This document shows positions 1 to 64,000 of a DNA stretch of 64,000 nt, one piece after another. Position numbers and translations under genes: made by a program. The stretch's first letter is position 1; each line of letters starts with the position of its first letter. The DNA comes from a virus. Under the pieces are notes generated by a model, which was given only the letters and a program-made list of their open reading frames with translations, had not been told where the DNA came from and searched no databases. Location: positions 59,466-123,465 of the IMG/VR virus record IMGVR_UViG_3300011113_000491, one strand, 5' to 3'.

Positions 1-3
1 TAA

Positions 4-564
4 TTATAGCACAGTTGCGGTGTTTGTCAATACCCACCACTCTGGAATCTTATTATTCTTCCACTTGGCAAACCGTGCCTTTGCGCCGATATAATACGCA
101 CGATATGCCATTACAGCATCTTCGTTCTTGTAAATATCTGGCATTGCTTGAGCAAACGGCGTAAGAGGACCATTTGTGATATTTGCGGGTCTGTTCTTCT
201 GTAACCATACAAGCAAATTGTTTGATGTATGAACCTTACCATAACGAGATGTGTATTCATTGCACATCTCTACGGCATGAGATGCCAACCAATCATAGTT
301 TGTATTCGTTTCCCTAGTCCAAATTGTACAGGGATGATTAATCATTGTTGATTGATATAGAAATCCATCAATGATTGGGTTATGGTGACGATAAGTAGTG
401 TACTTTCTACCAGACTTTGTAAGTTTGACAGAATAGTATCCATCAAGATAACGGTGTGCTGTTGAGAGTAATTGAGCACTCTCAAGAATCATCTTGACTA
501 CATGCTTGTCACATAGTGATTGTGCTGCAACTGTTGGATTGTTGTCAAGTACAAAGATATTCAT
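4..564 (-). CDS. Conserved large-phage protein, unknown function
   Basis: The product has 186 residues. It begins MNIFVLDN, has CDKHVVKMILESAQLL near residues 20-35 and a Trp-rich tail (KWKNNKIPEWW). I recognise the general type as recurring in large tailed phages but cannot name an activity. The ATG at 564 is preferred over the in-frame ATG at 600 because the conserved-looking sequence starts here and because it forms an ATGA overlap with the stop of the upstream gene, which suggests translational coupling. It is the last gene of a minus-strand run that includes GMP reductase. Confidence 0.8.
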   Translation of the reverse strand: MNIFVLDNNPTVAAQSLCDKHVVKMILESAQLLSTAHRYLDGYYSVKLTKSGRKYTTYRHHNPIIDGFLYQSTMINHPCTIWTRETNTNYDWLASHAVEMCNEYTSRYGKVHTSNNLLVWLQKNRPANITNGPLTPFAQAMPDIYKNEDAVMAYRAYYIGAKARFAKWKNNKIPEWWVLTNTATVL

Positions 565-710
565 AGAATGGCGGGTGGGATCAGACCAGTCTTTTCCCAC
601 ATTTCCCTGGTCTTCTTCTTTGCGTCCTTACGCATTTCAATTGCCTTGTTACGGTTCTTGATAATCTTCTTACGGTGCTTACGCTTTACAACTCTTCCTG
701 ATTTATTCAT
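561..710 (-). CDS. Small basic protein, unknown function
   Basis: This 49-residue product is strongly basic (KRKHRKKIIKNRNK) and probably forms one helix. The ATG at 710 overlaps the TGA of the GMP reductase gene region, and its own stop overlaps the next ATG as ATGA. It therefore sits in a tightly coupled operon. A longer in-frame start exists at 755 but would overlap guaC. The charge suggests nucleic-acid binding, which is only an inference. Confidence 0.6.
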   Translation of the reverse strand: MNKSGRVVKRKHRKKIIKNRNKAIEMRKDAKKKTREMWEKTGLIPPAIL

Positions 711-711
711 T

Positions 712-1719
712 TCATGCTCCAAAAATATTATTAATCTGATTATTAACTCTGACAAATGTAGTACACTTTGGTAGATGCTTTAGTCTACTTGCACCAACAT
801 AGGTACAAGCAGATCGCAACCCACCTAGAATTTCGTTCAGGACATTGTTGACACTTCCCTTGTATTCTACCTGAACAAGTTTTCCTTCGCTAGCCCGGTG
901 GGATGCTACCCCACCGAAATGCTTCTTCATGGCAAACTCCGACGACATGCCATAAAAAGTTTTGTGTGTTAGAACACCATTTGAATATACTGGTGTTCCT
1001 TCAGACTCATCGGTGCCGGAAAACATCCCACCGAGCATAACGAAGTCAGCGCCCCCTCCGAAGGACTTTGCGATATCACCGGGACAGGTGCACCCACCAT
1101 CCGCCATGATATGACCTCCCAGACCGTGTGCTGCATCGGCGCACTCCATCACTGCTGAGAGTTGAGGATATCCCACCCCGGTCATCTTGCGTGTTGTGCA
1201 TACGCTTCCGGGGCCGATTCCAACCTTGACTATATCCGCGCCTGACAGGAGTAGTGCTTCTGTCATTTCCGCTGTTACTACATTCCCTGCTATGATTATT
1301 GCATTCTTCCATTTTTGTCTTGTTTCCTTTACTAGATCAACAAATACTTCCGTATATCCATTTGCTACATCCAAACAGATAAACGGAACATCTTCATTAT
1401 AAAACTCTTGTAGATTTTCCCTACTTGCCTCGTCAAGTCCGCAAGTCAACGCGATATATTCTTTATTTAGAATTTGATCATATTCGCCCTTGCTGATAAA
1501 CTTGTGCATACAAGTAACACACCTGTAAGGACTTAGGGCATTTGCCATTTTTGATACGCCAATAGTATCCATGTTGGCAGCCACGATTGGAATACCAGTC
1601 CAAGTTCTTTTACTGTGCAAAAAGGTAAAGGTTCTAGTTAGATCTACTTCTGCTCGGGATGTCAACTTAGAACGCTTTGGACGAATCAATACATCAGAAT
1701 AATCAAGTTTCATTTCCAT
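712..1719 (-). CDS. guaC: GMP reductase
   Basis: The 335-residue product follows bacterial GuaC from end to end. It has DYSDVLIRPKRS near the start, IVAANMDT, the catalytic-cysteine loop GPGSVCTTR (Cys near residue 174), GGADFVMLGGM and the C-terminal GGLRSACTYVGAS block. There are no CBS domains, which favours GMP reductase over IMP dehydrogenase. The enzyme reduces GMP to IMP with NADPH and so rebalances purines. The start at 1719 has GGAAAG seven bases upstream; the longer start at 1761 would overlap the upstream gene more. It belongs with nrdJ, thyX and dut elsewhere in the window. Confidence 0.93.
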   Translation of the reverse strand: MEMKLDYSDVLIRPKRSKLTSRAEVDLTRTFTFLHSKRTWTGIPIVAANMDTIGVSKMANALSPYRCVTCMHKFISKGEYDQILNKEYIALTCGLDEASRENLQEFYNEDVPFICLDVANGYTEVFVDLVKETRQKWKNAIIIAGNVVTAEMTEALLLSGADIVKVGIGPGSVCTTRKMTGVGYPQLSAVMECADAAHGLGGHIMADGGCTCPGDIAKSFGGGADFVMLGGMFSGTDESEGTPVYSNGVLTHKTFYGMSSEFAMKKHFGGVASHRASEGKLVQVEYKGSVNNVLNEILGGLRSACTYVGASRLKHLPKCTTFVRVNNQINNIFGA

Positions 1720-1933
1720 TAGATTTCTTTCCACTATTCTTTCCACCCATATGTGTTTCAATATGGAGTTGGAGAGACTTCATCTTCTTTGCAAGAGTTT
1801 TTCTATCTGCCTTGTCAAGAAGATACTGCTCATAAGTATACACTGCCTGCGTTGCAAGTTCAATCAGTTCGATGACATATTCATCATCATGTGCGTTTTG
1901 TTTAGTTCTCCCGAACAACTTCAATTTCCTCAA
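1703..1933 (-). CDS. Hypothetical protein
   Basis: A product of about 76 residues with a central acidic helical part (DDEYVIELIELATQAVYTYEQYL) and a Lys/Gly/Asn-rich tail. I do not recognise it. There is no ATG at the 5' end, so a TTG start is needed (1933, or 1918 with GAGG at a better distance). The 3' end overlaps the start of guaC, which suggests coupling. The exact start is uncertain. Confidence 0.55.
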   Translation of the reverse strand: MRKLKLFGRTKQNAHDDEYVIELIELATQAVYTYEQYLLDKADRKTLAKKMKSLQLHIETHMGGKNSGKKSNGNET

Positions 1934-2210
1934 AAAGATTCAACTGATTATCATTTAGTTCTTGATTGTAATTCTTTAAAAAATTCAGAGCCTGAAGAAC
2001 ACATTCGGCAAGTTCACTCGATGCGTTTGAATCATACACATCAATACTTTCATTAGAATTCCAATTACTAAAATGAAGACCAATTACTCCATTTTCATTT
2101 TTTCTTAGAGTTATGAATGGATTTTTAGATTCTTCTGGAAAAATTTCACAAATGAATTGAATATCTCCATTGAGATAATTATCAGAGTTTGAGTCTACCT
2201 TTATGTTCAT
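1902..2210 (-). CDS. Hypothetical acidic protein
   Basis: The 102-residue product is acidic, with beta-type segments (DIQFICEIFP, FITLRKNENGVIGLHFSNW) and a helical C-terminal part. I do not recognise a family. The ATG at 2210 has AAAGGA upstream at good spacing and overlaps the stop of the preceding gene by four bases. The 3' end overlaps the next gene. Confidence 0.65.
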   Translation of the reverse strand: MNIKVDSNSDNYLNGDIQFICEIFPEESKNPFITLRKNENGVIGLHFSNWNSNESIDVYDSNASSELAECVLQALNFLKNYNQELNDNQLNLFEEIEVVREN

Positions 2211-2533
2211 AATAATTCCTTTATTTTTAAACTTTCTGTTTTGGATTGCATTAGATCTTGAGTTGTATAGAAATATATTACGCTACTCAATCTAAAACTT
2301 TTCCACTCCTTATCAATTATATCATAAACTGGAACGAGATCAACATCTTTCTGAAAAGGAGAGAATATTTCTTGCAAAGATCTTCTCGCATTTCTATTAA
2401 GCATACCATAATTCAATGAGCAATACAAACTTCTATATTTTCCATTTGTCACTTTTTGAAAATAAACCTTACACACTCCGGCAGATAGATATTTAAGAAC
2501 CAAATCTCTTTGTAATTGATTTTCCTTTAACAT
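2207..2533 (-). CDS. Small WYL_2-like (DUF2693-type) protein
   Basis: The product has about 108 residues. The pattern VYFQKVTNGKYRSLYCSLN ... LVPVYDIIDKEWKSFRLSSVIYF resembles the small phage SH3-barrel proteins filed as DUF2693/WYL_2, in which a short modified-sequence strand pair is followed by V.D...W.SFR..S. The assignment comes from pattern memory only. Starts at 2533 (ATG) and 2536 (GTG) are both possible, and either overlaps the stop of the upstream cargo gene. The role is unknown; DNA or nucleotide binding is a guess. Confidence 0.6.
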   Translation of the reverse strand: MLKENQLQRDLVLKYLSAGVCKVYFQKVTNGKYRSLYCSLNYGMLNRNARRSLQEIFSPFQKDVDLVPVYDIIDKEWKSFRLSSVIYFYTTQDLMQSKTESLKIKELL

Positions 2534-4128
2534 CACTCATCTCCAGGCATTGTTTCCGGTAGTTTAAAGTGTTTTCTCAGTTTCTTTAGTACTTCTTTTG
2601 CTGCTTTTCTGTTTTCACCAAAACGCCAATTATATTCTTGCCAACCATGAGATTCTTTTATTGGTGTTTGTGATTCCATATGAGCCTTTAGATCATCTTT
2701 AAGTTTATCTGAGTACTTAGTGCCTTTTGTACCAAATGCATCACTACCCACAGCACCAGTCTCCAACCATTTCTTTCCGCCGCCGGCGCCCTGATTATGA
2801 CTGTATGCTAATACTTCTAGTTGTTTATGTTTTGGAAGATTTCTATATTGAGGACTTAGTTTTGTTAAAACTCTGTGATTGGCAATAGTAAATCCTGCTA
2901 ACATATCTTCTTGCATTTGTGGATTTGCTCTAAATTGTTCTCTCGCAGAAGTATGATGTCCTGGGTCATCAATACCTAAAACCCTTGCAGCATCCGTCTT
3001 TGCATCACGACCTAATTGATATCTACCATCGTAGTGTTTTCCAGCACCACCTGCAACGCTATAATCTCCACCAGATTCAATGTGTGATAATGATCCACGA
3101 AAGACATTCCATGTATCAGCATCAATTCCTAAATGCTGTGTGATAAGCTCATGAGGAACTTTGACACCAGAGTGTTGTGCTGTTTGCGTTGGTTTTGCTT
3201 CTGGTGTATGTGTCACTTTAGTCTGTACTTGACCTAGTGGATTTGCATTTCTTGGATGTACAGTAGGAGTTTTAGAAACTTGTGTTTCTAATGGTTTTTG
3301 TGGAAACAGTGTTCTATTCAAAGAAGTCCCTACTGCTTTCCCACCTAACATAGCTCCACCGGCGGCTGCCAAACCTAGTCCAACTGCTGCTACCTTTTTC
3401 ATTAATTTTGATTCATTTAAAGACAATGATGCGTCTCTCATCTGTTCCATATGATCATTCATTTTATCAAGATAACCAGAATTACGCAACTCCTTGAATA
3501 CTAAATTTTCATAAGAGAACTCGCCTGACTTTTTAAGTCCTGCCACTCTCATGTTTTTAATTTTATCTTTGAGTGTCTTAAAAGAGAACTCATTTGCTCC
3601 ACCAGAAACTAAATCATCAATTCTATTTTTAAGATGATCTATTTTGTGAAGAAGATGTGGGTTATCATAATCAACACGGACATGGTGAGGGTGTACCAAC
3701 CAGTCATCGTTCTTTAGACTATACACCCCTTGATCTTTTTGATATGGGTCATTGACATCTTGAGCATATAGTTCAACATCATGACCTTTTACTTTGACAT
3801 CGTGAATCTTTGACCAAAGTTCTTTTTTATCTTTTAGATATTCATCAACAAACTCGGGAGCAGCATCCATTTGATCTTTGTGAATGACAAAGTGTATATC
3901 AAGATCAGAATGTTCGGTATAATTGTAATTTGCATTACCACCAACTAGAATAATATCTTCTATTATGCTATTTGGTATTTTTGCAAACTCTTGCCAAAAC
4001 TTTGCAACATACAAAAGATGATTTCTGATTTCTGGTTTTAATTTATCATTTTCCCAGAAAACAGGATTCAACTCATCATGATACTGAAGAGTTAGTGATT
4101 CTTTGATGTATGATGAAAAAGTTTTCAT
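2533..4128 (-). CDS. Capsid-targeted nucleotidyltransferase-lytic transglycosylase fusion
   Basis: The product has 531 residues. Residues 1-10 (MKTFSSYIKE, then S) match the T4 capsid-targeting peptide that ends in an I-x-E processing site. Residues 61-80 hold a polymerase-beta-type nucleotidyltransferase signature (GGN, then SDLDIHF). A second L-x-E site, LNE before Ser, lies at residue 239. It is followed by a Gly/Ala-rich hydrophobic stretch and a proline-rich linker. Residues about 335-500 look like a lysozyme-type or SLT transglycosylase (HIESGGDY, GAGKHYDGRYQLG; candidate catalytic Glu351). Head maturation could therefore release two enzymes. The ATG overlaps the upstream stop as ATGA. 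Domain calls are from motifs only. Confidence 0.82.
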   Translation of the reverse strand: MKTFSSYIKESLTLQYHDELNPVFWENDKLKPEIRNHLLYVAKFWQEFAKIPNSIIEDIILVGGNANYNYTEHSDLDIHFVIHKDQMDAAPEFVDEYLKDKKELWSKIHDVKVKGHDVELYAQDVNDPYQKDQGVYSLKNDDWLVHPHHVRVDYDNPHLLHKIDHLKNRIDDLVSGGANEFSFKTLKDKIKNMRVAGLKKSGEFSYENLVFKELRNSGYLDKMNDHMEQMRDASLSLNESKLMKKVAAVGLGLAAAGGAMLGGKAVGTSLNRTLFPQKPLETQVSKTPTVHPRNANPLGQVQTKVTHTPEAKPTQTAQHSGVKVPHELITQHLGIDADTWNVFRGSLSHIESGGDYSVAGGAGKHYDGRYQLGRDAKTDAARVLGIDDPGHHTSAREQFRANPQMQEDMLAGFTIANHRVLTKLSPQYRNLPKHKQLEVLAYSHNQGAGGGKKWLETGAVGSDAFGTKGTKYSDKLKDDLKAHMESQTPIKESHGWQEYNWRFGENRKAAKEVLKKLRKHFKLPETMPGDE

Positions 4129-4334
4129 TTTTTAATTGTCTTTGGTTTTGGTGTAGGGTTTGATATAGGTTTTGGTGTAGGCTTCCGACCATATATATCG
4201 TCTATATTAAATCTCATATCATCTAGTGCTTCAGCAGAATATGCTGTTCCACGATATACTGGTTCTTTTGGTTTATCAAAATCAAAAGTGAGTTGTTCCC
4301 CAACTTCTAGAAGATATTGTTTGAATGATTTCAT
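4125..4334 (-). CDS. Capsid-targeting-peptide protein, short
   Basis: The 69-residue product begins MKSFKQYLLE before Val, a T4-type capsid-targeting peptide with an L-x-E site. The remainder has EPVYRGTAYSAEALDD, which faintly recalls the first motif of ADP-ribosyltransferases, and then a Pro/Lys repeat tail (PTPKPISNPTPKPK). It is too short for a full transferase, so it may be a remnant or a DNA-condensing internal peptide. The start at 4334 lies exactly five bases after a minus-strand TATAAATA, predicting a leaderless late transcript. It overlaps the next gene by four bases. Confidence 0.75.
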   Translation of the reverse strand: MKSFKQYLLEVGEQLTFDFDKPKEPVYRGTAYSAEALDDMRFNIDDIYGRKPTPKPISNPTPKPKTIKK

Positions 4335-4339
4335 GCTAT

Positions 4340-4351
4340 TATTTATAAATA
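4340..4351. promoter_or_regulatory. Overlapping divergent T4-type late promoters
   Basis: TATAAATA is present on the minus strand at 4340-4347 and on the plus strand at 4344-4351. The minus-strand copy is five bases from the ATG at 4334. The plus-strand copy leads to the gene at 4386 through a leader of about 28 bases that carries AAAGGA. Confidence 0.75.
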
Positions 4352-4385
4352 ACAAAGTACATACATATATTTAAAGGAAACTATT

Positions 4386-4814
4386 ATGAACTTAAAAGAA
4401 TACTATAAAGAATTACTTTCAGAGCAACTATTGAATGAAATAGGTGCAGCAAAATTAGGAAGAATCGAAAAATCAATTAAAAGAAAAGAAGCACAAAAAG
4501 ATAAAACAACAGCGGCAATTGATTCCAGTCGCGGAAGAATACAGGATGCTCTTTTAAATCCAGATGCAGTAAAAACCGCAGCCGTTGGACCCGGAAGTCC
4601 CCTACAACAGAGACTTAATGCACTGTATATGGCAAGAGCCCGTGGTCAAGTTGGAAGAAAAGAAAAACTCAATAAACGAGGGATGAAAATAGCAGGACAG
4701 GCTGGTATGGCAATTGGCCAGGGTGCTACAAATCGAGATACAATTCAATCATATAGCGATAGAATCGGTGGACTTGGCCACCCAGGCGGTCACCCTAGAT
4801 TTAGACCTAGATGA
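4386..4814 (+). CDS. Predicted internal head protein, basic
   Basis: The 142-residue product is rich in Lys, Arg, Gly and Ala. Its N-terminus, MNLKEYYKELLSEQLLNE before Ile-Gly, resembles a longer capsid-targeting peptide ending in L-N-E. The remainder has no recognisable domain and ends in a Gly/His/Pro/Arg tail. A late promoter and an AAAGGA ribosome site lie upstream, and a terminator follows. It is the only plus-strand gene in this cargo cluster. Confidence 0.7.
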   Translation: MNLKEYYKELLSEQLLNEIGAAKLGRIEKSIKRKEAQKDKTTAAIDSSRGRIQDALLNPDAVKTAAVGPGSPLQQRLNALYMARARGQVGRKEKLNKRGMKIAGQAGMAIGQGATNRDTIQSYSDRIGGLGHPGGHPRFRPR

Positions 4815-4836
4815 TGTAAAACAATAAAATAAAAAG

Positions 4837-4859
4837 AAACCCCCATATGGGGGTTTTTT
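4837..4859. terminator. Bidirectional intrinsic terminator
   Basis: AAACCCCCATATGGGGGTTT is a perfect hairpin followed by T-runs on either strand. It separates the convergent ends of the genes at 4386 and 4875. Confidence 0.85.
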
Positions 4860-4874
4860 ATTTGTCTCTAAAAA

Positions 4875-5492
4875 TTATCCGTTTCTTATCACAGAAACAC
4901 CATCTGCTGACATTCCAGAGAAATGTGTTGCAATTTTCGCCATTTTTTCGTGATCTCTACCCCCACCGCTTTTTATTGATGGTATGACTCTGAGATCCAT
5001 ATGTGTATCCAAGAACGCCGGAATATCGGTGATCTTCCTTTGAGTTATGGGGGAAACAGACTTTAGTGCAATATGTTCATCGTCACCAATGTCCTTTGCG
5101 GCCGCACCATGTAATCTTTCTACCACTTTACGTCTCGGAGAGAAATGTTTACCATCAAATGTGCTCAAGAATACAGGGGAGTGATTCTGTATTATATCTT
5201 CGTGATGAACAAATACAATCGGTTTTGTATTTGGTTTGTAAACTGCAACCCAAGGAACCTTGCTCGTGTTTCCTTCTCTCTGAAGTGCATATGGTGCAAT
5301 CAGTCCAACATTAGATCCTGCATAGACACCACTGAATGGTTTGTGTCCTTCGAGTGGCATATCCCCTCTCTGACTATTTCCATGTCTATCCATCACATAT
5401 GGTTTTGGATCGAATTGTTCTACTGGTTTATGATCCAATCGAAAAACATGGTTGGAACGAGACTCAAGAAGATACTGACGAAATGATTTCAT
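4875..5492 (-). CDS. Capsid-targeted cargo protein, unknown activity
   Basis: The 205-residue product begins MKSFRQYLLE before Ser. After the predicted cleavage site the chain has HVFRLDHKP, HKPFSGVYAGSN, APYALQRE and HHEDIIQNHSPVFLSTF. The spacing of an early Arg, a small Gly/Ala/Ser loop and a later acidic segment is loosely like a mono-ADP-ribosyltransferase, as in T4 Alt, but no convincing catalytic triad can be read. It is the last gene of a four-gene minus-strand operon of similar proteins. GGTGAG precedes the ATG. Confidence 0.7.
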   Translation of the reverse strand: MKSFRQYLLESRSNHVFRLDHKPVEQFDPKPYVMDRHGNSQRGDMPLEGHKPFSGVYAGSNVGLIAPYALQREGNTSKVPWVAVYKPNTKPIVFVHHEDIIQNHSPVFLSTFDGKHFSPRRKVVERLHGAAAKDIGDDEHIALKSVSPITQRKITDIPAFLDTHMDLRVIPSIKSGGGRDHEKMAKIATHFSGMSADGVSVIRNG

Positions 5493-5496
5493 GTTC

Positions 5497-5742
5497 TCAC
5501 CAAATTCTGTTTAATATCTGCCCATCAGGACCCATACTACTCCATCTTGTCCCTGTTCCCGTTGTATCAAAGACAGCATCTTCCGTTCCCATCTTATGTC
5601 CTTCTAAGTAGTGTGGATTGTCTTTGTGATCTGCATGGTGACTCAAATTAAAGAATCCATGCTCAAACCCTAAACTAAAAGCCTTTTGTTCTGCTTCGGT
5701 TCTTTTGTTTTCTTTTAGAAATTTTTTGAAAGAGAGCATCAT
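5497..5742 (-). CDS. Capsid-targeting-peptide protein, small
   Basis: The 81-residue product begins MMLSFKKFLKE before Asn, a variant targeting peptide with an L-K-E site. The rest is rich in His, Gly and Phe (LGFEHGFFNLSHHADHKDNPHY), with no family I recognise. It overlaps the upstream gene by four bases and lies four bases ahead of the next one. Confidence 0.65.
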   Translation of the reverse strand: MMLSFKKFLKENKRTEAEQKAFSLGFEHGFFNLSHHADHKDNPHYLEGHKMGTEDAVFDTTGTGTRWSSMGPDGQILNRIW

Positions 5743-6326
5743 TTTTTCCTTGTTCTAATTCTTTTTGGTCTAAGTTCAAATTTTGTCAATTCTGCGCGTG
5801 TAAAACCATGAGGATCACTCCTTCTACTATATGCTCCGCGTTCATCTTTTGCCGGATTATAGACTGTAACCTTTCCATCGTAATCCATATGAACAGGTCT
5901 AATTCCTGCCAGTCTTCTCCAAACAGATCGTGAACCACGGGTCTGTTGTTCGCCTGATTCTATTGTGACTCCCAGTTTATCTGCTAGAGTACCATATACT
6001 TTAGGAACTAAATTTTTTACTCTTGCCTTTTCTCCTGCATGGGTCTTGTGAATGGAAGGGCTATTAATAGTAACTCTTCTAGCCCGAGGATGACTGACAG
6101 GAAAGATTCCTACTATTTGCTTTTTATGAACAAGATGATAAACCGTTTCGTCTTCATCTGGATATAGTGGATGGTCTTCGTGAGGTCGTATTAGACTGTA
6201 TGATCCAATTTTACCAATCAGTTTACCTGGCACAGATGGTACTACTTTTGATAGATAATCAGCATATCTTCTACTGGTTTGAATCATTTCTGGTGCTTCA
6301 AGAAGATATTGTTTGAATGATTTCAT
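5739..6326 (-). CDS. Capsid-targeted cargo protein, possibly acyltransferase-like
   Basis: The 195-residue product begins MKSFKQYLLE before Ala, the best match in the window to the T4 targeting peptide and its cleavage site. The body has alternating strands and helices (YHLVHKKQIVGIFPVS, VKNLVPKVYGTLADKLGV, SVWRRLAG). This is loosely the order of GNAT-type transferases, but no acetyl-CoA loop is clear. The tail is basic (RPKRIRTRKK). It overlaps both neighbours by four bases. Confidence 0.7.
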   Translation of the reverse strand: MKSFKQYLLEAPEMIQTSRRYADYLSKVVPSVPGKLIGKIGSYSLIRPHEDHPLYPDEDETVYHLVHKKQIVGIFPVSHPRARRVTINSPSIHKTHAGEKARVKNLVPKVYGTLADKLGVTIESGEQQTRGSRSVWRRLAGIRPVHMDYDGKVTVYNPAKDERGAYSRRSDPHGFTRAELTKFELRPKRIRTRKK

Positions 6327-6778
6327 CGTCGGCTTCTCTTTCTACTAGTTAGACCAGATATATTTGTCGCAGTAATTCCATATCGTCCTGCCATTGCCTG
6401 ATAAATTGAATGTCTTACTGGATCATCAGTATCATACACAATATCTCTTGGTTTTTGAGTCATCATATGATGATGAAAGTACTCATGAATCTTTTTACCT
6501 ATTGCCAAAGCATGGTGGGCAGGAATACGGGTAGATGGACTCTCAAACCGATGATTCACAGTAAATGCAATTTTAGAAACTCCGTCTTCCACTTTTTTTG
6601 CCAGGAATGATACTCTATATTCCGCGTCACTGTCTCTAATATGACCACGATATACATGAGTATCAAGAATTTTTGAATGCACCCCTGCCGGAATGAATTC
6701 ATAATCGGGATGGTAATATGGAACCTCTTGTGCGGAGGTATCAAACATTTCCATGATGTATTTTTTGAATGATCTCAT
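6323..6778 (-). CDS. Capsid-targeted cargo protein, unknown activity
   Basis: The 151-residue product begins MRSFKKYIME before Met, a variant targeting peptide with an I-M-E site. It contains THVYRGHIRD, a strand pair (KIAFTVNHRFES) and a His-rich helix (IHEYFHHHMM), and ends in SRKRSRR. It is the first gene of the operon and its ATG lies six bases after a minus-strand TATAAATA. Like the next gene it could be a degenerate acyltransferase; this is a guess. Confidence 0.7.
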   Translation of the reverse strand: MRSFKKYIMEMFDTSAQEVPYYHPDYEFIPAGVHSKILDTHVYRGHIRDSDAEYRVSFLAKKVEDGVSKIAFTVNHRFESPSTRIPAHHALAIGKKIHEYFHHHMMTQKPRDIVYDTDDPVRHSIYQAMAGRYGITATNISGLTSRKRSRR

Positions 6779-6784
6779 ACCCCA

Positions 6785-6792
6785 TATTTATA
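6785..6792 (-). promoter_or_regulatory. T4-type late promoter, leaderless
   Basis: TATAAATA on the minus strand, six bases from the ATG at 6778. A copy of the 20-bp GGATCC-containing repeat lies immediately upstream. Confidence 0.75.
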
Positions 6793-6793
6793 A

Positions 6794-6820
6794 TTTTTTT
6801 GGGGACTGGGGGATCCTAAA
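6794..6820. repeat. 20-bp junction repeat, copy 1
   Basis: On the minus strand this holds TTAGGATCCCCCAGTCCCCA followed by an A-run. A partial second unit (GGGGGACCCTAAAG) follows at 6820-6833. Similar copies lie at 7161 and 7189. Confidence 0.75.
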
Positions 6821-6835
6821 GGGGGACCCTAAAGA

Positions 6836-7138
6836 TTATCGAACTATTAGATTACCATTCCAAATTTTTAGTTTCGAACCCGGAAAGAATTCTTGTAGAA
6901 GCTCTAGGAGTTCTTTTTCTTTTTCTTTTGATAATTTTGTTGGTTTCTTGTTTCCAATAAAATTACCAGATTGAGTAATGCCTTGATTTAGATTGAAGTC
7001 AGGAGCATCATCAAAATCAGGAACAAGAAAGAGAATATCCTGAATTGGAATTATTTTTACTTGAGAAGATGCTACTACAGGAGATGTAAGTAGAGAAATA
7101 CAGAGAAAGATCACGATTAGTATTTTTGAAAGCTTCAT
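6836..7138 (-). CDS. Secreted small protein, unknown function
   Basis: The 100-residue product has a clear signal peptide: a basic start, a hydrophobic core (ILIVIFLCISLLTS) and a probable cleavage after VVASS. The mature part is short, with an acidic patch (DFDDAPDFN) and a Lys/Glu helix (KLSKEKEKELLELLQEFF). No family is recognised. The ATG is exactly five bases after a TATAAATA octamer, predicting a leaderless late message. Export during late infection suggests an envelope role. Confidence 0.7.
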   Translation of the reverse strand: MKLSKILIVIFLCISLLTSPVVASSQVKIIPIQDILFLVPDFDDAPDFNLNQGITQSGNFIGNKKPTKLSKEKEKELLELLQEFFPGSKLKIWNGNLIVR

Positions 7139-7143
7139 GATAT

Positions 7144-7151
7144 TATTTATA
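7144..7151 (-). promoter_or_regulatory. T4-type late promoter, leaderless
   Basis: TATAAATA on the minus strand, five bases from the ATG at 7138, again with the GGATCC repeat directly upstream. Confidence 0.75.
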
Positions 7152-7160
7152 AGAATTATT

Positions 7161-7216
7161 TGGGGACTGGGGGATCCTAATGAAAAGGATTTTTTGGGAA
7201 CTGGGGGATCCTAAAA
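7161..7216. repeat. Junction repeats, copies 2 and 3
   Basis: Two further copies of the GGGGACTGGGGGATCCTAA unit lie at about 7161-7180 and 7189-7213; the second reads GGGAACT. They stand at the boundary between AT-rich and GC-rich DNA. Confidence 0.75.
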
Positions 7217-7225
7217 GAACTTATA

Positions 7226-7275
7226 AGGGGGGTAGGGGGGGTAGGGGTTATAGTGAGCCTCGCTAGCGCACTATA
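7226..7275. other. G-run tract and inverted repeat at composition boundary
   Basis: Three runs of four to seven G, separated by TA, are followed by an inverted repeat with ATAGTG/CACTAT arms. The tract could form a G-quadruplex. No gene is visible between 7152 and 7375. Confidence 0.55.
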
Positions 7276-7375
7276 GGGGTGGGACCCCATTTTCTAATAT
7301 CACTGTTGTGTGACGCGAGCTCGGCGTGACGCGAACCCCCACGAAACCCCTACGATTCCCTGCACAAACGAAACA

Positions 7376-7407
7376 ACCCCCGCACCACTCTCACATGGTA
7401 CGGGGGT
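7376..7407 (-). terminator. Intrinsic terminator
   Basis: On the minus strand ACCCCCGTACCA and TGGTGCGGGGGT pair as a long stem, followed by TTGTTT. It ends the operon finishing at 7430. Confidence 0.7.
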
Positions 7408-7429
7408 CGATGATGACGACGCGCTGTAG

Positions 7430-7825
7430 TTAGTCTGCGCCGTTCGGTGTCTCGTCGGAATCGTTGGGAATCGTTGGCGTTTCGGCACAGCGACGACAGA
7501 TGATCTTCCCTTGTGAATCATGCTTGGCGAAGGCCTTGCCGAATGCACCACCACAACGGGAGCAACGGCACAGATTCACCTTGGATTGATGGGGTTCTGG
7601 CGCACCATCGATCATGGCCTTCATCGTCTCCCAGTCGATTGGAATGACTTGAATGCCAGTGGATTCGAGCTCACGAGTCCATTCGTTCCAGTTGCGTTCC
7701 TCGAGCTGATCACGATTGAGGGGAAGGGCATTACGCTTGGATGGCCATGATTCGTTGATGCGCCGAAGCATGGCAATGAGAATCCACATGTCGGTGATGG
7801 GGGCAGGCAGTGTAGGCATACTCAT
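7430..7825 (-). CDS. Zinc-ribbon protein
   Basis: The 131-residue product has a C-terminal four-cysteine zinc ribbon (CSRCGGAFGKAF ... IICRRCAE) after a helical N-terminal half. The ATG at 7825 has GGAGG upstream and forms a TAATG overlap with the upstream stop. It is probably a small nucleic-acid or protein-binding regulator, but no family is recognised. It lies at the left end of the GC-rich island and is followed by a terminator. Confidence 0.7.
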   Translation of the reverse strand: MSMPTLPAPITDMWILIAMLRRINESWPSKRNALPLNRDQLEERNWNEWTRELESTGIQVIPIDWETMKAMIDGAPEPHQSKVNLCRCSRCGGAFGKAFAKHDSQGKIICRRCAETPTIPNDSDETPNGAD

Positions 7826-8040
7826 TAGCGAGCCCTCCGATTGCAGCGTTCGGCACGGCGCAGGTTCTCGGTGTCCGTTGCCGAAACCATTACGATTTCG
7901 GGGGCGGTCTTGTGGTACCAGTCCATGAATCCGATGGGGGAACGAACGCGGGAGCACTTCACGCAGGTCGTAGTGGTGGGAATGGCATCGAGCCTGCCTT
8001 TCGGAATGTCGATGCCGCAGGTGTCGCAGGTCTTGGTCAT
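7825..8040 (-). CDS. Small C4 zinc-finger protein
   Basis: The 71-residue product begins MTKTCDTCGIDIPKGRLDA and has a second Cys pair in TTCVKC, giving a CxxC-x17-CxxC finger similar in style to TraR/DksA-type or ribbon fingers. The remainder is basic. The start at 8040 has AAGGA upstream; longer in-frame starts run through the small membrane-protein gene. It overlaps the next gene by one base. Confidence 0.7.
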   Translation of the reverse strand: MTKTCDTCGIDIPKGRLDAIPTTTTCVKCSRVRSPIGFMDWYHKTAPEIVMVSATDTENLRRAERCNRRAR

Positions 8041-8045
8041 TGTAG

Positions 8046-8156
8046 TTAGTCCTTGATTACAGAGAGAAAGAGAGAAACGGTCATCACGAACAGCGCAGCC
8101 CAGGCGCAGATGATGAATGACCACATGAGAAGAGCGAGAATCTGAAGAAGTTCCAT
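8046..8156 (-). CDS. Single-pass membrane microprotein
   Basis: A 36-residue product beginning MELLQILALLMWSFIICAW, with one hydrophobic segment over most of its length and a charged end (VIKD). Its stop is five bases before the start of the zinc-finger gene, whose ribosome site lies in the same stretch, so the two are probably co-translated. It may be an inner-membrane lysis or superinfection factor; there is no direct evidence. Confidence 0.55.
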   Translation of the reverse strand: MELLQILALLMWSFIICAWAALFVMTVSLFLSVIKD

Positions 8157-8186
8157 GAGTGTTGAGTTTCCTAGTGAAGTTGAGAA

Positions 8187-9131
8187 TCAGACGCAATCGT
8201 TGTACTGCTCGGTGTGCCAGCGGCCTGCACGGGCCACACGGACATGGTTGCAGACATAGTGCCAACCGAAGTCGATGCAGACGGTGTGCCAACGGTTGCC
8301 GAAGCGCCACCAGCCGACATTGCCGTAGTGGAGGTCACCACCACCACGAATGAGCCCATGCTTACGCATCGTGGCGCCCTTGGGAATCGGGCGAAGCTCG
8401 CCGTATTCCATCTTATCGATGGCATTCACGGTGATGGAGTTGTCCCGAGGCGATCCACGCAGGTCGAGGTGGCGCAGGGCCTTCACCCAGCCTTGCATTT
8501 GCATACTGAACCCTGCCCACTCATCGCGGTCGTTGCCGTCGCGTTCGATCTCATCCAGCATCATGCCGAAGTGAGTGCCGATCAGGCGAATGTCCTTGCC
8601 CGTCAACGAAGGAAGATCGGTGGGGCGAGGGACGAGCCGACCCCTGTAGTTGTCGATCTCACGCGCCATGTTGTCGTCGCCGTAGTAGGCCATCATGCAC
8701 TCCATCAGCGATCCCGAACCCGAAGCATCACGCTGACGGTCGGTCATAGTGATCGCCACGCCAGTCTGATAGCCCCACAGAACATCGAGGCGATTGCGAC
8801 TGGTGCCGGTGGGCTTACCGATGAGCTCGAAGCGCACCATACGATGCACAGGCGGGGCCAAACGGGCCTTGTACGCCTGACGCTGACGCCACCACGCAGC
8901 ATACGCATCCTGCGGGTCTTGACCAGTGAGCTTGATGCCGAACTGGTGCGGGTCACAGACCTTCGCATTGTTGTCGAAGTACTGCGCCTGGGCGCCGTTC
9001 GAGCTGTTCTTGAAGACGCGACGCCACATGGAGTTGGTGAGGAGGTAAACATCGACCATGCCGTAAACACGGTCACGGTACGAGCGAACGGGAGCGATAC
9101 GGGGAAACACCGACGAGAGACGAGAGAACAT
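8187..9131 (-). CDS. Unknown protein with kinase-like C-terminal motif
   Basis: The 314-residue product is not recognised over most of its length (WRRVFKNSSNGAQAQYF, AAWWRQRQAYKARL, LMECMMAYYGDDNMAREID). Near the C-terminus it has GGGDLHYGNVGWW followed 12-15 residues later by VCIDFG. This resembles the catalytic loop and metal-binding DFG of aminoglycoside-phosphotransferase/ABC1-type kinases (GDLHxGN, IDFG). No convincing N-lobe lysine is identified. A later start at residue 25 is possible. It is followed closely by the membrane microprotein. Confidence 0.65.
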   Translation of the reverse strand: MFSRLSSVFPRIAPVRSYRDRVYGMVDVYLLTNSMWRRVFKNSSNGAQAQYFDNNAKVCDPHQFGIKLTGQDPQDAYAAWWRQRQAYKARLAPPVHRMVRFELIGKPTGTSRNRLDVLWGYQTGVAITMTDRQRDASGSGSLMECMMAYYGDDNMAREIDNYRGRLVPRPTDLPSLTGKDIRLIGTHFGMMLDEIERDGNDRDEWAGFSMQMQGWVKALRHLDLRGSPRDNSITVNAIDKMEYGELRPIPKGATMRKHGLIRGGGDLHYGNVGWWRFGNRWHTVCIDFGWHYVCNHVRVARAGRWHTEQYNDCV

Positions 9132-9182
9132 GAGTGTGAGAGATCCTGTGTGAGAGAACGGGAAGAACGATGAAAGAGACGA

Positions 9183-9575
9183 TCAGACGGCGTAGAGCCA
9201 GCGGTTCTGGCCACGCCACGTATTGGCGCCGTCGATGTACTGGGTGATGGCATTGCGGACCACGATCAGGAAGTCCACCATGTCGGTGTCGGGTTCCAGC
9301 ACATATTCGGCGATCACATTGCGATCAGCGCCGCTGCGGGTGACATACCAAATCTGGTAGGTCTTGCCACCGCGGAAGATCGTGCCGCTGCATTCGAGCC
9401 AGCCCCACACATACGAACCAGCGCCTTGCAGGCGCACGGCGTATTCCATGTTGCGGACTTCCTTCGGAGTGGCGTTGATCACGACGCGGTCGGCGCCGCG
9501 GATCAGACAGGGGCGAAAGCCCTCGCGGGGCGCGGAAATAAGAATGGTTTCAAGAGTCATCATCATGGGGGTCAT
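9183..9575 (-). CDS. Hypothetical protein
   Basis: The 130-residue product begins MTPMMMTLETILIS. It looks like an alpha/beta protein with aromatic-rich strands (AGSYVWGWLECSG, TYQIWYVTR) and a C-terminal helix. It is not recognised. The ATG at 9575 has a G-rich ribosome site; ATGs at 9566, 9563 and 9560 are alternatives. Its upstream region (9626-9682) carries the same repeated boxes as the CobS/CobT-like intergenic region, suggesting shared control. Confidence 0.6.
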   Translation of the reverse strand: MTPMMMTLETILISAPREGFRPCLIRGADRVVINATPKEVRNMEYAVRLQGAGSYVWGWLECSGTIFRGGKTYQIWYVTRSGADRNVIAEYVLEPDTDMVDFLIVVRNAITQYIDGANTWRGQNRWLYAV

Positions 9576-9971
9576 TCTACAGACCCCCCTCCCCCGTGTC
9601 AAGCCGGCATAACCCCAGTCGGCACAAGGACTTACGGCATTTATGGGGATTTTCCCCGCGTGATAGTAACCAGTTATCGGACGTACTTTCCCCTCACCGT
9701 TGTCTTTTTACATCAAACGGCAACAGTGCCCAATCAAACCGTGATAGTACATTCAGATACTTGGTGTCGATTTGACAGTCTCAAATACGCTGCACCAAAT
9801 GAAACAGGGACTGCCCCTTGGAGGCAGCCCCTGAAAGTATTCACGGCACTTGATCTTCTAGAGCCAAGGTTAGAGAGAGCGCCGGCGACACTATGTGCCG
9901 CTTTCCCATCGTCTAGCGTGGGCGGGATAATTTGGTATTGTCACCCCCTGTTAGCACCGCAGAGTAGGCAC
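9576..9971. promoter_or_regulatory. Intergenic regulatory region with repeated boxes
   Basis: No gene is seen in these 396 bases. AAGGACTTA lies at 9626-9634, CGTGATAGTA at about 9660 and again near 9739, and TTATCGGAC at 9674-9682. An inverted repeat at 9805-9833 (CAGGGACTGCC / GGCAGCCCCTG) could end the transcript of the gene at 9972. Confidence 0.65.
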
Positions 9972-10178
9972 TTACGCCAAGCGGATGCCGCCAGTGCGCC
10001 CACGGACAAACATCACACGGGCGCCGAAATGCGCGACCAGAGATCGGCGGACATCATCAGACTTCATGCCGTATTGTGCGGCAAGGTCCTTGAGAGTCAC
10101 GCGCTGGCCTCCATTGACGGCGGTTTCGAAGGCAGCGAAGTCGATCTTGGTGCTATTGGGATTCATGGTAGTGGTCAT
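9972..10178 (-). CDS. Small winged-helix/HTH DNA-binding protein
   Basis: The 68-residue product begins MTTTMNPNSTKIDF. It has a helix-turn-helix-like core (VTLKDLAAQYGMKSDDVRRSL) followed by a short strand pair (ARVMFVRGRTGGIRL), as in small winged-helix regulators. GAAAGGAAC precedes the ATG. It has its own strong sigma70-type promoter, unlike its neighbours, so it may be an early regulator acting on the repeated boxes of the island. That target is inference. Confidence 0.65.
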   Translation of the reverse strand: MTTTMNPNSTKIDFAAFETAVNGGQRVTLKDLAAQYGMKSDDVRRSLVAHFGARVMFVRGRTGGIRLA

Positions 10179-10202
10179 ATTGTTCCTTTCTTGAACACAC
10201 AT

Positions 10203-10231
10203 AGTATAGAACAGAGAGAGGTATAAGTCAA
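10203..10231 (-). promoter_or_regulatory. Sigma70-type promoter
   Basis: Minus strand: TTGACT (10226-10231), a 17-base spacer, then TATACT (10203-10208). It reads into the HTH gene starting at 10178. Confidence 0.75.
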
Positions 10232-10502
10232 GAGAGTAGCAGCGTATTTGTTGAAACGGCAGCACATTTCTGAGTGACTCAGTTTCCCTGGATCGGCATT
10301 AGAGATCTCACGGCATATCACAGCCTCATGGCAAAGTGCCTGTGAGAAGTGGTGGGCACTGGCTTAGACTGCTCAAACGGCAAAGCCTTCTCAACACCCC
10401 TCAAAGCCCCCTCTATTTTCCCTCATTTCGTCTACACGCCCCACACTCCCCCATCCATCAACACTCCTCCCCACCCCATTCAATATACCCTCTAGAAACA
10501 GA
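10232..10502. other. Gene-free stretch
   Basis: I see no convincing gene here. The sequence becomes C-rich and low in G on the plus strand around 10380-10490, with repeated CCCC and CACTCCCC runs. Confidence 0.4.
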
Positions 10503-10533
10503 AAACCCCATTGGCGTGAAACCAATGGGGTTT
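10503..10533. terminator. Bidirectional intrinsic terminator
   Basis: AAACCCCATTGG and CCAATGGGGTTT form a hairpin. On the minus strand it follows the gene ending at 10557. Confidence 0.8.
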
Positions 10534-10556
10534 GTATACGATTCTGTGCTGTGTGT

Positions 10557-12170
10557 TCAGTCCTGCTCGTAGTGTTCTGCTATACCTCTTTCTCTCTTTC
10601 GAGCCTGTGAAGCTGCGCGCCGGGCAGCAATGTAACCGGTTTCTGCCTCGGCCTTCAGACCTCGCTCCCTTCTGCTGACTCCGTATTCCTTGGTATTGGC
10701 GGCATCGATCTTGGAGTACATCAGACCTATAGCTTTAGTCGGCAACCCAAGGCGTTCGGCTGTTGTGTATCTTATGTCAGGAACCCCATCCGGGCCGATA
10801 ACATCGCGTTCGCGAGGCGTGAGTCCGCCGCGCCCAAAGCGCCGGCCGCGCCACCACTCATCGCGCTTTACCCTATATTGGTGATCTCTGGTGTCTGGCG
10901 TGCCTTGTTTCCTCGCTCTCGCCGCTGCCAAATCTACGAGGCTCGCTGGAATCCCTGCGGCGTGACCTTCCCGTGCAGTTCTTTGTGCAAGAGTCCCGGC
11001 GACTTTGGATCTGTCTAGTTTCTCATCTAGTCTCTGCTTGTAGTGGTCTTTCAAGGTCTCCTCTAGTCTACGGCGTGGCTTGAAGAATGGAGGTTTTTTC
11101 GCCGCTTCAGCACCAGGCGCGAGCTTCGGCACTTGTTGGGCCGATCTTGCTACATTCTGTAGTCCTTGATATGCTGACTGGACACTCGCAGAGGCTCGTT
11201 GCCCCTCCTCTTGTGCTTTGTGGAGGTCAAACTGACCTCCGACGCGGTCGCCCGCGTTGCTCACGGCGAGCGTGGTAGCGAGGCCAAGCGCCGCTACCGC
11301 TCTCGGCGATATGTGATGGCCGTGCAGCGTATCGGTATCGCGTGGATTCAATCCGGTTTTCCGGCCTCGGCCGTCCGTCCGTACATAGGGTACATACTCG
11401 TCCGCTTTCTTGTCGATGGCACCACTGATCCGACCGACCGCTGTTCTTATCTTGTCTGTTATTCTTCCTTCATTCATATGAGGATCTTTTAGTATCTTTG
11501 GTTTTGGTTTATGTGCTTCTAGACTCCGTTTGTACTTCTCTGAATCCTTTGGTCCGCTATGCACGGTTGGATCAAATGGCGGCTTCTTCGGACCGGTATG
11601 TACGGTTGGGTCTGGTTCACCCTTCTCTGGCATCTTCATCTCATTCATCATTTCTCGTAGTGTGTTCTCTAGACTCATTTCATCTCTCCTTTGTTTATTA
11701 TTTATACTTCTATCGATCTGTCGTAGTTCTTGCTTCTTGTCCATTGCTGCTTTGTTGACGACATTTGGTGTCAACAATCCACGACCCGTGAGTGCCATCG
11801 TACCAGCCAGAACCCCTGCGGCGATTCGTTCTAGTGATGCCCTGACTGCATCTGATCTCTTGAGTCGGGCGGACCTTTCTTGTCTGTAGGTTTGAAGCCA
11901 TTGCGTATCCCGTGGATTGCTGGTCTCTGTTTTCTTCCACCGACCGCGATGGCCTGGTGTTTCTGATCCATCAGGCATGATGCCTTTGATGATGGGGTTT
12001 GTGGTCTCTCCCCTTCTCCCACCAAACCTCTCGACCGTCTTATCCCAGGCTCTACCAAAGGCGCGTTTGTTTCTAGCAAACCTCATGTCTAGAATCGACT
12101 GTCGTTTTTGTGATCTCCGCAGAGAGTCTAGGATTCCTTCATTCAGTCTCTGCTTGTAGTGTTCTTTCAT
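10557..12170 (-). CDS. Modular predicted internal head protein with nested start
   Basis: The full product has 537 basic residues and no recognised enzyme domain. Its N-terminus MKEHYKQRLNE before Gly and a near-copy about residue 375 (LKDHYKQRLDE before Lys) resemble targeting peptides with L-x-E sites. A third, LREMMNE, follows an internal ATG at 11678. It also has a repeated DPTVHTGPKK / DPTVHSGPKD unit and hydrophobic Ala/Gly stretches. The internal ATG has its own TATAAATA (11699-11706) and AAGGAG, so a second in-frame 373-residue product is likely. It looks like fused, separately processed modules. It lies in the GC-rich island. Confidence 0.72.
   Translation of the reverse strand: MKEHYKQRLNEGILDSLRRSQKRQSILDMRFARNKRAFGRAWDKTVERFGGRRGETTNPIIKGIMPDGSETPGHRGRWKKTETSNPRDTQWLQTYRQERSARLKRSDAVRASLERIAAGVLAGTMALTGRGLLTPNVVNKAAMDKKQELRQIDRSINNKQRRDEMSLENTLREMMNEMKMPEKGEPDPTVHTGPKKPPFDPTVHSGPKDSEKYKRSLEAHKPKPKILKDPHMNEGRITDKIRTAVGRISGAIDKKADEYVPYVRTDGRGRKTGLNPRDTDTLHGHHISPRAVAALGLATTLAVSNAGDRVGGQFDLHKAQEEGQRASASVQSAYQGLQNVARSAQQVPKLAPGAEAAKKPPFFKPRRRLEETLKDHYKQRLDEKLDRSKVAGTLAQRTAREGHAAGIPASLVDLAAARARKQGTPDTRDHQYRVKRDEWWRGRRFGRGGLTPRERDVIGPDGVPDIRYTTAERLGLPTKAIGLMYSKIDAANTKEYGVSRRERGLKAEAETGYIAARRAASQARKRERGIAEHYEQD
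11678..11706 (-). promoter_or_regulatory. Internal late promoter and ribosome site
   Basis: TATAAATA (11699-11706), AAGGAG (11686-11691) and ATG (11676-11678) are in ideal order inside the long reading frame. They start a 373-residue in-frame product beginning MSLENTLREMMNE. Confidence 0.75.
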
Positions 12171-12217
12171 AGCAACAGCATTCTCCAGTCATATGTATGC
12201 CTGCGAACACACCGACG

Positions 12218-12229
12218 CGCGTGATAGTA
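12218..12229 (+). promoter_or_regulatory. CGTGATAGTA box
   Basis: One of six copies of CGTGATAGTA, all on the plus strand and all intergenic within the GC-rich island. Others lie near 9660, 9739, 16658, 20194 and 21911. Its role is unknown. Confidence 0.5.
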
Positions 12230-12246
12230 CAGCGTGGGTACAAAGA

Positions 12247-12267
12247 AACCCCGCGCATGGCGGGGTT
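12247..12267 (-). terminator. Intrinsic terminator
   Basis: Minus strand: an AACCCCGC/GCGGGGTT hairpin followed by TCTTT, ending the operon that finishes at 12301. Confidence 0.75.
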
Positions 12268-12300
12268 CGTTGCGAGTTGAGATGTCATCCGATGGGCGTC

Positions 12301-12864
12301 CTAGTCCACCCGCAGGACTACGGATGGATCCATCCGCAGGGTCTGCATGAGCTCCGTGACAAGGAACCCGCCGGGCCCGAATCCCTTCTGTGCCTCATTC
12401 ACCGAGTCATACCACACTACTGCGTCGTTGATGATGAGCCATTGCCAGATGAATCGTCCTAGTTCTAGGGACGGCGTGATCGGTGAGCTAGGCTTCATAA
12501 TCAGGATCGGTTGTTCTGCCCCATAGCGTACAGGTACTCGGTCACACCCAGGCCGTGCCATGTACACGGAGTATGAGCTCGCGGCCGCAGAATCCGTTGG
12601 AACCCATGTCACGCATACACAGTTCTCCGGGATCAGGGAGAACTTATACAAACATGGGCGCGAGTTCCAACGAAACCAAAAGTTCCCGATTGAATCCGAA
12701 CCATACCCAGGCGGATTGAACATACTGGGGCGATTGCCGTTCAAACGAACTCCAGTCCAACGACACCCGAGCTTGTCCAGTCCAATCGACGCCAGCATCT
12801 TCGTGTCCCCCGCGACAACCGCATCCACGATCATCTCATCCGAGAACGATTCAAGTGAAGTCAC
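12301..12864 (-). CDS. Hypothetical protein
   Basis: The 187-residue product is not recognised. A short helical start (MTSLESFSDEMIVDAVVAGD) precedes a beta-rich, aromatic body (IGNFWFRWNSRPCLYKFSLIP, CVCVTWVPT). It uses a GTG start that overlaps the upstream TGA, with GGGAGG at good spacing, so it is coupled to the gene at 12861. Confidence 0.6.
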   Translation of the reverse strand: MTSLESFSDEMIVDAVVAGDTKMLASIGLDKLGCRWTGVRLNGNRPSMFNPPGYGSDSIGNFWFRWNSRPCLYKFSLIPENCVCVTWVPTDSAAASSYSVYMARPGCDRVPVRYGAEQPILIMKPSSPITPSLELGRFIWQWLIINDAVVWYDSVNEAQKGFGPGGFLVTELMQTLRMDPSVVLRVD

Positions 12865-13298
12865 ACCGAGCCTCCCATCGAACGGATGCGGGACTCAAGC
12901 ACGGCGACCTTGGACTCAAGGTCAGCGATCTTCTTGGTCATCGCATCCGCACTGGCCGCACAGGCGTTGGCAAACTTGGTTGCCGACTCCAAGTCCATGT
13001 TGAGCGAGTCCACACCGGCAAGCAGGGACAGGGCATCCTCGCCGTCTTGGAAGTACCCTGCCTTGCGAAGGACATCGATCTCCCCCTTGGCCTTCATCAT
13101 CTCGTTCAGGTTCTTGAGGTCGAGGCGGATGTCGGGACGAACGGTCTTGGCATCCACGGCATCGATCTCGTCGTTGAACACCTCGTCCAACGATTCCTCC
13201 GTGGGGAACAGGAGGAGGGCGCCTTCGTTGGGGGTGATGGTTTCGTAGGTCTGTCCGTCAGAGAACACGATGATTGCGATGGTTTCGTTGTTGGTCAT
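12861..13298 (-). CDS. Hypothetical protein with C-terminal coiled coil
   Basis: The 145-residue product starts with beta strands (TIAIIVFSDGQTYETITP), continues with acidic and Leu-rich helices, and ends in a heptad-like coiled coil (MTKKIADLESKVAVLESRIRS). It is not recognised. AAGG lies upstream of the ATG. It is probably an oligomeric partner of a neighbouring protein. Confidence 0.65.
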   Translation of the reverse strand: MTNNETIAIIVFSDGQTYETITPNEGALLLFPTEESLDEVFNDEIDAVDAKTVRPDIRLDLKNLNEMMKAKGEIDVLRKAGYFQDGEDALSLLAGVDSLNMDLESATKFANACAASADAMTKKIADLESKVAVLESRIRSMGGSV

Positions 13299-13335
13299 GT
13301 TGTACCTTGTGTTGGGGGTGAAAGAGGAAGAAGAA

Positions 13336-14643
13336 TCAGGCGTTCATTGCGTAGTTCGACACACTCACCGAACTCGGCATCGGCGTGGTCGTGGGAGGAG
13401 GGCCAGGGATGAAGTGACCGTTACTCGCCACATTGCTGATGTACTGCGGATCGATGACGATGGTACGAGTCTCAAGCAACTTGGTCGCCTGCGTAGCCCG
13501 CTGGGACCACTCGACACGCGCAGTAGCAGAACTGTACACAATCGAAGCGTTCAGCAACCGAAGCGCCTTCTTGTAGTCAGAGTCCATCCTCATCTGCGGG
13601 CCACCGGTCTCACGCGGCCGGCGGTGTTCGCCTCGGCGCCGCATAGCAGGAAGCGCACACCCGTAGTTGTTGCGCGACGGGTTGCCGCACAGTTCCACCG
13701 AACGAACCTTGACGAGATCTCCGGGAACGCCAGACATCTGAATCTGTGGGATGAACACATGGACGCGAAGGCCGATGTCACCTGCGGCAGTCGCAGATGC
13801 GTACCTGCAACGCTCATCGTCCAGCGCCGAGTCCCCGGCGGTGAAGAAGCTCTGCTGAACACCAGCAAGCTCGCGCGTCACCAACACATGGGCGGTCATG
13901 CCCGATGCGTGTGCCAGTTCAGACTGATCGAAGCAGTAGGTCATTGCACTGGCGATCAGGAAGTCGTAGTTATGCACGAAACTGTCGGGGCACATGACCT
14001 TGGACCAGTCCTTCTCGGTGAAGTCGTTGGGCAGGGCCTCAAGTTCCCTACGGTTGGGATTCAGTTCAAAGTCGATGACCTGGAGGTTGTTGAGACTGCG
14101 GATCACACTGCTCATGTCCGCGCGAAGGCCAGGAGTCCACGACCAACGACCGTGTGCCGGAGCGAGGTTCCATCGTGCGCCGATGGACTTGAAGTAGTTG
14201 TTCATTTCCTCGTCGTACCCACAGGTCTTGAGCACCAAGGTGGGCATTCCCTCCTGCGGAAACCGATTCAACTCGCTCCAGGCGGTGTAGTCGTTGACGA
14301 CGATGCCGCTCACGAGGCCGTCATTGTACAGAGACATCTGCACATCCTTGGCGAGCTTGTCCCACTTGGAACGGAGGATGACGAAGGTTCCGAGTTCTTC
14401 CATGAACGATGCACCATGAGCCTTCACGCGCTCACGCAGCTTCTTTGACTCGCGGGTGCGGAAGGGGACATGGATCGTGACGGCGACCGGACGCTCGTAG
14501 AACTTCCTTTCGGAGATGGGCTTGTCCGAGTCGCTGATGGCGAGGTTGAGTGCTTCCAGGCCTGCAACGCTTCCATGAACTGAAGCGGCAACGCCGAGGG
14601 TTTGGTAGACTGACGAGAGTTCGATTTGATTGAAGATGACCAT
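13336..14643 (-). CDS. Large hypothetical protein of the GC-rich island
   Basis: The 435-residue product is not recognised as a whole. Residues about 145-175 (YDEEMNNYFKSIGARWNLAPAHGRWSWTPG) resemble the small DUF5710-type element with K.LGA.W......W. The C-terminal part is Arg-rich and then Pro/Thr/Ser-rich. A basic segment near residues 60-75 (FRTRESKKLRERVKAHG) could bind nucleic acid. It is followed by the coiled-coil gene, probably in one operon. Confidence 0.6.
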   Translation of the reverse strand: MVIFNQIELSSVYQTLGVAASVHGSVAGLEALNLAISDSDKPISERKFYERPVAVTIHVPFRTRESKKLRERVKAHGASFMEELGTFVILRSKWDKLAKDVQMSLYNDGLVSGIVVNDYTAWSELNRFPQEGMPTLVLKTCGYDEEMNNYFKSIGARWNLAPAHGRWSWTPGLRADMSSVIRSLNNLQVIDFELNPNRRELEALPNDFTEKDWSKVMCPDSFVHNYDFLIASAMTYCFDQSELAHASGMTAHVLVTRELAGVQQSFFTAGDSALDDERCRYASATAAGDIGLRVHVFIPQIQMSGVPGDLVKVRSVELCGNPSRNNYGCALPAMRRRGEHRRPRETGGPQMRMDSDYKKALRLLNASIVYSSATARVEWSQRATQATKLLETRTIVIDPQYISNVASNGHFIPGPPPTTTPMPSSVSVSNYAMNA

Positions 14644-14733
14644 GAGATGATTCCTGAAAGAGTGCGGACGATTGAAACGGGAAAGGTGAGTAACGGCGTT
14701 AGCCGATACCCACCGAGTAGGAGGTGTGATGGA

Positions 14734-15201
14734 TCAGAGGCCGGACAGGGCGCCGGGGCCGGACAACTTGGCAAGGCGGCGGAGGAAGTCGGCCTTACGC
14801 TTGCCCTTGAGCAGCACTGCCACGCTGACATAGTTGCTGCCCTGCTGACCCTGCTCCGTGTAATCCACGGCAGCGTCACCGCGCGTAGCGAAGATGCCGC
14901 GGAAGGTGGGCATCTTGTTCATCTGCTTGCGGAGTTCGCGGATGAAACGCTCGTCCGTGTAGATGAGCCCGTGACGCTGAATGTCCCAGTCCTTCTTGGT
15001 GAAGTACACGCGGAAGGCGACATACAGATCGTCGTTGTGGTAGTCGGCAAGGAGCTCCCCATCGTTCGGGAAGATGTAGTCCAGTTCGATGCGACGGATG
15101 GTGATGGTGCGGATCGACTCCGACCACAACCCCTTGCCGTCGGTCGTGCAGACGATGGGGGTCTTGAGAGGGAACGAGATACGAGTAGTAGTGTTGGTCA
15201 T
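14734..15201 (-). CDS. Hypothetical protein
   Basis: The 155-residue product is alpha/beta with aromatic strands (LYVAFRVYFTKKDWDIQRHGLIYTD) and a basic helix (KGKRKADFLRRLAKL) near the C-terminus. It is not recognised. AAGGA lies 12 bases before the ATG. It follows the CobS-like gene on the same strand with a 48-base gap, so it may be in that operon. Confidence 0.6.
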   Translation of the reverse strand: MTNTTTRISFPLKTPIVCTTDGKGLWSESIRTITIRRIELDYIFPNDGELLADYHNDDLYVAFRVYFTKKDWDIQRHGLIYTDERFIRELRKQMNKMPTFRGIFATRGDAAVDYTEQGQQGSNYVSVAVLLKGKRKADFLRRLAKLSGPGALSGL

Positions 15202-15249
15202 GTTACTGATGATCCTTGTGTTGAGTGTGCGAGAGAAAGAAACGAACGA

Positions 15250-16458
15250 TCAGAACGGCGCCTTGGTGCGATCAACCGGGGCGGCCGCCGGAGCCGGAGT
15301 GGGTTCCGGTTCCACGATCTTGGACCACGCGGAGTAGAACGATTCCTGCGTGGACTGATCGAAGCGGGCGAGTGAGAGGCGGATCGCCTTGTCCTTGTCA
15401 CCGAACACCGAGAACGCCTTGACGATGTTGAGCAGACGACGGGTCGAAACCACCTCATCGCAGGCACCTTCCTTGAAGGTGGCGCGGAGCATATCCGCCC
15501 ACTTGCACAGGTAACCCGCGAAGTCCTCATCGACCTTGCCGTACTTCTTCATGGCACGGACGAGGATGCGCTTCTCGGTCGCCACAGGGGCGTAGTCCTG
15601 CTCGTAGGTGTAGTCGAAGCGGTCGAGCATTGCCTCGTTCATCACGCGAGTACCGACGAAGCGGCCGTCATCGCTACCCTTGCCCTTGGTGTTGGCGGTG
15701 GCGAAGATGGTGAACCCGGTAGCGGGCGAAACCCATTGGTTGATCTTCTTGAGGAACACACCCTTACCCTCAAGCACCGACTGGAGGCACATGAGCTTGT
15801 CGCTGCCGAGGTCGATCTCGTCAAGGAGCAGCACGGCACCACGCTTCATCGCGGACACGACAGCACCATCGTGCCACACCATGTCGCCGTTGACGAGGCG
15901 GAAACCACCGAACAGATCATCCTCATCGGTCTCCGCAACGATGTTGACACGGAAGCACTCGCGTCCGAGCTTCGCGCAGACCTGTTCGATCATCGTTGTC
16001 TTGCCGTTGCCGGACAGACCCGTGACGAACACAGGCGAGAAGATGTTCGCCTTGATGATCGTGGAGATGTCATCGAAGTGACCCCACGGGACATACTCGG
16101 CGTTCGTGGGCGGGATCAGAGTGGCGCGATCACCACCGGTCATGCCCAGGACCTCGGCGTTGAACACCGCAGGGGCGGCCGCGGCGATCTTGACACTCGG
16201 CGCCGGAGCGGCAACCGGAGCAACCGGAGCAGCAGCAGGCGTCGCCTTGGTCGTCGTCGCCGGAGCGTTGACGATCTCGGGGACATGGAACAGGCCACGA
16301 CCGGCGTGGCGAGCGGGATCCTTGACGATCCACGCGGGCGGGAAGTTGTTGCCCACCAGCTGTGCAGCCTGGAGGAGCTGCTGGCGCGTCACGGGAGTGG
16401 CGCGCGTAATGGTGGCGAGGGCGGTGAAGTACGCGGTCTGCTTGGTAGTATTAGGCAT
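15250..16458 (-). CDS. cobS-like: CobS/MoxR-type AAA+ ATPase
   Basis: The product has about 402 residues. It has a Walker A (GLSGNGKT), a Walker B (VLLLDEID) and downstream sensor-type segments (FTIFATANTKG, GTRVMNEAMLDRFDY) of the MoxR/CobS group. Such ATPases work with VWA partners; cobalt chelatase CobS is one example and several phages carry relatives. The N-terminal 100 residues include FPPAWIVKDPARHAGRGLFHVPEI, a domain shared with the gene at 21056, then an Ala/Pro linker. The start at 16458 is supported by a promoter and start context nearly identical to the divergent partner gene. Actual cobalt chelation is unproven. Confidence 0.85.
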   Translation of the reverse strand: MPNTTKQTAYFTALATITRATPVTRQQLLQAAQLVGNNFPPAWIVKDPARHAGRGLFHVPEIVNAPATTTKATPAAAPVAPVAAPAPSVKIAAAAPAVFNAEVLGMTGGDRATLIPPTNAEYVPWGHFDDISTIIKANIFSPVFVTGLSGNGKTTMIEQVCAKLGRECFRVNIVAETDEDDLFGGFRLVNGDMVWHDGAVVSAMKRGAVLLLDEIDLGSDKLMCLQSVLEGKGVFLKKINQWVSPATGFTIFATANTKGKGSDDGRFVGTRVMNEAMLDRFDYTYEQDYAPVATEKRILVRAMKKYGKVDEDFAGYLCKWADMLRATFKEGACDEVVSTRRLLNIVKAFSVFGDKDKAIRLSLARFDQSTQESFYSAWSKIVEPEPTPAPAAAPVDRTKAPF

Positions 16459-16774
16459 ACCGTCCAGGCTACCAGCTTCTGGTCCACGGCACAAGCCAGG
16501 AAATGGAAATATTTCTAAGTCCTTGTCCCATAAGGACTTACATAAACCCTTGTAAATAAAGGACTTATGGGGGGTATTATCGGACGCCGTTCCCTACTGC
16601 CGGGGGCGGGGGCCCATATTATCGGACATCCACCAGAGAGGAGGGGGCGTCCGATAAGCGTGATAGTATCCAGTTATGGGACTTTCGGTCGTAAGTCCTT
16701 ATGCCACAACGATTTACGATAAATCTAGGGTTTCCCTATTGCGCGGGGACCCCCGATATGGTAGCCTGTCCGGT
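16459..16774. promoter_or_regulatory. Divergent control region of CobS-like and CobT-like genes
   Basis: TAAGTCCTT (16516-16524) and AAGGACTTA (16532-16540) form a perfect inverted repeat with a 7-base gap. Further copies are at 16559-16567 and 16692-16700. TTATCGGAC occurs at 16577-16585 and 16619-16627, and inverted at 16649-16657. CGTGATAGTA is near 16658. Minus-strand promoter: TTGTGC (16489-16494), 17 bases, TAGCCT (16466-16471), 7 bases, ATG. Plus-strand promoter: TTGCGC (16739-16744), 17 bases, TAGCCT (16762-16767), 7 bases, ATG. Both predict leaderless messages. Confidence 0.75.
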
Positions 16775-19228
16775 ATGCTTACTGCCAGTACTACGCCCGT
16801 CGTTCAAACCATTCGCCATACTTCAAAGGATCTGCTTGCGCGTATCCTCGCCACGGAGAATCTGACCGTGCGCCACGATCCCTCCGCGCAGACCGCCAGC
16901 ATGGATGTCGTCAATCGCGTTCTCACGCTCCCCGTGTGGACTGACATGACCAACGAGGTCTACGATATGCTGATCGGTCACGAGGTCGGCCATGCCCTGT
17001 TCACTCCGCACACGGAAGCAGACAAGCGCGTGTCTGGCCCGTGGTGTGCCGCTGCCGAGGAGATCGCTGGTATCAACCAAGAAACTCCGAGGTGCCAGAT
17101 GCTCCTCAACATCGTGGAGGACGCCCGCATCGAACGCATGATGAAGCAGAAGTTCCCCGGTATGCGCCGCGACTTCTTCAAGGCCTACGAGTACATGAAG
17201 GCCAATGACTTCTTCGGCATCAACGCCAAGACCGCGGATGAACTGAACGCTCTGCGTTTCGCTGACCGCATCAACCTGCACTACAAGCTCGGCACCATCG
17301 GTGATACGGGTATCTACTTCAGCGACACCGAGCGCGAGTACCTCAAGCGCATCGATGCCGCCAAGACCTTCGATGACATCAAGGACATCGTGCGCGACCT
17401 GTGGAACACCAAGGCGTACAACGAACCGGGCCAGAAGCAGGATGCCGGCGACGGTACTGGTGACGGCGACATCGGTGACATGGACAACGACGGCAACGAC
17501 GCTGGCCAGCAGCAGCAGGGCAAGTCCAACAGCGGACAGACCAACAGCGGCCAGTCGCCCAGTAAGGGCAACGATTCGCAACCGGGTCAGGATCAGTCCA
17601 ATGGTGCATCGCAGCAGCAGGGCGACCAGAAGTCCAACCAGTCCGGTGCCGGTCGTCACGGCGACCACAGTTCTGTTGCGGGTTCGACGCAGCAGGCGAT
17701 GCAGGATCACCTGTCGTCGCGTACCAAGACCAGCGGAAGCTACCAGTACATGACTCTGCCCGAGCCTGATCTGTCCAAGATCATCATGGGTTGGCGCGAC
17801 ATCGCCAAGGAGTTCGTGCAGTTCGACTCCAAGGTTTCGGGTGCCTACGATATGCCCGCGATCCGTCGCGTGGCGACCGAGATGTCGAGCAAGTTCATGT
17901 CGGACAGCAAGCCCATCGTGTCGCTCATGGTGAAGGAGTTTGAGATGCGTAAGGCCGCCGATGCGTCGGCGCGTGTTCGTGTCGCCACCACCGGCGTCCT
18001 CGACGGCGTGCGTGTCTGTAACTACCGGATCACCGACGACATCTTCCGTCGTCACGCGACCGTGCAGGCTGGCAAGAACCACGGGTTCGTCATCTTCATC
18101 GACTGGTCGGGTTCCATGTCGCCCGTGATCGGGCCCGTGTTCAACCAGGCGCTTCAGGTGATGATGTTCTGCCGTCGCGTCGGTATCCCGTTCGATGTGT
18201 ATGCGTTCAGCAGCGCGACTGCTCCGGGCGTCGAGCGTCGTGACCAGTGGAAGACTACTGATGGCAACAACATCATGTTCAACAGTTTCATGCTCATGCA
18301 CCTGTTCTCATCGTCCATGTCGTCGGCAGCGTTCAACAACCAGGTCGCCCTCATGTGGAGCGTTGCCCATCAGCGCGGTCTTTCGACCGAGTGTGAGCGT
18401 CGCGGTATGCGTATCGGTTGGAGTGCGCCGATTCCTGACTTCATGCACATGGGTTCGACTCCGCTTGACGAGTCCATCGCCTGTGCAATGAAGATCGTGC
18501 CGGAGTTCCGCACCCGCAATCGTGTGCAGATCGTCAACACGGTGTTCCTCACCGACGGCGCTACTACGAGTCCGTGGGGTGGTGGCAACGCATACGATTC
18601 AATCTGCGGAGACAAGGCGACGAGCAACATGGAGTTCCTGACCGTCGGTCACAAGAACTACGCCGCTGCACCGTCATCGACTGCCGCAATGCTGCGCGCG
18701 CTGCGTGACCAGTGCGATACTCGCGTGATCGGGTTCTTCCTTGTCGAAGCACCCAACAAGGTGTATGCCGAAGGCAAGTTCTCGCCTGCCAAGCCCAATC
18801 GCTACAGCGGCGACATCGACTCGTCGTACTCGTATGTCGATGCCACGGGCCGCGAGTGTCCGTCCAAGGTTGGTTACTTGACGCAGGGTCTCATTCCACT
18901 CGACCGTCCCGCGATCAAGTCGCATTGGAACTCCCGTCCGATTCTGTCTGCGGATGACTGCAAGCGGGCCAATGAAGAGGTCGCCCGGTTCGCAGAGGAG
19001 GACTACTGCATCGCCGTGCCGACTTCGTTCGTCGGTGCCGGGTACGACGAGATGTACATGATCCGTGCCGGTCTCGATGTTGACAACACGGATCACCTCG
19101 GTGCGCTCAACGCCAACACCGCCACGGTGGCACAGGTGAAGCGCGCCCTGCTCAAGTCCGCCCGTGGCAAGCTCAAGTCCCGTAAGATGTTCACCCGTTT
19201 CGTTTCCCTCATCTCGACCCAGGCCTAA
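16775..19228 (+). CDS. cobT-like: CobT-like VWA protein with HExxH metallopeptidase motif
   Basis: The product has about 817 residues. Near residue 80 it has HEVGHALFTP, followed about 45 residues later by NIVEDARIE, matching a gluzincin-type HExxH...E zinc site. A long Gln/Ser/Gly/Asn-rich linker follows (about residues 250-330). The C-terminal half is a von Willebrand factor A domain with the MIDAS motif DWSGSM and a later FLTDGATT. The layout matches CobT-like phage proteins paired with CobS-like ATPases. The start at 16775 is chosen for its promoter match with the partner gene; an ATG at 16676 also exists. It may be a metal chelatase partner, protease or assembly factor. Confidence 0.82.
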   Translation: MLTASTTPVVQTIRHTSKDLLARILATENLTVRHDPSAQTASMDVVNRVLTLPVWTDMTNEVYDMLIGHEVGHALFTPHTEADKRVSGPWCAAAEEIAGINQETPRCQMLLNIVEDARIERMMKQKFPGMRRDFFKAYEYMKANDFFGINAKTADELNALRFADRINLHYKLGTIGDTGIYFSDTEREYLKRIDAAKTFDDIKDIVRDLWNTKAYNEPGQKQDAGDGTGDGDIGDMDNDGNDAGQQQQGKSNSGQTNSGQSPSKGNDSQPGQDQSNGASQQQGDQKSNQSGAGRHGDHSSVAGSTQQAMQDHLSSRTKTSGSYQYMTLPEPDLSKIIMGWRDIAKEFVQFDSKVSGAYDMPAIRRVATEMSSKFMSDSKPIVSLMVKEFEMRKAADASARVRVATTGVLDGVRVCNYRITDDIFRRHATVQAGKNHGFVIFIDWSGSMSPVIGPVFNQALQVMMFCRRVGIPFDVYAFSSATAPGVERRDQWKTTDGNNIMFNSFMLMHLFSSSMSSAAFNNQVALMWSVAHQRGLSTECERRGMRIGWSAPIPDFMHMGSTPLDESIACAMKIVPEFRTRNRVQIVNTVFLTDGATTSPWGGGNAYDSICGDKATSNMEFLTVGHKNYAAAPSSTAAMLRALRDQCDTRVIGFFLVEAPNKVYAEGKFSPAKPNRYSGDIDSSYSYVDATGRECPSKVGYLTQGLIPLDRPAIKSHWNSRPILSADDCKRANEEVARFAEEDYCIAVPTSFVGAGYDEMYMIRAGLDVDNTDHLGALNANTATVAQVKRALLKSARGKLKSRKMFTRFVSLISTQA

Positions 19229-19242
19229 TAGGAGAACCTACA

Positions 19243-20115
19243 ATGACTACCAAGACATGGCCATCATCATTGGACGCACACATCGAAATGAACTTTGAGT
19301 TCAGGTACAACCACGGCGCAGGACTCGCGTTCCATGATGGACTCAATCCTGCGTTGGCGGACATCATCACTACAAGAGAGATGTTCCACCTCGCACAAGA
19401 TTGGGGATGCCAGAAGTACGCGCAGATCAAGAAGTACATCAAGGGATATGACTCGTTCAGTCTCCTCATGCACCCGGACTCGTCTGTGAAGATGTTCGTC
19501 AAGTCCCTCACCGTCAGCTACACCACGATGAACACCGAGCGGATTCTGTTCTTCTATGACTCAAAGGGAGTCAACGACGGCGTTGCAATGCTCTGGCTTC
19601 CTGGTCACAACAGTCCGGCGCCCATGAGTCCTGCTCGTTTCTCGACCCACGCCGAAACGGTCAACGGACTTGGAGACAGAGGGTACTACCGCCAATACGA
19701 AGAAGGATTCAAGCAGAATCCGATTGCGATGGCGAAGCACATGGTCTGCGAGATCATTCGGATCAAGCAGGTTCACCGATGCGCGCCGGGTAGTATGGCA
19801 GGCAGCAACGAACAGGACTTCCGTCTGATGCCGCTCGAGCTCTTCGTCGGTAGCAAAGAACTGATCCGAGATGTGTGGGATTCTCTCGTTGGATACTCCC
19901 CGCGGCCGGTCGAGATGAAGGAAGAAGGATCAGCAATCTGCACGAACGGTCTGAAGTTCGGTGACTACATGGAAGAATGCGGTGACATGATGATTACGCA
20001 CTACAACAACCACATTCTTGAATCGTTCGCAGACAACCTCCGCATCAACGGCATCAATATGTTCCCGATTGTTAGCGGTCATTCAAACAAGGGTATCGTG
20101 ACGCACCCGGTTTGA
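19243..20115 (+). CDS. Hypothetical protein downstream of CobT-like gene
   Basis: The 290-residue product is not recognised. It is alpha/beta with aromatic strands (MNFEFRYNHGAGLAF, RILFFYDSKG) and helical stretches (IAMAKHMVCEIIRIKQVHRC). AGGAGAACCTACA precedes the ATG, only 14 bases after the CobT-like stop, so the two are co-transcribed. A terminator follows. It may act with the CobS/CobT-like pair. Confidence 0.65.
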   Translation: MTTKTWPSSLDAHIEMNFEFRYNHGAGLAFHDGLNPALADIITTREMFHLAQDWGCQKYAQIKKYIKGYDSFSLLMHPDSSVKMFVKSLTVSYTTMNTERILFFYDSKGVNDGVAMLWLPGHNSPAPMSPARFSTHAETVNGLGDRGYYRQYEEGFKQNPIAMAKHMVCEIIRIKQVHRCAPGSMAGSNEQDFRLMPLELFVGSKELIRDVWDSLVGYSPRPVEMKEEGSAICTNGLKFGDYMEECGDMMITHYNNHILESFADNLRINGINMFPIVSGHSNKGIVTHPV

Positions 20116-20158
20116 ACTAACACGAACCCAGTCAGACGCCCAAGGTGGGCAGTAGCAT

Positions 20159-20193
20159 GGGGCGGATCGTTCTACGATCCGTCCCTTTTTTTA
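20159..20193 (+). terminator. Intrinsic terminator
   Basis: GGCGGATCGT and ACGATCCGTC pair around a TCT loop, followed by seven T. It closes the CobT-like operon. A CGTGATAGTA box follows directly. Confidence 0.85.
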
Positions 20194-20393
20194 TCGTGAT
20201 AGTATCGCGTGGTATTCGCCGCATGACCACGGGAAAGATCGGCAGGATATGGATATATGCCATCGTGGCAGGATATGAAACACCGATGGCATAGTGGTCA
20301 TACTGCCATATGCCAATGCAATCTGGCATTATTTCTTTCAGAAATATGTGAAATATGCTTGTGAAATGTTTCACGATCCGGTAGACTACACGC
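20194..20393 (+). promoter_or_regulatory. Leaderless promoter with operator-like repeats
   Basis: TTGTGA (20359-20364), 17 bases, TAGACT (20382-20387), 6 bases, ATG at 20394. GTGAAA-TG-TTTCAC forms an inverted repeat between -35 and -10, a classic operator position. Tandem GAAATATGT GAAATATGC lies at 20341-20358, and ATATG is unusually frequent upstream. Confidence 0.6.
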
Positions 20394-20666
20394 ATGGCAA
20401 GACCTACAGACCCGTTCGATCCCGCGTCTATGGACGCATACATCAACCCGATTCTCAATCGCGCGGCAATCGATGTCGTCTATTTGAACGACATCGCATC
20501 CAAAGCGGAGCTCATGCTTGAGTTGTTCATACAGCACGGCCTGCTCGACATTGAAGTGACCGGCAACGGTGACTTCGCCTACCGTGTGTCCGACATTTGG
20601 AAGAAAGAACTCGCCGCTGAAGGACACGATCTCTCTCGCATTCCCCTCTCGCACCTCTCTTACTGA
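20394..20666 (+). CDS. Small hypothetical protein, possibly HTH
   Basis: The 90-residue product is mostly helical with a possible helix-turn-helix (AELMLELFIQHGLLDIEVTGNGDFAYRVS, in the style of a winged helix). No family is recognised. The promoter predicts a leaderless message, and an inverted repeat in the spacer suggests repression, possibly autoregulation. Confidence 0.6.
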   Translation: MARPTDPFDPASMDAYINPILNRAAIDVVYLNDIASKAELMLELFIQHGLLDIEVTGNGDFAYRVSDIWKKELAAEGHDLSRIPLSHLSY

Positions 20667-20676
20667 AATACGAAAT

Positions 20677-21045
20677 ATGCCATTCGACCCCTACAACAAC
20701 GAACACACCGACAGCAGCCTCTACTTCGATGACTTCGGAGACACCGACGACCGCATGGAAATCCTGCGCGAGCTCGATGAGGACTACGACCCCATGAGCG
20801 ACCCCGATCCCTTCGATGACGATGAAGAATGGTCAGAGGAGGACGACGACCGCGGCGCCGTTCGTGAGGACGAGGATGAGAACTACGACGACCTGGATGA
20901 CGACGACCTTGAGGATGACGACCACGAGGAACTGCCGCATGAGGACGACGACGACTTTGATGACTGCTTCAACTGCGACGGCAGCATCTCCGATAAGGGA
21001 TTCGCCCTTCTCGGTGACATGGATCGCAGGGGTCTCTTTGTCTGA
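20677..21045 (+). CDS. Extremely acidic protein
   Basis: The 122-residue product is dominated by Asp and Glu in long clusters (DDDEEWSEEDDDRG, DDLDDDDLEDDDHEE, DDDDFDDCF) and is almost free of Lys. It resembles acidic DNA-mimic or histone-like-binding proteins in composition only. It lies 10 bases after the preceding stop and 10 bases before the next start, so the three genes form an operon. Confidence 0.65.
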   Translation: MPFDPYNNEHTDSSLYFDDFGDTDDRMEILRELDEDYDPMSDPDPFDDDEEWSEEDDDRGAVREDEDENYDDLDDDDLEDDDHEELPHEDDDDFDDCFNCDGSISDKGFALLGDMDRRGLFV

Positions 21046-21055
21046 AAGGACACCA

Positions 21056-21541
21056 ATGACCACCACTACTGTTTCTGTTCCCCAAGTTCATCCGCCTGCC
21101 TATTCGTACTGCACGGCCAAGGTGATTCCCCCCACAACCAAATCCATCACGACCGGCATGATGATGTTCGACAAGTCGTATATGCTTTCTGTGCAGAGCA
21201 AGTTCATCCATATGTGGATGCGCGATATGCCAGCAAAGTACCCGCAGCACAAGACGCCGCATATGCCCTCAAAGGCGTGTGAGTTCGCGCAGGCCTGCTA
21301 TATGCTTGCGACTGGATATGGCGAACACGCCATGCCGGCATTCAATGGGTACAGTCGTGACTTCCTGATGATGGTTTCCAATCAGTTGGGATATGCGTAT
21401 ATCCCGGCATGGATCGTCAAGGACAAGTCGCGCCGCCTTGATCGTTCGATGTACATGGTTCCCGAAGTTTCGATTTATGCCGTCGCATATCTCTCCACCC
21501 TCCCGACTCCAACCACCAACGAGGTTACCACCAATGCGTGA
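21056..21541 (+). CDS. Protein sharing the CobS-like N-terminal domain
   Basis: The 161-residue product contains LGYAYIPAWIVKDKSRRLDRSMYMVPEV. This parallels FPPAWIVKDPARHAGRGLFHVPEI in the N-terminal region of the CobS-like ATPase, so both carry the same small domain. The first 60 residues are Pro/Thr-rich and then Met/Lys/His-rich. AAAGGA lies six bases before the ATG at 21056. It may bind the same partner as the ATPase. Confidence 0.65.
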   Translation: MTTTTVSVPQVHPPAYSYCTAKVIPPTTKSITTGMMMFDKSYMLSVQSKFIHMWMRDMPAKYPQHKTPHMPSKACEFAQACYMLATGYGEHAMPAFNGYSRDFLMMVSNQLGYAYIPAWIVKDKSRRLDRSMYMVPEVSIYAVAYLSTLPTPTTNEVTTNA

Positions 21542-21842
21542 GAACACCATCACCGTGATTTTTGACGACGCCGACCGCCGACAGATGGAGTGGCAACCCA
21601 ATCTGACAGAGCATGAGTTTCCCCTGTGGTGGCAGAGTCTCACCGATACCGACTTCATTCGGTTCTACTTCAACCCGTTCGCCCTGCCAGGCACGGTCAA
21701 GGTGATGAAGAATCGGCAGGAAGTGAAGCCGTATTACTACTGCTACTTCGATGAGATGCAGAACTCATACATCAGCGTGGGCCAGAGGACGATCCCGTAT
21801 CGATACGGCGATCTGAACTGGAAGAGGCACTGGCCCGCGTAA
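21534..21842 (+). CDS. Hypothetical protein
   Basis: The 102-residue product begins MRENTITVIFDDADRR and is rich in aromatic residues (FPLWWQSLTDTDFIRFYF, KPYYYCYFDEMQNSYISVG). It is not recognised. The ATG lies eight bases before the end of the upstream gene, so the two are coupled. A strong terminator follows. Confidence 0.6.
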   Translation: MRENTITVIFDDADRRQMEWQPNLTEHEFPLWWQSLTDTDFIRFYFNPFALPGTVKVMKNRQEVKPYYYCYFDEMQNSYISVGQRTIPYRYGDLNWKRHWPA

Positions 21843-21870
21843 CACAATCTCCGTGCCATGGGACGCAACG

Positions 21871-21906
21871 ACCCGACAGGTTTCATCGCCTGTCGGGTCT
21901 TTTTTT
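21871..21906 (+). terminator. Intrinsic terminator
   Basis: ACCCGACAGG and CCTGTCGGGT form a perfect stem followed by a T-run. It ends the four-gene operon at the right edge of the GC-rich island. Confidence 0.9.
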
Positions 21907-21928
21907 GACGCGTGATAGTATCAGTATA

Positions 21929-21971
21929 GAAATATGCTAGTTTATGAAATATGCGATTTTAGGAAATATGC
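21929..21971 (+). repeat. Iteron-like triple repeat
   Basis: GAAATATGC occurs at 21929-21937, 21946-21954 and 21963-21971, giving exact 17-base spacing. A CGTGATAGTA box lies just upstream. The block stands at the boundary between GC-rich and AT-rich DNA. Confidence 0.75.
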
Positions 21972-21974
21972 AAA

Positions 21975-22064
21975 TCATAATCCAACAAATCTAGCAACAA
22001 GGATTCCAACGCAGAACGAAATAAGCGAAATGAGAATCTTGTGAATCTTCAAGTCGTTCTTCAT
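21975..22064 (-). CDS. Membrane microprotein
   Basis: The 29-residue product begins MKNDLKIHK and continues as one hydrophobic segment (ILISLISFCVGILVARFVGL). Its ATG overlaps the upstream TGA as ATGA, so it would be translated by coupling. Its function is unknown. Confidence 0.5.
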   Translation of the reverse strand: MKNDLKIHKILISLISFCVGILVARFVGL

Positions 22065-22585
22065 GTTGATCTTTTCCCCGAGCGGCCGCGGCCGCCTCTT
22101 CCGGTCAATCTACGCATCAGTGCTTGCTTCAATACATCTCTGATTGTTGGTTCGTCAACAGTCGGTGATTCTGTTGGAGTTGGTGCAACTTCTGGTCTAG
22201 TTTGCTGACCAGAAACTGAATCAGATGAAGCAGATCCACTACTTTGTTGTGTTGGAGTAGTCTGCTGCGGCGGTGATGTGGTCGCCGAGGATTGGGTATT
22301 TGATGGATTCCATCTTGAATACCAATCATTTCTTTCATCAGCTGCCGGTGTTGAAGATGCCGGAGTTGGAATATCTGAAACTGGACTTTCTATTGGTTGC
22401 CACGATGAAGCAATAGAAGAAGAACTTGTTGGCAATCTTCCTTGCTCAACAGGGGGTGTCATGGGAACCGCCTGACCAACTTCCTCTTCTGGAGAAGTAG
22501 TAAGTTCTCTCCTAGCAGTTAGTTGCTTTGATGGAGTTGGAGTAGAAGGTTCCGTTGTCCCCACATTTCCCGGAGGAGTTGCCAT
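22061..22585 (-). CDS. Pro/Ser/Thr-rich low-complexity protein
   Basis: The 174-residue product is almost entirely Ser, Thr, Pro and Gln up to residue 140. It ends with a short helical and basic tail (TIRDVLKQALMRRLTGRGGRGRSGKRS). Such chains are common as linkers or disordered virion decoration. The start codon lies inside a perfect 8-bp hairpin (22582-22600) and no ribosome site is obvious, so translation probably depends on the upstream gene. Confidence 0.55.
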   Translation of the reverse strand: MATPPGNVGTTEPSTPTPSKQLTARRELTTSPEEEVGQAVPMTPPVEQGRLPTSSSSIASSWQPIESPVSDIPTPASSTPAADERNDWYSRWNPSNTQSSATTSPPQQTTPTQQSSGSASSDSVSGQQTRPEVAPTPTESPTVDEPTIRDVLKQALMRRLTGRGGRGRSGKRST

Positions 22586-22600
22586 CGGTCTAACCGATGG
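22582..22600 (-). promoter_or_regulatory. RNA hairpin over a start codon
   Basis: CCATCGGT, TAG, ACCGATGG on the minus strand encloses the ATG of the downstream gene, 18 bases after the upstream stop. It could hide the start until the upstream gene is translated. Confidence 0.5.
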
Positions 22601-22617
22601 ATCACTTCGGGGTGGGG

Positions 22618-23349
22618 TTACCGTTTTCCCTTACCACGCCCCAATGAAGTAACTTGACCTCTGGCAATTTTTAGCAAAGATGGTTTTTCAATTGGTACTT
22701 CTGGCTCTGGGAAGTTTCTATCAAGAATCTTCTGTAACATCCCTGCATATCCCGCGGGATCTTGTACTCCTCGGGCCTTCCATTCACTGCCAGTTGTCTG
22801 CTGGCGACTTGCTGGAGGCCGAGCGACCTGTCTATATCTTACTCCGGCGCGTGGTCCGCCGAGCTCTGGTTCCCTCGTTAATTCTGAACCAAAATCTCCG
22901 CCGAGAGGATATTGTCTGGGAGACAGGTTCAAAATTGCCTGTTGAATATACTTCTTGAGAGCTCCAGGCAGACCCAACCCAGCAAGGAGACCTCTATTTT
23001 TGATGTTTGTACCTATTGCCTTCGCTCCAGCAAATAGTGGTGATTCCTTTTTGCTAGATGCTGTTCTCATTGCACCAAAAACATTAATTTCGTTTAACTG
23101 ATTGTTAATTCTTGCTTTGAAATGTTCTTTCATATCCATATTGAGGTTTCCTTCTTTTTCTAATTTGAATGCAGCTTTTTGAAGTTTTAGTTCTTCTTCT
23201 CTTGCCTTATTTATGCTATCGTATATTTGTCTTTCGGCAGCAGACATTGGTTTTCTTGCTCGTAAAGCATCGGCAATCTGTGCCATAAACTCATCGTCTG
23301 CCGGGGTCGTGGTTCCCTTTATTACTTTATCTAAATCGTTTTGTTCCAT
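22618..23349 (-). CDS. Predicted internal head protein, basic
   Basis: The product has about 243 residues. The first 70 are charged and helical. An internal MDMKEHFKARINNQLNE before Ile closely parallels MKEHYKQRLNE of the gene at 10557. AAGGA lies upstream of that internal ATG (23139), so a 173-residue product starting with a targeting-like peptide is plausible. The rest is Gly/Arg/Pro-rich with no recognised domain. Confidence 0.65.
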   Translation of the reverse strand: MEQNDLDKVIKGTTTPADDEFMAQIADALRARKPMSAAERQIYDSINKAREEELKLQKAAFKLEKEGNLNMDMKEHFKARINNQLNEINVFGAMRTASSKKESPLFAGAKAIGTNIKNRGLLAGLGLPGALKKYIQQAILNLSPRQYPLGGDFGSELTREPELGGPRAGVRYRQVARPPASRQQTTGSEWKARGVQDPAGYAGMLQKILDRNFPEPEVPIEKPSLLKIARGQVTSLGRGKGKR

Positions 23350-23384
23350 AAGAATATGTATAAAAGAATAACAAAATAGACATT

Positions 23385-23413
23385 TTGCATCGGCATACCC
23401 CCTGTGGTATAAT
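23385..23413 (+). promoter_or_regulatory. Extended -10 sigma70-type promoter
   Basis: TTGCAT (23385-23390), 17 bases, then TGG TATAAT (hexamer 23408-23413). It reads into the HExxH gene at 23436. Confidence 0.8.
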
Positions 23414-23435
23414 CTACATATCAAGGAGGTGCTAT

Positions 23436-24053
23436 ATGACCAAAGAGCAAGAACTCGTAAAGCATATCAGGAATCATCTCAAGGAACATGGGTTCCGTCT
23501 TATACTCGGTAGAGGTAAGAAAGTAAATGTCGGTGACGCACGGTGTGAAGGATACTTCTCCGTTGGTGACACCAAGAAAGAAAGACAAATAAGAGTGGCG
23601 AAGGCAGGGGACACATGGTTGTATGTCCTTGCCCATGAATATTGTCATTTTCTACAATGGCTAGAAACTCCACAAAGAACTCTAGACACACAGGACAATG
23701 CACAGCATATTGTTCATTGTGTTTCTGTTGGACAGATAGATCCCAAGTGGAAACAATCATATATCCGTTGGGCATTCCGTGTTGTCGCAGAGAACGAAAG
23801 AGACTGCGAACGCAGGACGGTACGACTTCTTGAGGAGTGGGGCATTCCTTTCAACAAGGATATGTACATCAAGAAGGCAAATCTGTATGTGTATCTCCAC
23901 CATATGTGGAGAGAATATCACTTCCTGAAGACCAGATTCAATGTCTATAAGTCAAATAAGATTTTGGATGTTGTGTCAAACAACTTCAAGGCAAAGAGTC
24001 ACATCGTGGTACCAAAGGCAGTCCGAAGAGAACTCGACCGAGCATTTGCTTAA
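23436..24053 (+). CDS. HExxH zinc metalloprotease-like protein
   Basis: The 205-residue product has LAHEYCHFLQW near residues 72-82, an HExxH zinc motif of the ImmA/IrrE or SprT style. It is followed by helices with further acidic residues (VVAENERDCERRTVRLLEEW) that could supply the third ligand. A near-consensus promoter and AAGGAGGT precede the ATG at 23436. The early-type promoter contrasts with nearby late genes, so it may act on a host protein, for example a repressor. This is inference. Confidence 0.75.
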   Translation: MTKEQELVKHIRNHLKEHGFRLILGRGKKVNVGDARCEGYFSVGDTKKERQIRVAKAGDTWLYVLAHEYCHFLQWLETPQRTLDTQDNAQHIVHCVSVGQIDPKWKQSYIRWAFRVVAENERDCERRTVRLLEEWGIPFNKDMYIKKANLYVYLHHMWREYHFLKTRFNVYKSNKILDVVSNNFKAKSHIVVPKAVRRELDRAFA

Positions 24054-24484
24054 AACTCTATGTGCTTGCTTGGTGGGGGTGGAGTTGCACTTATTATATT
24101 GCCAACTGTTGGCTCTATTCCCTTATCGTGCAAATCAGAAATAACTTTGAATCCCTCAGCAGTTCCTGCATAGTGCTTCACAAATTGACCATGTAACTGC
24201 TTTGCCACTCTCATTCTCTCTGGGATGGTAAGTGCGCCAAGATCTTTGTTGTCATGATTTCCACTTATAATTTTATTTTGTGCCACTTGCATTGCTTTGG
24301 CAATATGATGCGGATGCTCTGACTCTGGAACAACTCCTACCCTAGCAAGATTATCGTATAAAACTTGACTATGTAAAGTTCCCATGCCAGTGCCGGAAGC
24401 TGGGTTTTGGGGATCCCTAGCAAATATATCCATTGCAGCACTTCCGGTTCTCATTTCCAGTAAATGTTGTTTGAATGATTTCAT
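24050..24484 (-). CDS. Capsid-targeted cargo protein, unknown activity
   Basis: The 144-residue product begins MKSFKQHLLE before Met, almost identical to the targeting peptides at 4334 and 6326 even in nucleotide sequence. The body has helices (LHSQVLYDNLARVGVVPE, HIAKAMQVAQNKIISGNHDNKDLG) and a Pro-rich tail, without a recognised family. The ATG is exactly five bases after TATAAATA, as in the other targeted genes. Confidence 0.72.
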   Translation of the reverse strand: MKSFKQHLLEMRTGSAAMDIFARDPQNPASGTGMGTLHSQVLYDNLARVGVVPESEHPHHIAKAMQVAQNKIISGNHDNKDLGALTIPERMRVAKQLHGQFVKHYAGTAEGFKVISDLHDKGIEPTVGNIISATPPPPSKHIEF

Positions 24485-24489
24485 GTCAT

Positions 24490-24503
24490 TATTTATATAC
24501 ATA
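24490..24503. promoter_or_regulatory. Divergent overlapping late promoters, both leaderless
   Basis: Minus-strand TATAAATA (24490-24497) is five bases from the ATG at 24484. Plus-strand TATACATA (24496-24503) is five bases from the ATG at 24509. Confidence 0.7.
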
Positions 24504-24508
24504 CTGGT

Positions 24509-25249
24509 ATGGACAAAAGACTTCAAAGAATAAAATATGTAAGAATGGTGTTAGAGGGAATGCCAATCAAAGCATCCATAGATGGAAAACCAGTTCAGGC
24601 AGAACTTCTAGACTCTCCTGTTACACAAAATAAACCATCTGCAACGGCAGCAGCAAAATCACAGTCAACTGCGTTAGCAACAATAAAACCAAATACTACC
24701 TCTACAACTTCTGGAAGCACTTCGTCTCCAACATCTAGTCCAACATCTAGTCCCACAACTGATCTTGCCACATCAAAACAACCACAAGCAACCACTGTTC
24801 CTAATCAAAATCAAAAACCAAAGAAATCAAAAAAATCCACTGGAACATCTACAAATGTAGGTAGTGGCTCTAACACTGCTCGCGCAGGAAGAGATCAATA
24901 CGGAACCCAAGTAGGAACAGGCAATACAAATACAGGGACTATGGGGCAAAGAATAGGATCCATGAAAGACAGTTCACAAGTGACTGGAGCAGTTTCTGGA
25001 AAAAACAACACGGTAGCAGGTAGAGATGTAGTTACAAATATTTTTCAGGGTGGTGGAGGTCAAGAACAGGAAGAAAGTGGCAAGTTCTTAAATCCATTCG
25101 GAAAGGGCGGTAAAAGCAACCTAACTTCTCAACTAACCTCGGTAACAATGTCTAACAAACCAACTCCAATGTTAAGAGAAATGAAAAGAGTAAAAACAGC
25201 AAAAGGTTTATTTGAGAGAGTAAAAAATGCACGCCGATATTCCAGATGA
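24509..25249 (+). CDS. Low-complexity virion protein with AGRDQYGTQVGTGN domain
   Basis: The 246-residue product begins with a basic helix (MDKRLQRIKYVRMVLE before Gly), a possible targeting peptide with a V-L-E site. A Thr/Ser/Pro region follows, then a repeat-like Gly/Asn/Thr module from about residue 120 (ARAGRDQYGTQVGTGN ... TGTMGQRIG ... SSQVTGAVSGKNNTVAGRD). The same module is in the protein at 30441. Its pattern suggests stacked short beta turns; the function is unknown. Confidence 0.65.
   Translation: MDKRLQRIKYVRMVLEGMPIKASIDGKPVQAELLDSPVTQNKPSATAAAKSQSTALATIKPNTTSTTSGSTSSPTSSPTSSPTTDLATSKQPQATTVPNQNQKPKKSKKSTGTSTNVGSGSNTARAGRDQYGTQVGTGNTNTGTMGQRIGSMKDSSQVTGAVSGKNNTVAGRDVVTNIFQGGGGQEQEESGKFLNPFGKGGKSNLTSQLTSVTMSNKPTPMLREMKRVKTAKGLFERVKNARRYSR
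24884..24957 (+). repeat. Duplicated segment, copy 1
   Basis: These 74 bases match 31236-31309 with only three differences. Both encode the AGRDQYGTQVGTGN module in frame. Confidence 0.85.
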
Positions 25250-25610
25250 CATTCTACAACAGTATATGCAAGAAGGTGCTGACTTCGGATTCAGCGCCGT
25301 TGATAATGGTGAACTGAGTGGCATACTAAGCCCGGTTCAGGATAGTCCAGAGATAAATGCAATCAAGGAAAAGTTAGATCTCATTCTTGAAATGAACTCA
25401 ACTTGTGAGGGTGCTTTAGCAGTTAAGGCACAATACGATCAACTACTCAAGGCAAGACTTCTTGAAATAGAAAAAAATATAGTCCCTCTTTTACTCAACC
25501 TGAAGAAAAATAAAGAGAAGGACTATATTTATTGGCCAGGCGCCCAAAGACAGGCGCAATGTGACTTACAAGTTCAGAAGATTCTGAACCTTACTCGAAA
25601 TAACCTTTAA
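25227..25610 (+). CDS. Conserved phage hypothetical protein
   Basis: The 127-residue product has an acidic start and a C-terminal helical half ending KEKDYIYWPGAQRQAQCDLQVQKILNLTR. A segment of that type is common in small T4-related and cyanophage proteins. Its function is unknown. It overlaps the upstream gene by 23 bases and converges on the gene at 25591 with a 20-base overlap. Confidence 0.7.
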   Translation: MHADIPDDILQQYMQEGADFGFSAVDNGELSGILSPVQDSPEINAIKEKLDLILEMNSTCEGALAVKAQYDQLLKARLLEIEKNIVPLLLNLKKNKEKDYIYWPGAQRQAQCDLQVQKILNLTRNNL

Positions 25611-25845
25611 TCTTACTTCCGATCTTTTCGATTAGACCGTCGATGAAAGATTTTGGTTCTTCCTTTTTCTCAACAACTGGGACTTGGATTTCGCATCTGT
25701 CTTGACCAACAAGAAGACTGGCATTCTTTGGATCGATTGCTCTTGCCACTCCCTTCATGATCTCAACTTCAGATAAAAGCATTTCCTGACACTTCCCGGT
25801 ATATGCCTTGGCGAAATATAACTGAACTTTCTTACCTTTCTTCAT
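25591..25845 (-). CDS. Small hypothetical protein
   Basis: The 84-residue product begins MKKGKKVQLYFAKAYTGKC and ends in an amphipathic helix (FIDGLIEKIGSKIKGYF). It is not recognised. AGAGGAGAAG precedes the ATG. Its start overlaps the stop of the PEP-CTERM-like gene by four bases, so it may belong to the same functional unit. Confidence 0.6.
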   Translation of the reverse strand: MKKGKKVQLYFAKAYTGKCQEMLLSEVEIMKGVARAIDPKNASLLVGQDRCEIQVPVVEKKEEPKSFIDGLIEKIGSKIKGYFE

Positions 25846-26462
25846 ATTCTTCTCCTCTTATTTAAAAATACTGACAACGATAACAACGCAAGACATCCGG
25901 GTGCTGGAACGGCGTTCGTTCCAAAACCGCAGTAGTCAATCAAATTACCTTGTGTGTTTCCGCCCACTGCATTCACTGCTTCAAATGCAAATCTAGTCAG
26001 ATTGCCAATTGAAGTAATAGTTCCGAAGTGAACTTGCCATGCTGTGTTATCAGCAGAAAATTCTTGTTGAAATAAAACGGTATCATCTCCACCACCAACA
26101 GTCTGATCTGTACCAAAATCAGTGATGGTCAAACGCATGGTATCAACACCATCTCTTCCACGGTGAGCAAAGTGCCAATTGATTTGATTGAAGTCACCGA
26201 GTCCATTTACATTCTGATATAGGGTAGAAGCATAATTTGCATTTAATTCTGCAAACGAATTTCCTTCATAGGCAGGAACTCCTAAAAATCCATTTTCCCA
26301 GACTTCGATCAAGTTATCTGGTGCAGTAGTTGCCCAGCCACTTTGAGGATCTGTTCCAGAATAAAAACTGTAGCCCCATGCGGGAAAGCTCTCAAAACCA
26401 CCATTGACTAAATTTGCGGATGCTGAAGTGGTAATTGCTAATGCTGCTAGAAATGCTTTCAA
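25842..26462 (-). CDS. Secreted PEP-CTERM-like protein
   Basis: The 206-residue product has an N-terminal signal peptide (KAFLAALAITTSASA) and a beta-rich extracellular body beginning LVNGGFESFPAWG, typical of carbohydrate-binding jelly-roll folds. It ends in a tripartite sorting tail: VPAPG, a hydrophobic stretch (CLALLSLSVFL) and NKRRRI. Tails of this type are used by exosortase systems in some Gram-negative-type bacteria. The start is a TTG with AAGGAGAAG upstream. Such a tail is unusual in a phage; it was probably captured from the host and may alter the cell surface. Confidence 0.8.
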   Translation of the reverse strand: MKAFLAALAITTSASANLVNGGFESFPAWGYSFYSGTDPQSGWATTAPDNLIEVWENGFLGVPAYEGNSFAELNANYASTLYQNVNGLGDFNQINWHFAHRGRDGVDTMRLTITDFGTDQTVGGGDDTVLFQQEFSADNTAWQVHFGTITSIGNLTRFAFEAVNAVGGNTQGNLIDYCGFGTNAVPAPGCLALLSLSVFLNKRRRI

Positions 26463-27202
26463 ATTCTTCTCCTTGTTGGTTTAACTAACTGATACAGCAC
26501 GAACGACGAAACGGTTGATGGTGTAGGAACAACCGATATTGCTCCCATTCTATAATCAGGTGTCATATCAATATCTGGTAACTGCGTAGAAGTCAGATCA
26601 AATGATATGACCGGAGGAGTCGCGTAAAAATCAGAAACCGCTAGATCAATTGCGGATACTGCTTCAGGCAACTGCTCCGGTTGTGCTGGAGACTCCACTG
26701 CATCTTTCGATGAAGTCTTTGGTTTTAATTTAAATCTAGTTGGAACAAACGAAGATGATTCCGAGTTAGATTTAGATGAAGTGGCAACATATATGCGATA
26801 TGGTCCTTCATACTTTGTGTTCTCTTCCAGAAAGATATTCTTATTTGAGTTTGCTACAAATTCTTTAAGATTTGGATTTCTTATTTTATTTGGAGTGTTG
26901 ATGTTGTTGGTTTGATCACTAGATCCAGATTCTGCTTCTGGAGTTTTGTCTGGATTTGCAATGTTCTGAACGCTAGTAATAGACTCAATCAACTTTTGAA
27001 TCTTTTCTACTGCTTCTTGTCCAACTATAGTCAATGCAACAGTACTGGCAATAGTCAATGCCATAATCTTACCCTGCATACCGACTATTCTTCTTTTATT
27101 TTCTTCGTTCTGTTTCTGACAGTCTTCTATTTGACCTTTTTTGATTTCTTCTATTTGTTCCTTTAATGATTCGCAAGAAGAACAATTTGGTTTATTTGAC
27201 AT
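26459..27202 (-). CDS. Membrane protein with PEP-CTERM-like tail
   Basis: The 247-residue product has a Cys pair near the start (NCSSC), a coiled-coil-like charged segment and a hydrophobic segment about residues 45-62 (GKIMALTIASTVALTIVG). A Ser/Asn/Pro-rich body follows, and it ends VVPTPSTVSSFVLYQLVKPTRRRI, again proline motif, hydrophobic stretch and Arg cluster. The tail ends RRRI, as in the adjacent protein. AAAGG precedes the ATG. The two genes overlap by four bases and are probably one unit. Confidence 0.7.
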   Translation of the reverse strand: MSNKPNCSSCESLKEQIEEIKKGQIEDCQKQNEENKRRIVGMQGKIMALTIASTVALTIVGQEAVEKIQKLIESITSVQNIANPDKTPEAESGSSDQTNNINTPNKIRNPNLKEFVANSNKNIFLEENTKYEGPYRIYVATSSKSNSESSSFVPTRFKLKPKTSSKDAVESPAQPEQLPEAVSAIDLAVSDFYATPPVISFDLTSTQLPDIDMTPDYRMGAISVVPTPSTVSSFVLYQLVKPTRRRI

Positions 27203-27246
27203 GTTTTGCCTTTCTGGTAAAACATTACAAACACATCTTAAACAAA

Positions 27247-27417
27247 TTATATAATACGAAACTGTGCTGGATATATTCTAAACTTTGCGTCAGAATCTTC
27301 CGAATCTTTAGACTCTTTCTTGGGTTTTCTTATGGATTTAATTACCCCAATCCTTCTTTGTTTTGGAGTTAGTTCAGTCCTTTCAGAATAAAACTCAGAG
27401 AGTCTTCGTTTCTTCAT
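27247..27417 (-). CDS. Small basic protein
   Basis: The 56-residue product begins MKKRRLSEFYSERTELTPKQRR and is rich in Lys and Arg. It is supported by position: the ATG is exactly five bases after a minus-strand TATACATA (27423-27430), the leaderless pattern seen elsewhere. A longer in-frame start would overlap the divergent gene at 27464. Its function is unknown; it may be an internal DNA-binding peptide. Confidence 0.55.
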   Translation of the reverse strand: MKKRRLSEFYSERTELTPKQRRIGVIKSIRKPKKESKDSEDSDAKFRIYPAQFRII

Positions 27418-27422
27418 ACAGA

Positions 27423-27434
27423 TATGTATAAATA
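27423..27434. promoter_or_regulatory. Divergent late promoters
   Basis: Plus-strand TATAAATA (27427-27434) serves the virion operon starting at 27464 through a leader with AAGGAG. Minus-strand TATACATA (27423-27430) is five bases from the ATG at 27417. Confidence 0.75.
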
Positions 27435-27463
27435 ATATTATACAACCTAATAAGGAGAATCCT

Positions 27464-27826
27464 ATGAAAGATTTTAACTCTCTGATCGGTAAGATTTTTG
27501 AAGAAAAGGGGAAACATGCAGACAGGATTCGAAAAAAGGCAAAATTTAAGAAGGTAGATTCAAAAAAAGAAACCAGAAGTGGTAGACCTATCAACCGTTG
27601 TCGGTGTGAAAGATGTCAAAACGGTCGTAAATGCTCCATGAATAAGAAGATGGACGAGTCTTCTGAGGATTCTATATATGAGTATCTGTACGAGTATATT
27701 TTAAGAAAGGGAAGCGAATACCAAATTGTCAGCAAGAAGGGGAAACCTCTTGGCAAGTTTAAGAGTAAAAAGAAAGCAGTCAAGAGACTTCGGCAGATAG
27801 AATGGTTTAAGCATCACAAAAAATGA
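27464..27826 (+). CDS. Basic virion-type protein
   Basis: The 120-residue product has a helical start (MKDFNSLIGKIFEEKG), a Cys cluster (CRCERCQNGRKC) and a C-terminal element YQIVSKKGKPLGKFKSKKKAVKRLRQIEWFKHHK. That last element recurs in phage virion-associated proteins as a short strand-helix module. The Cys cluster could bind zinc. It is the first gene of the plus-strand late block and overlaps the next gene by four bases. Confidence 0.7.
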   Translation: MKDFNSLIGKIFEEKGKHADRIRKKAKFKKVDSKKETRSGRPINRCRCERCQNGRKCSMNKKMDESSEDSIYEYLYEYILRKGSEYQIVSKKGKPLGKFKSKKKAVKRLRQIEWFKHHKK

Positions 27827-28299
27827 GCTGGTCAAAGAAATACAAAAAATCAATAGACTGCAATAACCCAAAAGGATTCTCCCAAAGGGCTCACTGTCAA
27901 GGTAGAAAGAAAAGAAAACTTAAAGAGTTCAAGGAGTACATCACTGAACAGGCAGAATTACAGAGCAAAGTTTCAGACTTTGTTGACTTTGCCACCAATT
28001 ACCTTGGACTCAGCAGAAGACCAAATGTTACTCTTCTCACTGTCAGGGAACCAAATATGACTACTGCGTACTACAACATAAAAGATGGTAATATGAAAAT
28101 ATATTCAAAAGGTAGAGCATGTTTTGACATTTGTAGAAGCATTGCACACGAGATGGTTCACCAAAAGCAACACGAAGAAATAGACAATCCAGACGATCTT
28201 GATGGTTCAACTGGATCACCACACGAAGATGAAGCAAATGCAGTTGCAGGACGAATGATTAGAACATATGGGGAACAGGTGCCTGGATTCTATGAATGA
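27823..28299 (+). CDS. Capsid-targeted HExxH metallopeptidase
   Basis: The 158-residue product has an N-terminal segment SIDCNNPKGFSQRAHCQGRK, common in phage virion proteins. LKEFKEYITE before Gln follows, a targeting-type peptide with an I-T-E site at about residue 45. The C-terminal part holds SIAHEMVHQKQH and then HEDEANAVAGRM, an HExxH zinc site with a downstream Glu. It is a candidate protease delivered with the DNA. It overlaps the next gene by eight bases. Confidence 0.75.
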   Translation: MSWSKKYKKSIDCNNPKGFSQRAHCQGRKKRKLKEFKEYITEQAELQSKVSDFVDFATNYLGLSRRPNVTLLTVREPNMTTAYYNIKDGNMKIYSKGRACFDICRSIAHEMVHQKQHEEIDNPDDLDGSTGSPHEDEANAVAGRMIRTYGEQVPGFYE

Positions 28300-28954
28300 A
28301 ATAAAGCAACAACTTCTAACGGAAATCAAACAAAGATTCGGTTCATTCGATCACAAAGACATGAAAATAACCGATAAGAGATTTCCTTTGCAGATAAACA
28401 ACAAATACAAAAAAGATAAAAAGACAGTAAAAGAAAAAGCAAAAGAAGAAATTGAAAAAGGATATCATCGTGGTATAATAAGAAAAGCAAATTTACCTAC
28501 AAGTTATAGATTCAAACCAACAGCATTTAACACTGGTAAACTCTCATATTCTGGTTACACTGAGAGTGGAAACCACGAATATACGATAAAATCAGAAAAC
28601 GGTGATGTTAAAATAAACATAGATCACAGGAAGTCTAAGAAATCAAATCTTAAAAAAGGTTCACTAACAACCAGTAACATCAATATAGATTTTACAACAG
28701 AAAAACCATCTGAAGAGATAATGAACAGTATAATACCATCAATAGCACATCACATAAATTCACATGCACCAGACACAATCAATTTTGAAACCAAAAATTT
28801 AAAAGCATTTTATGACAAGATGATTGATGGTATATCCAAAAAATACAGGGTTTCCTCTAAAGAAGATGAAAACGGAAAACATTCTTGGACTCTACAAAGC
28901 AAAAAGATAACCCCAAAAATTCAACATCTAATTAAAAGTCTGCTAAATAAATAG
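28292..28954 (+). CDS. Predicted internal head protein
   Basis: The 220-residue product begins MNEIKQQLLTE before Ile, a targeting-like peptide with an L-T-E site. The body is basic, with strand-rich segments (YTIKSENGDVKINIDHRK, SNINIDFTTEKPSEE) and no recognised domain. It is coupled to the metallopeptidase gene by an eight-base overlap. Confidence 0.65.
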   Translation: MNEIKQQLLTEIKQRFGSFDHKDMKITDKRFPLQINNKYKKDKKTVKEKAKEEIEKGYHRGIIRKANLPTSYRFKPTAFNTGKLSYSGYTESGNHEYTIKSENGDVKINIDHRKSKKSNLKKGSLTTSNINIDFTTEKPSEEIMNSIIPSIAHHINSHAPDTINFETKNLKAFYDKMIDGISKKYRVSSKEDENGKHSWTLQSKKITPKIQHLIKSLLNK

Positions 28955-28986
28955 TAAACGATCAGTTATAAAATAAGGAGTAAACC

Positions 28987-29259
28987 ATGGCAAGCAATCC
29001 AAGATTCGCCGGAAATAACAGAAATAGAAGCGCAGATCAAGAAGCAAGACTAAGAATTGCTGAAAGACGACAAGGATTTCCAAATGGTAGTCCTCTAAGA
29101 CCAGTTGAAGATGTAAACAATGCAAGTCAAAAGTATCTGGAGAAGAGTAGATTTCATAAAGCAAATCAAATAGGAAACCAACCAGTTCCTCCACAGATAA
29201 ATGCAGCAGATCGTGATCTACAAAGAAGAGCAGAGAGAAAACAACAGAGACAGGACTGA
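28987..29259 (+). CDS. Small basic Asn/Arg-rich protein
   Basis: The 90-residue product is rich in Arg, Asn and Gln (FAGNNRNRSADQEARLRIAERRQG) and probably disordered or helical. AAGGAG precedes the ATG, with a TATAAAATA-like sequence further upstream. No family is recognised; a virion or head-internal role fits the context. Confidence 0.6.
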   Translation: MASNPRFAGNNRNRSADQEARLRIAERRQGFPNGSPLRPVEDVNNASQKYLEKSRFHKANQIGNQPVPPQINAADRDLQRRAERKQQRQD

Positions 29260-29261
29260 TA

Positions 29262-29564
29262 ATGCCTAATTATGGATTTGTGTGTGAAAATTGTGAAAAA
29301 ACATTCGAATGTTTGTTGAGTATGTCTAATAGAGATAATCCGTTAAATGAACCCTGCCCCCATTGCTTAAAGGAAGGTAAAGTTGTAAAGGATTTTCAAG
29401 GAATACGATGTGCTTTATCTTCTGATGCAACACTAACTCCCGACAAAGCAACAGGTGGTAGATGGTCGGAGTTGATGGGAAAGATGAAAAAGGGTTTAGC
29501 TCCGAGATATCATGGAAAATTAGATGCAGCAACAAATAGATCGGGGAGAAGATGGAAAGGCTGA
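29262..29564 (+). CDS. FmdB-type zinc-ribbon protein
   Basis: The 100-residue product begins MPNYGFVCENCEKTFECLL and has a second Cys pair in CPHC, the CxxC...CxxC arrangement of FmdB-type ribbons. The C-terminal half is basic (GKMKKGLAPRYHGKLDAATNRSGRR). Such proteins occur near structural genes of several phages. It overlaps the next gene by 13 bases. Confidence 0.75.
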   Translation: MPNYGFVCENCEKTFECLLSMSNRDNPLNEPCPHCLKEGKVVKDFQGIRCALSSDATLTPDKATGGRWSELMGKMKKGLAPRYHGKLDAATNRSGRRWKG

Positions 29565-30439
29565 CATTCAAAGAATTTATCTTAGAGGCAAAAGGAATAT
29601 TTGGTCAATACGGATCGGTTGACGCAACTCGGAGCTATCTTGAGTCTCAAGGTAAATTTAGATATACTAGTGCCATAGACGCATACTTTCAAAATAGATT
29701 TTGGAATCAGCAAGACGCAGGAAATAAAGTAGAAGTTCCCAAAGAGAACATTTCAAGAACATACACCGACACAATATCATCTCTAAAGCAAAGCGGTCAA
29801 GCCCCAGTTTCTAGAGATTATAGATCACAAGTTATCAGAAATAGAAGAATAGCGGCAGGGGAAAAGGTATTGCCTTCCGATCTTCTAAAAGAAGCAAGAA
29901 AACTTACAGCAAAAATATCCTCTCCCAGACTGAGGGTATTTGACTTCGACAATACGATTGCAAATACTAATTCTCGTGTAATAATAAAAGACAAGAAGAC
30001 AGGCGAAGTCATTCAAAAACTTTCATCAGCAGATTATGCAAAATACAGACCACAAAAATCTCATGAGTCTGACTTTTCTGAGTTCTCTAAAGTAATTAAT
30101 CCCAGAGCAATATTTCAAATACAAGGAATAATGCAGAATCTTTCTAAAAAGAATAGACCATATACAATATTAACCGCTAGACCACAATCTGCATCTAAAG
30201 AAATATTAAGATACTTGAAAAAACAAGGCCTGAGCAGCAAAGGAGTACGAGTTGTTGGACTTGGTACGTCTGATCCTGAAGCAAAAGCAAGATATCTTTC
30301 TGGGATTCTTCAAAAAGGAAAACACACCCATTTAGAATTCTTTGATGATCATCATGAAAACGTAAGACATGTTGCAAAACTATCTAAATTATTTCCGGGT
30401 ATAAATATAAAAGCAAGACACATAGCATACGGAGACTAA
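29552..30439 (+). CDS. Capsid-targeted HAD-family phosphatase
   Basis: The 295-residue product begins MERLTFKEFILE before Ala, a targeting peptide with an I-L-E site. Residues about 125-295 form a HAD hydrolase: motif I DFDNTIANT, motif II ILTARP, a downstream Lys region and motif IV FFDDHHENV. Phage HAD proteins of this type include polynucleotide 3'-phosphatases, but the substrate is unknown. Its combination with a targeting peptide suggests an enzyme injected into the cell. Confidence 0.82.
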   Translation: MERLTFKEFILEAKGIFGQYGSVDATRSYLESQGKFRYTSAIDAYFQNRFWNQQDAGNKVEVPKENISRTYTDTISSLKQSGQAPVSRDYRSQVIRNRRIAAGEKVLPSDLLKEARKLTAKISSPRLRVFDFDNTIANTNSRVIIKDKKTGEVIQKLSSADYAKYRPQKSHESDFSEFSKVINPRAIFQIQGIMQNLSKKNRPYTILTARPQSASKEILRYLKKQGLSSKGVRVVGLGTSDPEAKARYLSGILQKGKHTHLEFFDDHHENVRHVAKLSKLFPGINIKARHIAYGD

Positions 30440-30440
30440 A

Positions 30441-31430
30441 ATGGACAAAAAAACATATTTGAGCTGGATTTCATCTGAAGTAGAAAAGAAAAATTTTTAC
30501 AATTTAGATGAAGCAAAGAAGAAAGCAACTAAAAAACCAACCTTGACACATCCAGAATTAAAAACAGCAGCAAATGCTCTAATTGAACCATTTGCTGATA
30601 AGATTGCAGCGGCAATAGATAGAATTGGTCAAGAGAGAGTTTCTTTGTCCTCTCCAAAATCAGATGATGATGAAGCACTTCCATCCGTTGATGAATTTCA
30701 ACCATCATTTTCCAAAGAACCAGTGAGCATAAAGTACGGAAAAGCAGCTGGGTATACTAAATCTCAACATCCAAGTGATAAATCTTCAATAATCGATACA
30801 CTGAATCAAATGTATGCAGTAAATGAAGAAAATCTAAATGAGTTCAGTGCTGCGGCCGCCCAAAGAGTTACACCAGCAAAGAGAATAGGAAAAACAAAAA
30901 GTTTCAGTAGATCCGCAAGTAAAGAAACTGGTGGAGCAATTGTAAGAGTAGGTGGAGCAAAACCACAGACATCAACTGGTGGAGCAATTGTAAGAGTAGG
31001 TGGAACAAAACCAGCACCAACTTCATCCGGCGGAGCAATAGTTCTTGCTAGAAGATCACCAATAAGAACAGTTCCATCAGAAAATACCACCGGAGGAGCA
31101 CTAACAACAACTGGAGGAAATACGACAGGTGGTACAAGTGCGACTCCAGTAACTACCACAAGACTTCCAAACATTAGAACTACAAATAGAATAACTAATG
31201 TAAGAAATATTGGTGGAGACATCAATGTTGCAAGAGCAGGAAGAGATCAATACGGAACCCAAGTAGGAACAGGTAATAAAAATACAGGGACTATGGGGCA
31301 AAGAATTGGTAGAATGCAGGGTAGTTCACAAGTAACTGGACAAATTAGTGGAAGCAACAACACAGTTGTCGGTCGTAATCTAAGAGAAATGACCGCAGAA
31401 ATAGTCAAAAGAAAGCTTTGTATTATCTAA
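30441..31430 (+). CDS. Low-complexity virion protein with GGAIVRVGG repeats
   Basis: The 329-residue product begins with a helical segment (MDKKTYLSWISSE). It has a LNE site before Phe-Ser-Ala at about residue 133, then three GGAIV(RVGG/LARR) repeats, a Thr/Gly stretch and the AGRDQYGTQVGTGN module shared with the gene at 24509. The layout suggests a processed, partly fibrous protein. Its function is unknown. It starts one base after the preceding stop. Confidence 0.65.
   Translation: MDKKTYLSWISSEVEKKNFYNLDEAKKKATKKPTLTHPELKTAANALIEPFADKIAAAIDRIGQERVSLSSPKSDDDEALPSVDEFQPSFSKEPVSIKYGKAAGYTKSQHPSDKSSIIDTLNQMYAVNEENLNEFSAAAAQRVTPAKRIGKTKSFSRSASKETGGAIVRVGGAKPQTSTGGAIVRVGGTKPAPTSSGGAIVLARRSPIRTVPSENTTGGALTTTGGNTTGGTSATPVTTTRLPNIRTTNRITNVRNIGGDINVARAGRDQYGTQVGTGNKNTGTMGQRIGRMQGSSQVTGQISGSNNTVVGRNLREMTAEIVKRKLCII
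31236..31309 (+). repeat. Duplicated segment, copy 2
   Basis: Partner of 24884-24957, with three mismatches in 74 bases and the same reading frame. Confidence 0.85.
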
Positions 31431-31431
31431 T

Positions 31432-32127
31432 ATGATCGTAGTTGGTAATTTTCATCATGTAAAAACCGATCTTGAACTTCCAAATCTAGAAAGACTTGAA
31501 GTAGCAGGGGAACGATTCTACCAGACACCAGATGGTAGAGTATATCCCTCTGTAACCACTGTAACTGGATTTGAAAAGCGATCATTTTTTGCCGAATGGA
31601 GAAGAAACAATCCCACAGAGTCAAAGAGAGTTTGTTCTAGAGGCAATAGTCTTCACTCTGTAGTCGAAAAATATTTACTTAACGAAAGAGTAGATTTATC
31701 TGAGCTGGGTGATATAGAAAGAGATCTATTCCACACCATAAAACCAGAAGTAGATAAAATAACGAACATATATTGTCTAGAATCTCCTCTTTACAGTAGA
31801 ACACTTCAGTTGGCTGGTAGAGTGGATTGTATTGCCATGCACGAAGGAAAATTAGCAGTAATAGATTTCAAAGGCAGTACCAGAAACAAGAAGAGAAATG
31901 AAATAGAAAACTATTTCTTACAAGCAAGTGCATATTCATTGATGTTTCAAGAAATGACTGGAATCAAAATTCCTGATATTAAAATATTGTTGGCATCGGA
32001 GGAAGGAATTTGTCAAGTTTTTGAAGACAAAGTTATAAATAATGTTGGTAGATTAAAAGAAGTCATAGACACATACTTTGATTATATTAGAAACATGAGG
32101 AACAACAATGAAGCGACTACGACTTGA
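31432..32127 (+). CDS. PD-(D/E)xK exonuclease, RecB/MGME1-like
   Basis: The 231-residue product has YPSVTTVTGF near the start, then LAGRVDCIA, LAVIDFKGSTR and QASAYSLMFQE. These match motifs I (Asp), II/III (D-x-K) and the Q-x-x-x-Y motif of RecB-family nucleases such as MGME1-type exonucleases. It probably trims single-stranded or end DNA in recombination or packaging. It lies among late genes and overlaps the next gene by 20 bases. Confidence 0.82.
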   Translation: MIVVGNFHHVKTDLELPNLERLEVAGERFYQTPDGRVYPSVTTVTGFEKRSFFAEWRRNNPTESKRVCSRGNSLHSVVEKYLLNERVDLSELGDIERDLFHTIKPEVDKITNIYCLESPLYSRTLQLAGRVDCIAMHEGKLAVIDFKGSTRNKKRNEIENYFLQASAYSLMFQEMTGIKIPDIKILLASEEGICQVFEDKVINNVGRLKEVIDTYFDYIRNMRNNNEATTT

Positions 32128-32512
32128 AGAAGTGAACAGAAGAAACTCAGTTACATGGACCGCATGTAATGATGATTCTAGATCACTAGTATGGAGAAAA
32201 CTTTTTATTGAAAGTTTTGGTGGTAAATTCTTAAGAGAAGGTCGCTACTGGAAATGGGAAGAAAACAAAAAAGAACAAATTATTCCAAGAAAATCTTGGG
32301 TGTTTTCAGACAAAAATAGTAAAGAGGTAAGAATAACTAATTTTACCGAATACTGCAAAGAACACGATTTGAGTAGATCCGCTATGTATGAAGTCATGAG
32401 TGGTAAAAGACGACAGCACAAGGGGTACACATTCTTGGCAGAAGAAATAAACGGTGTAAAAATAGTTCGACTTTTCGATCCACCGTCAAACGACGAAGAA
32501 AAAGTAGTCTAA
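32108..32512 (+). CDS. DNA-binding NUMOD-like protein
   Basis: The 134-residue product contains WVFSDKNSKEVRITNFTEYCKEHDLSRSAMYEVMSGKR followed by KGY. The pattern has the beta pair, HTH and KG-aromatic end of NUMOD-type modules found in homing endonucleases. No nuclease domain is visible, so it may be a stand-alone DNA-binding remnant or regulator. A terminator follows. Confidence 0.7.
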   Translation: MKRLRLEEVNRRNSVTWTACNDDSRSLVWRKLFIESFGGKFLREGRYWKWEENKKEQIIPRKSWVFSDKNSKEVRITNFTEYCKEHDLSRSAMYEVMSGKRRQHKGYTFLAEEINGVKIVRLFDPPSNDEEKVV

Positions 32513-32531
32513 TATAGTCAAGTTTGTGCCA

Positions 32532-32558
32532 ACCAGAGGATTACCCTCTGGTTTTTTA
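32532..32558 (+). terminator. Intrinsic terminator
   Basis: AACCAGAGG and CCTCTGGTT pair around ATTAC and are followed by T6. The next late promoter lies directly downstream. Confidence 0.88.
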
Positions 32559-32566
32559 TCTGTATA

Positions 32567-32576
32567 AATACAGTAC
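32567..32576 (+). promoter_or_regulatory. T4-type late promoter
   Basis: TATAAATA followed 18 bases later by the ATG at 32589, with AGGA in between. Confidence 0.75.
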
Positions 32577-32588
32577 AGGAACTAATTT

Positions 32589-35213
32589 ATGGCAAAAAGT
32601 ATAGTCGTAACATATGGTAGATTCAATCCCCCAACGGCGGGACACCACTTACTAGCACAAGAAGTGGTGCGTCAGGCGGGAGAAATGGGTGCAGATCATA
32701 TGATCTATGGTAGTATGAGTGCAGATCCCAAAAAGAATCCACTTACCCCAGAACAAAAAGCAAAGCACATGGGAAGAGTTCTAGGAACTCCAAGAGTCCA
32801 TGTTGGTGAGGGTGCAAGAAATCCATTTGAGATGCTTCATCATTTAAGTCAGCAGGGGTATGACACGGTTCATATGGTTCTTGGTTCAGATAGAGCAGAT
32901 GAAGGTATATTCAACAAAATGAAACAATATGTTGAAAGTGGTGAACTGCCTGGAGTTGGAAAACTTGGAATCAAGAGACTTACAGGTTCAACTGCCGGTG
33001 CAGCAAGAAGTGATGATGCCAAAGGTCTAGCTGGTATTTCCGGTACGAAGCAAAGAGCTTTTGTTTCTGCTGGAGACTTTGCTGGATTCAGAAAAGGTCT
33101 TCCCGGACATGTTTCTGAAGAGCATGCAAGAGAACTTTTCGATGACGTTAGGGCTGGAATGCAAGGATCAACTAAATCCAGGCCAAAAAAGAAAGTATCC
33201 AAAAAGAAAGTTGCAAAGAAAGTAAAGAAGAAACTTAAAGAAAGTTTATACTTTGGTCCCTTGTCGTTTGTTATCAATTCATTTTTGACAGAATCGCAAA
33301 AGAAAACAACGGTAGAAAGAAAAACATCACAGAATACAAGAAAAAGAAACCAAAGAACTAACGACAAGGCAAAACAAGCCTCAGGTGATTTGTCTCAATA
33401 CATGATTGTTAGCACAAAACAAAATAAAATTGAAATTATTACAAAGGGCGCATACAGAAGCAAAAATCATGTGATTGTGACCCCACCAGAAAAAATGAGT
33501 ACTGGCGCAATGTCTAAAGCCGCCAAAGACAAAAACTTTAGAGCAACACCAACTTCTGTAAAATTAGGATTTGGAAAGAAAGAAGATTTAGAAAAAGAAG
33601 GAAAATCAGAGAAGAAAAAATCACAGGCGAGAGGAAAAACCAAAAGCGAAAAACAAGAAGCACCCCAAGCTCTACCACAAAGAGTTCCGAGAGTGTCTGG
33701 TTCAAAATCAAGTTTTCCAGATGACGATCATGCTGCTGGAGATATGGAATCTGGAATTGTTGCCGCATTCAATGAAGCAATGGGCATATCACTAGAAAAG
33801 CAAATAAAAGAAAAACTAATTACACCAGAAGCAGCAGAATTTATAAAAAATAGCACCACTCTCGGAGACTCGGCCAGAAGAACATTACAGGTTATTTCAG
33901 AACAACTATCTGTAAAACATCCTGGATCTAACTTTGCTGCAATACACTATGGAGCAACAAAAACAGAAAGACTAAGTAAATTTTGGACTGGTTATGGCGG
34001 AGTAGATAACACACCAAAGTCTGACATATTGTTCCGTGACATGAACACTGGACAAATTATTGGTGTTTCTGTGAAGTGTGGACCATCACAGTTGATGTCG
34101 GGTAAGGCCGGCGGCGAAGCAACTGCTACTGTATATACCGCACTTGAAGGAATGGACAAACGAAAATTAGAACCAAAAGTTCAAAAGAAAGTTCAAAAAC
34201 TAATAAAAGCACTAAAAAATTTAGTGAATGAACCAAGAAGAACTAAAGGTGGAGATATATCTGATTACCTAAAAGGAGAACTGAAAGGTAAAGACGAAGA
34301 TATATTGTTGTTCGACAAACTTCATAAAGATGCAAAAAAGGATCTAGAAGATCTGTTATCAGAAAGTAAAGAATTTAGAAAAGGATTTGTTTTTGAAGCA
34401 CTAACTGGTGCAGCAAAATTTGATACAGGAAATCCAAAGAAAATAAGTCCTGCTGTAGCACAATATGTACTGTCCATGAATAGAGATGGAACAGAAACAT
34501 CATTATCTCAAATAACACCAGAATATGCAGATAAAGTTGCAGATGCTTTAAGTTTCGTTATTCGTTTTAAGAGTAGTTCTGTAAAATCATCCGAAGCAGT
34601 GGCATTTCAAAAGAAGACTGGTAAAAAACTATATTCATACTGGAGTGTGATATCAATGGTTCTAAATCCAAAGAAGTTCATAAAAGAATCATTTACTTAT
34701 AATCCAGTTCTAAGTAGTCTGCTAAATGAAGATCCTGTAACAGACAGAGAAACTTTAGAAATTTTAGATCAAATTGAAAATGAAATTGGTGGAGATATCT
34801 ACTCTTTAATGCAGTTCCTAGAGATTGAACCCGAATCGTTTTCAACTGGAGACATTGACTTTACAAACTTTGGAAAAGTAGAATCAGGATTCTATAACAC
34901 AGTTGTAATAGGAGATAAACAATTTGAAATACCAGTAGAAAAGAATGTAATAGAACAAGTTTATATTTCTTTTGCTAAAAAATTCCTACTAGAAAAAAGA
35001 AACTATAGAAAAGAGTATGACAATTACCAAGGTCGTTCAGATCAGATTGAGAAGAGATCAAGTCGCAACAAGGCAAGAAGACTTCTCAAGAAGATGGGTA
35101 GAGTAAGAGATGGGGACGGAAAAGATGTTGATCACAAGAATGGCAACCCAAAAGATAATAGTGTTAAAAATCTAAGAGTTACCAGCAAGTCCCACAACAG
35201 ATCCAAGAGGTAA
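32589..35213 (+). CDS. Multi-domain virion protein: nucleotidyltransferase and HNH
   Basis: The product has 874 residues. Residues 1-190 form a cytidylyltransferase/NMNAT-type fold (GRFNPPTAGHH, the T-x-G-H nucleotide-binding motif). A Lys-rich hinge carries LKE at 216-218 and LTE at 233-235, both before Ser, so the enzyme could be released by the head protease. The middle (about 380-640) includes SDILFRDMNTG ... IGVSVKCGPSQ, resembling a PD-(D/E)xK-type core. A LNE site lies before DPVTD. The last 55 residues look like an HNH nuclease (DVDHKNGNPKDNS, NLRVTSKSHN). Similar mosaics occur in cyanophages. Substrates are unknown. Confidence 0.78.
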   Translation: MAKSIVVTYGRFNPPTAGHHLLAQEVVRQAGEMGADHMIYGSMSADPKKNPLTPEQKAKHMGRVLGTPRVHVGEGARNPFEMLHHLSQQGYDTVHMVLGSDRADEGIFNKMKQYVESGELPGVGKLGIKRLTGSTAGAARSDDAKGLAGISGTKQRAFVSAGDFAGFRKGLPGHVSEEHARELFDDVRAGMQGSTKSRPKKKVSKKKVAKKVKKKLKESLYFGPLSFVINSFLTESQKKTTVERKTSQNTRKRNQRTNDKAKQASGDLSQYMIVSTKQNKIEIITKGAYRSKNHVIVTPPEKMSTGAMSKAAKDKNFRATPTSVKLGFGKKEDLEKEGKSEKKKSQARGKTKSEKQEAPQALPQRVPRVSGSKSSFPDDDHAAGDMESGIVAAFNEAMGISLEKQIKEKLITPEAAEFIKNSTTLGDSARRTLQVISEQLSVKHPGSNFAAIHYGATKTERLSKFWTGYGGVDNTPKSDILFRDMNTGQIIGVSVKCGPSQLMSGKAGGEATATVYTALEGMDKRKLEPKVQKKVQKLIKALKNLVNEPRRTKGGDISDYLKGELKGKDEDILLFDKLHKDAKKDLEDLLSESKEFRKGFVFEALTGAAKFDTGNPKKISPAVAQYVLSMNRDGTETSLSQITPEYADKVADALSFVIRFKSSSVKSSEAVAFQKKTGKKLYSYWSVISMVLNPKKFIKESFTYNPVLSSLLNEDPVTDRETLEILDQIENEIGGDIYSLMQFLEIEPESFSTGDIDFTNFGKVESGFYNTVVIGDKQFEIPVEKNVIEQVYISFAKKFLLEKRNYRKEYDNYQGRSDQIEKRSSRNKARRLLKKMGRVRDGDGKDVDHKNGNPKDNSVKNLRVTSKSHNRSKR

Positions 35214-35215
35214 TC

Positions 35216-35848
35216 ATGCAGGAAGTAGATCTTATTAAAGAGTTTAGTTTTAATTATTGGATCGAACTTGGGATTGCGGTTGGAGTTGCTGTTGGTGCTG
35301 CTGTGTGGAAATTGTGGCCAAAGAAAAAAGAAGAAATAGAAGATCATATGGACTGGAGAGTTCATAGTGACATACACGAACAACTAACAGAACTAAGAGT
35401 TCTCTCGGATGCTGCCAGAGCACAATTAATTCGTTTCCACAATGGCGAATACTTTATGGATGGTGTGTCCATGAGAAAACTTTCTCTGACTCATGAATCT
35501 GTTTCTCGTGGAGTCGCTGCTGAAGGTGACAAAAAAACAAATCTACTCATCTCCCTTTTTGCACCACTCATTGAAAAGATAATCAACAATTCAGCAGACA
35601 TGCATTTCATGACATCCGAAAGAGAAGGATTTCATAAGTCTTTCATGGAGATATCAAATGTAAACTCTTTTATGGTTCTTCCAGTAAAGTACAAGAACAA
35701 CATCTCTGGGTATCTTATGCTACAGTGGTGCAGTCCAACAAAGACAAAGAAGGCAATAAATAATATAGTTCAAACATCTAAACTTATAACAGATGCAAGA
35801 GACAGAATACAAGTTCTTCTTGAAGAACAAACGAGGGTGAAGAAATGA
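35216..35848 (+). CDS. Membrane-anchored GAF-like phage protein
   Basis: The 210-residue product has one N-terminal membrane segment (WIELGIAVGVAVGAAVWKLW, residues 16-35). A helix and a conserved-looking block RAQLIRFHNGEYFMDGVSMRKLSLTHE follow, then an alpha/beta region (FMVLPVKYKNNISGYLMLQW) resembling a GAF domain. I have seen the FHNG...S..K.S.T.E pattern in phage proteins of unknown role. It is coupled to the next gene by a four-base overlap. Confidence 0.68.
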   Translation: MQEVDLIKEFSFNYWIELGIAVGVAVGAAVWKLWPKKKEEIEDHMDWRVHSDIHEQLTELRVLSDAARAQLIRFHNGEYFMDGVSMRKLSLTHESVSRGVAAEGDKKTNLLISLFAPLIEKIINNSADMHFMTSEREGFHKSFMEISNVNSFMVLPVKYKNNISGYLMLQWCSPTKTKKAINNIVQTSKLITDARDRIQVLLEEQTRVKK

Positions 35849-38172
35849 AGGGATTGAAGAAAGCAAAAACACCTGAAGAAATTGCAAAAGAAAAAGGTGT
35901 CCCACTTGAGGATGTCATTCGTCAATTACAGATGGGTGTAAAGGTTGAAAAAGAACACACAACCGATAAAGATATTGCAACACATATTGCTTTACAACAC
36001 CTAGAAGAACTTCCAACAAAGTACTACTCGATGTTGAAGAAGATGGAAAAGGCAGCAATGAACGAAGATTTAAGAAATTGGTTCAATCCAAAACACCCGG
36101 ATGGTGGATGGAAAAGAATCAATTCAAAAGGAGAGGCGGTAGGACCATGCGCGAGAGGATCAAGTTCAGAACCCAAACCAAAATGCATGTCGAACAAGAA
36201 AAGAAAACAACTCAGCAAAAAACGAAGGGCTGCGGCTGTAAGGGCAAAAAGAAAACATGATCCTGTCGCGGATCGTGCAGGAAAAGGTGGCAAACCAGTA
36301 AATGTTTCTAACTTTGGAAAGGGAAGGATATCAGAGGAAATGGAATACTTAGCAGAAAAGAATGTACCAACAAATCCAGAATTATGGTCAAAAGCAAAAT
36401 CACTTGCGAGATCCAAGTTTGATGTTTATCCTTCCGCCTACGCCAATGGTTGGGCAGCCAAATGGTATAAGAATAAAGGTGGCGGATGGAAGAAGGGCAA
36501 GGTAGACGAATCAGTTCTGTTTGGAATTTTAAATAGAAAAACTGGTAAGTTTAAAACAGATCCCAATCAAACCGATCCATCGACAGGAATGCCTATGGCA
36601 GTTCAATTTACCTCTCAGTCAGAGGGAATTCCAACAGTAATGTCTCAACCAGATAAAGACGATTTGATGATAACTGTATATGATCCTAAAAAAGAAACAA
36701 TAGATGAAAAGATTTCTTTCTTCTATAAACATCAAAAATCAAAACTTTTAGGAGAAGATCATGCTGCAATTGAAAGTGGAGAGATGATTGATGATGAGGG
36801 TCAAATGGCAGCAAATCAACTCGACACAATTCAACACGCAATAGAGAGACTAAGAGATAAAATCAAAGGAAAGAAACAACAACTTCCTGCATGGGTTCAA
36901 TCCAAGATAACCAACGCAACAGATGGTATTGACACTGTTGCAGACTATATGTCTAGCGATTCTGAAGAAGAATTGAATGAGAATTTTGTTTATGATCATG
37001 GAACTAAAGGATATAGAGCACATAATCCAAATACAGATCCCCCTGTAAAACGAATTCCAGACAATGCACCTGTAGTAGAGCTCGGAGGAAAAAGTAGAGA
37101 AAAAGTTCTTAGAGGAAGAAGTGTGGAAGGAGCTCTAAAAGACATTACAACCCCCCGAACTGGACTAAGGGGATTAATTCAAAGAATAAAGAGTGTATTT
37201 GTAAGAGAAGATGTTCAGGGAAACAAAGAAAGTTATGCAGATTACCAAGCAAGACTTCAGGGACATGTTGGTGCTGGTAGATTTGATCAATTAGTAGATC
37301 ACCACGACAAAGTTCATGCTGCAATGGGATATCTGAAAAGTTTAGAACCACACTATAAGAAAGCAATTCCTCTAGTAATAAGGGCTATGGGTGGAAGTGG
37401 TGGTAATCAACACGCAAGAGGTATGGTTGTTACTGGGGTGAGTGGAATGAAACTGACTGGTAGACCAACAGGAGCAGGAGGTCATGCTGCTTCTCATAAA
37501 AGAGATGTTGCCAATCATATAAAAGACATAACCGGTCTCCATAGAAGTTTCTATGCTTCTCTAAGACCAGATCATTACCACACCTTAATTAGTATTTTTG
37601 GTGACATGTTTACTGAAAAGGGTAAACAAAGACTGGAAGAAGCAAAGAAACCATACAAAGGGTTTGTAAAGGGAAAGAACCACCCAGAAGGCGGACTCTC
37701 TCGTTCTGAAGCAAGAAGACAGGGTATTCATGCCGGAATCGAAACCAAACGAGAAGCACAAAAGAAGGGTGGATTCGGTAAACTCTCAGGTAAGACTCAG
37801 AAGAGAAGAAAATCATTCTGCTCTCGCATGTGTGGAATGAAGAAAAGAAGAACCAGTGCAAAGACGGCAAGAGATCCAAAGAGCAAGATTAATGCCGCTT
37901 TACGAGTCTGGGGATGTCGCTGTGAGTCATATAACCCAACCTGCGATGTGTGTGAGCACGAAAAACAACTCCTAATGCACGAAGAAGTGGTTAATAAGAA
38001 AAATAAAGGGACAATGACCAAAGCAGAAATTTCTAAAAGAGACGAAAAGGCAAAAGGTATAAAACCACAACCAATCAAAGGCGACACCGACGATGAGTCA
38101 AGACACCGTATTGCGACATACATCACTTTAAGAGCGCGTGGTGGTGGAAAGAAGAAGAAAGCAAAGAAATAA
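35845..38172 (+). CDS. Mosaic virion polyprotein
   Basis: The 775-residue product is a chain of small modules. A DUF5661-like helix pair comes first (QMGVKVEKEHTTDKDIATHIALQHLEE). Two LNPKH..GGW/CARG-type and basic KKRKQLSKKRRAAAVR segments follow, then a PELWSKAKSLARSKFDVYPSAYANGWAAKWYK module, helical regions, and a C-terminal basic module with paired Cys (CSRMCGMKKRR, CRCESYNPTCDVCEH). L-x-E or similar sites (LNE before Asn-Phe, LEE before Ala-Lys) lie between modules. It probably supplies several head-internal peptides. Confidence 0.7.
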   Translation: MKGLKKAKTPEEIAKEKGVPLEDVIRQLQMGVKVEKEHTTDKDIATHIALQHLEELPTKYYSMLKKMEKAAMNEDLRNWFNPKHPDGGWKRINSKGEAVGPCARGSSSEPKPKCMSNKKRKQLSKKRRAAAVRAKRKHDPVADRAGKGGKPVNVSNFGKGRISEEMEYLAEKNVPTNPELWSKAKSLARSKFDVYPSAYANGWAAKWYKNKGGGWKKGKVDESVLFGILNRKTGKFKTDPNQTDPSTGMPMAVQFTSQSEGIPTVMSQPDKDDLMITVYDPKKETIDEKISFFYKHQKSKLLGEDHAAIESGEMIDDEGQMAANQLDTIQHAIERLRDKIKGKKQQLPAWVQSKITNATDGIDTVADYMSSDSEEELNENFVYDHGTKGYRAHNPNTDPPVKRIPDNAPVVELGGKSREKVLRGRSVEGALKDITTPRTGLRGLIQRIKSVFVREDVQGNKESYADYQARLQGHVGAGRFDQLVDHHDKVHAAMGYLKSLEPHYKKAIPLVIRAMGGSGGNQHARGMVVTGVSGMKLTGRPTGAGGHAASHKRDVANHIKDITGLHRSFYASLRPDHYHTLISIFGDMFTEKGKQRLEEAKKPYKGFVKGKNHPEGGLSRSEARRQGIHAGIETKREAQKKGGFGKLSGKTQKRRKSFCSRMCGMKKRRTSAKTARDPKSKINAALRVWGCRCESYNPTCDVCEHEKQLLMHEEVVNKKNKGTMTKAEISKRDEKAKGIKPQPIKGDTDDESRHRIATYITLRARGGGKKKKAKK

Positions 38173-38173
38173 G

Positions 38174-38184
38174 GGTTATAAATA
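38174..38184 (+). promoter_or_regulatory. T4-type late promoter
   Basis: TATAAATA just after the preceding stop, then AGGAGA and the ATG at 38201. Confidence 0.75.
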
Positions 38185-38200
38185 AGACTAGGAGACAAAA

Positions 38201-39391
38201 ATGAAGAAATTTAAGGAATTGTATAAAAAACTTTTAGAAGATTACACCGAAGGTGGATCGGTATTTAACGGATTTGCTGATGCTAATCCGAGAAGATCTG
38301 CCCATTTAGACTACGGAACTTCCCAAATGGGTCGGGGAGACAGCATTTCTAGAATTAATGCATTTATTCATAAATTTCTAATGGGTAACTACATTGATGT
38401 AAACGCACCAATCATAGAGCTAAGATCTAGACTAAATCATGCAGGTCTAGATTTTCCATTTGACGGGACAAGAATAAAATTAACTCCTGGTGTCAACACA
38501 TTTCCTTTAAAATTATATGGTGACGTTTTTGGACAAACACCAACAACAGACCTTTCAAAGGGATTTGATCGTGGTGACAATTTACCAAACATGGTAATGC
38601 AAATCGATTGTAAATACGATGAAGAATCGTGTATGTGGAATTTATCCGGTAAGATAAAACCCGGAACAGGTGCAACAAATACGGAAATAAATGAGAGCAT
38701 TGAAACTCTAAATGAAATTGCTCCACTTCTAGCCATGCTTGCTCCTCTTGCGGCCAAAGCATTACCTATGGTAGCAAAAGTAGGTACGATAGCAGCTAGA
38801 GTTGGATCTGTTGCTAACGCAGTTAGTGGTGCCGCCAGCACAATTCAGTCAATGACCAAACCACAATCTTCTGCTGCTGAACAAGAAGAAGCAATAGGTG
38901 AGTATGGAACAAAATCAAAAAAGTCAAAAGGAAAAATGTGTGAAGATGGAAACTGTGGTGAAAGAGACATGCCTGCTCCAGTAATAGGAGGAGACGGATC
39001 AAACTACAACATGGGAATAAATTTTGGTGGTGATCAAATGGTTGCCACAGGGGATCCACTTCGACAAATTCCAATGTTTGAACAGTCTCAGGAAAAAAAA
39101 GACAGAGCAAGAGCACTGATGCACTTCATAACAAGAAAAGGTGAAATCCGTAGTAGAGTTTTGATGCCAGTGTTCACGCATCTAAGTCAAAAGTCATCAA
39201 AGGGAAAACTAGGAACAGATTCAATAAAGAAAGAACTTTATTATGTTGTAAATTCTGCATCTAGAAAATCTGGAATTACATTGACAAAATCGGAAAAGGA
39301 CAGAGTTGTTAACGATCTTGTTAGAAATTTCAGAAAATACTTAAAGACAAAAAATTCTACCAAAACAACAAAGTCTAAAAAGATTAAATGA
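38201..39391 (+). CDS. Capsid-targeted protein with hydrophobic segment
   Basis: The 396-residue product begins MKKFKELYKKLLE before Asp, a targeting-type peptide. A beta-rich domain (about 60-165) precedes LNE before Ile-Ala-Pro. A long Ala/Val-rich membrane-active segment (LLAMLAPLAAKALPMVAKVG) follows, and a basic helical C-terminal domain ends in KSKKIK. Cleavage at LNE would free the hydrophobic part, which could insert into the host membrane during DNA entry. This is inference. Confidence 0.7.
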   Translation: MKKFKELYKKLLEDYTEGGSVFNGFADANPRRSAHLDYGTSQMGRGDSISRINAFIHKFLMGNYIDVNAPIIELRSRLNHAGLDFPFDGTRIKLTPGVNTFPLKLYGDVFGQTPTTDLSKGFDRGDNLPNMVMQIDCKYDEESCMWNLSGKIKPGTGATNTEINESIETLNEIAPLLAMLAPLAAKALPMVAKVGTIAARVGSVANAVSGAASTIQSMTKPQSSAAEQEEAIGEYGTKSKKSKGKMCEDGNCGERDMPAPVIGGDGSNYNMGINFGGDQMVATGDPLRQIPMFEQSQEKKDRARALMHFITRKGEIRSRVLMPVFTHLSQKSSKGKLGTDSIKKELYYVVNSASRKSGITLTKSEKDRVVNDLVRNFRKYLKTKNSTKTTKSKKIK

Positions 39392-39765
39392 AATCTAGTA
39401 TATCTCCTGATACCTTTTTACTATATGCTAGCAAGATGTATAACAATCCATCTTGCATGGGTATCGAGGAATTTTACGAAGATTTAGATAAAATTAAGTA
39501 TGTTAAAAGACTTCTTATAAGATTCAAGAGAGGTGGAGAGTTAAAAGAAAGATTGATTTTAAATCATATCATAACTTTACAAAATCTATTTGGAGCAGAA
39601 GCAACGACTAGGATACTTTTTTACAAATTAAATAGAGAACTTCATCCTTACTTAAAATCATTTTTACATTACTTAAATTACCTTCCCCAAGAAATACCAG
39701 AAGTAAACTTAGAAAATATAATAACAGATCACAGAATAGATAAAATACTAAAAGATATAAAATGA
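39388..39765 (+). CDS. Conserved phage hypothetical protein
   Basis: The 125-residue product has FLLYASKMYNNPSCMGIEEFYEDL, KYVKRLLIRFKRGGELKERLILNHIITL and a Leu-rich end with NYLPQEIPEV. I recognise this all-helical pattern from T4-like cyanophage genomes, where it has no known function. It overlaps both neighbours by four bases. Confidence 0.75.
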   Translation: MKSSISPDTFLLYASKMYNNPSCMGIEEFYEDLDKIKYVKRLLIRFKRGGELKERLILNHIITLQNLFGAEATTRILFYKLNRELHPYLKSFLHYLNYLPQEIPEVNLENIITDHRIDKILKDIK

Positions 39766-41411
39766 AGGGAAAAATACAAAACCTAAACAAGTTAGTAAAT
39801 GCCTTCCCTCTTTATAAATTTATTAGGGCGATATCAACACCATTCAAGTCTATGGATGCATATAAAATGGGGTTAATTGATATTAAAGGTAATTTCATAA
39901 AAGATCCTGATGGTATGATATCAGAGTTCGATAAACTGGTAATAAGATTAAAGGCTCTAATAAACACTACTTGTAGTCCAAAAATAAAATCATACATGAA
40001 CTATTTTACAACTGCAATTGATTTACTAGCGGAGGAAACAGTAAATCTTTATGGAGGAGACAAAGAAATGCTTTCAGAACAAATAAAGAAGTATCTAAAA
40101 GAAACAGCAGAGTTTGAGCCAATCGGACACCTACAACACGCAGGAGAACTTCTTTATACTGGCGGTGGTCATCATGCAGTTGAGCACTTGAGAGCAACCC
40201 ACGAGGCATTAACAGGTAAAGGAAGAAAAGGACACAACCTCTCATACAAAGCAGATGGTACTATGTCACTCATCTTTGGAAAGTCTGGTGGTAGACCTTT
40301 TGTTCGTTATAAAGGTAAAGGAGCACAGACATTCTTCTCACCAGAAGAAGTACAAGAATATGCAGCAAGAGAAGGTAAACCACACTATGTTGCACCATTT
40401 ACTGCTGCACTTCAGGCAGCCGGGCACGAAAAAATAGATCCAGATGTTTCATATCAAGCAGATGCCATTCTTGACTCAGGAGAGGGAACTCTCAAAGGAA
40501 ATCTGATCCACTATAAACGCCCAAAGAAAACTACCAAAAGTATGTTAGCAGTTCATGGTAGATTTGATTCACGAACTGGCAAAAGATTAGAAGCAGTTCC
40601 TGACGTATCATTCTTAAATACATCAGAACAACATTTTCCAGTTCTCTCTCTTAAGAATGCACCAAAACTGGGTCTTAAGGAAAGAAGACTTATGAGAGGT
40701 CATATTTCTACAGCAGGCAAAAAGTTGAAGAGAAAAGATGTACAAGCACTTGTTTCTGAAATTGCCGCGCACACAGATCCATCTACGGTAAACAAAGCGG
40801 CAACTCGTGCCGGTCATATGACCATGTTCTCAAATGCCGTTCAAAGAGGTGAATACCAAAGAACAGTCCAAGGTTATAGAGACTTTACCACGGCAAGAAT
40901 ACAAAAAGCAGTAGAGGGTAAGAAGGGTTCTGAAGCAAGACGACTCCAAGGACACCTTGAAGCGTTCAAGGGTAGAGAAAAAAGCCTACAGCACCTATTC
41001 GATGCTCACAACTCAGTTGATGCAGCAAGAGATGTAATATTCGGACATTTAACTAGGACCGGACAATTACCAATGCAACCAGCAAGAGGTCACGGTCATG
41101 AGGGCTTCGTTTCTGAACTTCCCGGAATGGGCATGGTAAAGTTTGTTCCTACCACATTTACTGCCGCTAATGCAAAACAAAAGGGTAAGTTTGATAAGAA
41201 AAAGAAGAAAGTAAATGAGTTTATGGAAAAATACGGTCATTTACTTTTTGAAGACGGTATGGTTGCAAACTCTGTTGGGGCGGGTGGTATTCGTGGTATT
41301 GGCGTTGATACTTCTGGACAACCAGACCCAAGCGATGTCGTAGTTAAAAAACGGCATAAAATTCATAGAAGAAGATTTAACCCAGAAAATACTGGCCTCG
41401 AAACTTATTAA
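39762..41411 (+). CDS. Ligase-like nucleotidyltransferase (DUF6267-type)
   Basis: The product has 549 residues. Residues 1-112 form a helical leader ending KKYLKE before Thr, an L-x-E site. The central domain contains LSYKADGTMSLIFG, matching motif I (K-x-D-G) of covalent nucleotidyltransferases (DNA/RNA ligases and capping enzymes), with later YQADAILDSGEGTLKGN as a candidate downstream motif. I associate this with the DUF6267 group of phage proteins. The substrate is unknown. It is another candidate head-delivered enzyme. Confidence 0.7.
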   Translation: MKGKIQNLNKLVNAFPLYKFIRAISTPFKSMDAYKMGLIDIKGNFIKDPDGMISEFDKLVIRLKALINTTCSPKIKSYMNYFTTAIDLLAEETVNLYGGDKEMLSEQIKKYLKETAEFEPIGHLQHAGELLYTGGGHHAVEHLRATHEALTGKGRKGHNLSYKADGTMSLIFGKSGGRPFVRYKGKGAQTFFSPEEVQEYAAREGKPHYVAPFTAALQAAGHEKIDPDVSYQADAILDSGEGTLKGNLIHYKRPKKTTKSMLAVHGRFDSRTGKRLEAVPDVSFLNTSEQHFPVLSLKNAPKLGLKERRLMRGHISTAGKKLKRKDVQALVSEIAAHTDPSTVNKAATRAGHMTMFSNAVQRGEYQRTVQGYRDFTTARIQKAVEGKKGSEARRLQGHLEAFKGREKSLQHLFDAHNSVDAARDVIFGHLTRTGQLPMQPARGHGHEGFVSELPGMGMVKFVPTTFTAANAKQKGKFDKKKKKVNEFMEKYGHLLFEDGMVANSVGAGGIRGIGVDTSGQPDPSDVVVKKRHKIHRRRFNPENTGLETY

Positions 41412-41436
41412 TTCCTAAATATATTTGGAGGTTTTT

Positions 41437-41874
41437 ATGATTCCTACAGAATTAATTTCATTGGTGGGTGGAAGCTTAACTGGATTCGTGTTTAAGTACA
41501 TGGCCCAAAAGAGCCAAGACCAAAAAGAAATGTTTGAACGGTTAATCACCGCAAACAAACAAACAACCGAAAATCAAGATAAGGCAGCACTAAGAGTGCC
41601 GCTTGATATTGGAGCAAGTGTTCGTCAGTTGATTGTTCTAACAGTTCTGTTCGGAACCATCGCTGCTCCGTTTATTCTACCGTTCTTCGGTGTACCAACT
41701 TTTGTCGAAGTTGACACAGTATCACCAGAGGGAATGTTTGGACTAATTCCAGAGACATCCAAGAAGTTCTTTGTAGAAGTTAATGGATTCCTCTATACAT
41801 CAGAGAACAGGCAAATTCTTGTGTCCATTGTCGGATTCTACTTCGGTACTGCTGCCGCAGGGAGGAAGTCATGA
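41437..41874 (+). CDS. Holin-like membrane protein
   Basis: The 145-residue product begins MIPTELISLVGGSLTGFVFKYMA. It has a second hydrophobic segment (LIVLTVLFGTIAAPFILPFFG) and a third near the end (ILVSIVGFYFGTAAAG), the three-segment layout of phage holins. TTTGGAGG lies six bases before the ATG at 41437. The coupled lipoprotein gene that follows supports a lysis role. Confidence 0.75.
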   Translation: MIPTELISLVGGSLTGFVFKYMAQKSQDQKEMFERLITANKQTTENQDKAALRVPLDIGASVRQLIVLTVLFGTIAAPFILPFFGVPTFVEVDTVSPEGMFGLIPETSKKFFVEVNGFLYTSENRQILVSIVGFYFGTAAAGRKS

Positions 41875-42212
41875 AAAAAGTATGGAAAATAGGTCTTGAT
41901 GTTTTATTCATCGTCGTCTGTATCATGATGATTATGTCATTCCTTTCTGGTTGTCAGTGTGTAGCACCAGAAATCATTCCAGATAATACTGGTGACTCTG
42001 TTATAATGATGGATATTAAATCCAAGATTGAACAAGGGAAAGAAATAGGCAAGGACAGTTCTTGGTTATGGTGGTATGCTCCCGTTCTCTTCCTCGTTGT
42101 TGCCTGGGGTATTAAAGAGTTCTTCCTCAAGAAAGAACCAGACGACTGTGACGAAGATGAGAGTAAGAAGGAAAAGAAAGAAGTACTCACCGAACAAAAC
42201 AAACCAGAGTGA
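41871..42212 (+). CDS. Membrane lipoprotein, possible lysis component
   Basis: The 113-residue product has a hydrophobic N-terminus (VLFIVVCIMMIMSF) ending in the lipobox LSGC. A second membrane segment (WWYAPVLFLVVAWGIKEFF) and a charged tail (DDCDEDESKKEKKE) follow. It overlaps the holin-like gene by four bases. It could be a spanin-type or holin-associated protein; the two segments do not fit a classic Rz1. Confidence 0.7.
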   Translation: MKKVWKIGLDVLFIVVCIMMIMSFLSGCQCVAPEIIPDNTGDSVIMMDIKSKIEQGKEIGKDSSWLWWYAPVLFLVVAWGIKEFFLKKEPDDCDEDESKKEKKEVLTEQNKPE

Positions 42213-42214
42213 GA

Positions 42215-42775
42215 TCACGCAGAATCCTTCATAGAATAGTACAGAATCTTGCAAATATAAAAAGCATCGACTATATCTGATACTGGATTTACTACTCCAG
42301 TTCTGTTCGGAGTCATTATGTCTTTTAATGCGATGAATGTATCTTTGACAAAGGACTCATACATTGCCTCTTTGTCAGCATTTCCTTTACCCGTTGCCAT
42401 CTTTTTAACATGTGATGGTTGAACTATTTCAACCGGGATAGAGTTTTGCCATAACTTGTACTTCAGAATACCAGTGTTCTCAGCAATGTGAAAAACCCTA
42501 CCCTGTGCATTATAAGCATAACCTTCAAGTGCAACCTGTTCGCACCCTGTACAAATTCGCATAACCCACTCTGAAATAGTGTCATATCTTTCGCAGTCCT
42601 GATCATACTCAGAGAAGTTCTCTCCGTATATGTTATTCAGAAACACCGTGGCATTCTTCTTAACATCAGTCAAGAAATAGAATGTACAATTCTTGAAGCA
42701 AAACTCTTTGTCAGTGTTTGCTACACATATTGCAGGCCCATTTAAACTATAATCAATACCAGCGATAATTCCCAT
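42215..42775 (-). CDS. RuvC-like Holliday-junction resolvase
   Basis: The 186-residue product begins MGIIAGIDYSLNG (catalytic Asp in GIDYS). It has VALEGYAYNAQG (Glu), a KKMATGKGNADKEAMY segment typical of RuvC DNA binding, and SDIVDAFYICK with the last acidic pair. It is likely a junction-resolving nuclease for branched replicated DNA. The ATG at 42775 is five bases after TATAAATA in a perfect palindrome shared with the divergent gene. Confidence 0.85.
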   Translation of the reverse strand: MGIIAGIDYSLNGPAICVANTDKEFCFKNCTFYFLTDVKKNATVFLNNIYGENFSEYDQDCERYDTISEWVMRICTGCEQVALEGYAYNAQGRVFHIAENTGILKYKLWQNSIPVEIVQPSHVKKMATGKGNADKEAMYESFVKDTFIALKDIMTPNRTGVVNPVSDIVDAFYICKILYYSMKDSA

Positions 42776-42790
42776 ATAAATATTTATATG
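42773..42790. promoter_or_regulatory. Perfect 18-bp palindrome joining two start codons
   Basis: CATATAAATATTTATATG is its own reverse complement. It holds a TATAAATA octamer on each strand, each five bases from an ATG (42775 minus, 42788 plus). Both transcripts should be leaderless. Confidence 0.85.
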
Positions 42791-43615
42791 AACGATATTG
42801 ATGTTTATATGTCTTGGTACAGCAAAACCCCACCAAGTCAAAATACAATAAATTTACATGAATTTAGTTTACATTATGTAAATAAACACTATAAAAATTG
42901 TACCTTAATAACTAATTCAATTTCAAAAAAATATTTTAGTCATTTGAATTTTACAAATATAACTACAGATTTAGATGAAATAGATCATATAGAAACTAAA
43001 GTGTGGGCGATAGGAAAAATATTTTCTTATAAAAGTATTTGTAAAAAAGAAAAACCATTTTTACATCTAGATTACGATGTGTTTTTAAAAAACAAAATAT
43101 CAAAAGATTTTTTACTCTCTCCAGTATTCGTTCAAAACGAAGAAAACTGTGTGTGGGAGCATGAAATAAACTGCACAGGATATAATTATAATCTTAAAAA
43201 TATATCAAACAAAATTAAAAATTATATTTCAAATCCATCTAAAAATGACAAAGCGTATAACATGGGGATATTTGGTGGTAAAAATTTAAAATTTATAAAT
43301 GAATACGCAGAAACATCTATTAAATTTATTCTAGATGAAAATAACAAAAAATTATTTGAATACTTACACGATATAAATCCTGCAAGTCCATCTTTGATTG
43401 TCGAGCAATACTTACTATGGAAACTAGCAAAAGATAACAAAATTCTTGTTAACTGTTACATAGGGGGAAATAACATTGATGAATTAAAACAAAATGGATT
43501 TAACATTGGATATGTTCATCTAATGGGTTCCAAAAACCAAAAAAAAATCATAAATTATATCGATACTGAATTATCAAAAATTAGAAAAAATGATAAACAT
43601 GAACCGCGCATATAA
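42788..43615 (+). CDS. Glycosyltransferase-like protein
   Basis: The 275-residue product is very AT-rich. It has LHLDYDVFLKN, a D-x-D metal site after hydrophobic strands, and a later MGIFGGKNLKFI. This fits a DUF6734-like or GT-A-type sugar transferase. It may decorate the host surface or phage DNA or virion. Its composition is lower in GC than its neighbours, suggesting recent acquisition. The message is predicted to be leaderless. Confidence 0.68.
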   Translation: MNDIDVYMSWYSKTPPSQNTINLHEFSLHYVNKHYKNCTLITNSISKKYFSHLNFTNITTDLDEIDHIETKVWAIGKIFSYKSICKKEKPFLHLDYDVFLKNKISKDFLLSPVFVQNEENCVWEHEINCTGYNYNLKNISNKIKNYISNPSKNDKAYNMGIFGGKNLKFINEYAETSIKFILDENNKKLFEYLHDINPASPSLIVEQYLLWKLAKDNKILVNCYIGGNNIDELKQNGFNIGYVHLMGSKNQKKIINYIDTELSKIRKNDKHEPRI

Positions 43616-43620
43616 ACGCA

Positions 43621-43640
43621 AAACCCCCCTTGCGGGGGGT
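43621..43640. terminator. Bidirectional terminator
   Basis: AACCCCCC, TTGC, GGGGGGT forms a strong hairpin between convergent genes. The minus strand ends in TTTT. Confidence 0.75.
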
Positions 43641-43665
43641 CGTGTGTTCGGTTAACCTACACTAA

Positions 43666-45591
43666 TTATTTAGTCAAATCAACAAGTTCACACTTGTCAC
43701 CGGAGCAGGCATATGTCTGAGTTCCGGCAGTGTTGTCTTCCTTTTCGTACTTGATCAAATCACCCCAGTTAACAACTGGCATCTTACTCAGGAGTGCTTC
43801 ATACTCTTCCTTGGTGCAATCCTGATATGGAGCCTGCTGATATGTGTGATCCGAATGTGGTAGGAATGAAATACCACTGACTTCATCGAAGTGCTTGTAA
43901 ACCCAAGCACCTACTTCCATCCATTCGTGTTCCTTTACGGTAACAGTAATTGATGGTTTATGTTCGCACCAGTGCTTCTGGTAAGTTAACCAGAGTTCTA
44001 GGTGTTCGATTGCAGTCATGTCGTTGCGTGTCACTGATCCTTCTGCCTTCATTGGGAAGGAGAAAACCATAGTATGCTCTGGACGCATGACACAAGGTTC
44101 AGCAGGGAATCCTGCATCGGTCATAAATTTGCAAAGTGGATCCTTAATATCTGCACGAACAGTACGAATAAAGTATTCGTTGTGACGAGCGTGGATACCG
44201 GATGCGGCATCTACAAGTTGTGAAACTGTACCTGATGGTTTCACACAAGTAATTGCTGCGGCAGGATTAATTCCAAGTTTCTTTGCCCATTCCTTGTTGG
44301 TAATTACGGCATCAGATCTTAGGCATTCTAGTAGAATCTCAAGATTTGGGTTCTTGCTACGCATGATTGCGTTATCAAGAATACCAGTAAGAGACACACC
44401 TAGAAGTGCTTCTTCCTCGCAGTTGTGCTTCCAGTCGCTAGAAAGATATGGGAAGTGAGTCATTGACGCTTGCCATGTTCCTAGAATGGTTGCCAACTGC
44501 ACCTTACGCTTCAGGGTTTCAGGAGTATCGTTTGGACGAACAACTACTTCTGAAAGATTACAGAACTCCTTGTCTCGTAGGATTATCTCTGAGCATGGAT
44601 TTGTTCCAAACTCTTTAGTATGATCTCTACGGTCACCTAGTTTAGCAACAGTCTTTTGAGCAGCATCACGGTTGAAGATACCGCGCTCTCCGCTCTTTGA
44701 CTTGTAAAGAGAAACCCACTCCTCCATGAAGGTTCCAATCTCTGGTTTCTCCTTGTATGCTACAGAGTTATTTGCTAGAGCTCGTTGCGGATTGTCAACC
44801 CACCACTGACCAGTCTTAGCGTCACGCATCCGTTCATCTGTGAGGTTGGATAGAGAGATAAGTGCTGATCTACGCACTCCTCCGACAACGACAATTTCAG
44901 CAATCTTGCAGATGATATCATGACATTCGATGGAAGTAAGTTTTCGTCCCGCAGCCTTTTTAAAAGTATTAATTGTGAAGTGGAACAGTTCATCCAAAGG
45001 TCTTGGGCCTGATGCTCGTCCACCGAAAGTCTTGAGGCGCGCACCAGCAGGACGAATCTTTGATAAGTCCCACTTCGGGATCTGTCCACCAATAAGAAGG
45101 GATACCAATTCTCGGTACGCTTTGGCCCATCCTTCTTTCGAATCTTTGACAACAATGACGGTATCGCTTTGAGTAAAGTGTTCAGAGATTGTAGGAAGTT
45201 TTTCAACATATTGTCTCTCCACGCTGAAACCTACACCAGTGCCGCACATCAGAATATATAGGATTTCGTCAAATGCACGAACCTTATTGACGGCAACATA
45301 TGAACAGTTGTACCCGGCAGTGTTGTCCCTTGCAAGTGCTTCTCCTGCGGTCATTAGTGCCCGCATTGAAGGCATGATCTCAAGATTTAGAACTGCTGTC
45401 TCAAGTTCATTTCGTAGTTCTGCCGGTAGTTTGTAACCATGCTTTTCCTTAAGATGATTTGCAAAGAAATTAAAGTAGCGGGATACGGTTTCTGCCCATG
45501 TCTCGCGTCTCTTTTCTTCTTCTAGCCAGCGTGAATAACGTGAAAGGTGTATAAACTCCTGATACGGAGTGGGTAACTTAATCTCATTCAT
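43666..45591 (-). CDS. nrdJ: Class II (B12-dependent) ribonucleotide reductase
   Basis: The 641-residue product has GYNCSYVAV near the first substrate-site Cys, the catalytic loop NPCSEIILRDKEFCNLSEV, PSGTVSQLVDAASGIHARH and a C-terminal redox pair CSGDKCELVDL. A single monomer-type chain without a radical-generating partner indicates the adenosylcobalamin-dependent class. It makes deoxynucleotides for replication. AAGGAGAAA precedes the ATG. Dependence on host B12 is notable beside the CobS/CobT-like pair. Confidence 0.9.
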   Translation of the reverse strand: MNEIKLPTPYQEFIHLSRYSRWLEEEKRRETWAETVSRYFNFFANHLKEKHGYKLPAELRNELETAVLNLEIMPSMRALMTAGEALARDNTAGYNCSYVAVNKVRAFDEILYILMCGTGVGFSVERQYVEKLPTISEHFTQSDTVIVVKDSKEGWAKAYRELVSLLIGGQIPKWDLSKIRPAGARLKTFGGRASGPRPLDELFHFTINTFKKAAGRKLTSIECHDIICKIAEIVVVGGVRRSALISLSNLTDERMRDAKTGQWWVDNPQRALANNSVAYKEKPEIGTFMEEWVSLYKSKSGERGIFNRDAAQKTVAKLGDRRDHTKEFGTNPCSEIILRDKEFCNLSEVVVRPNDTPETLKRKVQLATILGTWQASMTHFPYLSSDWKHNCEEEALLGVSLTGILDNAIMRSKNPNLEILLECLRSDAVITNKEWAKKLGINPAAAITCVKPSGTVSQLVDAASGIHARHNEYFIRTVRADIKDPLCKFMTDAGFPAEPCVMRPEHTMVFSFPMKAEGSVTRNDMTAIEHLELWLTYQKHWCEHKPSITVTVKEHEWMEVGAWVYKHFDEVSGISFLPHSDHTYQQAPYQDCTKEEYEALLSKMPVVNWGDLIKYEKEDNTAGTQTYACSGDKCELVDLTK

Positions 45592-45633
45592 ATATTTCTC
45601 CTTTTTGGATTCCTCTATGGGTTGGTAAGGTAT

Positions 45634-46389
45634 TTAGGTGAGTTCTTCCCATGAAATTGGGAACAACGGTGCAATCATTTCCTTTATTGCCGCAGCATAT
45701 TCACGAATTTCCCATTGTGCATGGGGATCAGTTCGCTGCTTGCAGACTCTAGCATACGCTGCCAAAGAACCAGTCCACCACCACTCGGTGTAAGTCCCCT
45801 GTGGTAGTACAAACCGTGCTTGTTCTGGTGCAACTCCATTTTCAATGAGTCTATTATATACCTTCAAAGCCTCACTTGCAATAGTTTTATAAAATGAATC
45901 ACAAACTGTTAAAGTATCTTCGTTTGTTATAAAATCTTCAGAACCCTGCTTTGCGCCGTTAGATGGTTTTGACCGCCACTGTGGATTATAAATTTGTGGT
46001 TCATCCACAACATATCGGCGCGAAATTTCATTTTCAACAAATCCTTGTTTATGTTTAAAAAATTGTGTCCGTATTGAAATCGGCGCACGAATTCTTAGAG
46101 TGATTTGTGGATGAGCAAAAGGCGTCCAATGATTATGTTGTGCAAGGTACTTGATTAGTTTCTTGTCCTTTTCGCTGATCTTAAGTAGATCTTCTTCCCA
46201 GTAAAAAGAGTTAGTTGAGTCTAGACGATTCTTTGCTTCTTCGTCTATCTCCCAATCGCTCTGCTTGTTGAATGATACTCTTGCAGCATTTACGACCGTA
46301 AGATCATCACCCATGTGCGAAACATACTGTACAAATCCATGATCCAATACATTAATTCTTTTGTTTATTTGTTTTATACTCGTTTCCAT
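45634..46389 (-). CDS. thyX: Flavin-dependent thymidylate synthase
   Basis: The 251-residue product has the ThyX signature in a slightly divergent form: TQFFKHKQGFVENEISRRY against R-H-R-x7-S. It also has VNAARVSF, HNHWTPFAH and the C-terminal LPQGTYTEWWWTGSLAAYARVCKQR with flavin and dUMP contacts. It makes dTMP from dUMP using methylene-folate and FAD. The start overlaps the primase gene by 16 bases. Confidence 0.92.
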   Translation of the reverse strand: METSIKQINKRINVLDHGFVQYVSHMGDDLTVVNAARVSFNKQSDWEIDEEAKNRLDSTNSFYWEEDLLKISEKDKKLIKYLAQHNHWTPFAHPQITLRIRAPISIRTQFFKHKQGFVENEISRRYVVDEPQIYNPQWRSKPSNGAKQGSEDFITNEDTLTVCDSFYKTIASEALKVYNRLIENGVAPEQARFVLPQGTYTEWWWTGSLAAYARVCKQRTDPHAQWEIREYAAAIKEMIAPLFPISWEELT

Positions 46390-47378
46390 GATGTAAATAC
46401 CAATTGTGCTTTCAGTCCTTCAAATACATTGCTCTCAAGAATATTGTTAACAAAATCAATACCGTTCTTGAGAACCATGTCATTTATATCTTTCTCTTTA
46501 CAATAATCTGGCCAAACACAAACCTTATGTCCAGATTCAATCAACTTCTTTTGAATCTCAACTGTGTCATAGTTTCTTGGTTCGTTATCCAAAACAAAGA
46601 CTGCTTCTGGAAAAATCTTTGACATATCAATAAAGGATCCAGTACCAAGACATGCTACACTGTTCTTGAGGAATGTGCTGTCGAGTGGACCTTCTACAAT
46701 GTAGATGGGTTCATCCTTCTTAAGTTTGTCAATACCAAACATCAGTTTTGTGTTTTCCTTTTTGATGGTAAGATACTTTGGTGCATTTTTCTTACAGGTT
46801 ATACATCTACCCTGCGCTCCAACTACCTCGCCTTTCTCGTCACGGATCAGTATAATGATTCGTGGTTCCTCTTTTGCATTATAACTTTCGTCAAATTGTT
46901 TTGCGAAGAGTGAGAAGTTATCAGTATACCCCATATCACCCCATCTGTCTTCAGGAATCTTTCTAGATTGCAGAAACTCCATGCATTCTTTTGATGATTT
47001 GGCTGGGGTAAAATGATCTACTTTTTTAGCAAATACAGGGGTAGAATCATATGGATATAGTTTCTCTTGAGTTGGTTTCTTGTAATTTGCTTTTCCATCC
47101 TCACCGGCAATAAATCGCTCAAGAGCATACTGCTTACAGAGATATGGTGAAACTTTCTCTAGAAAATTATAAAGATTACAACCAACCCCGCAGTTATGAC
47201 AACGATAAAAGAAATCACTGCCTTTTTGATAAAAGAATCCTCTGGCAACAGTCTTTCTCTTGGTAGAATCCCCACAGATAGGACATCTGCAATTTGCAAG
47301 ATTATCTTTCTTCCACTTGAATCTCTTCAATAGTGGGGAAACCATACCAATGTATTTCTTATCAATGTAGGTTGACAT
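46374..47378 (-). CDS. 61: DNA primase, gp61-type
   Basis: The 334-residue product has an N-terminal zinc-binding domain (CRCPICGD ... YRCHNCGVG, residues about 30-65) and a TOPRIM region (EPIYIVEGPLDSTFL; VFVLDNEPRN) near residues 225-280, the DnaG/T4 gp61 arrangement. It primes lagging-strand synthesis with the helicase encoded just upstream. The ATG at 47378 is preferred (MSTYIDKKYIGM). It overlaps the dehydratase gene by 17 bases. Confidence 0.9.
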   Translation of the reverse strand: MSTYIDKKYIGMVSPLLKRFKWKKDNLANCRCPICGDSTKRKTVARGFFYQKGSDFFYRCHNCGVGCNLYNFLEKVSPYLCKQYALERFIAGEDGKANYKKPTQEKLYPYDSTPVFAKKVDHFTPAKSSKECMEFLQSRKIPEDRWGDMGYTDNFSLFAKQFDESYNAKEEPRIIILIRDEKGEVVGAQGRCITCKKNAPKYLTIKKENTKLMFGIDKLKKDEPIYIVEGPLDSTFLKNSVACLGTGSFIDMSKIFPEAVFVLDNEPRNYDTVEIQKKLIESGHKVCVWPDYCKEKDINDMVLKNGIDFVNNILESNVFEGLKAQLVFTSWKRV

Positions 47379-48345
47379 TTTGCATCCAGTAATCAACCAT
47401 CTCTGACATCATGTCTTCGAAAGTGATTGTTGGCTCCCATCCCATTTCTCTCTTTGCCTTGCTAGCATCACCACGAAGGTAATGAAGTTCTTCTGGTCGC
47501 TCGTACTTCTTGTCAGTCTTTACATACTGCCGATAATCCATACCGAGATATTCGAAGACATATTCAACCATGTCTTCTACTGAGTATGAATGGCCAGTAG
47601 CAAGAACATAATCGTCTGGGTATGGCATCTGAAGCATGTTCCACATACCACGAACATAATCCTTGGCATGTCCCCAGTCTCTCTTGGCTCTTAGATTACC
47701 AAGAACCAGGGTCTTCTCCATTCCGAGCTTGATCTTTGCTGCTTGGAGTGCTACCTTGTTCGTCACGAAATTAATACCTCTGCGAGGAGATTCGTGATTG
47801 AACAAAATTCCTGAGCAAATAAACATACCATATGCGTTTCTGTAGTTGTGACATAGGTTGTGGGCGTAGAGCTTGGCACAACCGTATGGGCTTACAGGAG
47901 ACATATGAGTTGTTTCTCTCTGGTACTTGTCATCATCACATGAATTACCGAACATCTCAGAAGTAGCCGCATGATACACCTTTGAGTGGGGTGAGAATCT
48001 ACGAACAGCCTCAAGGACTGCAAGAGTACCACCACCGTTTACATCAAGGGTATACTTTGGAAGATCGAATGAAACTTGAACATGAGACTGTGCGGCAAGA
48101 TGATAAACTTCATTTGGTTGCAGCTTCTGAATGTTTGTTTCAATGCTGATCGGATCGGTCAAGTCTGCATAGTGCAGTTTAATTTTCTCATCCACCCATA
48201 GTTTATTGATGCGCGTTGTTTGTGACTCTGGGACAGAGTTTCTACGAATAGTCCCATGAACCTCATATCCCTTCTCAACAAGTAGTTCTGCAAGATATGA
48301 TGCATCCTGGCCATTGGCCCCGATAATTAGTGCTATCTTTGACAT
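47362..48345 (-). CDS. gmd: GDP-mannose 4,6-dehydratase
   Basis: The 327-residue product begins MSKIALIIGANGQDASYLAELL with the Gly-rich NAD(P) site. It has HLAAQSHV, ATSEMFG, the catalytic YGCAK and the C-terminal PEELHYLRGDASKAKREMGW. It turns GDP-mannose into GDP-4-keto-6-deoxymannose, the entry to fucose-type sugars. It is found in several cyanophages and may change surface sugars. It lies between primase and helicase and overlaps the primase gene. Confidence 0.92.
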   Translation of the reverse strand: MSKIALIIGANGQDASYLAELLVEKGYEVHGTIRRNSVPESQTTRINKLWVDEKIKLHYADLTDPISIETNIQKLQPNEVYHLAAQSHVQVSFDLPKYTLDVNGGGTLAVLEAVRRFSPHSKVYHAATSEMFGNSCDDDKYQRETTHMSPVSPYGCAKLYAHNLCHNYRNAYGMFICSGILFNHESPRRGINFVTNKVALQAAKIKLGMEKTLVLGNLRAKRDWGHAKDYVRGMWNMLQMPYPDDYVLATGHSYSVEDMVEYVFEYLGMDYRQYVKTDKKYERPEELHYLRGDASKAKREMGWEPTITFEDMMSEMVDYWMQNVNLH

Positions 48346-48346
48346 G

Positions 48347-49744
48347 TTAAACTTTCCAATCACTGGTCTTTGCAAGGTTTCGTGGTTTTGCTTTGCTAAA
48401 GAAGTTTTGCTCTTCATCCTTTTGCTTCTTGGCAGCATCGCTGATGAATCCTTGATCTTCGGCAGAAACATCATACATCTTCATCTTAGCACGGTTGACA
48501 CCAACAATGAACTTGCGATTCTTTGCTTTGTCGTTATACCGATTCTTTAACTGCTTCACCATGATCTGATTAACTTCATCAAGTTCTTCTGTTGCAATCA
48601 AAGCAAACATTAGATCTGATGTTGCAGGAAGTCCAAAGGATTCTGAAGTATTTTCAAGATCAACATCTGTGTTACCATAACCTTCACGATTAGTCTGTGT
48701 AGCAGTAAACAGAGGAACATTGTATTCGATTGCAAGTCCTCGTAGTTCTTCTGCAATAGACTTCACATATTCGTAAGAGTTAACATTCTTTGAACCCTTG
48801 TGTCGAGAAGATGCACAGATGTTTAGATAATCAATGAAGATCACATCGGGAACAAACTTCTTCTTTAGTTTTAGTTCATCTAGAAGGAATCTAAAGTGAT
48901 TCGCATTTGCCGTGGCAGTTGGATATTCTTTGATGATTAGTTTCCCAGTCACACCAGCAGCAACTGCCTCAAGTTTCTTGTCGTAGACGGTCTTTGGCAT
49001 TGTTTTAAGATCGTCAATGTTTGTATCAAGAAGATTCGCATCGATTCTTTCTGCGATTCGTTCTTCTGCCATCTCACAAGTGATGTAGAGAACATTCATG
49101 CTACTCTTGAGACAGTGTGCTGCATGGTGACAAAGGAATAGAGACTTACCCACTCCAGTTCCTGCCATTACTACATTGAGTGTCTTGGCAGTTACACCAT
49201 CTCTGGTGATGGAGTTGAAGAACTCCAGATCAAACGGAATCTTCTTCTCTTCCTTGTGGTAGAAGTCGTATCGTTTGTCTGCGTCTTCAATATAATCATG
49301 TCCGATGTTGGGGTCAAAAGATACCGCAAGTGCCTTACTGAGAATATCAGGAATCTCGCCATCGCCTCTAGCAGACTTGCCATCAATGATGTTGATGGAT
49401 TCCATTATGGCGTTGTAGATTGCTTTCTTACGACAGAACTCTTCAGTTTCTTTCGTCAACCAGTCTAGATCAACTTTGTCAGCATCAGAAGTGATTGACT
49501 CCACAACATCGGAAATATCCTTGACTTGTACTTCGGTTAGATTCTTTTCCTTGTCAAGAATAATAATCAACGCTTCCTTGGTGGGAAGACCGTTGTACTT
49601 GAGAAAGTAATCCCTAACAGTTTCAAAGATGAATCTTTCAGAGAAGTTATGAAAGTACTCCTTTAGTAAAAAGGGAGATACTTTTCTTGCAAAGTTTTCG
49701 TCTTTGATTAGGTTATGTAGGATTACTTGCTCAATATTATTCAT
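48347..49744 (-). CDS. 41: Replicative DNA helicase, gp41/DnaB-type
   Basis: The 465-residue product has an N-terminal helical domain and a RecA-type core with Walker A ([12 protein letters not shown], residues about 192-203), [17 protein letters not shown] and Walker B ([11 protein letters not shown]). The Gln-containing motif [11 protein letters not shown] follows. It unwinds DNA at the fork with the gp61-type primase. It overlaps UvsX by eight bases. Confidence 0.92.
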
Positions 49745-50786
49745 TTTCTTCCTCTACTACTGCTTCAGTTGATCCATACTTGAATTCTGATGCAGCTGCT
49801 TCGTTGATCTTGTCCATTAATTCCTTGGTAAAATACTTCTCAGGGTTTTCATAGATGTTCTTTTCAAACACCTTTGAACCATCTGGTAGTTCGATTCTAC
49901 CACTTGTCTTTGAGAGTATACCATGTTCTACTGCTAAGTCAACCAAACCATAATAAGGGTCTAAACCTGTTTCATAATTAAGACGGACATCAACGACCTT
50001 GTTTTCTTTTGTAAGACGACCCTTGTGTTGCTTGCAATGAATAATGTTGCCAACAACTTCACCAGAGGCATCCTTGTCCTTCTTCTTTGAAAGATAGACA
50101 ACAATTGATGCGGCGTACTTAAGACCAGAACCACCACCCATCTCCTTCATTGGAACATATGCACCAACTACATCATAAGTGTGATTAGTAATAATCATTG
50201 GAATATGGGCAATGCCAAGTTTAACAGTCAACACACGGAAAGTTGACTTGATAACTTGCGCCCTGGTCATATCACGAACTTCCTTTCCTTCGGCAGTATC
50301 GTTGATTTCCTTTGAGGTTGACAACATGCCGAGTGAGTCAAGAACAATCATCATCTTCTTTCTCTTGTTCTCTGGCATCTCAAGATACTTGTCAACAATC
50401 GTGACAATCTGCTTGCGGAACTCTTCAATTGTCATCACAGGAAAAACTGCTACACGCTTTGGATCGACTCCACGATTCTTAAACATTTCAGTTGTTACTG
50501 CTTGCTCTGAATCAAAGTAGAGAACAACTGCTTCAGGGTGATCCTTGAGGAACTTGGAAACAATACCCATAGTAATATAGGTCTTACCAGTTGCCTGTTC
50601 TCCTGCAAGTGCCATAATCTTGTTGTCAGGAATGCCACCATAAACATCACCAGAAACAAGGGCATTCAGAATGTGACATCCAGTATCAATGAGAACACCG
50701 ACATCACTTGTCGGAAGTCCATCGTTTACCAATGACGCATACTTGTTTCCAGACTCCTTAACGATACCATTCAAAAAATCACTCAT
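49737..50786 (-). CDS. uvsX: UvsX/RecA-like recombinase
   Basis: The 349-residue product has Walker A ([10 protein letters not shown], about residue 62-71), [12 protein letters not shown], Walker B ([11 protein letters not shown]) and the loop [29 protein letters not shown] follows, as in T4 UvsX. It forms filaments on single-stranded DNA for recombination-dependent replication. AAGGAG precedes the ATG at 50786. Acidic C-terminal tail (EAVVEEENE). Confidence 0.92.
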
Positions 50787-50819
50787 GTTTTCTCCTTACA
50801 ATAAATATACCAAATTCTT

Positions 50820-51401
50820 TTACTGATTTTCCTTGATGTCATAATAATAACAATCATCTTCTCCGTCAATAATCCACTTATCACTTTCTCCCTCGCATCT
50901 CCAAGAAATGTTATCTACCAGATAGTCTGGCTTTTCTGGAAATGGTTCGGTTACAAATGACATATTCTTCCAAAAAATTCTGTTGTTTGGTTGAAGAGCA
51001 TAATTGCCATCATCCAAAGCAATCATATGAAGACATTTATATTGACTTGGCTCATCTGAAAATGAGTTCCTATACCAGTCAAATGTCATCATATAATTAC
51101 CCCATGCTTCAGTCTTATCCTTAAAGACAACCTTCGCTCTACAATCAAACAAAGCATCATATTCAATTGCAGTTACATTTTCATGGAAACAATCCCACAA
51201 CTGAAGATAATCCAACTTCATCAGAGGAGTATCTGGTTTAGAACAAAGCATATGAATTGGAACTCTGCTCCTGACTAATCCATTGTCTGTAAGAACATGA
51301 AAGGTCATTGCTTTACCAGAGCATGATTGCGCTCCGAATACTTGAACCTTTACATATTCACCAACATGCTTTTTATGCTGGTACATATGCTCCATACGCA
51401 T
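50820..51401 (-). CDS. Conserved phage protein next to DNA polymerase
   Basis: The product is about 193 residues from the ATG at 51401 (MRMEHMYQHKKHVGEYV). It has MTFDWYRNSF, SQYKCLHMIALDDGNYALQPNNRIFWK and an acidic tail, a pattern I associate with T4-like cyanophage proteins of unknown role. The open frame continues upstream through IPHFYCY to 51488. Its first part is there an out-of-frame reading of a relic polymerase 3' end, so the true start may be a TTG within it. Confidence 0.65.
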   Translation of the reverse strand: MRMEHMYQHKKHVGEYVKVQVFGAQSCSGKAMTFHVLTDNGLVRSRVPIHMLCSKPDTPLMKLDYLQLWDCFHENVTAIEYDALFDCRAKVVFKDKTEAWGNYMMTFDWYRNSFSDEPSQYKCLHMIALDDGNYALQPNNRIFWKNMSFVTEPFPEKPDYLVDNISWRCEGESDKWIIDGEDDCYYYDIKENQ

Positions 51402-51429
51402 ATAGCAATAAAAATGTGGAATGTTTATG

Positions 51430-51486
51430 TTAAGCAAATAATGACTCCAAAGTACTAACTCGTTCTGCTTTCCAGTTGATTGCTGC
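51430..51486 (-). pseudogene. 43: Relic of the DNA polymerase 3' end
   Basis: In the polymerase frame this encodes AAINWKAERVSTLESLFA and a stop, against AAINWKAERVSTLESLFE at the end of the polymerase gene at 52478. 32 bases are identical and most remaining differences are synonymous. It marks where the gene originally ended before the glycosyltransferase cassette entered. Confidence 0.85.
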
Positions 51487-51500
51487 ATATCATAATTATA

Positions 51501-52436
51501 TTAAATGTCGTCTAAGTTAGACTTATCCCATTTGTTTTTTGTGCATTTTTTGACAGCAATTGAATGTTTTTCTTTTTGTGGATTTACATACTGTTGACTG
51601 TTTAACCATTTTTGTGATAAATATTTTGTATGATATTTTTGCGGTAAATAAATGTGTGCGTTACAAGAGGCGTAATGAAATATAATACTAGGAACTGGCT
51701 CTAGAGTAATATCGATAACTTTATTAACACCATGACTAATTTTTTTATCTGGAGGGCTCCAGTTTATTTTGTTTACATTCAAAGAAATAATTGGTATTTT
51801 GTAATCAACAAAACACATCTGAGCACAATATTGTTCATTAAAAAAACAAAATTTTTCATATTCTAATTTAGTTATATTATTAGAACCTAACAAATATTTA
51901 GCATTGTTGTTTAAAACAAGTCTTCTATTAACAATCGTTTTATAAAAGTTGGGTATTTGTTCAAACACGGTTCGGTCTAACACAACATGGCCACTATTGA
52001 TTCCAGCTTGTTTTAACAAAATGTCGTTAACTCTGCTCTTTATTTCCCGCAAACAATATACAGAACCAATATCATAATCAAAAAATTCACTAGGATCATC
52101 AAAAAATATAGTATCACAATCTAAGAAAAAAACTTTGTCATATCCTAATTCAAAAGTTTTTTGTATATGATACCACTTGCTCATATGGGGATCGTCACTA
52201 TAATCACTTAAAATAAATTTAACGTCTGGAAAATCATTTTTAAGACAAAATTGATTAAGGTGGTTATAGTTTAATAAATCAAAGTTTTTATTATCAGAAC
52301 ACATCATCACTATAACATCAAAGGGCGATTTGATTGTTTGTTTTTTTAAGGTATACAAACTATAGTGCAACATGGAAAAAAACTCTCCTTGACTATTTGC
52401 TTTATGAAACAAACTATACAAAAGGGCATTTTTCAT
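51501..52436 (-). CDS. GT8-type glycosyltransferase in an inserted cassette
   Basis: The 311-residue product has DVIVMMCSDNKNF, YDKVFFLDCDTIFFDDPSEFF (D-x-D) and INSGHVVLDRT, the GT8-style order. It is very AT-rich compared with the flanking replication genes. It lies between the polymerase gene's present 3' end and a duplicate relic of that end, so it entered as a cassette carrying a replacement polymerase tail. It could modify DNA, virion or surface sugars. Confidence 0.78.
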   Translation of the reverse strand: MKNALLYSLFHKANSQGEFFSMLHYSLYTLKKQTIKSPFDVIVMMCSDNKNFDLLNYNHLNQFCLKNDFPDVKFILSDYSDDPHMSKWYHIQKTFELGYDKVFFLDCDTIFFDDPSEFFDYDIGSVYCLREIKSRVNDILLKQAGINSGHVVLDRTVFEQIPNFYKTIVNRRLVLNNNAKYLLGSNNITKLEYEKFCFFNEQYCAQMCFVDYKIPIISLNVNKINWSPPDKKISHGVNKVIDITLEPVPSIIFHYASCNAHIYLPQKYHTKYLSQKWLNSQQYVNPQKEKHSIAVKKCTKNKWDKSNLDDI

Positions 52437-52477
52437 AATTTATATTCTTCAAACAATAAACTTAAGTAATTCTTACA

Positions 52478-53593
52478 TCATTCAAACAATGACTCTAATG
52501 TGCTAACTCGTTCTGCTTTCCAGTTGATTGCTGCAAGAATGGAACGAAGCGGTTCCATGAATGCTTTGTCAAACTGCATATCATAGTCTATGTAGTGATC
52601 AAGCTCAAACTCCTTTGGAATCTCGTTAATAAAAGAAATCACATGATCTTGACCACTGACACCACCAATTGGATTTGGTTTCTTCAGATATACAAACTTG
52701 ATCTTATCTCCGTCTGTAATCTGCTTGTACTTCTTATCCAACTTGTACTTCTTGATGTAATGATTGTAAATCAACGCACCCTTAACTTGAATCGGCGTTG
52801 ACTTACGATATATCTGTTGATTGTCGGCATACTCACCAAGACCATTTGCACTTCTCGGGAATGCTACATCTTCGGGACGATACTTCATAAACCTCTGACG
52901 TACATCATCAATGAAATCAATTAGTGAGTCCTCGTCCTTGCTCATTATGATCTTGATTGCAGATTCAAGATCCTTACGAACCGCTTCTGGTGTAGAACTG
53001 CGTGTTGTTTCGATACCCATGATCTTCAACTTGGGTTCTTTATACTGAACACCTTCCTTATTCCACATGTTTAGAATGTATCGCTTCTTTGCAGTCCAGA
53101 TGCCCTTCTCTGCGATGACTTCACGACCCATTACCATCTTGTTTTCATATGCATTCATGCTGTCGCGGAGTTTATCAAACTCTTTGTCGATGAAGGGTTG
53201 AATTATTGAATCACATGCCTTGTCAAGATATTTTGTAATCTTTACTGGATCGGTTTCATTTGGCATAATTTTGGTTACCAATTTATCCAGACAAATATAC
53301 ATTGAGTCTGTGTCTGAGGCAACGATATAGTCTTCGCCCGTTGTACCAAGAGTCTGATTCAACAATCGATTAATTGAGTTTGCGATATACTGAATTGAAA
53401 GTTGACCAGAAAGAGTAATTGCTTCTGCAATATCAGTGCTAAAATACCTGAAGTATTCATTACCGATTGCACCATATGCAGAGTTCAATTGAATCTTTCT
53501 AACCAACTGAAAGTTTGAATATTTTGATATGTCATATTCAAGGTTCTTCTTCAATGCAAGAAGTTCCTCGTCAGACAGTTTACTGTAGTCCAT
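52478..53593 (-). CDS. 43: DNA polymerase, family B, C-terminal part
   Basis: The 371-residue product starts MDYSKLSDEELLALKKN and reaches the motif B region KIQLNSAYGAIGNEYFRY at about residues 33-50. It has motif C ASDTDSMYI and the GIETTRSSTPEAVRKDLE thumb element, as in T4 gp43. It lacks the exonuclease and motif A, which are in the gene at 56615. The two chains total about 860 residues, near the 898 of T4 gp43, so they should assemble into one enzyme. Split gp43 is known in some Aeromonas T4-like phages. Confidence 0.9.
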   Translation of the reverse strand: MDYSKLSDEELLALKKNLEYDISKYSNFQLVRKIQLNSAYGAIGNEYFRYFSTDIAEAITLSGQLSIQYIANSINRLLNQTLGTTGEDYIVASDTDSMYICLDKLVTKIMPNETDPVKITKYLDKACDSIIQPFIDKEFDKLRDSMNAYENKMVMGREVIAEKGIWTAKKRYILNMWNKEGVQYKEPKLKIMGIETTRSSTPEAVRKDLESAIKIIMSKDEDSLIDFIDDVRQRFMKYRPEDVAFPRSANGLGEYADNQQIYRKSTPIQVKGALIYNHYIKKYKLDKKYKQITDGDKIKFVYLKKPNPIGGVSGQDHVISFINEIPKEFELDHYIDYDMQFDKAFMEPLRSILAAINWKAERVSTLESLFE

Positions 53594-53623
53594 AGGTATA
53601 TTTTATCACAAGACGCTAGAAAG

Positions 53624-54220
53624 TCAAGTGTTGTTGATTTGTTTATATTGAGTGCAGGATGTCTGTATAATATCTTTTAGAGATATTGGTGCGTAATTAA
53701 GACCTTCCGAGTCTACACCTACATCAAAACTTAGATATCCTCTATTTGAACTGGTCATAAATCCGTGTTTGCCGTGAGAATGACCGTGTAGATGCACTGG
53801 TGTTTTTGAATTCCAAGAACGAAGAGGATAATGCGAAAGACATATTCTTTCGACATAAAAGTTTTGAACCCAACCCGGTTCGTTCTTTATATTCATTTCA
53901 AGATAATTACAAACACTCTTAAACTTTGCTTTCTTGAGATTTTCAGATTGCATAGTTGGGTCGTGATTGCCAATTACTAGATGTACCTTTTGGCATTTTA
54001 TTTCCGAAAGGATATCATTCACTCCATTTACCCAGTGCTTACCTTTACCAAAGTAAAAGTCACCGAGGTGATATAGAGTATCCTTTGCCGCTACATGCTC
54101 ATTGATCTTATCAATCAGCATCTTGTTCATTTCTTTTATATCTTTGAAATATTGATGCCGGTTGGTTAGATTTAGAATGTTAGTGTGGCCGAAATGAGAA
54201 TCGCTTGTGAACCAAATCAT
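53624..54220 (-). CDS. Calcineurin-like phosphoesterase
   Basis: The 198-residue product has the metallophosphoesterase series TSDSHFGH, LGDFYFG, IGNHDP, LSHYPLR and HLHGHSHG, supplying a two-metal site. Phage members are often phosphodiesterases or nucleases acting on nucleotides or DNA ends; the substrate here is unknown. It lies in the interval that separates the polymerase halves and overlaps the upstream gene by four bases. Confidence 0.88.
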   Translation of the reverse strand: MIWFTSDSHFGHTNILNLTNRHQYFKDIKEMNKMLIDKINEHVAAKDTLYHLGDFYFGKGKHWVNGVNDILSEIKCQKVHLVIGNHDPTMQSENLKKAKFKSVCNYLEMNIKNEPGWVQNFYVERICLSHYPLRSWNSKTPVHLHGHSHGKHGFMTSSNRGYLSFDVGVDSEGLNYAPISLKDIIQTSCTQYKQINNT

Positions 54221-54402
54221 CCTAGTAGAAGATCGCGGTTATCGTTTCTGTCTTCGTTTATCTTACGATCTGCTTCCGTCCAACCTAAGTTATACTCTCT
54301 CCAATATGCATCATTTGTTTCGTTAAGAATTGACTTATTTGGAAGACTGTTTTTTCTGTCCGTGTATCCGTCTAGAAATCCTTTGCCCGGTTGATGTGTC
54401 AT
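54217..54402 (-). CDS. Small hypothetical protein
   Basis: From the ATG at 54402 the 61-residue product begins MTHQPGKGFLDGYTDRKN and continues with NDAYWREYNLGWTEADRKINEDR, a compact helical pattern. It overlaps the end of the next upstream gene in another frame by 68 bases and the phosphoesterase start by four. A longer start at 54441 is possible. Confidence 0.6.
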   Translation of the reverse strand: MTHQPGKGFLDGYTDRKNSLPNKSILNETNDAYWREYNLGWTEADRKINEDRNDNRDLLLG

Positions 54403-54502
54403 TTTTCTTCTTTCCGAATATGGCATCGTAATTTTCGCCATACTTCTTTAAATCCACTTTACGGTAAGAATCACCCTTACCAGCACCATGTTTCCTACTC
54501 AT
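54335..54502 (-). CDS. Small conserved phage protein (MSRKHGAGKGD type)
   Basis: The 55-residue product begins MSRKHGAGKGDSYRKVDLKK, then YGENYDAIFGKK and a basic tail. I recognise this start from small proteins in many T4-like and cyanophage genomes; their function is unknown. It uses a frame different from the gene at 54217 and overlaps it, a gene-in-gene arrangement. Confidence 0.75.
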   Translation of the reverse strand: MSRKHGAGKGDSYRKVDLKKYGENYDAIFGKKKNDTSTGQRISRRIHGQKKQSSK

Positions 54503-54504
54503 AT

Positions 54505-54813
54505 TTAGTCTGCGCCGTTAATGATATTATCAAAATTTGTAGGTTCACCAATACGATCAGCAAACTTCTTAGTGAGAACTATTCCCTCATCCGTATATGT
54601 TAACCACAACCCCTCTCGCATCAATTCTTTCATTGCGATAAGTTCATCGTTATCAAACTGCGAGACAACAATAGGATCATCGTCAATCAAACCTTCAATG
54701 ATTTCTACTTCAACATTCTTTGCCCATTTTGCGGCATAAAAAGTTTCAGAGTAGGAGGTTATTGCTTTTTCAATCTTGTTCTTCAACGCTTGTAGTCGAT
54801 ATATTTGTGTCAT
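54505..54813 (-). CDS. Hypothetical protein
   Basis: The 102-residue product is helical and acidic (MTQIYRLQALKNKIEKAI, IAMKELMREGLWLTYTDEG). It is not recognised. The ATG is five bases after GATAAATA (54819-54826), a near match to the late octamer with the leaderless spacing. Confidence 0.65.
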   Translation of the reverse strand: MTQIYRLQALKNKIEKAITSYSETFYAAKWAKNVEVEIIEGLIDDDPIVVSQFDNDELIAMKELMREGLWLTYTDEGIVLTKKFADRIGEPTNFDNIINGAD

Positions 54814-54985
54814 GATTATATTTATCCATGAATACTGAGATCATCAAGGGGTAGTGCTTGACGACATGGCGGGCCCTTTCACGAATATACTTAGGCACTT
54901 TTGGTGTCTTCTTGGGATCAAGCAGATCATACATGAACTGCCGGCACGATTCAAGTGAACGAATTTCTTCTTCTAAAGTTGACAT
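54770..54985 (-). CDS. Small hypothetical protein fused in transcript to tRNA-Asn
   Basis: The 71-residue product begins MSTLEEEIRSLESCRQFMYDLL and contains YIRERARHVVKHYPLMI. It is not recognised. The ATG lies only two bases after the 3' end of tRNA-Asn, so tRNA processing would create a nearly leaderless message. It overlaps the next gene by 44 bases. Confidence 0.6.
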   Translation of the reverse strand: MSTLEEEIRSLESCRQFMYDLLDPKKTPKVPKYIRERARHVVKHYPLMISVFMDKYNHDTNISTTSVEEQD

Positions 54986-54987
54986 AA

Positions 54988-55060
54988 CTCTTCGGACTGG
55001 GATCGAACCAGTGACATTGGAGTTAACAGCTCCACGCTCTACCATCTGAGCTACCGAAGA
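54988..55060 (-). tRNA. tRNA-Asn (GUU)
   Basis: A full cloverleaf can be read. The acceptor is TCTTCGG/CCGAAGA, the D arm GCTC/GAGC, the anticodon loop CTGTTAA (GTT), and the T arm ACTGG-TTCGATC-CCAGT. The discriminator is G, as is usual for Asn. Confidence 0.92.
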
Positions 55061-55067
55061 AAAATAA

Positions 55068-55637
55068 TTATAAAATAGATCTACTCTTATCAAGTGTCCA
55101 AAAACTTGCTACAGTATATCTTGTACAATTTTTAATTGGGGTTACACCATGAAGATGAACACAATCTCCGGGATGAATTGCTAGTTTACCCATTTTAGGA
55201 GTAATTTCAATATTAAAATTTGGATAATAAGTTTTTCCTCCTTCATAATCATCATTCAGATATAATACGCAACCAAATACTCTATGTCCAAATTTCTTAA
55301 CTTCTTCACTATTATTGGACATATCATCGCAGTGTGGAGTTTGTTGCATTCCTTCAAACCATCTAATTAAATCAATAGTGTCTGGATATATCTCTTGTAT
55401 ACCATACTCAGATATAATAGTTTTTTGAGTATTAATCATCAAAGATTTAAAGATATTCTTATATTCTGGATCTGTAAATTTTTGATAATTTATCTGTCTG
55501 CCAGACCAAAAATCATATGGGTGTGTTGCGGTTTCAGATTCTTTCCACATATCCGTACTGTTAGCAAAATTTATAAGCATCTCACACTCTGGAACGGAAA
55601 GAAAATTATCAAATGTTTTTGCGTTAAAATTATTCAT
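55068..55637 (-). CDS. 2-oxoglutarate/Fe(II) oxygenase
   Basis: The 189-residue product has TPHCDD (the His-x-Asp iron motif, about residue 107), VLYLNDDYEGGKTYYP, HPGDCVHLHGVTP (the distal His) and CTRYTVASFW (the Arg that binds 2-oxoglutarate). This is the prolyl-hydroxylase-like PKHD arrangement common in T4-like cyanophages. The substrate is unknown. AGGAGAAAA precedes the ATG, and it overlaps the DUF6065-type gene by eight bases. Confidence 0.88.
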   Translation of the reverse strand: MNNFNAKTFDNFLSVPECEMLINFANSTDMWKESETATHPYDFWSGRQINYQKFTDPEYKNIFKSLMINTQKTIISEYGIQEIYPDTIDLIRWFEGMQQTPHCDDMSNNSEEVKKFGHRVFGCVLYLNDDYEGGKTYYPNFNIEITPKMGKLAIHPGDCVHLHGVTPIKNCTRYTVASFWTLDKSRSIL

Positions 55638-56424
55638 TGTTTTCTCCTAAATTTTTATTAATAAAAGGACATCCTGATATTCTACGTTGATGATCTGGAA
55701 ATACTTTATTATTTTCAATGTCATAAATTCCTTTCATGTATAATTTATGATTGGAATTATGTGGTTGAGTTTTTTGTAACTCGTCTCTTTTTTTTGCCCA
55801 AGCTTTATGTGTTTTCGAAAAATCAGAGTCATGTTCTCCCTGTTCGATTATACAATCAAAAGACTCTAGATAATATCTAGGTATAGGAAATATTGTTGCT
55901 AATGGTTCACCCTTTAGAAAAGTTACAGTTTCATATGGTTTTGTAATTTTCCAATTTAATGTAAATGTATAAGGAAGCCAGTCAGTCTCAATTATTGCCT
56001 CTAATGCTTGAGCTCCATGTCTAAAAAAGTTTGTTGGACCTTTAACAAATAGATTATGACCAGGACTTGTTTTAAAAATATATCTTAGGTAACTAAAAGT
56101 AATTATTCCATTTCCAAAATGAGAAGATATATGACTAGGCCGATCTTCAACAAAATCAAGATCGTCCATTGTTTCTACACAAAACTCAAACTTAATTGCG
56201 TTATGTGAACTTAAGTTTCCATTCCATATTGCAGTAAAGGAAATTGGATTAATAATCTCCCATCCATAACCATTTGCTACACTAAGAGGAAGACATCTAT
56301 ATGCATATCCATTGGATACATCCATCCATTCTCTTCTCTTTGCTGCTACAACAAGATCATAAGAACTTTTTCCTTCTCCCGGAAGTAGCCATTGTGTTAG
56401 TTTTTTATCTTTTTCAATAGACAT
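55630..56424 (-). CDS. DUF6065-type protein
   Basis: The 264-residue product has AKRREWMDVSNGYAYRCLPLSVANGYGWEI and a jelly-roll-like body ending with IYDIENNKVFPDHQRRISGCPF. I associate this with the DUF6065 phage/bacterial group, found next to 2OG-Fe(II) oxygenases. Its coupling to such an oxygenase here supports a shared job. Its activity is unknown. Confidence 0.7.
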   Translation of the reverse strand: MSIEKDKKLTQWLLPGEGKSSYDLVVAAKRREWMDVSNGYAYRCLPLSVANGYGWEIINPISFTAIWNGNLSSHNAIKFEFCVETMDDLDFVEDRPSHISSHFGNGIITFSYLRYIFKTSPGHNLFVKGPTNFFRHGAQALEAIIETDWLPYTFTLNWKITKPYETVTFLKGEPLATIFPIPRYYLESFDCIIEQGEHDSDFSKTHKAWAKKRDELQKTQPHNSNHKLYMKGIYDIENNKVFPDHQRRISGCPFINKNLGENNE

Positions 56425-56444
56425 AGTAAAAATGTTATATTAAA

Positions 56445-56516
56445 AGAGGATGACGGGAGTTGAACCCGCAACATCTACCTTGGAAGGGTAGCACTCTGCC
56501 ATTGAGTTACATCCTC
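56445..56516 (-). tRNA. tRNA-Gly (UCC)
   Basis: The acceptor is GAGGATG/CATCCTC, the anticodon stem CTACC/GGTAG with loop CTTCCAA (TCC), and the T arm GCGGG-TTCAACT-CCCGT. The discriminator is U, as in glycine tRNAs. Confidence 0.92.
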
Positions 56517-56521
56517 AGCAA

Positions 56522-56606
56522 TAGGACCGGCGGGAATCGAACCCGCATGGTTTTTGAAACCGAGGGATTTTAAGTCCCTTGCGTCTGCCTGTTCCGCCAC
56601 AGTCCC
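56522..56606 (-). tRNA. tRNA-Leu (UAA)
   Basis: An 85-base type II tRNA with a long variable arm. The anticodon stem is AGGGA/TCCCT with loop CTTAAAA (TAA), the acceptor is GGGACTG/CGGTCCT, and the discriminator is A. Confidence 0.92.
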
Positions 56607-56614
56607 GAACATGT

Positions 56615-58084
56615 TTATAGTATACCACGATTCTTCATCTCTGCAACAACTTTTTCAAGTTCCTTTTGAGATTCAATCATTTTAACCTTAAACATTTTAC
56701 GGTCTTGATACATCTTATCCATCAGTTCAGGAAGAAATCCACGCCGTTCTTTTGTATAAGTCGTGCCGTTGGCGGCAACAGATACATTATGTTGCCGCAT
56801 CTCGTCAACATAATCTTTGCCCATTTGCGATCCGCTCAATAGATCATTTACTGCAATATTATTTCTGCCGCCGTGAGAAGTCTTTGTGTCGGGGGAAATG
56901 TTGTACTGCATGATAAGATGGGGATATAGGGAGTTCAAGTCAAATGAAACAATCCACTTGTGCATTCCAGTAATTGGATCCTTAACATAAGCACCAGCAT
57001 ACTGATCGTCTTTAGATGACTTACCCTTTGGTGGTATGGCAATCTTCTGTTTTGCAAGGTGATTGTAGATAATCACATCCCATGTTTTGACTTGAGAAAA
57101 TACATCCGTGAAGTTTACCCCTGCACTATATGCAAGTGCAAGGGCGAGTTCCAATAGTTTCAGCCTATCCTCAAGGCGTTCGACAAGGCGGACATCTTGG
57201 ATATTATATTCGATAAACTTCTGGAAATTCTTTGTATAAAATTCTTGAATGCTTTCATATTCCTTGTATGAGAGTTTGTTTTCTCCCAACTCAACATAGG
57301 CTATGTAGTCAAGGCGATATGATTCTCTGTTTACATATGTGAACTTTTGATAAAGTTCATAGTAATCTAGTGTAGAGATACCAACCAAATCATAAACAGT
57401 CTTTTCCCTACCACCCTTGTCTATAACATTCTTGTCTCTGATCATCCCCCAAGGAGAAAGTTCCTTGGTTTTGTTCTTTCCAAGAACCATGAGCATCCGA
57501 TTGTAAAGATAAGGAATGTCGAAGAACCTTACATTCCACCCAGTCAAAACATGAGGATAATCATTACTGAAATACTTGAGAAATGCTAGAAGCACTTCCT
57601 TCTCATCGTGATGACAGAATACAACCTCATCACCCTTTGCTTTGTATTCTCCACGACAAAACACATAAGGTTTTCCTCCACGACGAGTTATGGTGATTGC
57701 TAGGATTTCTTCGATTGGATTTTCAAATGATGGGAATCCACTGTCTGCTGTAGTCTCAATATCAAAATAGGCGATATCGACATCATTTACATTGTACTGT
57801 CCATCGTAGTTATCACGAATATACTGATACTCTGCACCAATCTCCCCGTGGATCTCAAATCCTTGGACTCCATCATACTTCTTGATAAAATCCCTCGCCT
57901 CTGTATTGGATTCAAACTTCATTTCTTTAAGAGGAACGCCGTCAATTGACTTCCAATCTCCGGCAGGCGCCTTGACATACAGAGAGGGTTCATATGCCAT
58001 TCTGAAATCATTCTTCAGACCATTGTTAACTTCACGGCACAGAACTTGTGTTCCGTATGAAAAGACATTCATATATTGTCGCAT
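56615..58084 (-). CDS. 43: DNA polymerase, family B, N-terminal part
   Basis: The 489-residue product has the 3'-5' exonuclease motifs (AYFDIETTADSG; VLTGWNVRFFDIPYLYNR; a C-terminal exonuclease Asp region) and polymerase motif A (SFDLNSLYPHLIMQYNISP). It ends in a helical tail (MIESQKELEKVVAEMKNRGIL). Motifs B and C are in the separate gene at 52478. The break lies between palm motifs A and B, so both chains are needed for activity. tRNA-Leu begins nine bases after the stop. Confidence 0.9.
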   Translation of the reverse strand: MRQYMNVFSYGTQVLCREVNNGLKNDFRMAYEPSLYVKAPAGDWKSIDGVPLKEMKFESNTEARDFIKKYDGVQGFEIHGEIGAEYQYIRDNYDGQYNVNDVDIAYFDIETTADSGFPSFENPIEEILAITITRRGGKPYVFCRGEYKAKGDEVVFCHHDEKEVLLAFLKYFSNDYPHVLTGWNVRFFDIPYLYNRMLMVLGKNKTKELSPWGMIRDKNVIDKGGREKTVYDLVGISTLDYYELYQKFTYVNRESYRLDYIAYVELGENKLSYKEYESIQEFYTKNFQKFIEYNIQDVRLVERLEDRLKLLELALALAYSAGVNFTDVFSQVKTWDVIIYNHLAKQKIAIPPKGKSSKDDQYAGAYVKDPITGMHKWIVSFDLNSLYPHLIMQYNISPDTKTSHGGRNNIAVNDLLSGSQMGKDYVDEMRQHNVSVAANGTTYTKERRGFLPELMDKMYQDRKMFKVKMIESQKELEKVVAEMKNRGIL

Positions 58085-58096
58085 GTCAGTAGTATA

Positions 58097-58180
58097 TCAG
58101 TTGTTTTTGATTGCGTCAATAACTCTATCTTTTAATAGAATTAAATTAAACCAAATTGCTATAATAGTAGATTTAATCAT
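58097..58180 (-). CDS. Possible membrane microprotein
   Basis: A 27-residue product beginning MIKSTIIAIWFNLILLKD. Its ATG overlaps the upstream TGA as ATGA. Only the overlap and hydrophobic pattern support it. Confidence 0.4.
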   Translation of the reverse strand: MIKSTIIAIWFNLILLKDRVIDAIKNN

Positions 58181-58572
58181 TGTGTCTCTCTTGGTGAATC
58201 CCACTCTATCTTCATATCGTTTCCAACATAAATTCTGCTTCTAGAATGTTCGGTCTTCTGATCCTTTTGTTGTGTGTATGCATAAAGTAGCACCATGTAG
58301 TTAATAACATCAACACAGGTGTCCTTAAATGATTCATCGGTCACATGCATTTTGCCAGACTGAATAAAGGAACTCAGACGACTCATCTTATCCGTGAGGC
58401 GCACCATGAATCCTTGTTCGGTCTTACAAATGCCCATTGCCTCGACCCTAGTAAAATTCGCAAATGGTTCTCTTCCTTCATTTCCGGCATAGTCTTTATT
58501 TTTAAGACTCATCAAATGTCGTGCATCTGCACATAGATCTTCGTGTATTTTAAGTAGTTCTTCTCTAGTCAT
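58177..58572 (-). CDS. DUF1599-type nucleotide-modification-associated protein
   Basis: The 131-residue product has SLKNKDYAGNEGREPFANFTRVEAMG, VRLTDKMSRLSSFI and SFKDTCVDVINYMVLLYAY, the ordered motifs of DUF1599 (Nmad1), a family related to all-alpha NTP pyrophosphatases. It may act on modified or non-canonical nucleotides. GGAGTAAAT precedes the ATG, two bases after the methyltransferase-like gene. Confidence 0.8.
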   Translation of the reverse strand: MTREELLKIHEDLCADARHLMSLKNKDYAGNEGREPFANFTRVEAMGICKTEQGFMVRLTDKMSRLSSFIQSGKMHVTDESFKDTCVDVINYMVLLYAYTQQKDQKTEHSRSRIYVGNDMKIEWDSPRETQ

Positions 58573-58574
58573 AT

Positions 58575-59858
58575 TTACTCCAGTACATCATCAAGTGTAG
58601 CATTTGCAAAAGGAATGTCAATTGATACATTTTTGTTTTTAGAGAAACACCAAATGTTTTCAATGAAGCAGGAAGATAGATGATTTTTTAGATCTTCCTT
58701 TTCCATCTTCTTTGGTCGCTGCTTGATACGCATACCGATTTGACCGCAGAAGTTTGCATTATACGAATTTACAAAATTATCAACGAGGAAATCACAGGTA
58801 CGATGACGAACTCTATTCACTGTTGGATCCATGATATTAATCATCATCATACCAGTTTCTGAAAGTGTGTCATATGCCAACTCCGTAACATTCTTGAAGA
58901 AGTGCTTTTCCCAATTATCGTATTCTGGGTATCTACTCCAAGACTGATTCTCTTCTTTCTCTCCGCCTTTGTTATACATCTCCGTAGAAAAGTATGGAGG
59001 AGAAGTGAAAACAAGATCCACTGTTCCCTTTTCTGGCCACCATGAAGTATCCTCAGCAGGAAGATTAGAAACATAAACTGTTTTTGTTCCAGTGCATGTA
59101 AATCCATTTTCAGTTTGTCTTACGACAGGATTGCTTCCTAACATTCTCTCATACTCCATACACTGCTCTAGATAAACTTTGAACGTATTTGGATTTGGAT
59201 CTACACCATAAAACACTTTTGCATTTGATGCATAGAATCCTGCAAGACGATCACCCCATCCCATACTAAAATCTAGTACAGTGTTTGCGTTTGCAAAGTC
59301 ATATAATGTTTTTGCTACATGTGGTTTAAATTGTGTTGCAACATATGCACCAAGACGGAACGATCCACGAATGTTTGTTTCATTAATCGTATTGGTTCCC
59401 ATTCTCCAAAATATCCAGTTCATCTTCTTAAGAAGTTCAAGATCATTCCATATCTCTAGTGGAGACTTGAACCCGTAAGAAGGACATGCCATTCTATTTG
59501 CCTGTTGAAAGTAATTACTAATGTCATTGTAATAATGACCGAACTCAATTACAAACTTACCATGCTTTGAATATGGATACTTGTAATCGTTGTATTTTTC
59601 AACTACAGTGCTTGGATCAGGAACAGTAATAAAATTACTGTAATGTTCATTGGCAAGAGAAAATAGTTTATCCTTTACATCTAGTAAAGAAATAGGACGA
59701 AAAGGAAAACTTGGTTTTGTGTCATTAATAAATTCTGCAAATCCGTCAATAATCTGTCTCTTATTGAAATTATCATTAAGAACCTCCCACTCGTCAATGT
59801 CTATCTCTGGGATACCGCGAGAGTTTACTGACTTTTCAAAAACTTCACGAATACTCAT
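58575..59858 (-). CDS. DNA methyltransferase-like protein (TSPPY)
   Basis: The 427-residue product has an AdoMet-binding region (VLDFSMGWGDRLAGFYAS, about residues 193-210; GVDPNPNT) and the catalytic motif FTSPPYFS near residue 290. A TSPPY motif marks amino-methyltransferases of adenine or cytosine. The N-terminal 180 residues are helical and unrecognised. It may protect or mark phage DNA. The start overlaps dut by four bases. Confidence 0.82.
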   Translation of the reverse strand: MSIREVFEKSVNSRGIPEIDIDEWEVLNDNFNKRQIIDGFAEFINDTKPSFPFRPISLLDVKDKLFSLANEHYSNFITVPDPSTVVEKYNDYKYPYSKHGKFVIEFGHYYNDISNYFQQANRMACPSYGFKSPLEIWNDLELLKKMNWIFWRMGTNTINETNIRGSFRLGAYVATQFKPHVAKTLYDFANANTVLDFSMGWGDRLAGFYASNAKVFYGVDPNPNTFKVYLEQCMEYERMLGSNPVVRQTENGFTCTGTKTVYVSNLPAEDTSWWPEKGTVDLVFTSPPYFSTEMYNKGGEKEENQSWSRYPEYDNWEKHFFKNVTELAYDTLSETGMMMINIMDPTVNRVRHRTCDFLVDNFVNSYNANFCGQIGMRIKQRPKKMEKEDLKNHLSSCFIENIWCFSKNKNVSIDIPFANATLDDVLE

Positions 59859-60364
59859 ACACCAGTGCTCCCAAATCCACCACGACGATTTCCCTTCTGT
59901 TGTGGATGAGTCTGGGTTTCTTCAATAGTGTATTCTAGACTCTTGACAAGTTCACCTTGAGCAATTCGATCATGGTGTGAGATTGCAATATCAACATCAT
60001 TCATGTTTTGAATCATGACATAAAGTTCATCTGTATAATCCGAGTCAATGATTCCTTCTGAATTAGTCAGACTGATCCCACGCTTTAGTGCATTTCCAGA
60101 ACGAGGATGGATTCTTACTGAATAACCCTTTGGAATGTCTAGGATAATACCAGTGGGAATAAGTGCTCTTCCGTTTGCAGGAACCACTACTGACTTCTTT
60201 CCTTCAATATTTACAAGTTCAAAATCAAAGATCTTATCCGAGATATGATTGTAAATAACATAGTCCTGTGGAACTATGTTGGCGTAAATATCAAAACAGG
60301 CGGCCTCTTGTGTTGCAAAGGATGGAATCTTTGCAGTTTCTTCTAGTTTATAAACTTTTAGCAT
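59855..60364 (-). CDS. dut: dUTPase
   Basis: The 169-residue product has ACFDIYAN (motif 1), HPRSGNALKRGISL (motif 2), EGIIDSDYTDELYVMI (motif 3), RIAQGELV (motif 4) and the Gly-rich C-terminal arm RRGGFGSTG (motif 5). It hydrolyses dUTP to dUMP, feeding ThyX and keeping uracil out of DNA. The family is trimeric. Confidence 0.95.
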   Translation of the reverse strand: MLKVYKLEETAKIPSFATQEAACFDIYANIVPQDYVIYNHISDKIFDFELVNIEGKKSVVVPANGRALIPTGIILDIPKGYSVRIHPRSGNALKRGISLTNSEGIIDSDYTDELYVMIQNMNDVDIAISHHDRIAQGELVKSLEYTIEETQTHPQQKGNRRGGFGSTGV

Positions 60365-60407
60365 GATTTAGATCTCCGCGAGTATTATAACACGGAAAGA
60401 TCTAAAG

Positions 60408-60617
60408 TCAATAATCCCCTACAGAAACTTCATCAAACACGGATGCATTTATCGTTATAAAAATTCTACCACTGTTTATTTGTTGTACTATTGCTTTATT
60501 TGGATCTTGCAGTAATTCACCAATATACAAAAAACGATCAGATTCTTTTAGATCATATACTAGAACATCTGAATTATTTGGATCGTTGATTTTTACAATA
60601 GTTAAAGCTCTTGCCAT
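60408..60617 (-). CDS. Small virion-type protein
   Basis: The 69-residue product is beta-rich (DVLVYDLKESDRFLYIGELL, GRIFITINASVFDEVSVGDY) and is not recognised. It lies directly downstream of the tail-appendage genes in the same direction and may be a small structural component. Confidence 0.6.
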   Translation of the reverse strand: MARALTIVKINDPNNSDVLVYDLKESDRFLYIGELLQDPNKAIVQQINSGRIFITINASVFDEVSVGDY

Positions 60618-60618
60618 G

Positions 60619-61518
60619 TTATATTCCTATTAAAATTTCTCTTTCAAGTGGTCTTCTAATTCTACATCCTATATAATCACAATATAAAACGCTAGCAGAT
60701 GCACGAACGTCTGTTAGTTTAGTTACTATTAAATTTAGTCCCATATAATCATTGTTCGCACTAGGATAATATGCGGTGTTTGATGCAGCGGTAGTAACTT
60801 CTGTATCAGTTACAGGAACTCCAAATGTTCTATTTCTTATCTTATATGTTATCGAAATAACACCAGAAGTGTTTCTTTCAACACAAAGATAAAGTCTATA
60901 TGCTAATCCAGTTTCCCCAACTTCATCTACAACGACACCTGTATCAATTCTTTCTCCCGAACCATCTTTGCGAATAACTAAATTCCATGTAGTATCTCCC
61001 GGTAACTGTGCAGAATCTGATTCAAATTCTAAATAAATTCCATCAGTTGGTTCTGTATTAGCATTTGAATTCATAAATCCAAATCTGTATGCACCACTAG
61101 TAGAGCTTAGTAAATCAGGAACAGCTTGAAGAACTATTCCGCATTCTGCTTCATACTTTGTTATCAATCCTTCTCCGGGTGTGGGTATACCCGGTAAAAC
61201 ATTCATACTTGTTCCAAGTGAAATATATCCACTGTTATTTGATGTAGATCCAGTGTTCATATTAACAACACCACTACCATCGTTTATACTACCAGTTTGA
61301 AATCCTAAATAAGCAGAAAATGCCGCAGAAGTAAAAGTAGCAGTTCCACCATTACCAGTTGTGCTTGCTAGTCCTCCACCAGAAACACTTAATGCATTTG
61401 TAGGAGCAGCAAGTTGAATAAAATCTGTAAAACAAATAAAATCCAATTGATTTGGATTGTCATTATTAACAGTTCCAATCAATACATTTTCATTTATACT
61501 TCGTATGCTGTATGCCAT
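60619..61518 (-). CDS. Tail appendage protein, paralog 1
   Basis: The 299-residue product begins MAYSIRSINENVLIG and ends CRIRRPLEREILIG. It is beta-rich with an LPGIPTPGEGLITKYEAEC segment and a C-terminal DYMGLNLIVTKL. The next gene upstream encodes a paralog with the same start and end. The ATG at 61518 is chosen to match the paralog. It is probably a receptor-binding or fibre-associated protein. Confidence 0.72.
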   Translation of the reverse strand: MAYSIRSINENVLIGTVNNDNPNQLDFICFTDFIQLAAPTNALSVSGGGLASTTGNGGTATFTSAAFSAYLGFQTGSINDGSGVVNMNTGSTSNNSGYISLGTSMNVLPGIPTPGEGLITKYEAECGIVLQAVPDLLSSTSGAYRFGFMNSNANTEPTDGIYLEFESDSAQLPGDTTWNLVIRKDGSGERIDTGVVVDEVGETGLAYRLYLCVERNTSGVISITYKIRNRTFGVPVTDTEVTTAASNTAYYPSANNDYMGLNLIVTKLTDVRASASVLYCDYIGCRIRRPLEREILIGI

Positions 61519-61519
61519 A

Positions 61520-62383
61520 TTATGCGAATAAAAGAATTTCTCTGGTGACTGGTCTTCTAATTCGACCAGCAATATAATCTACAAAAACTAATCTTGCAGT
61601 AGTTGAGGTCGTGGTTATTTTTGAGTTTGTAAAAACAACACCCATATAGTCTCCAGTTGCACTTGGGTATCTTGCTGTAGTGGTGGGTGCGGCAGTAGTC
61701 TCTTCGTTTGTGTTATCTGTAAGATTTTTAATCTTGTATGTGGTGAGGTAATTTCCAGAAGTATCCCTTTCTACACACAAATACATTCTATAAGTTTTTG
61801 ATGCTGTAACTGCTGTAGTGGTTGCGACTCTATCTTGGGTATTGTCTTTTCTAAAAACAATATTCCAATTAGTATCTGTTGTAGTACCATCACACAAAAA
61901 TTCAAAATATACACCATCCGCAGGAGCAGTATTTGTTGTACTACTCATAATTCCAAATCTATAAAAACCTCTATTTGTAGTAGGAGAATTTCCATGAATT
62001 GTGCTATCTGTTCTCACCAAGATTTCACATTCATACTTAGTTATTAATCCTGAATCTGGAGTTGGAATACCGGGAATAATAACAGCAGAAGTAGCCAATC
62101 CACCATAACCTGTAGAGTTGCTGGTTGATCCAGTTGAAACAGATACTACTCCCGAAGCAAATGTTATCCCAAATGCTTCAAAATGAGCGGCGGTATTGCT
62201 TGTATGTGCTCCACCGTTTCCAGAGGGTGCATAAAAAACTCCACCTTGAGAGGGAACTGCTGTCGTAGGTGCTGCGTTTTGATGAAAATCGGAAAAGAAA
62301 ATTGTATCCAATTGGTTTGGATTTTCTGACTGAGCGCAAGCTGGTAAGACATATTCGTTTATACTTTGAATACTATAAGCCAT
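61520..62383 (-). CDS. Tail appendage protein, paralog 2
   Basis: The 287-residue product begins MAYSIQSINEYVLPACAQ and ends AGRIRRPVTREILLF. Both ends and the IIPGIPTPDSGLITKYECE element match the downstream paralog, while the middle differs more. Tandem copies suggest diversification of a surface-exposed or host-binding protein. GGAGAAAAT precedes the ATG. Confidence 0.72.
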   Translation of the reverse strand: MAYSIQSINEYVLPACAQSENPNQLDTIFFSDFHQNAAPTTAVPSQGGVFYAPSGNGGAHTSNTAAHFEAFGITFASGVVSVSTGSTSNSTGYGGLATSAVIIPGIPTPDSGLITKYECEILVRTDSTIHGNSPTTNRGFYRFGIMSSTTNTAPADGVYFEFLCDGTTTDTNWNIVFRKDNTQDRVATTTAVTASKTYRMYLCVERDTSGNYLTTYKIKNLTDNTNEETTAAPTTTARYPSATGDYMGVVFTNSKITTTSTTARLVFVDYIAGRIRRPVTREILLFA

Positions 62384-62393
62384 ATTTTCTCCA

Positions 62394-64000
62394 TTATATC
62401 ACGAACCAATTAGAACCATCGCTTATTAAATCTACCGCCTGATATTGTCTAGTTAGATTATAACCAGATGTTATTCCATCAATAGATTGTGATGAAGTTG
62501 TGAATACTTTAACAACAGATGAGCTTGTATTTTTTACAGAGTATCTATTTGTATTTGATGCTGCTGTGGGTAAAGTCAAGGTTAATCCGGCAGTACAAAT
62601 ATAAACAAAATCAGTTCCAGCAGTAGAACCTGCACTTGTATTTGTTGAAATACTTGTGATGTATCTAGAAAGAGCGGAATAGGTTATATCCCCCGTCGCA
62701 CCATTAAATGTTCTTACACCCTGATTAGTTACCGTTACATTTCCTGTAGCACCAGATACAGATATACCTGTACCCGCAATAATAGAAGATACACCTTCTA
62801 CTGCTCCAGTCAATCCATTGAAAGAAGATACACCCTGAACTGCACCTGTGCTTCCATTGAAACTAGAAACATAATTATTGAATGATACTGCACCAGTACT
62901 ACCATTAAAACTAGAAACATAATTATTGAATGATACTGTACCTGTGCTTCCATTAAAACTACTTACTACATTTTTAGTAAGCGCAACTATACCAGAATCA
63001 TCTGGAAATGTAATTGTCTGATCTGATAATGCATTTAATCCGGGACCTTCAAGTGTTGTCCAATATTCATCTATTCCGTTATTTGAATATAATTTAAGAG
63101 ATGTATTTGTTGGCAAAAAGAAACCATCTGGATTTATGAATAACCCATTACTTACGATTGAGTCAGTATTCACAGATGAAGCATTTACAGTCGCAGCAGT
63201 TATACCAGAAGCGGTTATACCAGCACTAAAGGTTTGAAGAACGGTAAATGTTTGTGTTTCATCTGTAAATACTCCCTTTGTAATGGAACCAGTTTTACCA
63301 TTAAGAGAAGATACACCCACAACTGATCCAGTATTGCCATTGAAACTCAAGACACCAGTATTGGTAATAGTAACAGATCCAGTAGCACCAGAAACACTGA
63401 TACCAGATCCTGCAACAGCAGCAGATACTCCTTGGATTGCTCCTGTCTTGCCGTTAAAACTCAAGACACCAGTATTGGTAATAGTAACAGATCCAGTAGC
63501 ACCGGAAACGCTGATACCAGATCCTGCAACAGCTGCCGATACTCCTTGGATTGCTCCAGTATGTCCATTAAACGAAGAAACTAGAGGCAGAGCAGTAACT
63601 GATAAATTTTCCCATCCAGTAAGACCATCAACATAAGTCAATACTTGATAATTATGCGGAGATGTTATGATTACATCAGTAAGATCGTCAAGAGTTAAAG
63701 ATACGGAACCACCACCGCTTGATGTACTTCTAAAACTACCAGACTGAAGAATTAAAGCATCTGAACTATTTGATAAATTTGTTGCTCCACCTTTTACAAT
63801 CAAATATCCAGCAAAGATTGCATTTGTTCTGGTGTTTTCAATTTCTGTAAAATCTTCAAGATTTATATTTGCGGCAGCATCTGCAATGCTGGTATATTGT
63901 GCTCTACCATAATAAACTCCAAGCAAAGTAGGAGTATTTGGGTAATAGAAAAGTCTCTGAATGGTATATTTGCCGCCAGGAACTGTTGCTAAAACACCAG
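62394..64000 (-). CDS. Tail fibre protein, 5' end outside window
   Basis: The frame stays open to the window edge (GVLATVPGGKYTIQRLFYYP before the internal TTG at 63926), so the true start lies beyond 64000. The visible part has about 535 residues. It carries SFNG.TGAV-type repeats, including two 38-residue units in tandem and shorter VSSFNGSTGAVSFNNY copies, then a C-terminal domain ending QYQAVDLISDGSNWFVI. Such repeats build fibrous tail proteins. Confidence 0.82.
   Translation of the reverse strand, partial: GVLATVPGGKYTIQRLFYYPNTPTLLGVYYGRAQYTSIADAAANINLEDFTEIENTRTNAIFAGYLIVKGGATNLSNSSDALILQSGSFRSTSSGGGSVSLTLDDLTDVIITSPHNYQVLTYVDGLTGWENLSVTALPLVSSFNGHTGAIQGVSAAVAGSGISVSGATGSVTITNTGVLSFNGKTGAIQGVSAAVAGSGISVSGATGSVTITNTGVLSFNGNTGSVVGVSSLNGKTGSITKGVFTDETQTFTVLQTFSAGITASGITAATVNASSVNTDSIVSNGLFINPDGFFLPTNTSLKLYSNNGIDEYWTTLEGPGLNALSDQTITFPDDSGIVALTKNVVSSFNGSTGTVSFNNYVSSFNGSTGAVSFNNYVSSFNGSTGAVQGVSSFNGLTGAVEGVSSIIAGTGISVSGATGNVTVTNQGVRTFNGATGDITYSALSRYITSISTNTSAGSTAGTDFVYICTAGLTLTLPTAASNTNRYSVKNTSSSVVKVFTTSSQSIDGITSGYNLTRQYQAVDLISDGSNWFVI
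62852..62955 (-). repeat. Tandem 48-bp repeat in tail fibre gene
   Basis: Two to three units encoding VSSFNGSTG(A/T)VSFNNY follow in tandem, nearly identical in bases. Confidence 0.75.
63334..63561 (-). repeat. Tandem 114-bp repeat in tail fibre gene
   Basis: Two units (63334-63447 and 63448-63561) encode the same 38 residues with mostly third-position changes. Confidence 0.85.

Follow-up and report, generated by a model that had tools for sequence, protein, structure and literature searches.

The closest known case of an insertion that brings a second copy of its host gene's end is that of the mobile open reading frames (ORFs) with C-terminal duplication in fungal mitochondria, described from Allomyces atp6 and from Glomus atp6, atp9, cox2 and nad3 (PMC3630166). 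These insert at the 3' end of an essential gene: a foreign end is fused in frame and used, the native end, which matches that of a close relative, is displaced downstream, the two ends differ largely by synonymous changes, and an endonuclease gene lies between them. We describe a comparable anatomy at the end of the DNA polymerase gene (gp43) in a 64,000-nt stretch of viral DNA (the window; positions 59,466 to 123,465 of IMG/VR record IMGVR_UViG_3300011113_000491) and in three of the viral contigs compared with it, which carry L-numbers as labels. The phage loci share this layout; the foreign in-use end and the match of the displaced end to a close relative are seen in L096, L206 and L271, and the endonuclease gene is present in L206 and L271. 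They differ from the fungal ones in their setting (a replication operon with overlapping genes), in their enzymes (GIY-YIG and HNH, whereas the fungal enzymes are mostly LAGLIDADG) and in that two of the four cases, the window included, carry other cargo and no endonuclease. Since the window lacks the endonuclease gene, it is a variant of the fungal type and not a member of it.

Among phages, the nearest parallel is intronless homing in T4-type phages, which includes collaborative and trans homing and the example of seg43 at gene 43 of Aeromonas phage 25 (PMC2988022). In the part of that review covered here, endonuclease genes stand free next to essential replication genes, infection is mixed, flanks are co-converted and mobilisation can occur in trans, all of which resembles what we propose below, but displaced target-gene ends are not described and the string 'duplicat' is absent from the text. 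T5orf172 and AP2-associated HNH endonucleases, which appear to be the same two kinds as those of L271 and L206, have been reported near essential phage genes at borders of genetic exchange, but with no displaced gene ends in the portion of the paper covered (PMC10448857). The synthetic HomeR home-and-rescue drive works similarly, in that its cassette, with cargo and a re-coded rescue end, goes into the 3' end of the coding sequence of an essential polymerase-subunit gene (PMC7968924), but it is Cas9-based and operates in insects, and no kinship is implied. A targeted search of open-licence literature returned only a fungal paper. Within that literature, insertion with a copied polymerase tail appears to be undescribed in phages.

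In the window, the polymerase gene, of T4 type, is split, and the last 18 codons and stop codon of its C-terminal half occur twice on the minus strand, once at the end of the gene (copy A) and again downstream of an inserted gene (copy B; Table 1). The leading 32 bases of the two copies are identical (33 including a flanking T), and of the six codons that differ, four are synonymous, one is an E-to-A change in the last codon and one is the stop itself (TGA/TAA). When the tail was compared with the 2.6 kb downstream, the best ungapped nucleotide self-match scored 43, against 14.5 for the best chance-like match among 243 distinct polymerase tails, and a six-frame tail-profile scan gave copy B 49 bits versus 13.5 for the best chance match. 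These scores lie far above chance and confirm that the duplication is real. The first-pass annotation, which had reported the repeated 18 codons, the 32 identical bases and mostly synonymous remaining changes, was thus accurate on the anatomy. The polymerase itself is divided into 489 and 371 amino acids by a gap of about 3 kb (53594-56614) containing three tRNA genes, a 2OG oxygenase, a DUF6065 protein and a metallophosphatase; in L029, a phrog_3704 gene is located inside the polymerase-splitting gap.

Table 1 Features of the window around the duplicated polymerase tail.
Feature	Position	Strand	Basis
uvsX recombinase, directly after the polymerase in the closest relatives	49737..50786	-	phrog_97 E=2.6e-82
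phrog_3704 gene, 205 aa from a TTG start overlapping the copy B stop	50820..51437	-	phrog_3704 E=9.9e-51
Copy B, displaced polymerase tail resembling copy A in its 5' part and the L086 lineage in its 3' part	51430..51486	-	Sequence comparison
GGAG in copy B, likely ribosome site, 7 nt before the TTG start of the phrog_3704 gene	51445..51448	-	Sequence
AT-rich insert encoding 311 aa, weakly assigned as a putative GT-A-type glycosyltransferase	51501..52436	-	ORF; PF03407 below cutoff
Copy A, in-use tail of the polymerase C-terminal half	52478..52534	-	Sequence comparison
Polymerase C-terminal half (gp43)	52478..53593	-	phrog_262 E=1.4e-140
Polymerase N-terminal half (gp43)	56615..58084	-	phrog_262 E=3.7e-163

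The closest relatives, L001, L003 and L002, whose polymerases are 94, 91 and 88% identical to that of the window, have uvsX almost directly after the polymerase and lack the glycosyltransferase gene, phrog_3704 and a second tail. The comparison with cargo-free relatives that had been recommended at first pass thus finds a single tail, and the absence of both genes there marks two genes in the window as extra. We considered whether the window has a third remnant of the tail before uvsX and do not claim one, as only the stop and the ribosome site resemble the relatives.

The gene between the copies stands out in composition: its G+C content is 28.0%, while the polymerase half has 38.4% and the window 42.1%. 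Its product matches PF03407 only below the cutoff (E=0.0015), matches no GT8 profile above cutoff and finds nothing in PHROGs or NCBIfam; a DxD-like motif (FLDCDT) and the motif GINSGHVVLDR, both recognised by eye, fit a GT-A glycosyltransferase. The gene is AT-rich and lies between the copies, as had been stated, but the 'GT8' label given to it is not established, since the weak PF03407 match is the only one. No donor or relatives of the gene were found in phages, viral contigs or genome contigs, and AF2 models of its product and of the phrog_3704 product were too poor for a fold search. The initial statement that no endonuclease gene is present here also stands: none was seen at the site, where the insert is the putative glycosyltransferase gene. 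Across the window's whole record phrog_953 was the sole endonuclease family searched, and it gave no match in a search whose control was uninformative.

Displaced tails at the same site occur elsewhere. A survey of about 250 distinct polymerase ends in viral contigs, combining the tail-profile scan with nucleotide self-comparison, yielded three further cases (L096, L206 and L271), and the other cargo flanked by polymerase-end copies that the first-pass annotation had proposed looking for thus exists at three independent loci, of which two carry an endonuclease gene. In L206 the order is tail, HNH endonuclease gene (AP2-type; phrog_953 E=3.7e-71), displaced tail and mom gene; the empty site is seen in L229, whose in-use tail has the same last ~44 nt as the displaced tail of L206. 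In L271 the tail is followed by a GIY-YIG endonuclease gene (MUG113/T5orf172; E=7.5e-14 and 6e-12), whose last seven codons are the displaced tail, and then by a 2OG oxygenase gene. The empty sites for L271 are L267 and L273, which carry the sequence of the displaced tail with one base different and none, respectively; the end of the in-use tail of L271 encodes the same protein sequence as their tails through synonymous changes. L096 has phrog_3704 as cargo and no endonuclease gene seen at the site: in nucleotides 4-692 (94% to L092), a tail of L092 type precedes phrog_3704 and the opening bases of the donor uvsX, and from the junction at nt 692 the contig continues with a tail of L002 type and uvsX (97.6% to L002 across 5.6 kb).

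At all three loci the displaced copy is closer to close relatives than the in-use copy is, and these sequence comparisons show the in-use tail to be foreign and the old tail to be displaced. Because the displaced tails of L271 and L206 match empty-site relatives, the incoming cassette supplied the new tail there. The original proposal that a cassette carried its own polymerase end and pushed the old one downstream is therefore borne out in L271 and L206; the window is best read as having arisen in the same way, by analogy with these relatives.

The direct repeat with its 32-nt identical core might also have arisen if a single genome had duplicated its polymerase end in tandem, after which the copies diverged and an insertion later came to lie between them. 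We consider this very improbable, given that the displaced tails of L206 and L271 are closer to the in-use tails of other genomes than to their own, that copy B runs into an L086-like gene, and that a duplicated tail without cargo was found at none of the ~250 ends. An assembly chimera, in which reads from co-occurring phages were joined and the second tail is an artefact, deserves attention because all cases are metagenome contigs, the L096 contig starts 66 nt before its first stop codon and the window repeat has a 33-nt exact core. We give this explanation equally little credence: the junctions between cargo and old tail share about one base and not a k-mer, the same anatomy recurs at four loci, and the tail and GIY-YIG segment of L271 is identical over 549 nt in a second sample (L374, whose contig ends before the displaced tail). 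An apparent move of the GIY-YIG cassette into a polymerase 88% different was also considered for L374 and rejected, because L374 is the same phage with a polymerase gap. When 3400 ORF ends were scanned more generally, few other duplicated tails emerged, and most of these were simple repeats or paralogues. A tail duplication around cargo may also exist at a different gene in an isolate, Flavobacterium phage immuto (L083 4577-5651), where the final 47 nt of ORF 186 reappear at 5605-5651 (94%), beyond a single ORF (5068-5532).

Displacement by an incoming cassette is further supported by the polymerase sequence next to the L271 insertion. The last 863 bp of this polymerase differ from L267 by 6.0%, compared with ~0.7% in the flanks (mismatches of 13/1856 to the left, 52/863 in the polymerase end and 4/480 to the right of the displaced-tail start; Fisher p=3e-17, with tract borders chosen post hoc after inspection). 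The tract is one-sided and ends sharply at the displaced tail, though the L271/L267 pair has other mosaic blocks. It is an imported co-conversion tract, as homing predicts: a break close to the polymerase end would be mended by homology-directed repair on one side and illegitimate joining on the other. A corresponding tract in the window's own polymerase was sought and rejected, as its relatives are ~10% diverged throughout with no visible step. The displaced tails start 58 (window), 51 (L096), 44 (L206; 51 with two mismatches) and ~21 nt (L271) before the end of the polymerase stop codon. The breakpoints do not fall on one exact base, but all four lie within 58 nt (p ~5e-4 if uniform over 300 nt, a post hoc value that takes very long relics to be equally detectable).

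The second extra gene of the window, phrog_3704, appears to have a history of its own. It is 97% identical in L085/L086, where it lies downstream of a dissimilar polymerase (58%), with a TTG start that overlaps the stop of the latter; L086 represents a lineage with phrog_3704 natively downstream of the polymerase. Copy B combines own-type with L086-type sequence in a mosaic: over the first 32 nt it agrees with copy A at 32/32 positions, with L001 at 29/32 and with L086 at only 15/32, and over the last 25 nt with L086 at 24/25, with L001 at 19/25 and with copy A at 18/25. This composition points to a separate exchange, with a crossover inside the polymerase tail, that imported phrog_3704, probably earlier than the glycosyltransferase insertion, so that the sequences suggest at least two events in the history of the window. 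Public records name phrog_3704 PurM or ferredoxin, neither of which is backed by a Pfam or NCBIfam match.

Copy B also holds a GGAG motif that copy A lacks. GGAG occurs a few bases before a TTG start overlapping the polymerase stop in all nine distinct phrog_3704-type tails examined, compared with one of 36 distinct tails with uvsX next. The polymerase C-terminus binds the sliding clamp in T4 and RB69 (PMC2988020), and the end of the gene seems, from these motifs, to be common to two genes, encoding the clamp-binding C-terminus and the translation start of the next gene. Since it serves both, an insertion between the two genes is harmless only when the segment is present twice, and the displaced tail probably persists for the sake of the ribosome site and start codon that it provides to the following gene. 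Copy B, which had been called a relic, is thus probably not a mere relic.

This dual role also allows an explanation with no targeting, in which co-infecting phages recombine ordinarily, only recombinants that duplicate the shared segment of stop, ribosome site and start survive, and endonuclease genes are common passengers. The start of the next gene overlaps the displaced stop in L206 and L271 as well as in the window, half of the four cases lack an endonuclease, and these phages are highly mosaic, all of which suits this explanation. L096 is an exception, retaining 51 nt of old tail though its uvsX has its own ribosome site after the stop; moreover, displaced tails exceed what a ribosome site needs in three cases, several unrelated endonuclease families occupy the slot (further endonuclease-like genes occur there in L061, L055/L202 and L222), and the L271 tract is one-sided. 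We regard untargeted recombination as possible, if on the doubtful side.

We favour, with modest confidence, the reading in which the polymerase end is a target of free-standing homing endonucleases and of cargo that travels with them or in their place. During mixed infection, the recipient polymerase gene would be cut near its 3' end (we infer that the L206 and L271 endonucleases cut there), and the break would be repaired from a donor phage having its own polymerase end followed by cargo. Repair on the polymerase side would proceed by homology, giving the recipient the donor polymerase end (with hundreds of co-converted bases in L271); on the other side, where homology is lacking, donor DNA would be joined illegitimately to the broken recipient end, inside the old tail. 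The product would be a working polymerase with a new tail, then the cargo, then the old tail, which would survive wherever the following gene relies on it for a ribosome site and start codon. In the window, the cargo would be the putative glycosyltransferase gene and the displaced tail would serve phrog_3704, the cutting enzyme having presumably acted in trans or been lost. A broader and more speculative idea, which we consider unlikely as it stands, is that natural home-and-rescue cassettes, each equipped with its own recoded tail, dock generally at the T4-type polymerase end. On this view the cutter would be dispensable, so that other genes, such as a surface-sugar enzyme or phrog_3704, would spread when the cut is made in trans, and repeated insertions would pile up cargos and old tails behind the polymerase.

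This arrangement shows a route by which new genes can enter a tight viral replication operon without breaking an essential gene, as the incoming DNA supplies the end that it replaces, and it extends to phages a mode of insertion known from fungal mitochondria. Our data suggest that the site is also available to genes that come without an endonuclease. L271/L267 and L206/L229 are natural occupied/empty pairs for direct homing tests.

Several observations concern neighbouring genes. An N6/N4 DNA methylase (PF01555; window 58575-59858, minus strand) and Mom-like DNA-modification proteins (L050, L061, L206, L214, L217 and L229) have the C-terminal peptides ATLDDVLE, TLEEFFQ and SSLEEFFE, and relatives of the methylase have ASLEDLME. 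These peptides resemble the clamp-binding tail of the polymerase, which suggests that DNA-modifying enzymes may be tethered to the sliding clamp. The polymerase-like TLEEFF ends of the Mom-like proteins were considered as captured tails and rejected, as their DNA cannot be clearly traced to the polymerase end next to them; we favour convergence on a clamp-binding peptide. A GDP-mannose 4,6-dehydratase gene, another moving cargo gene, lies between gp41 and primase in the window (47362-48342, minus strand) and between uvsX and gp41 in L092 (7594-) and L090 (1952-). In L106 (6591-8618) and L110, uvsX is interrupted by an intein-like element with an HNH-like ORF on the opposite strand.
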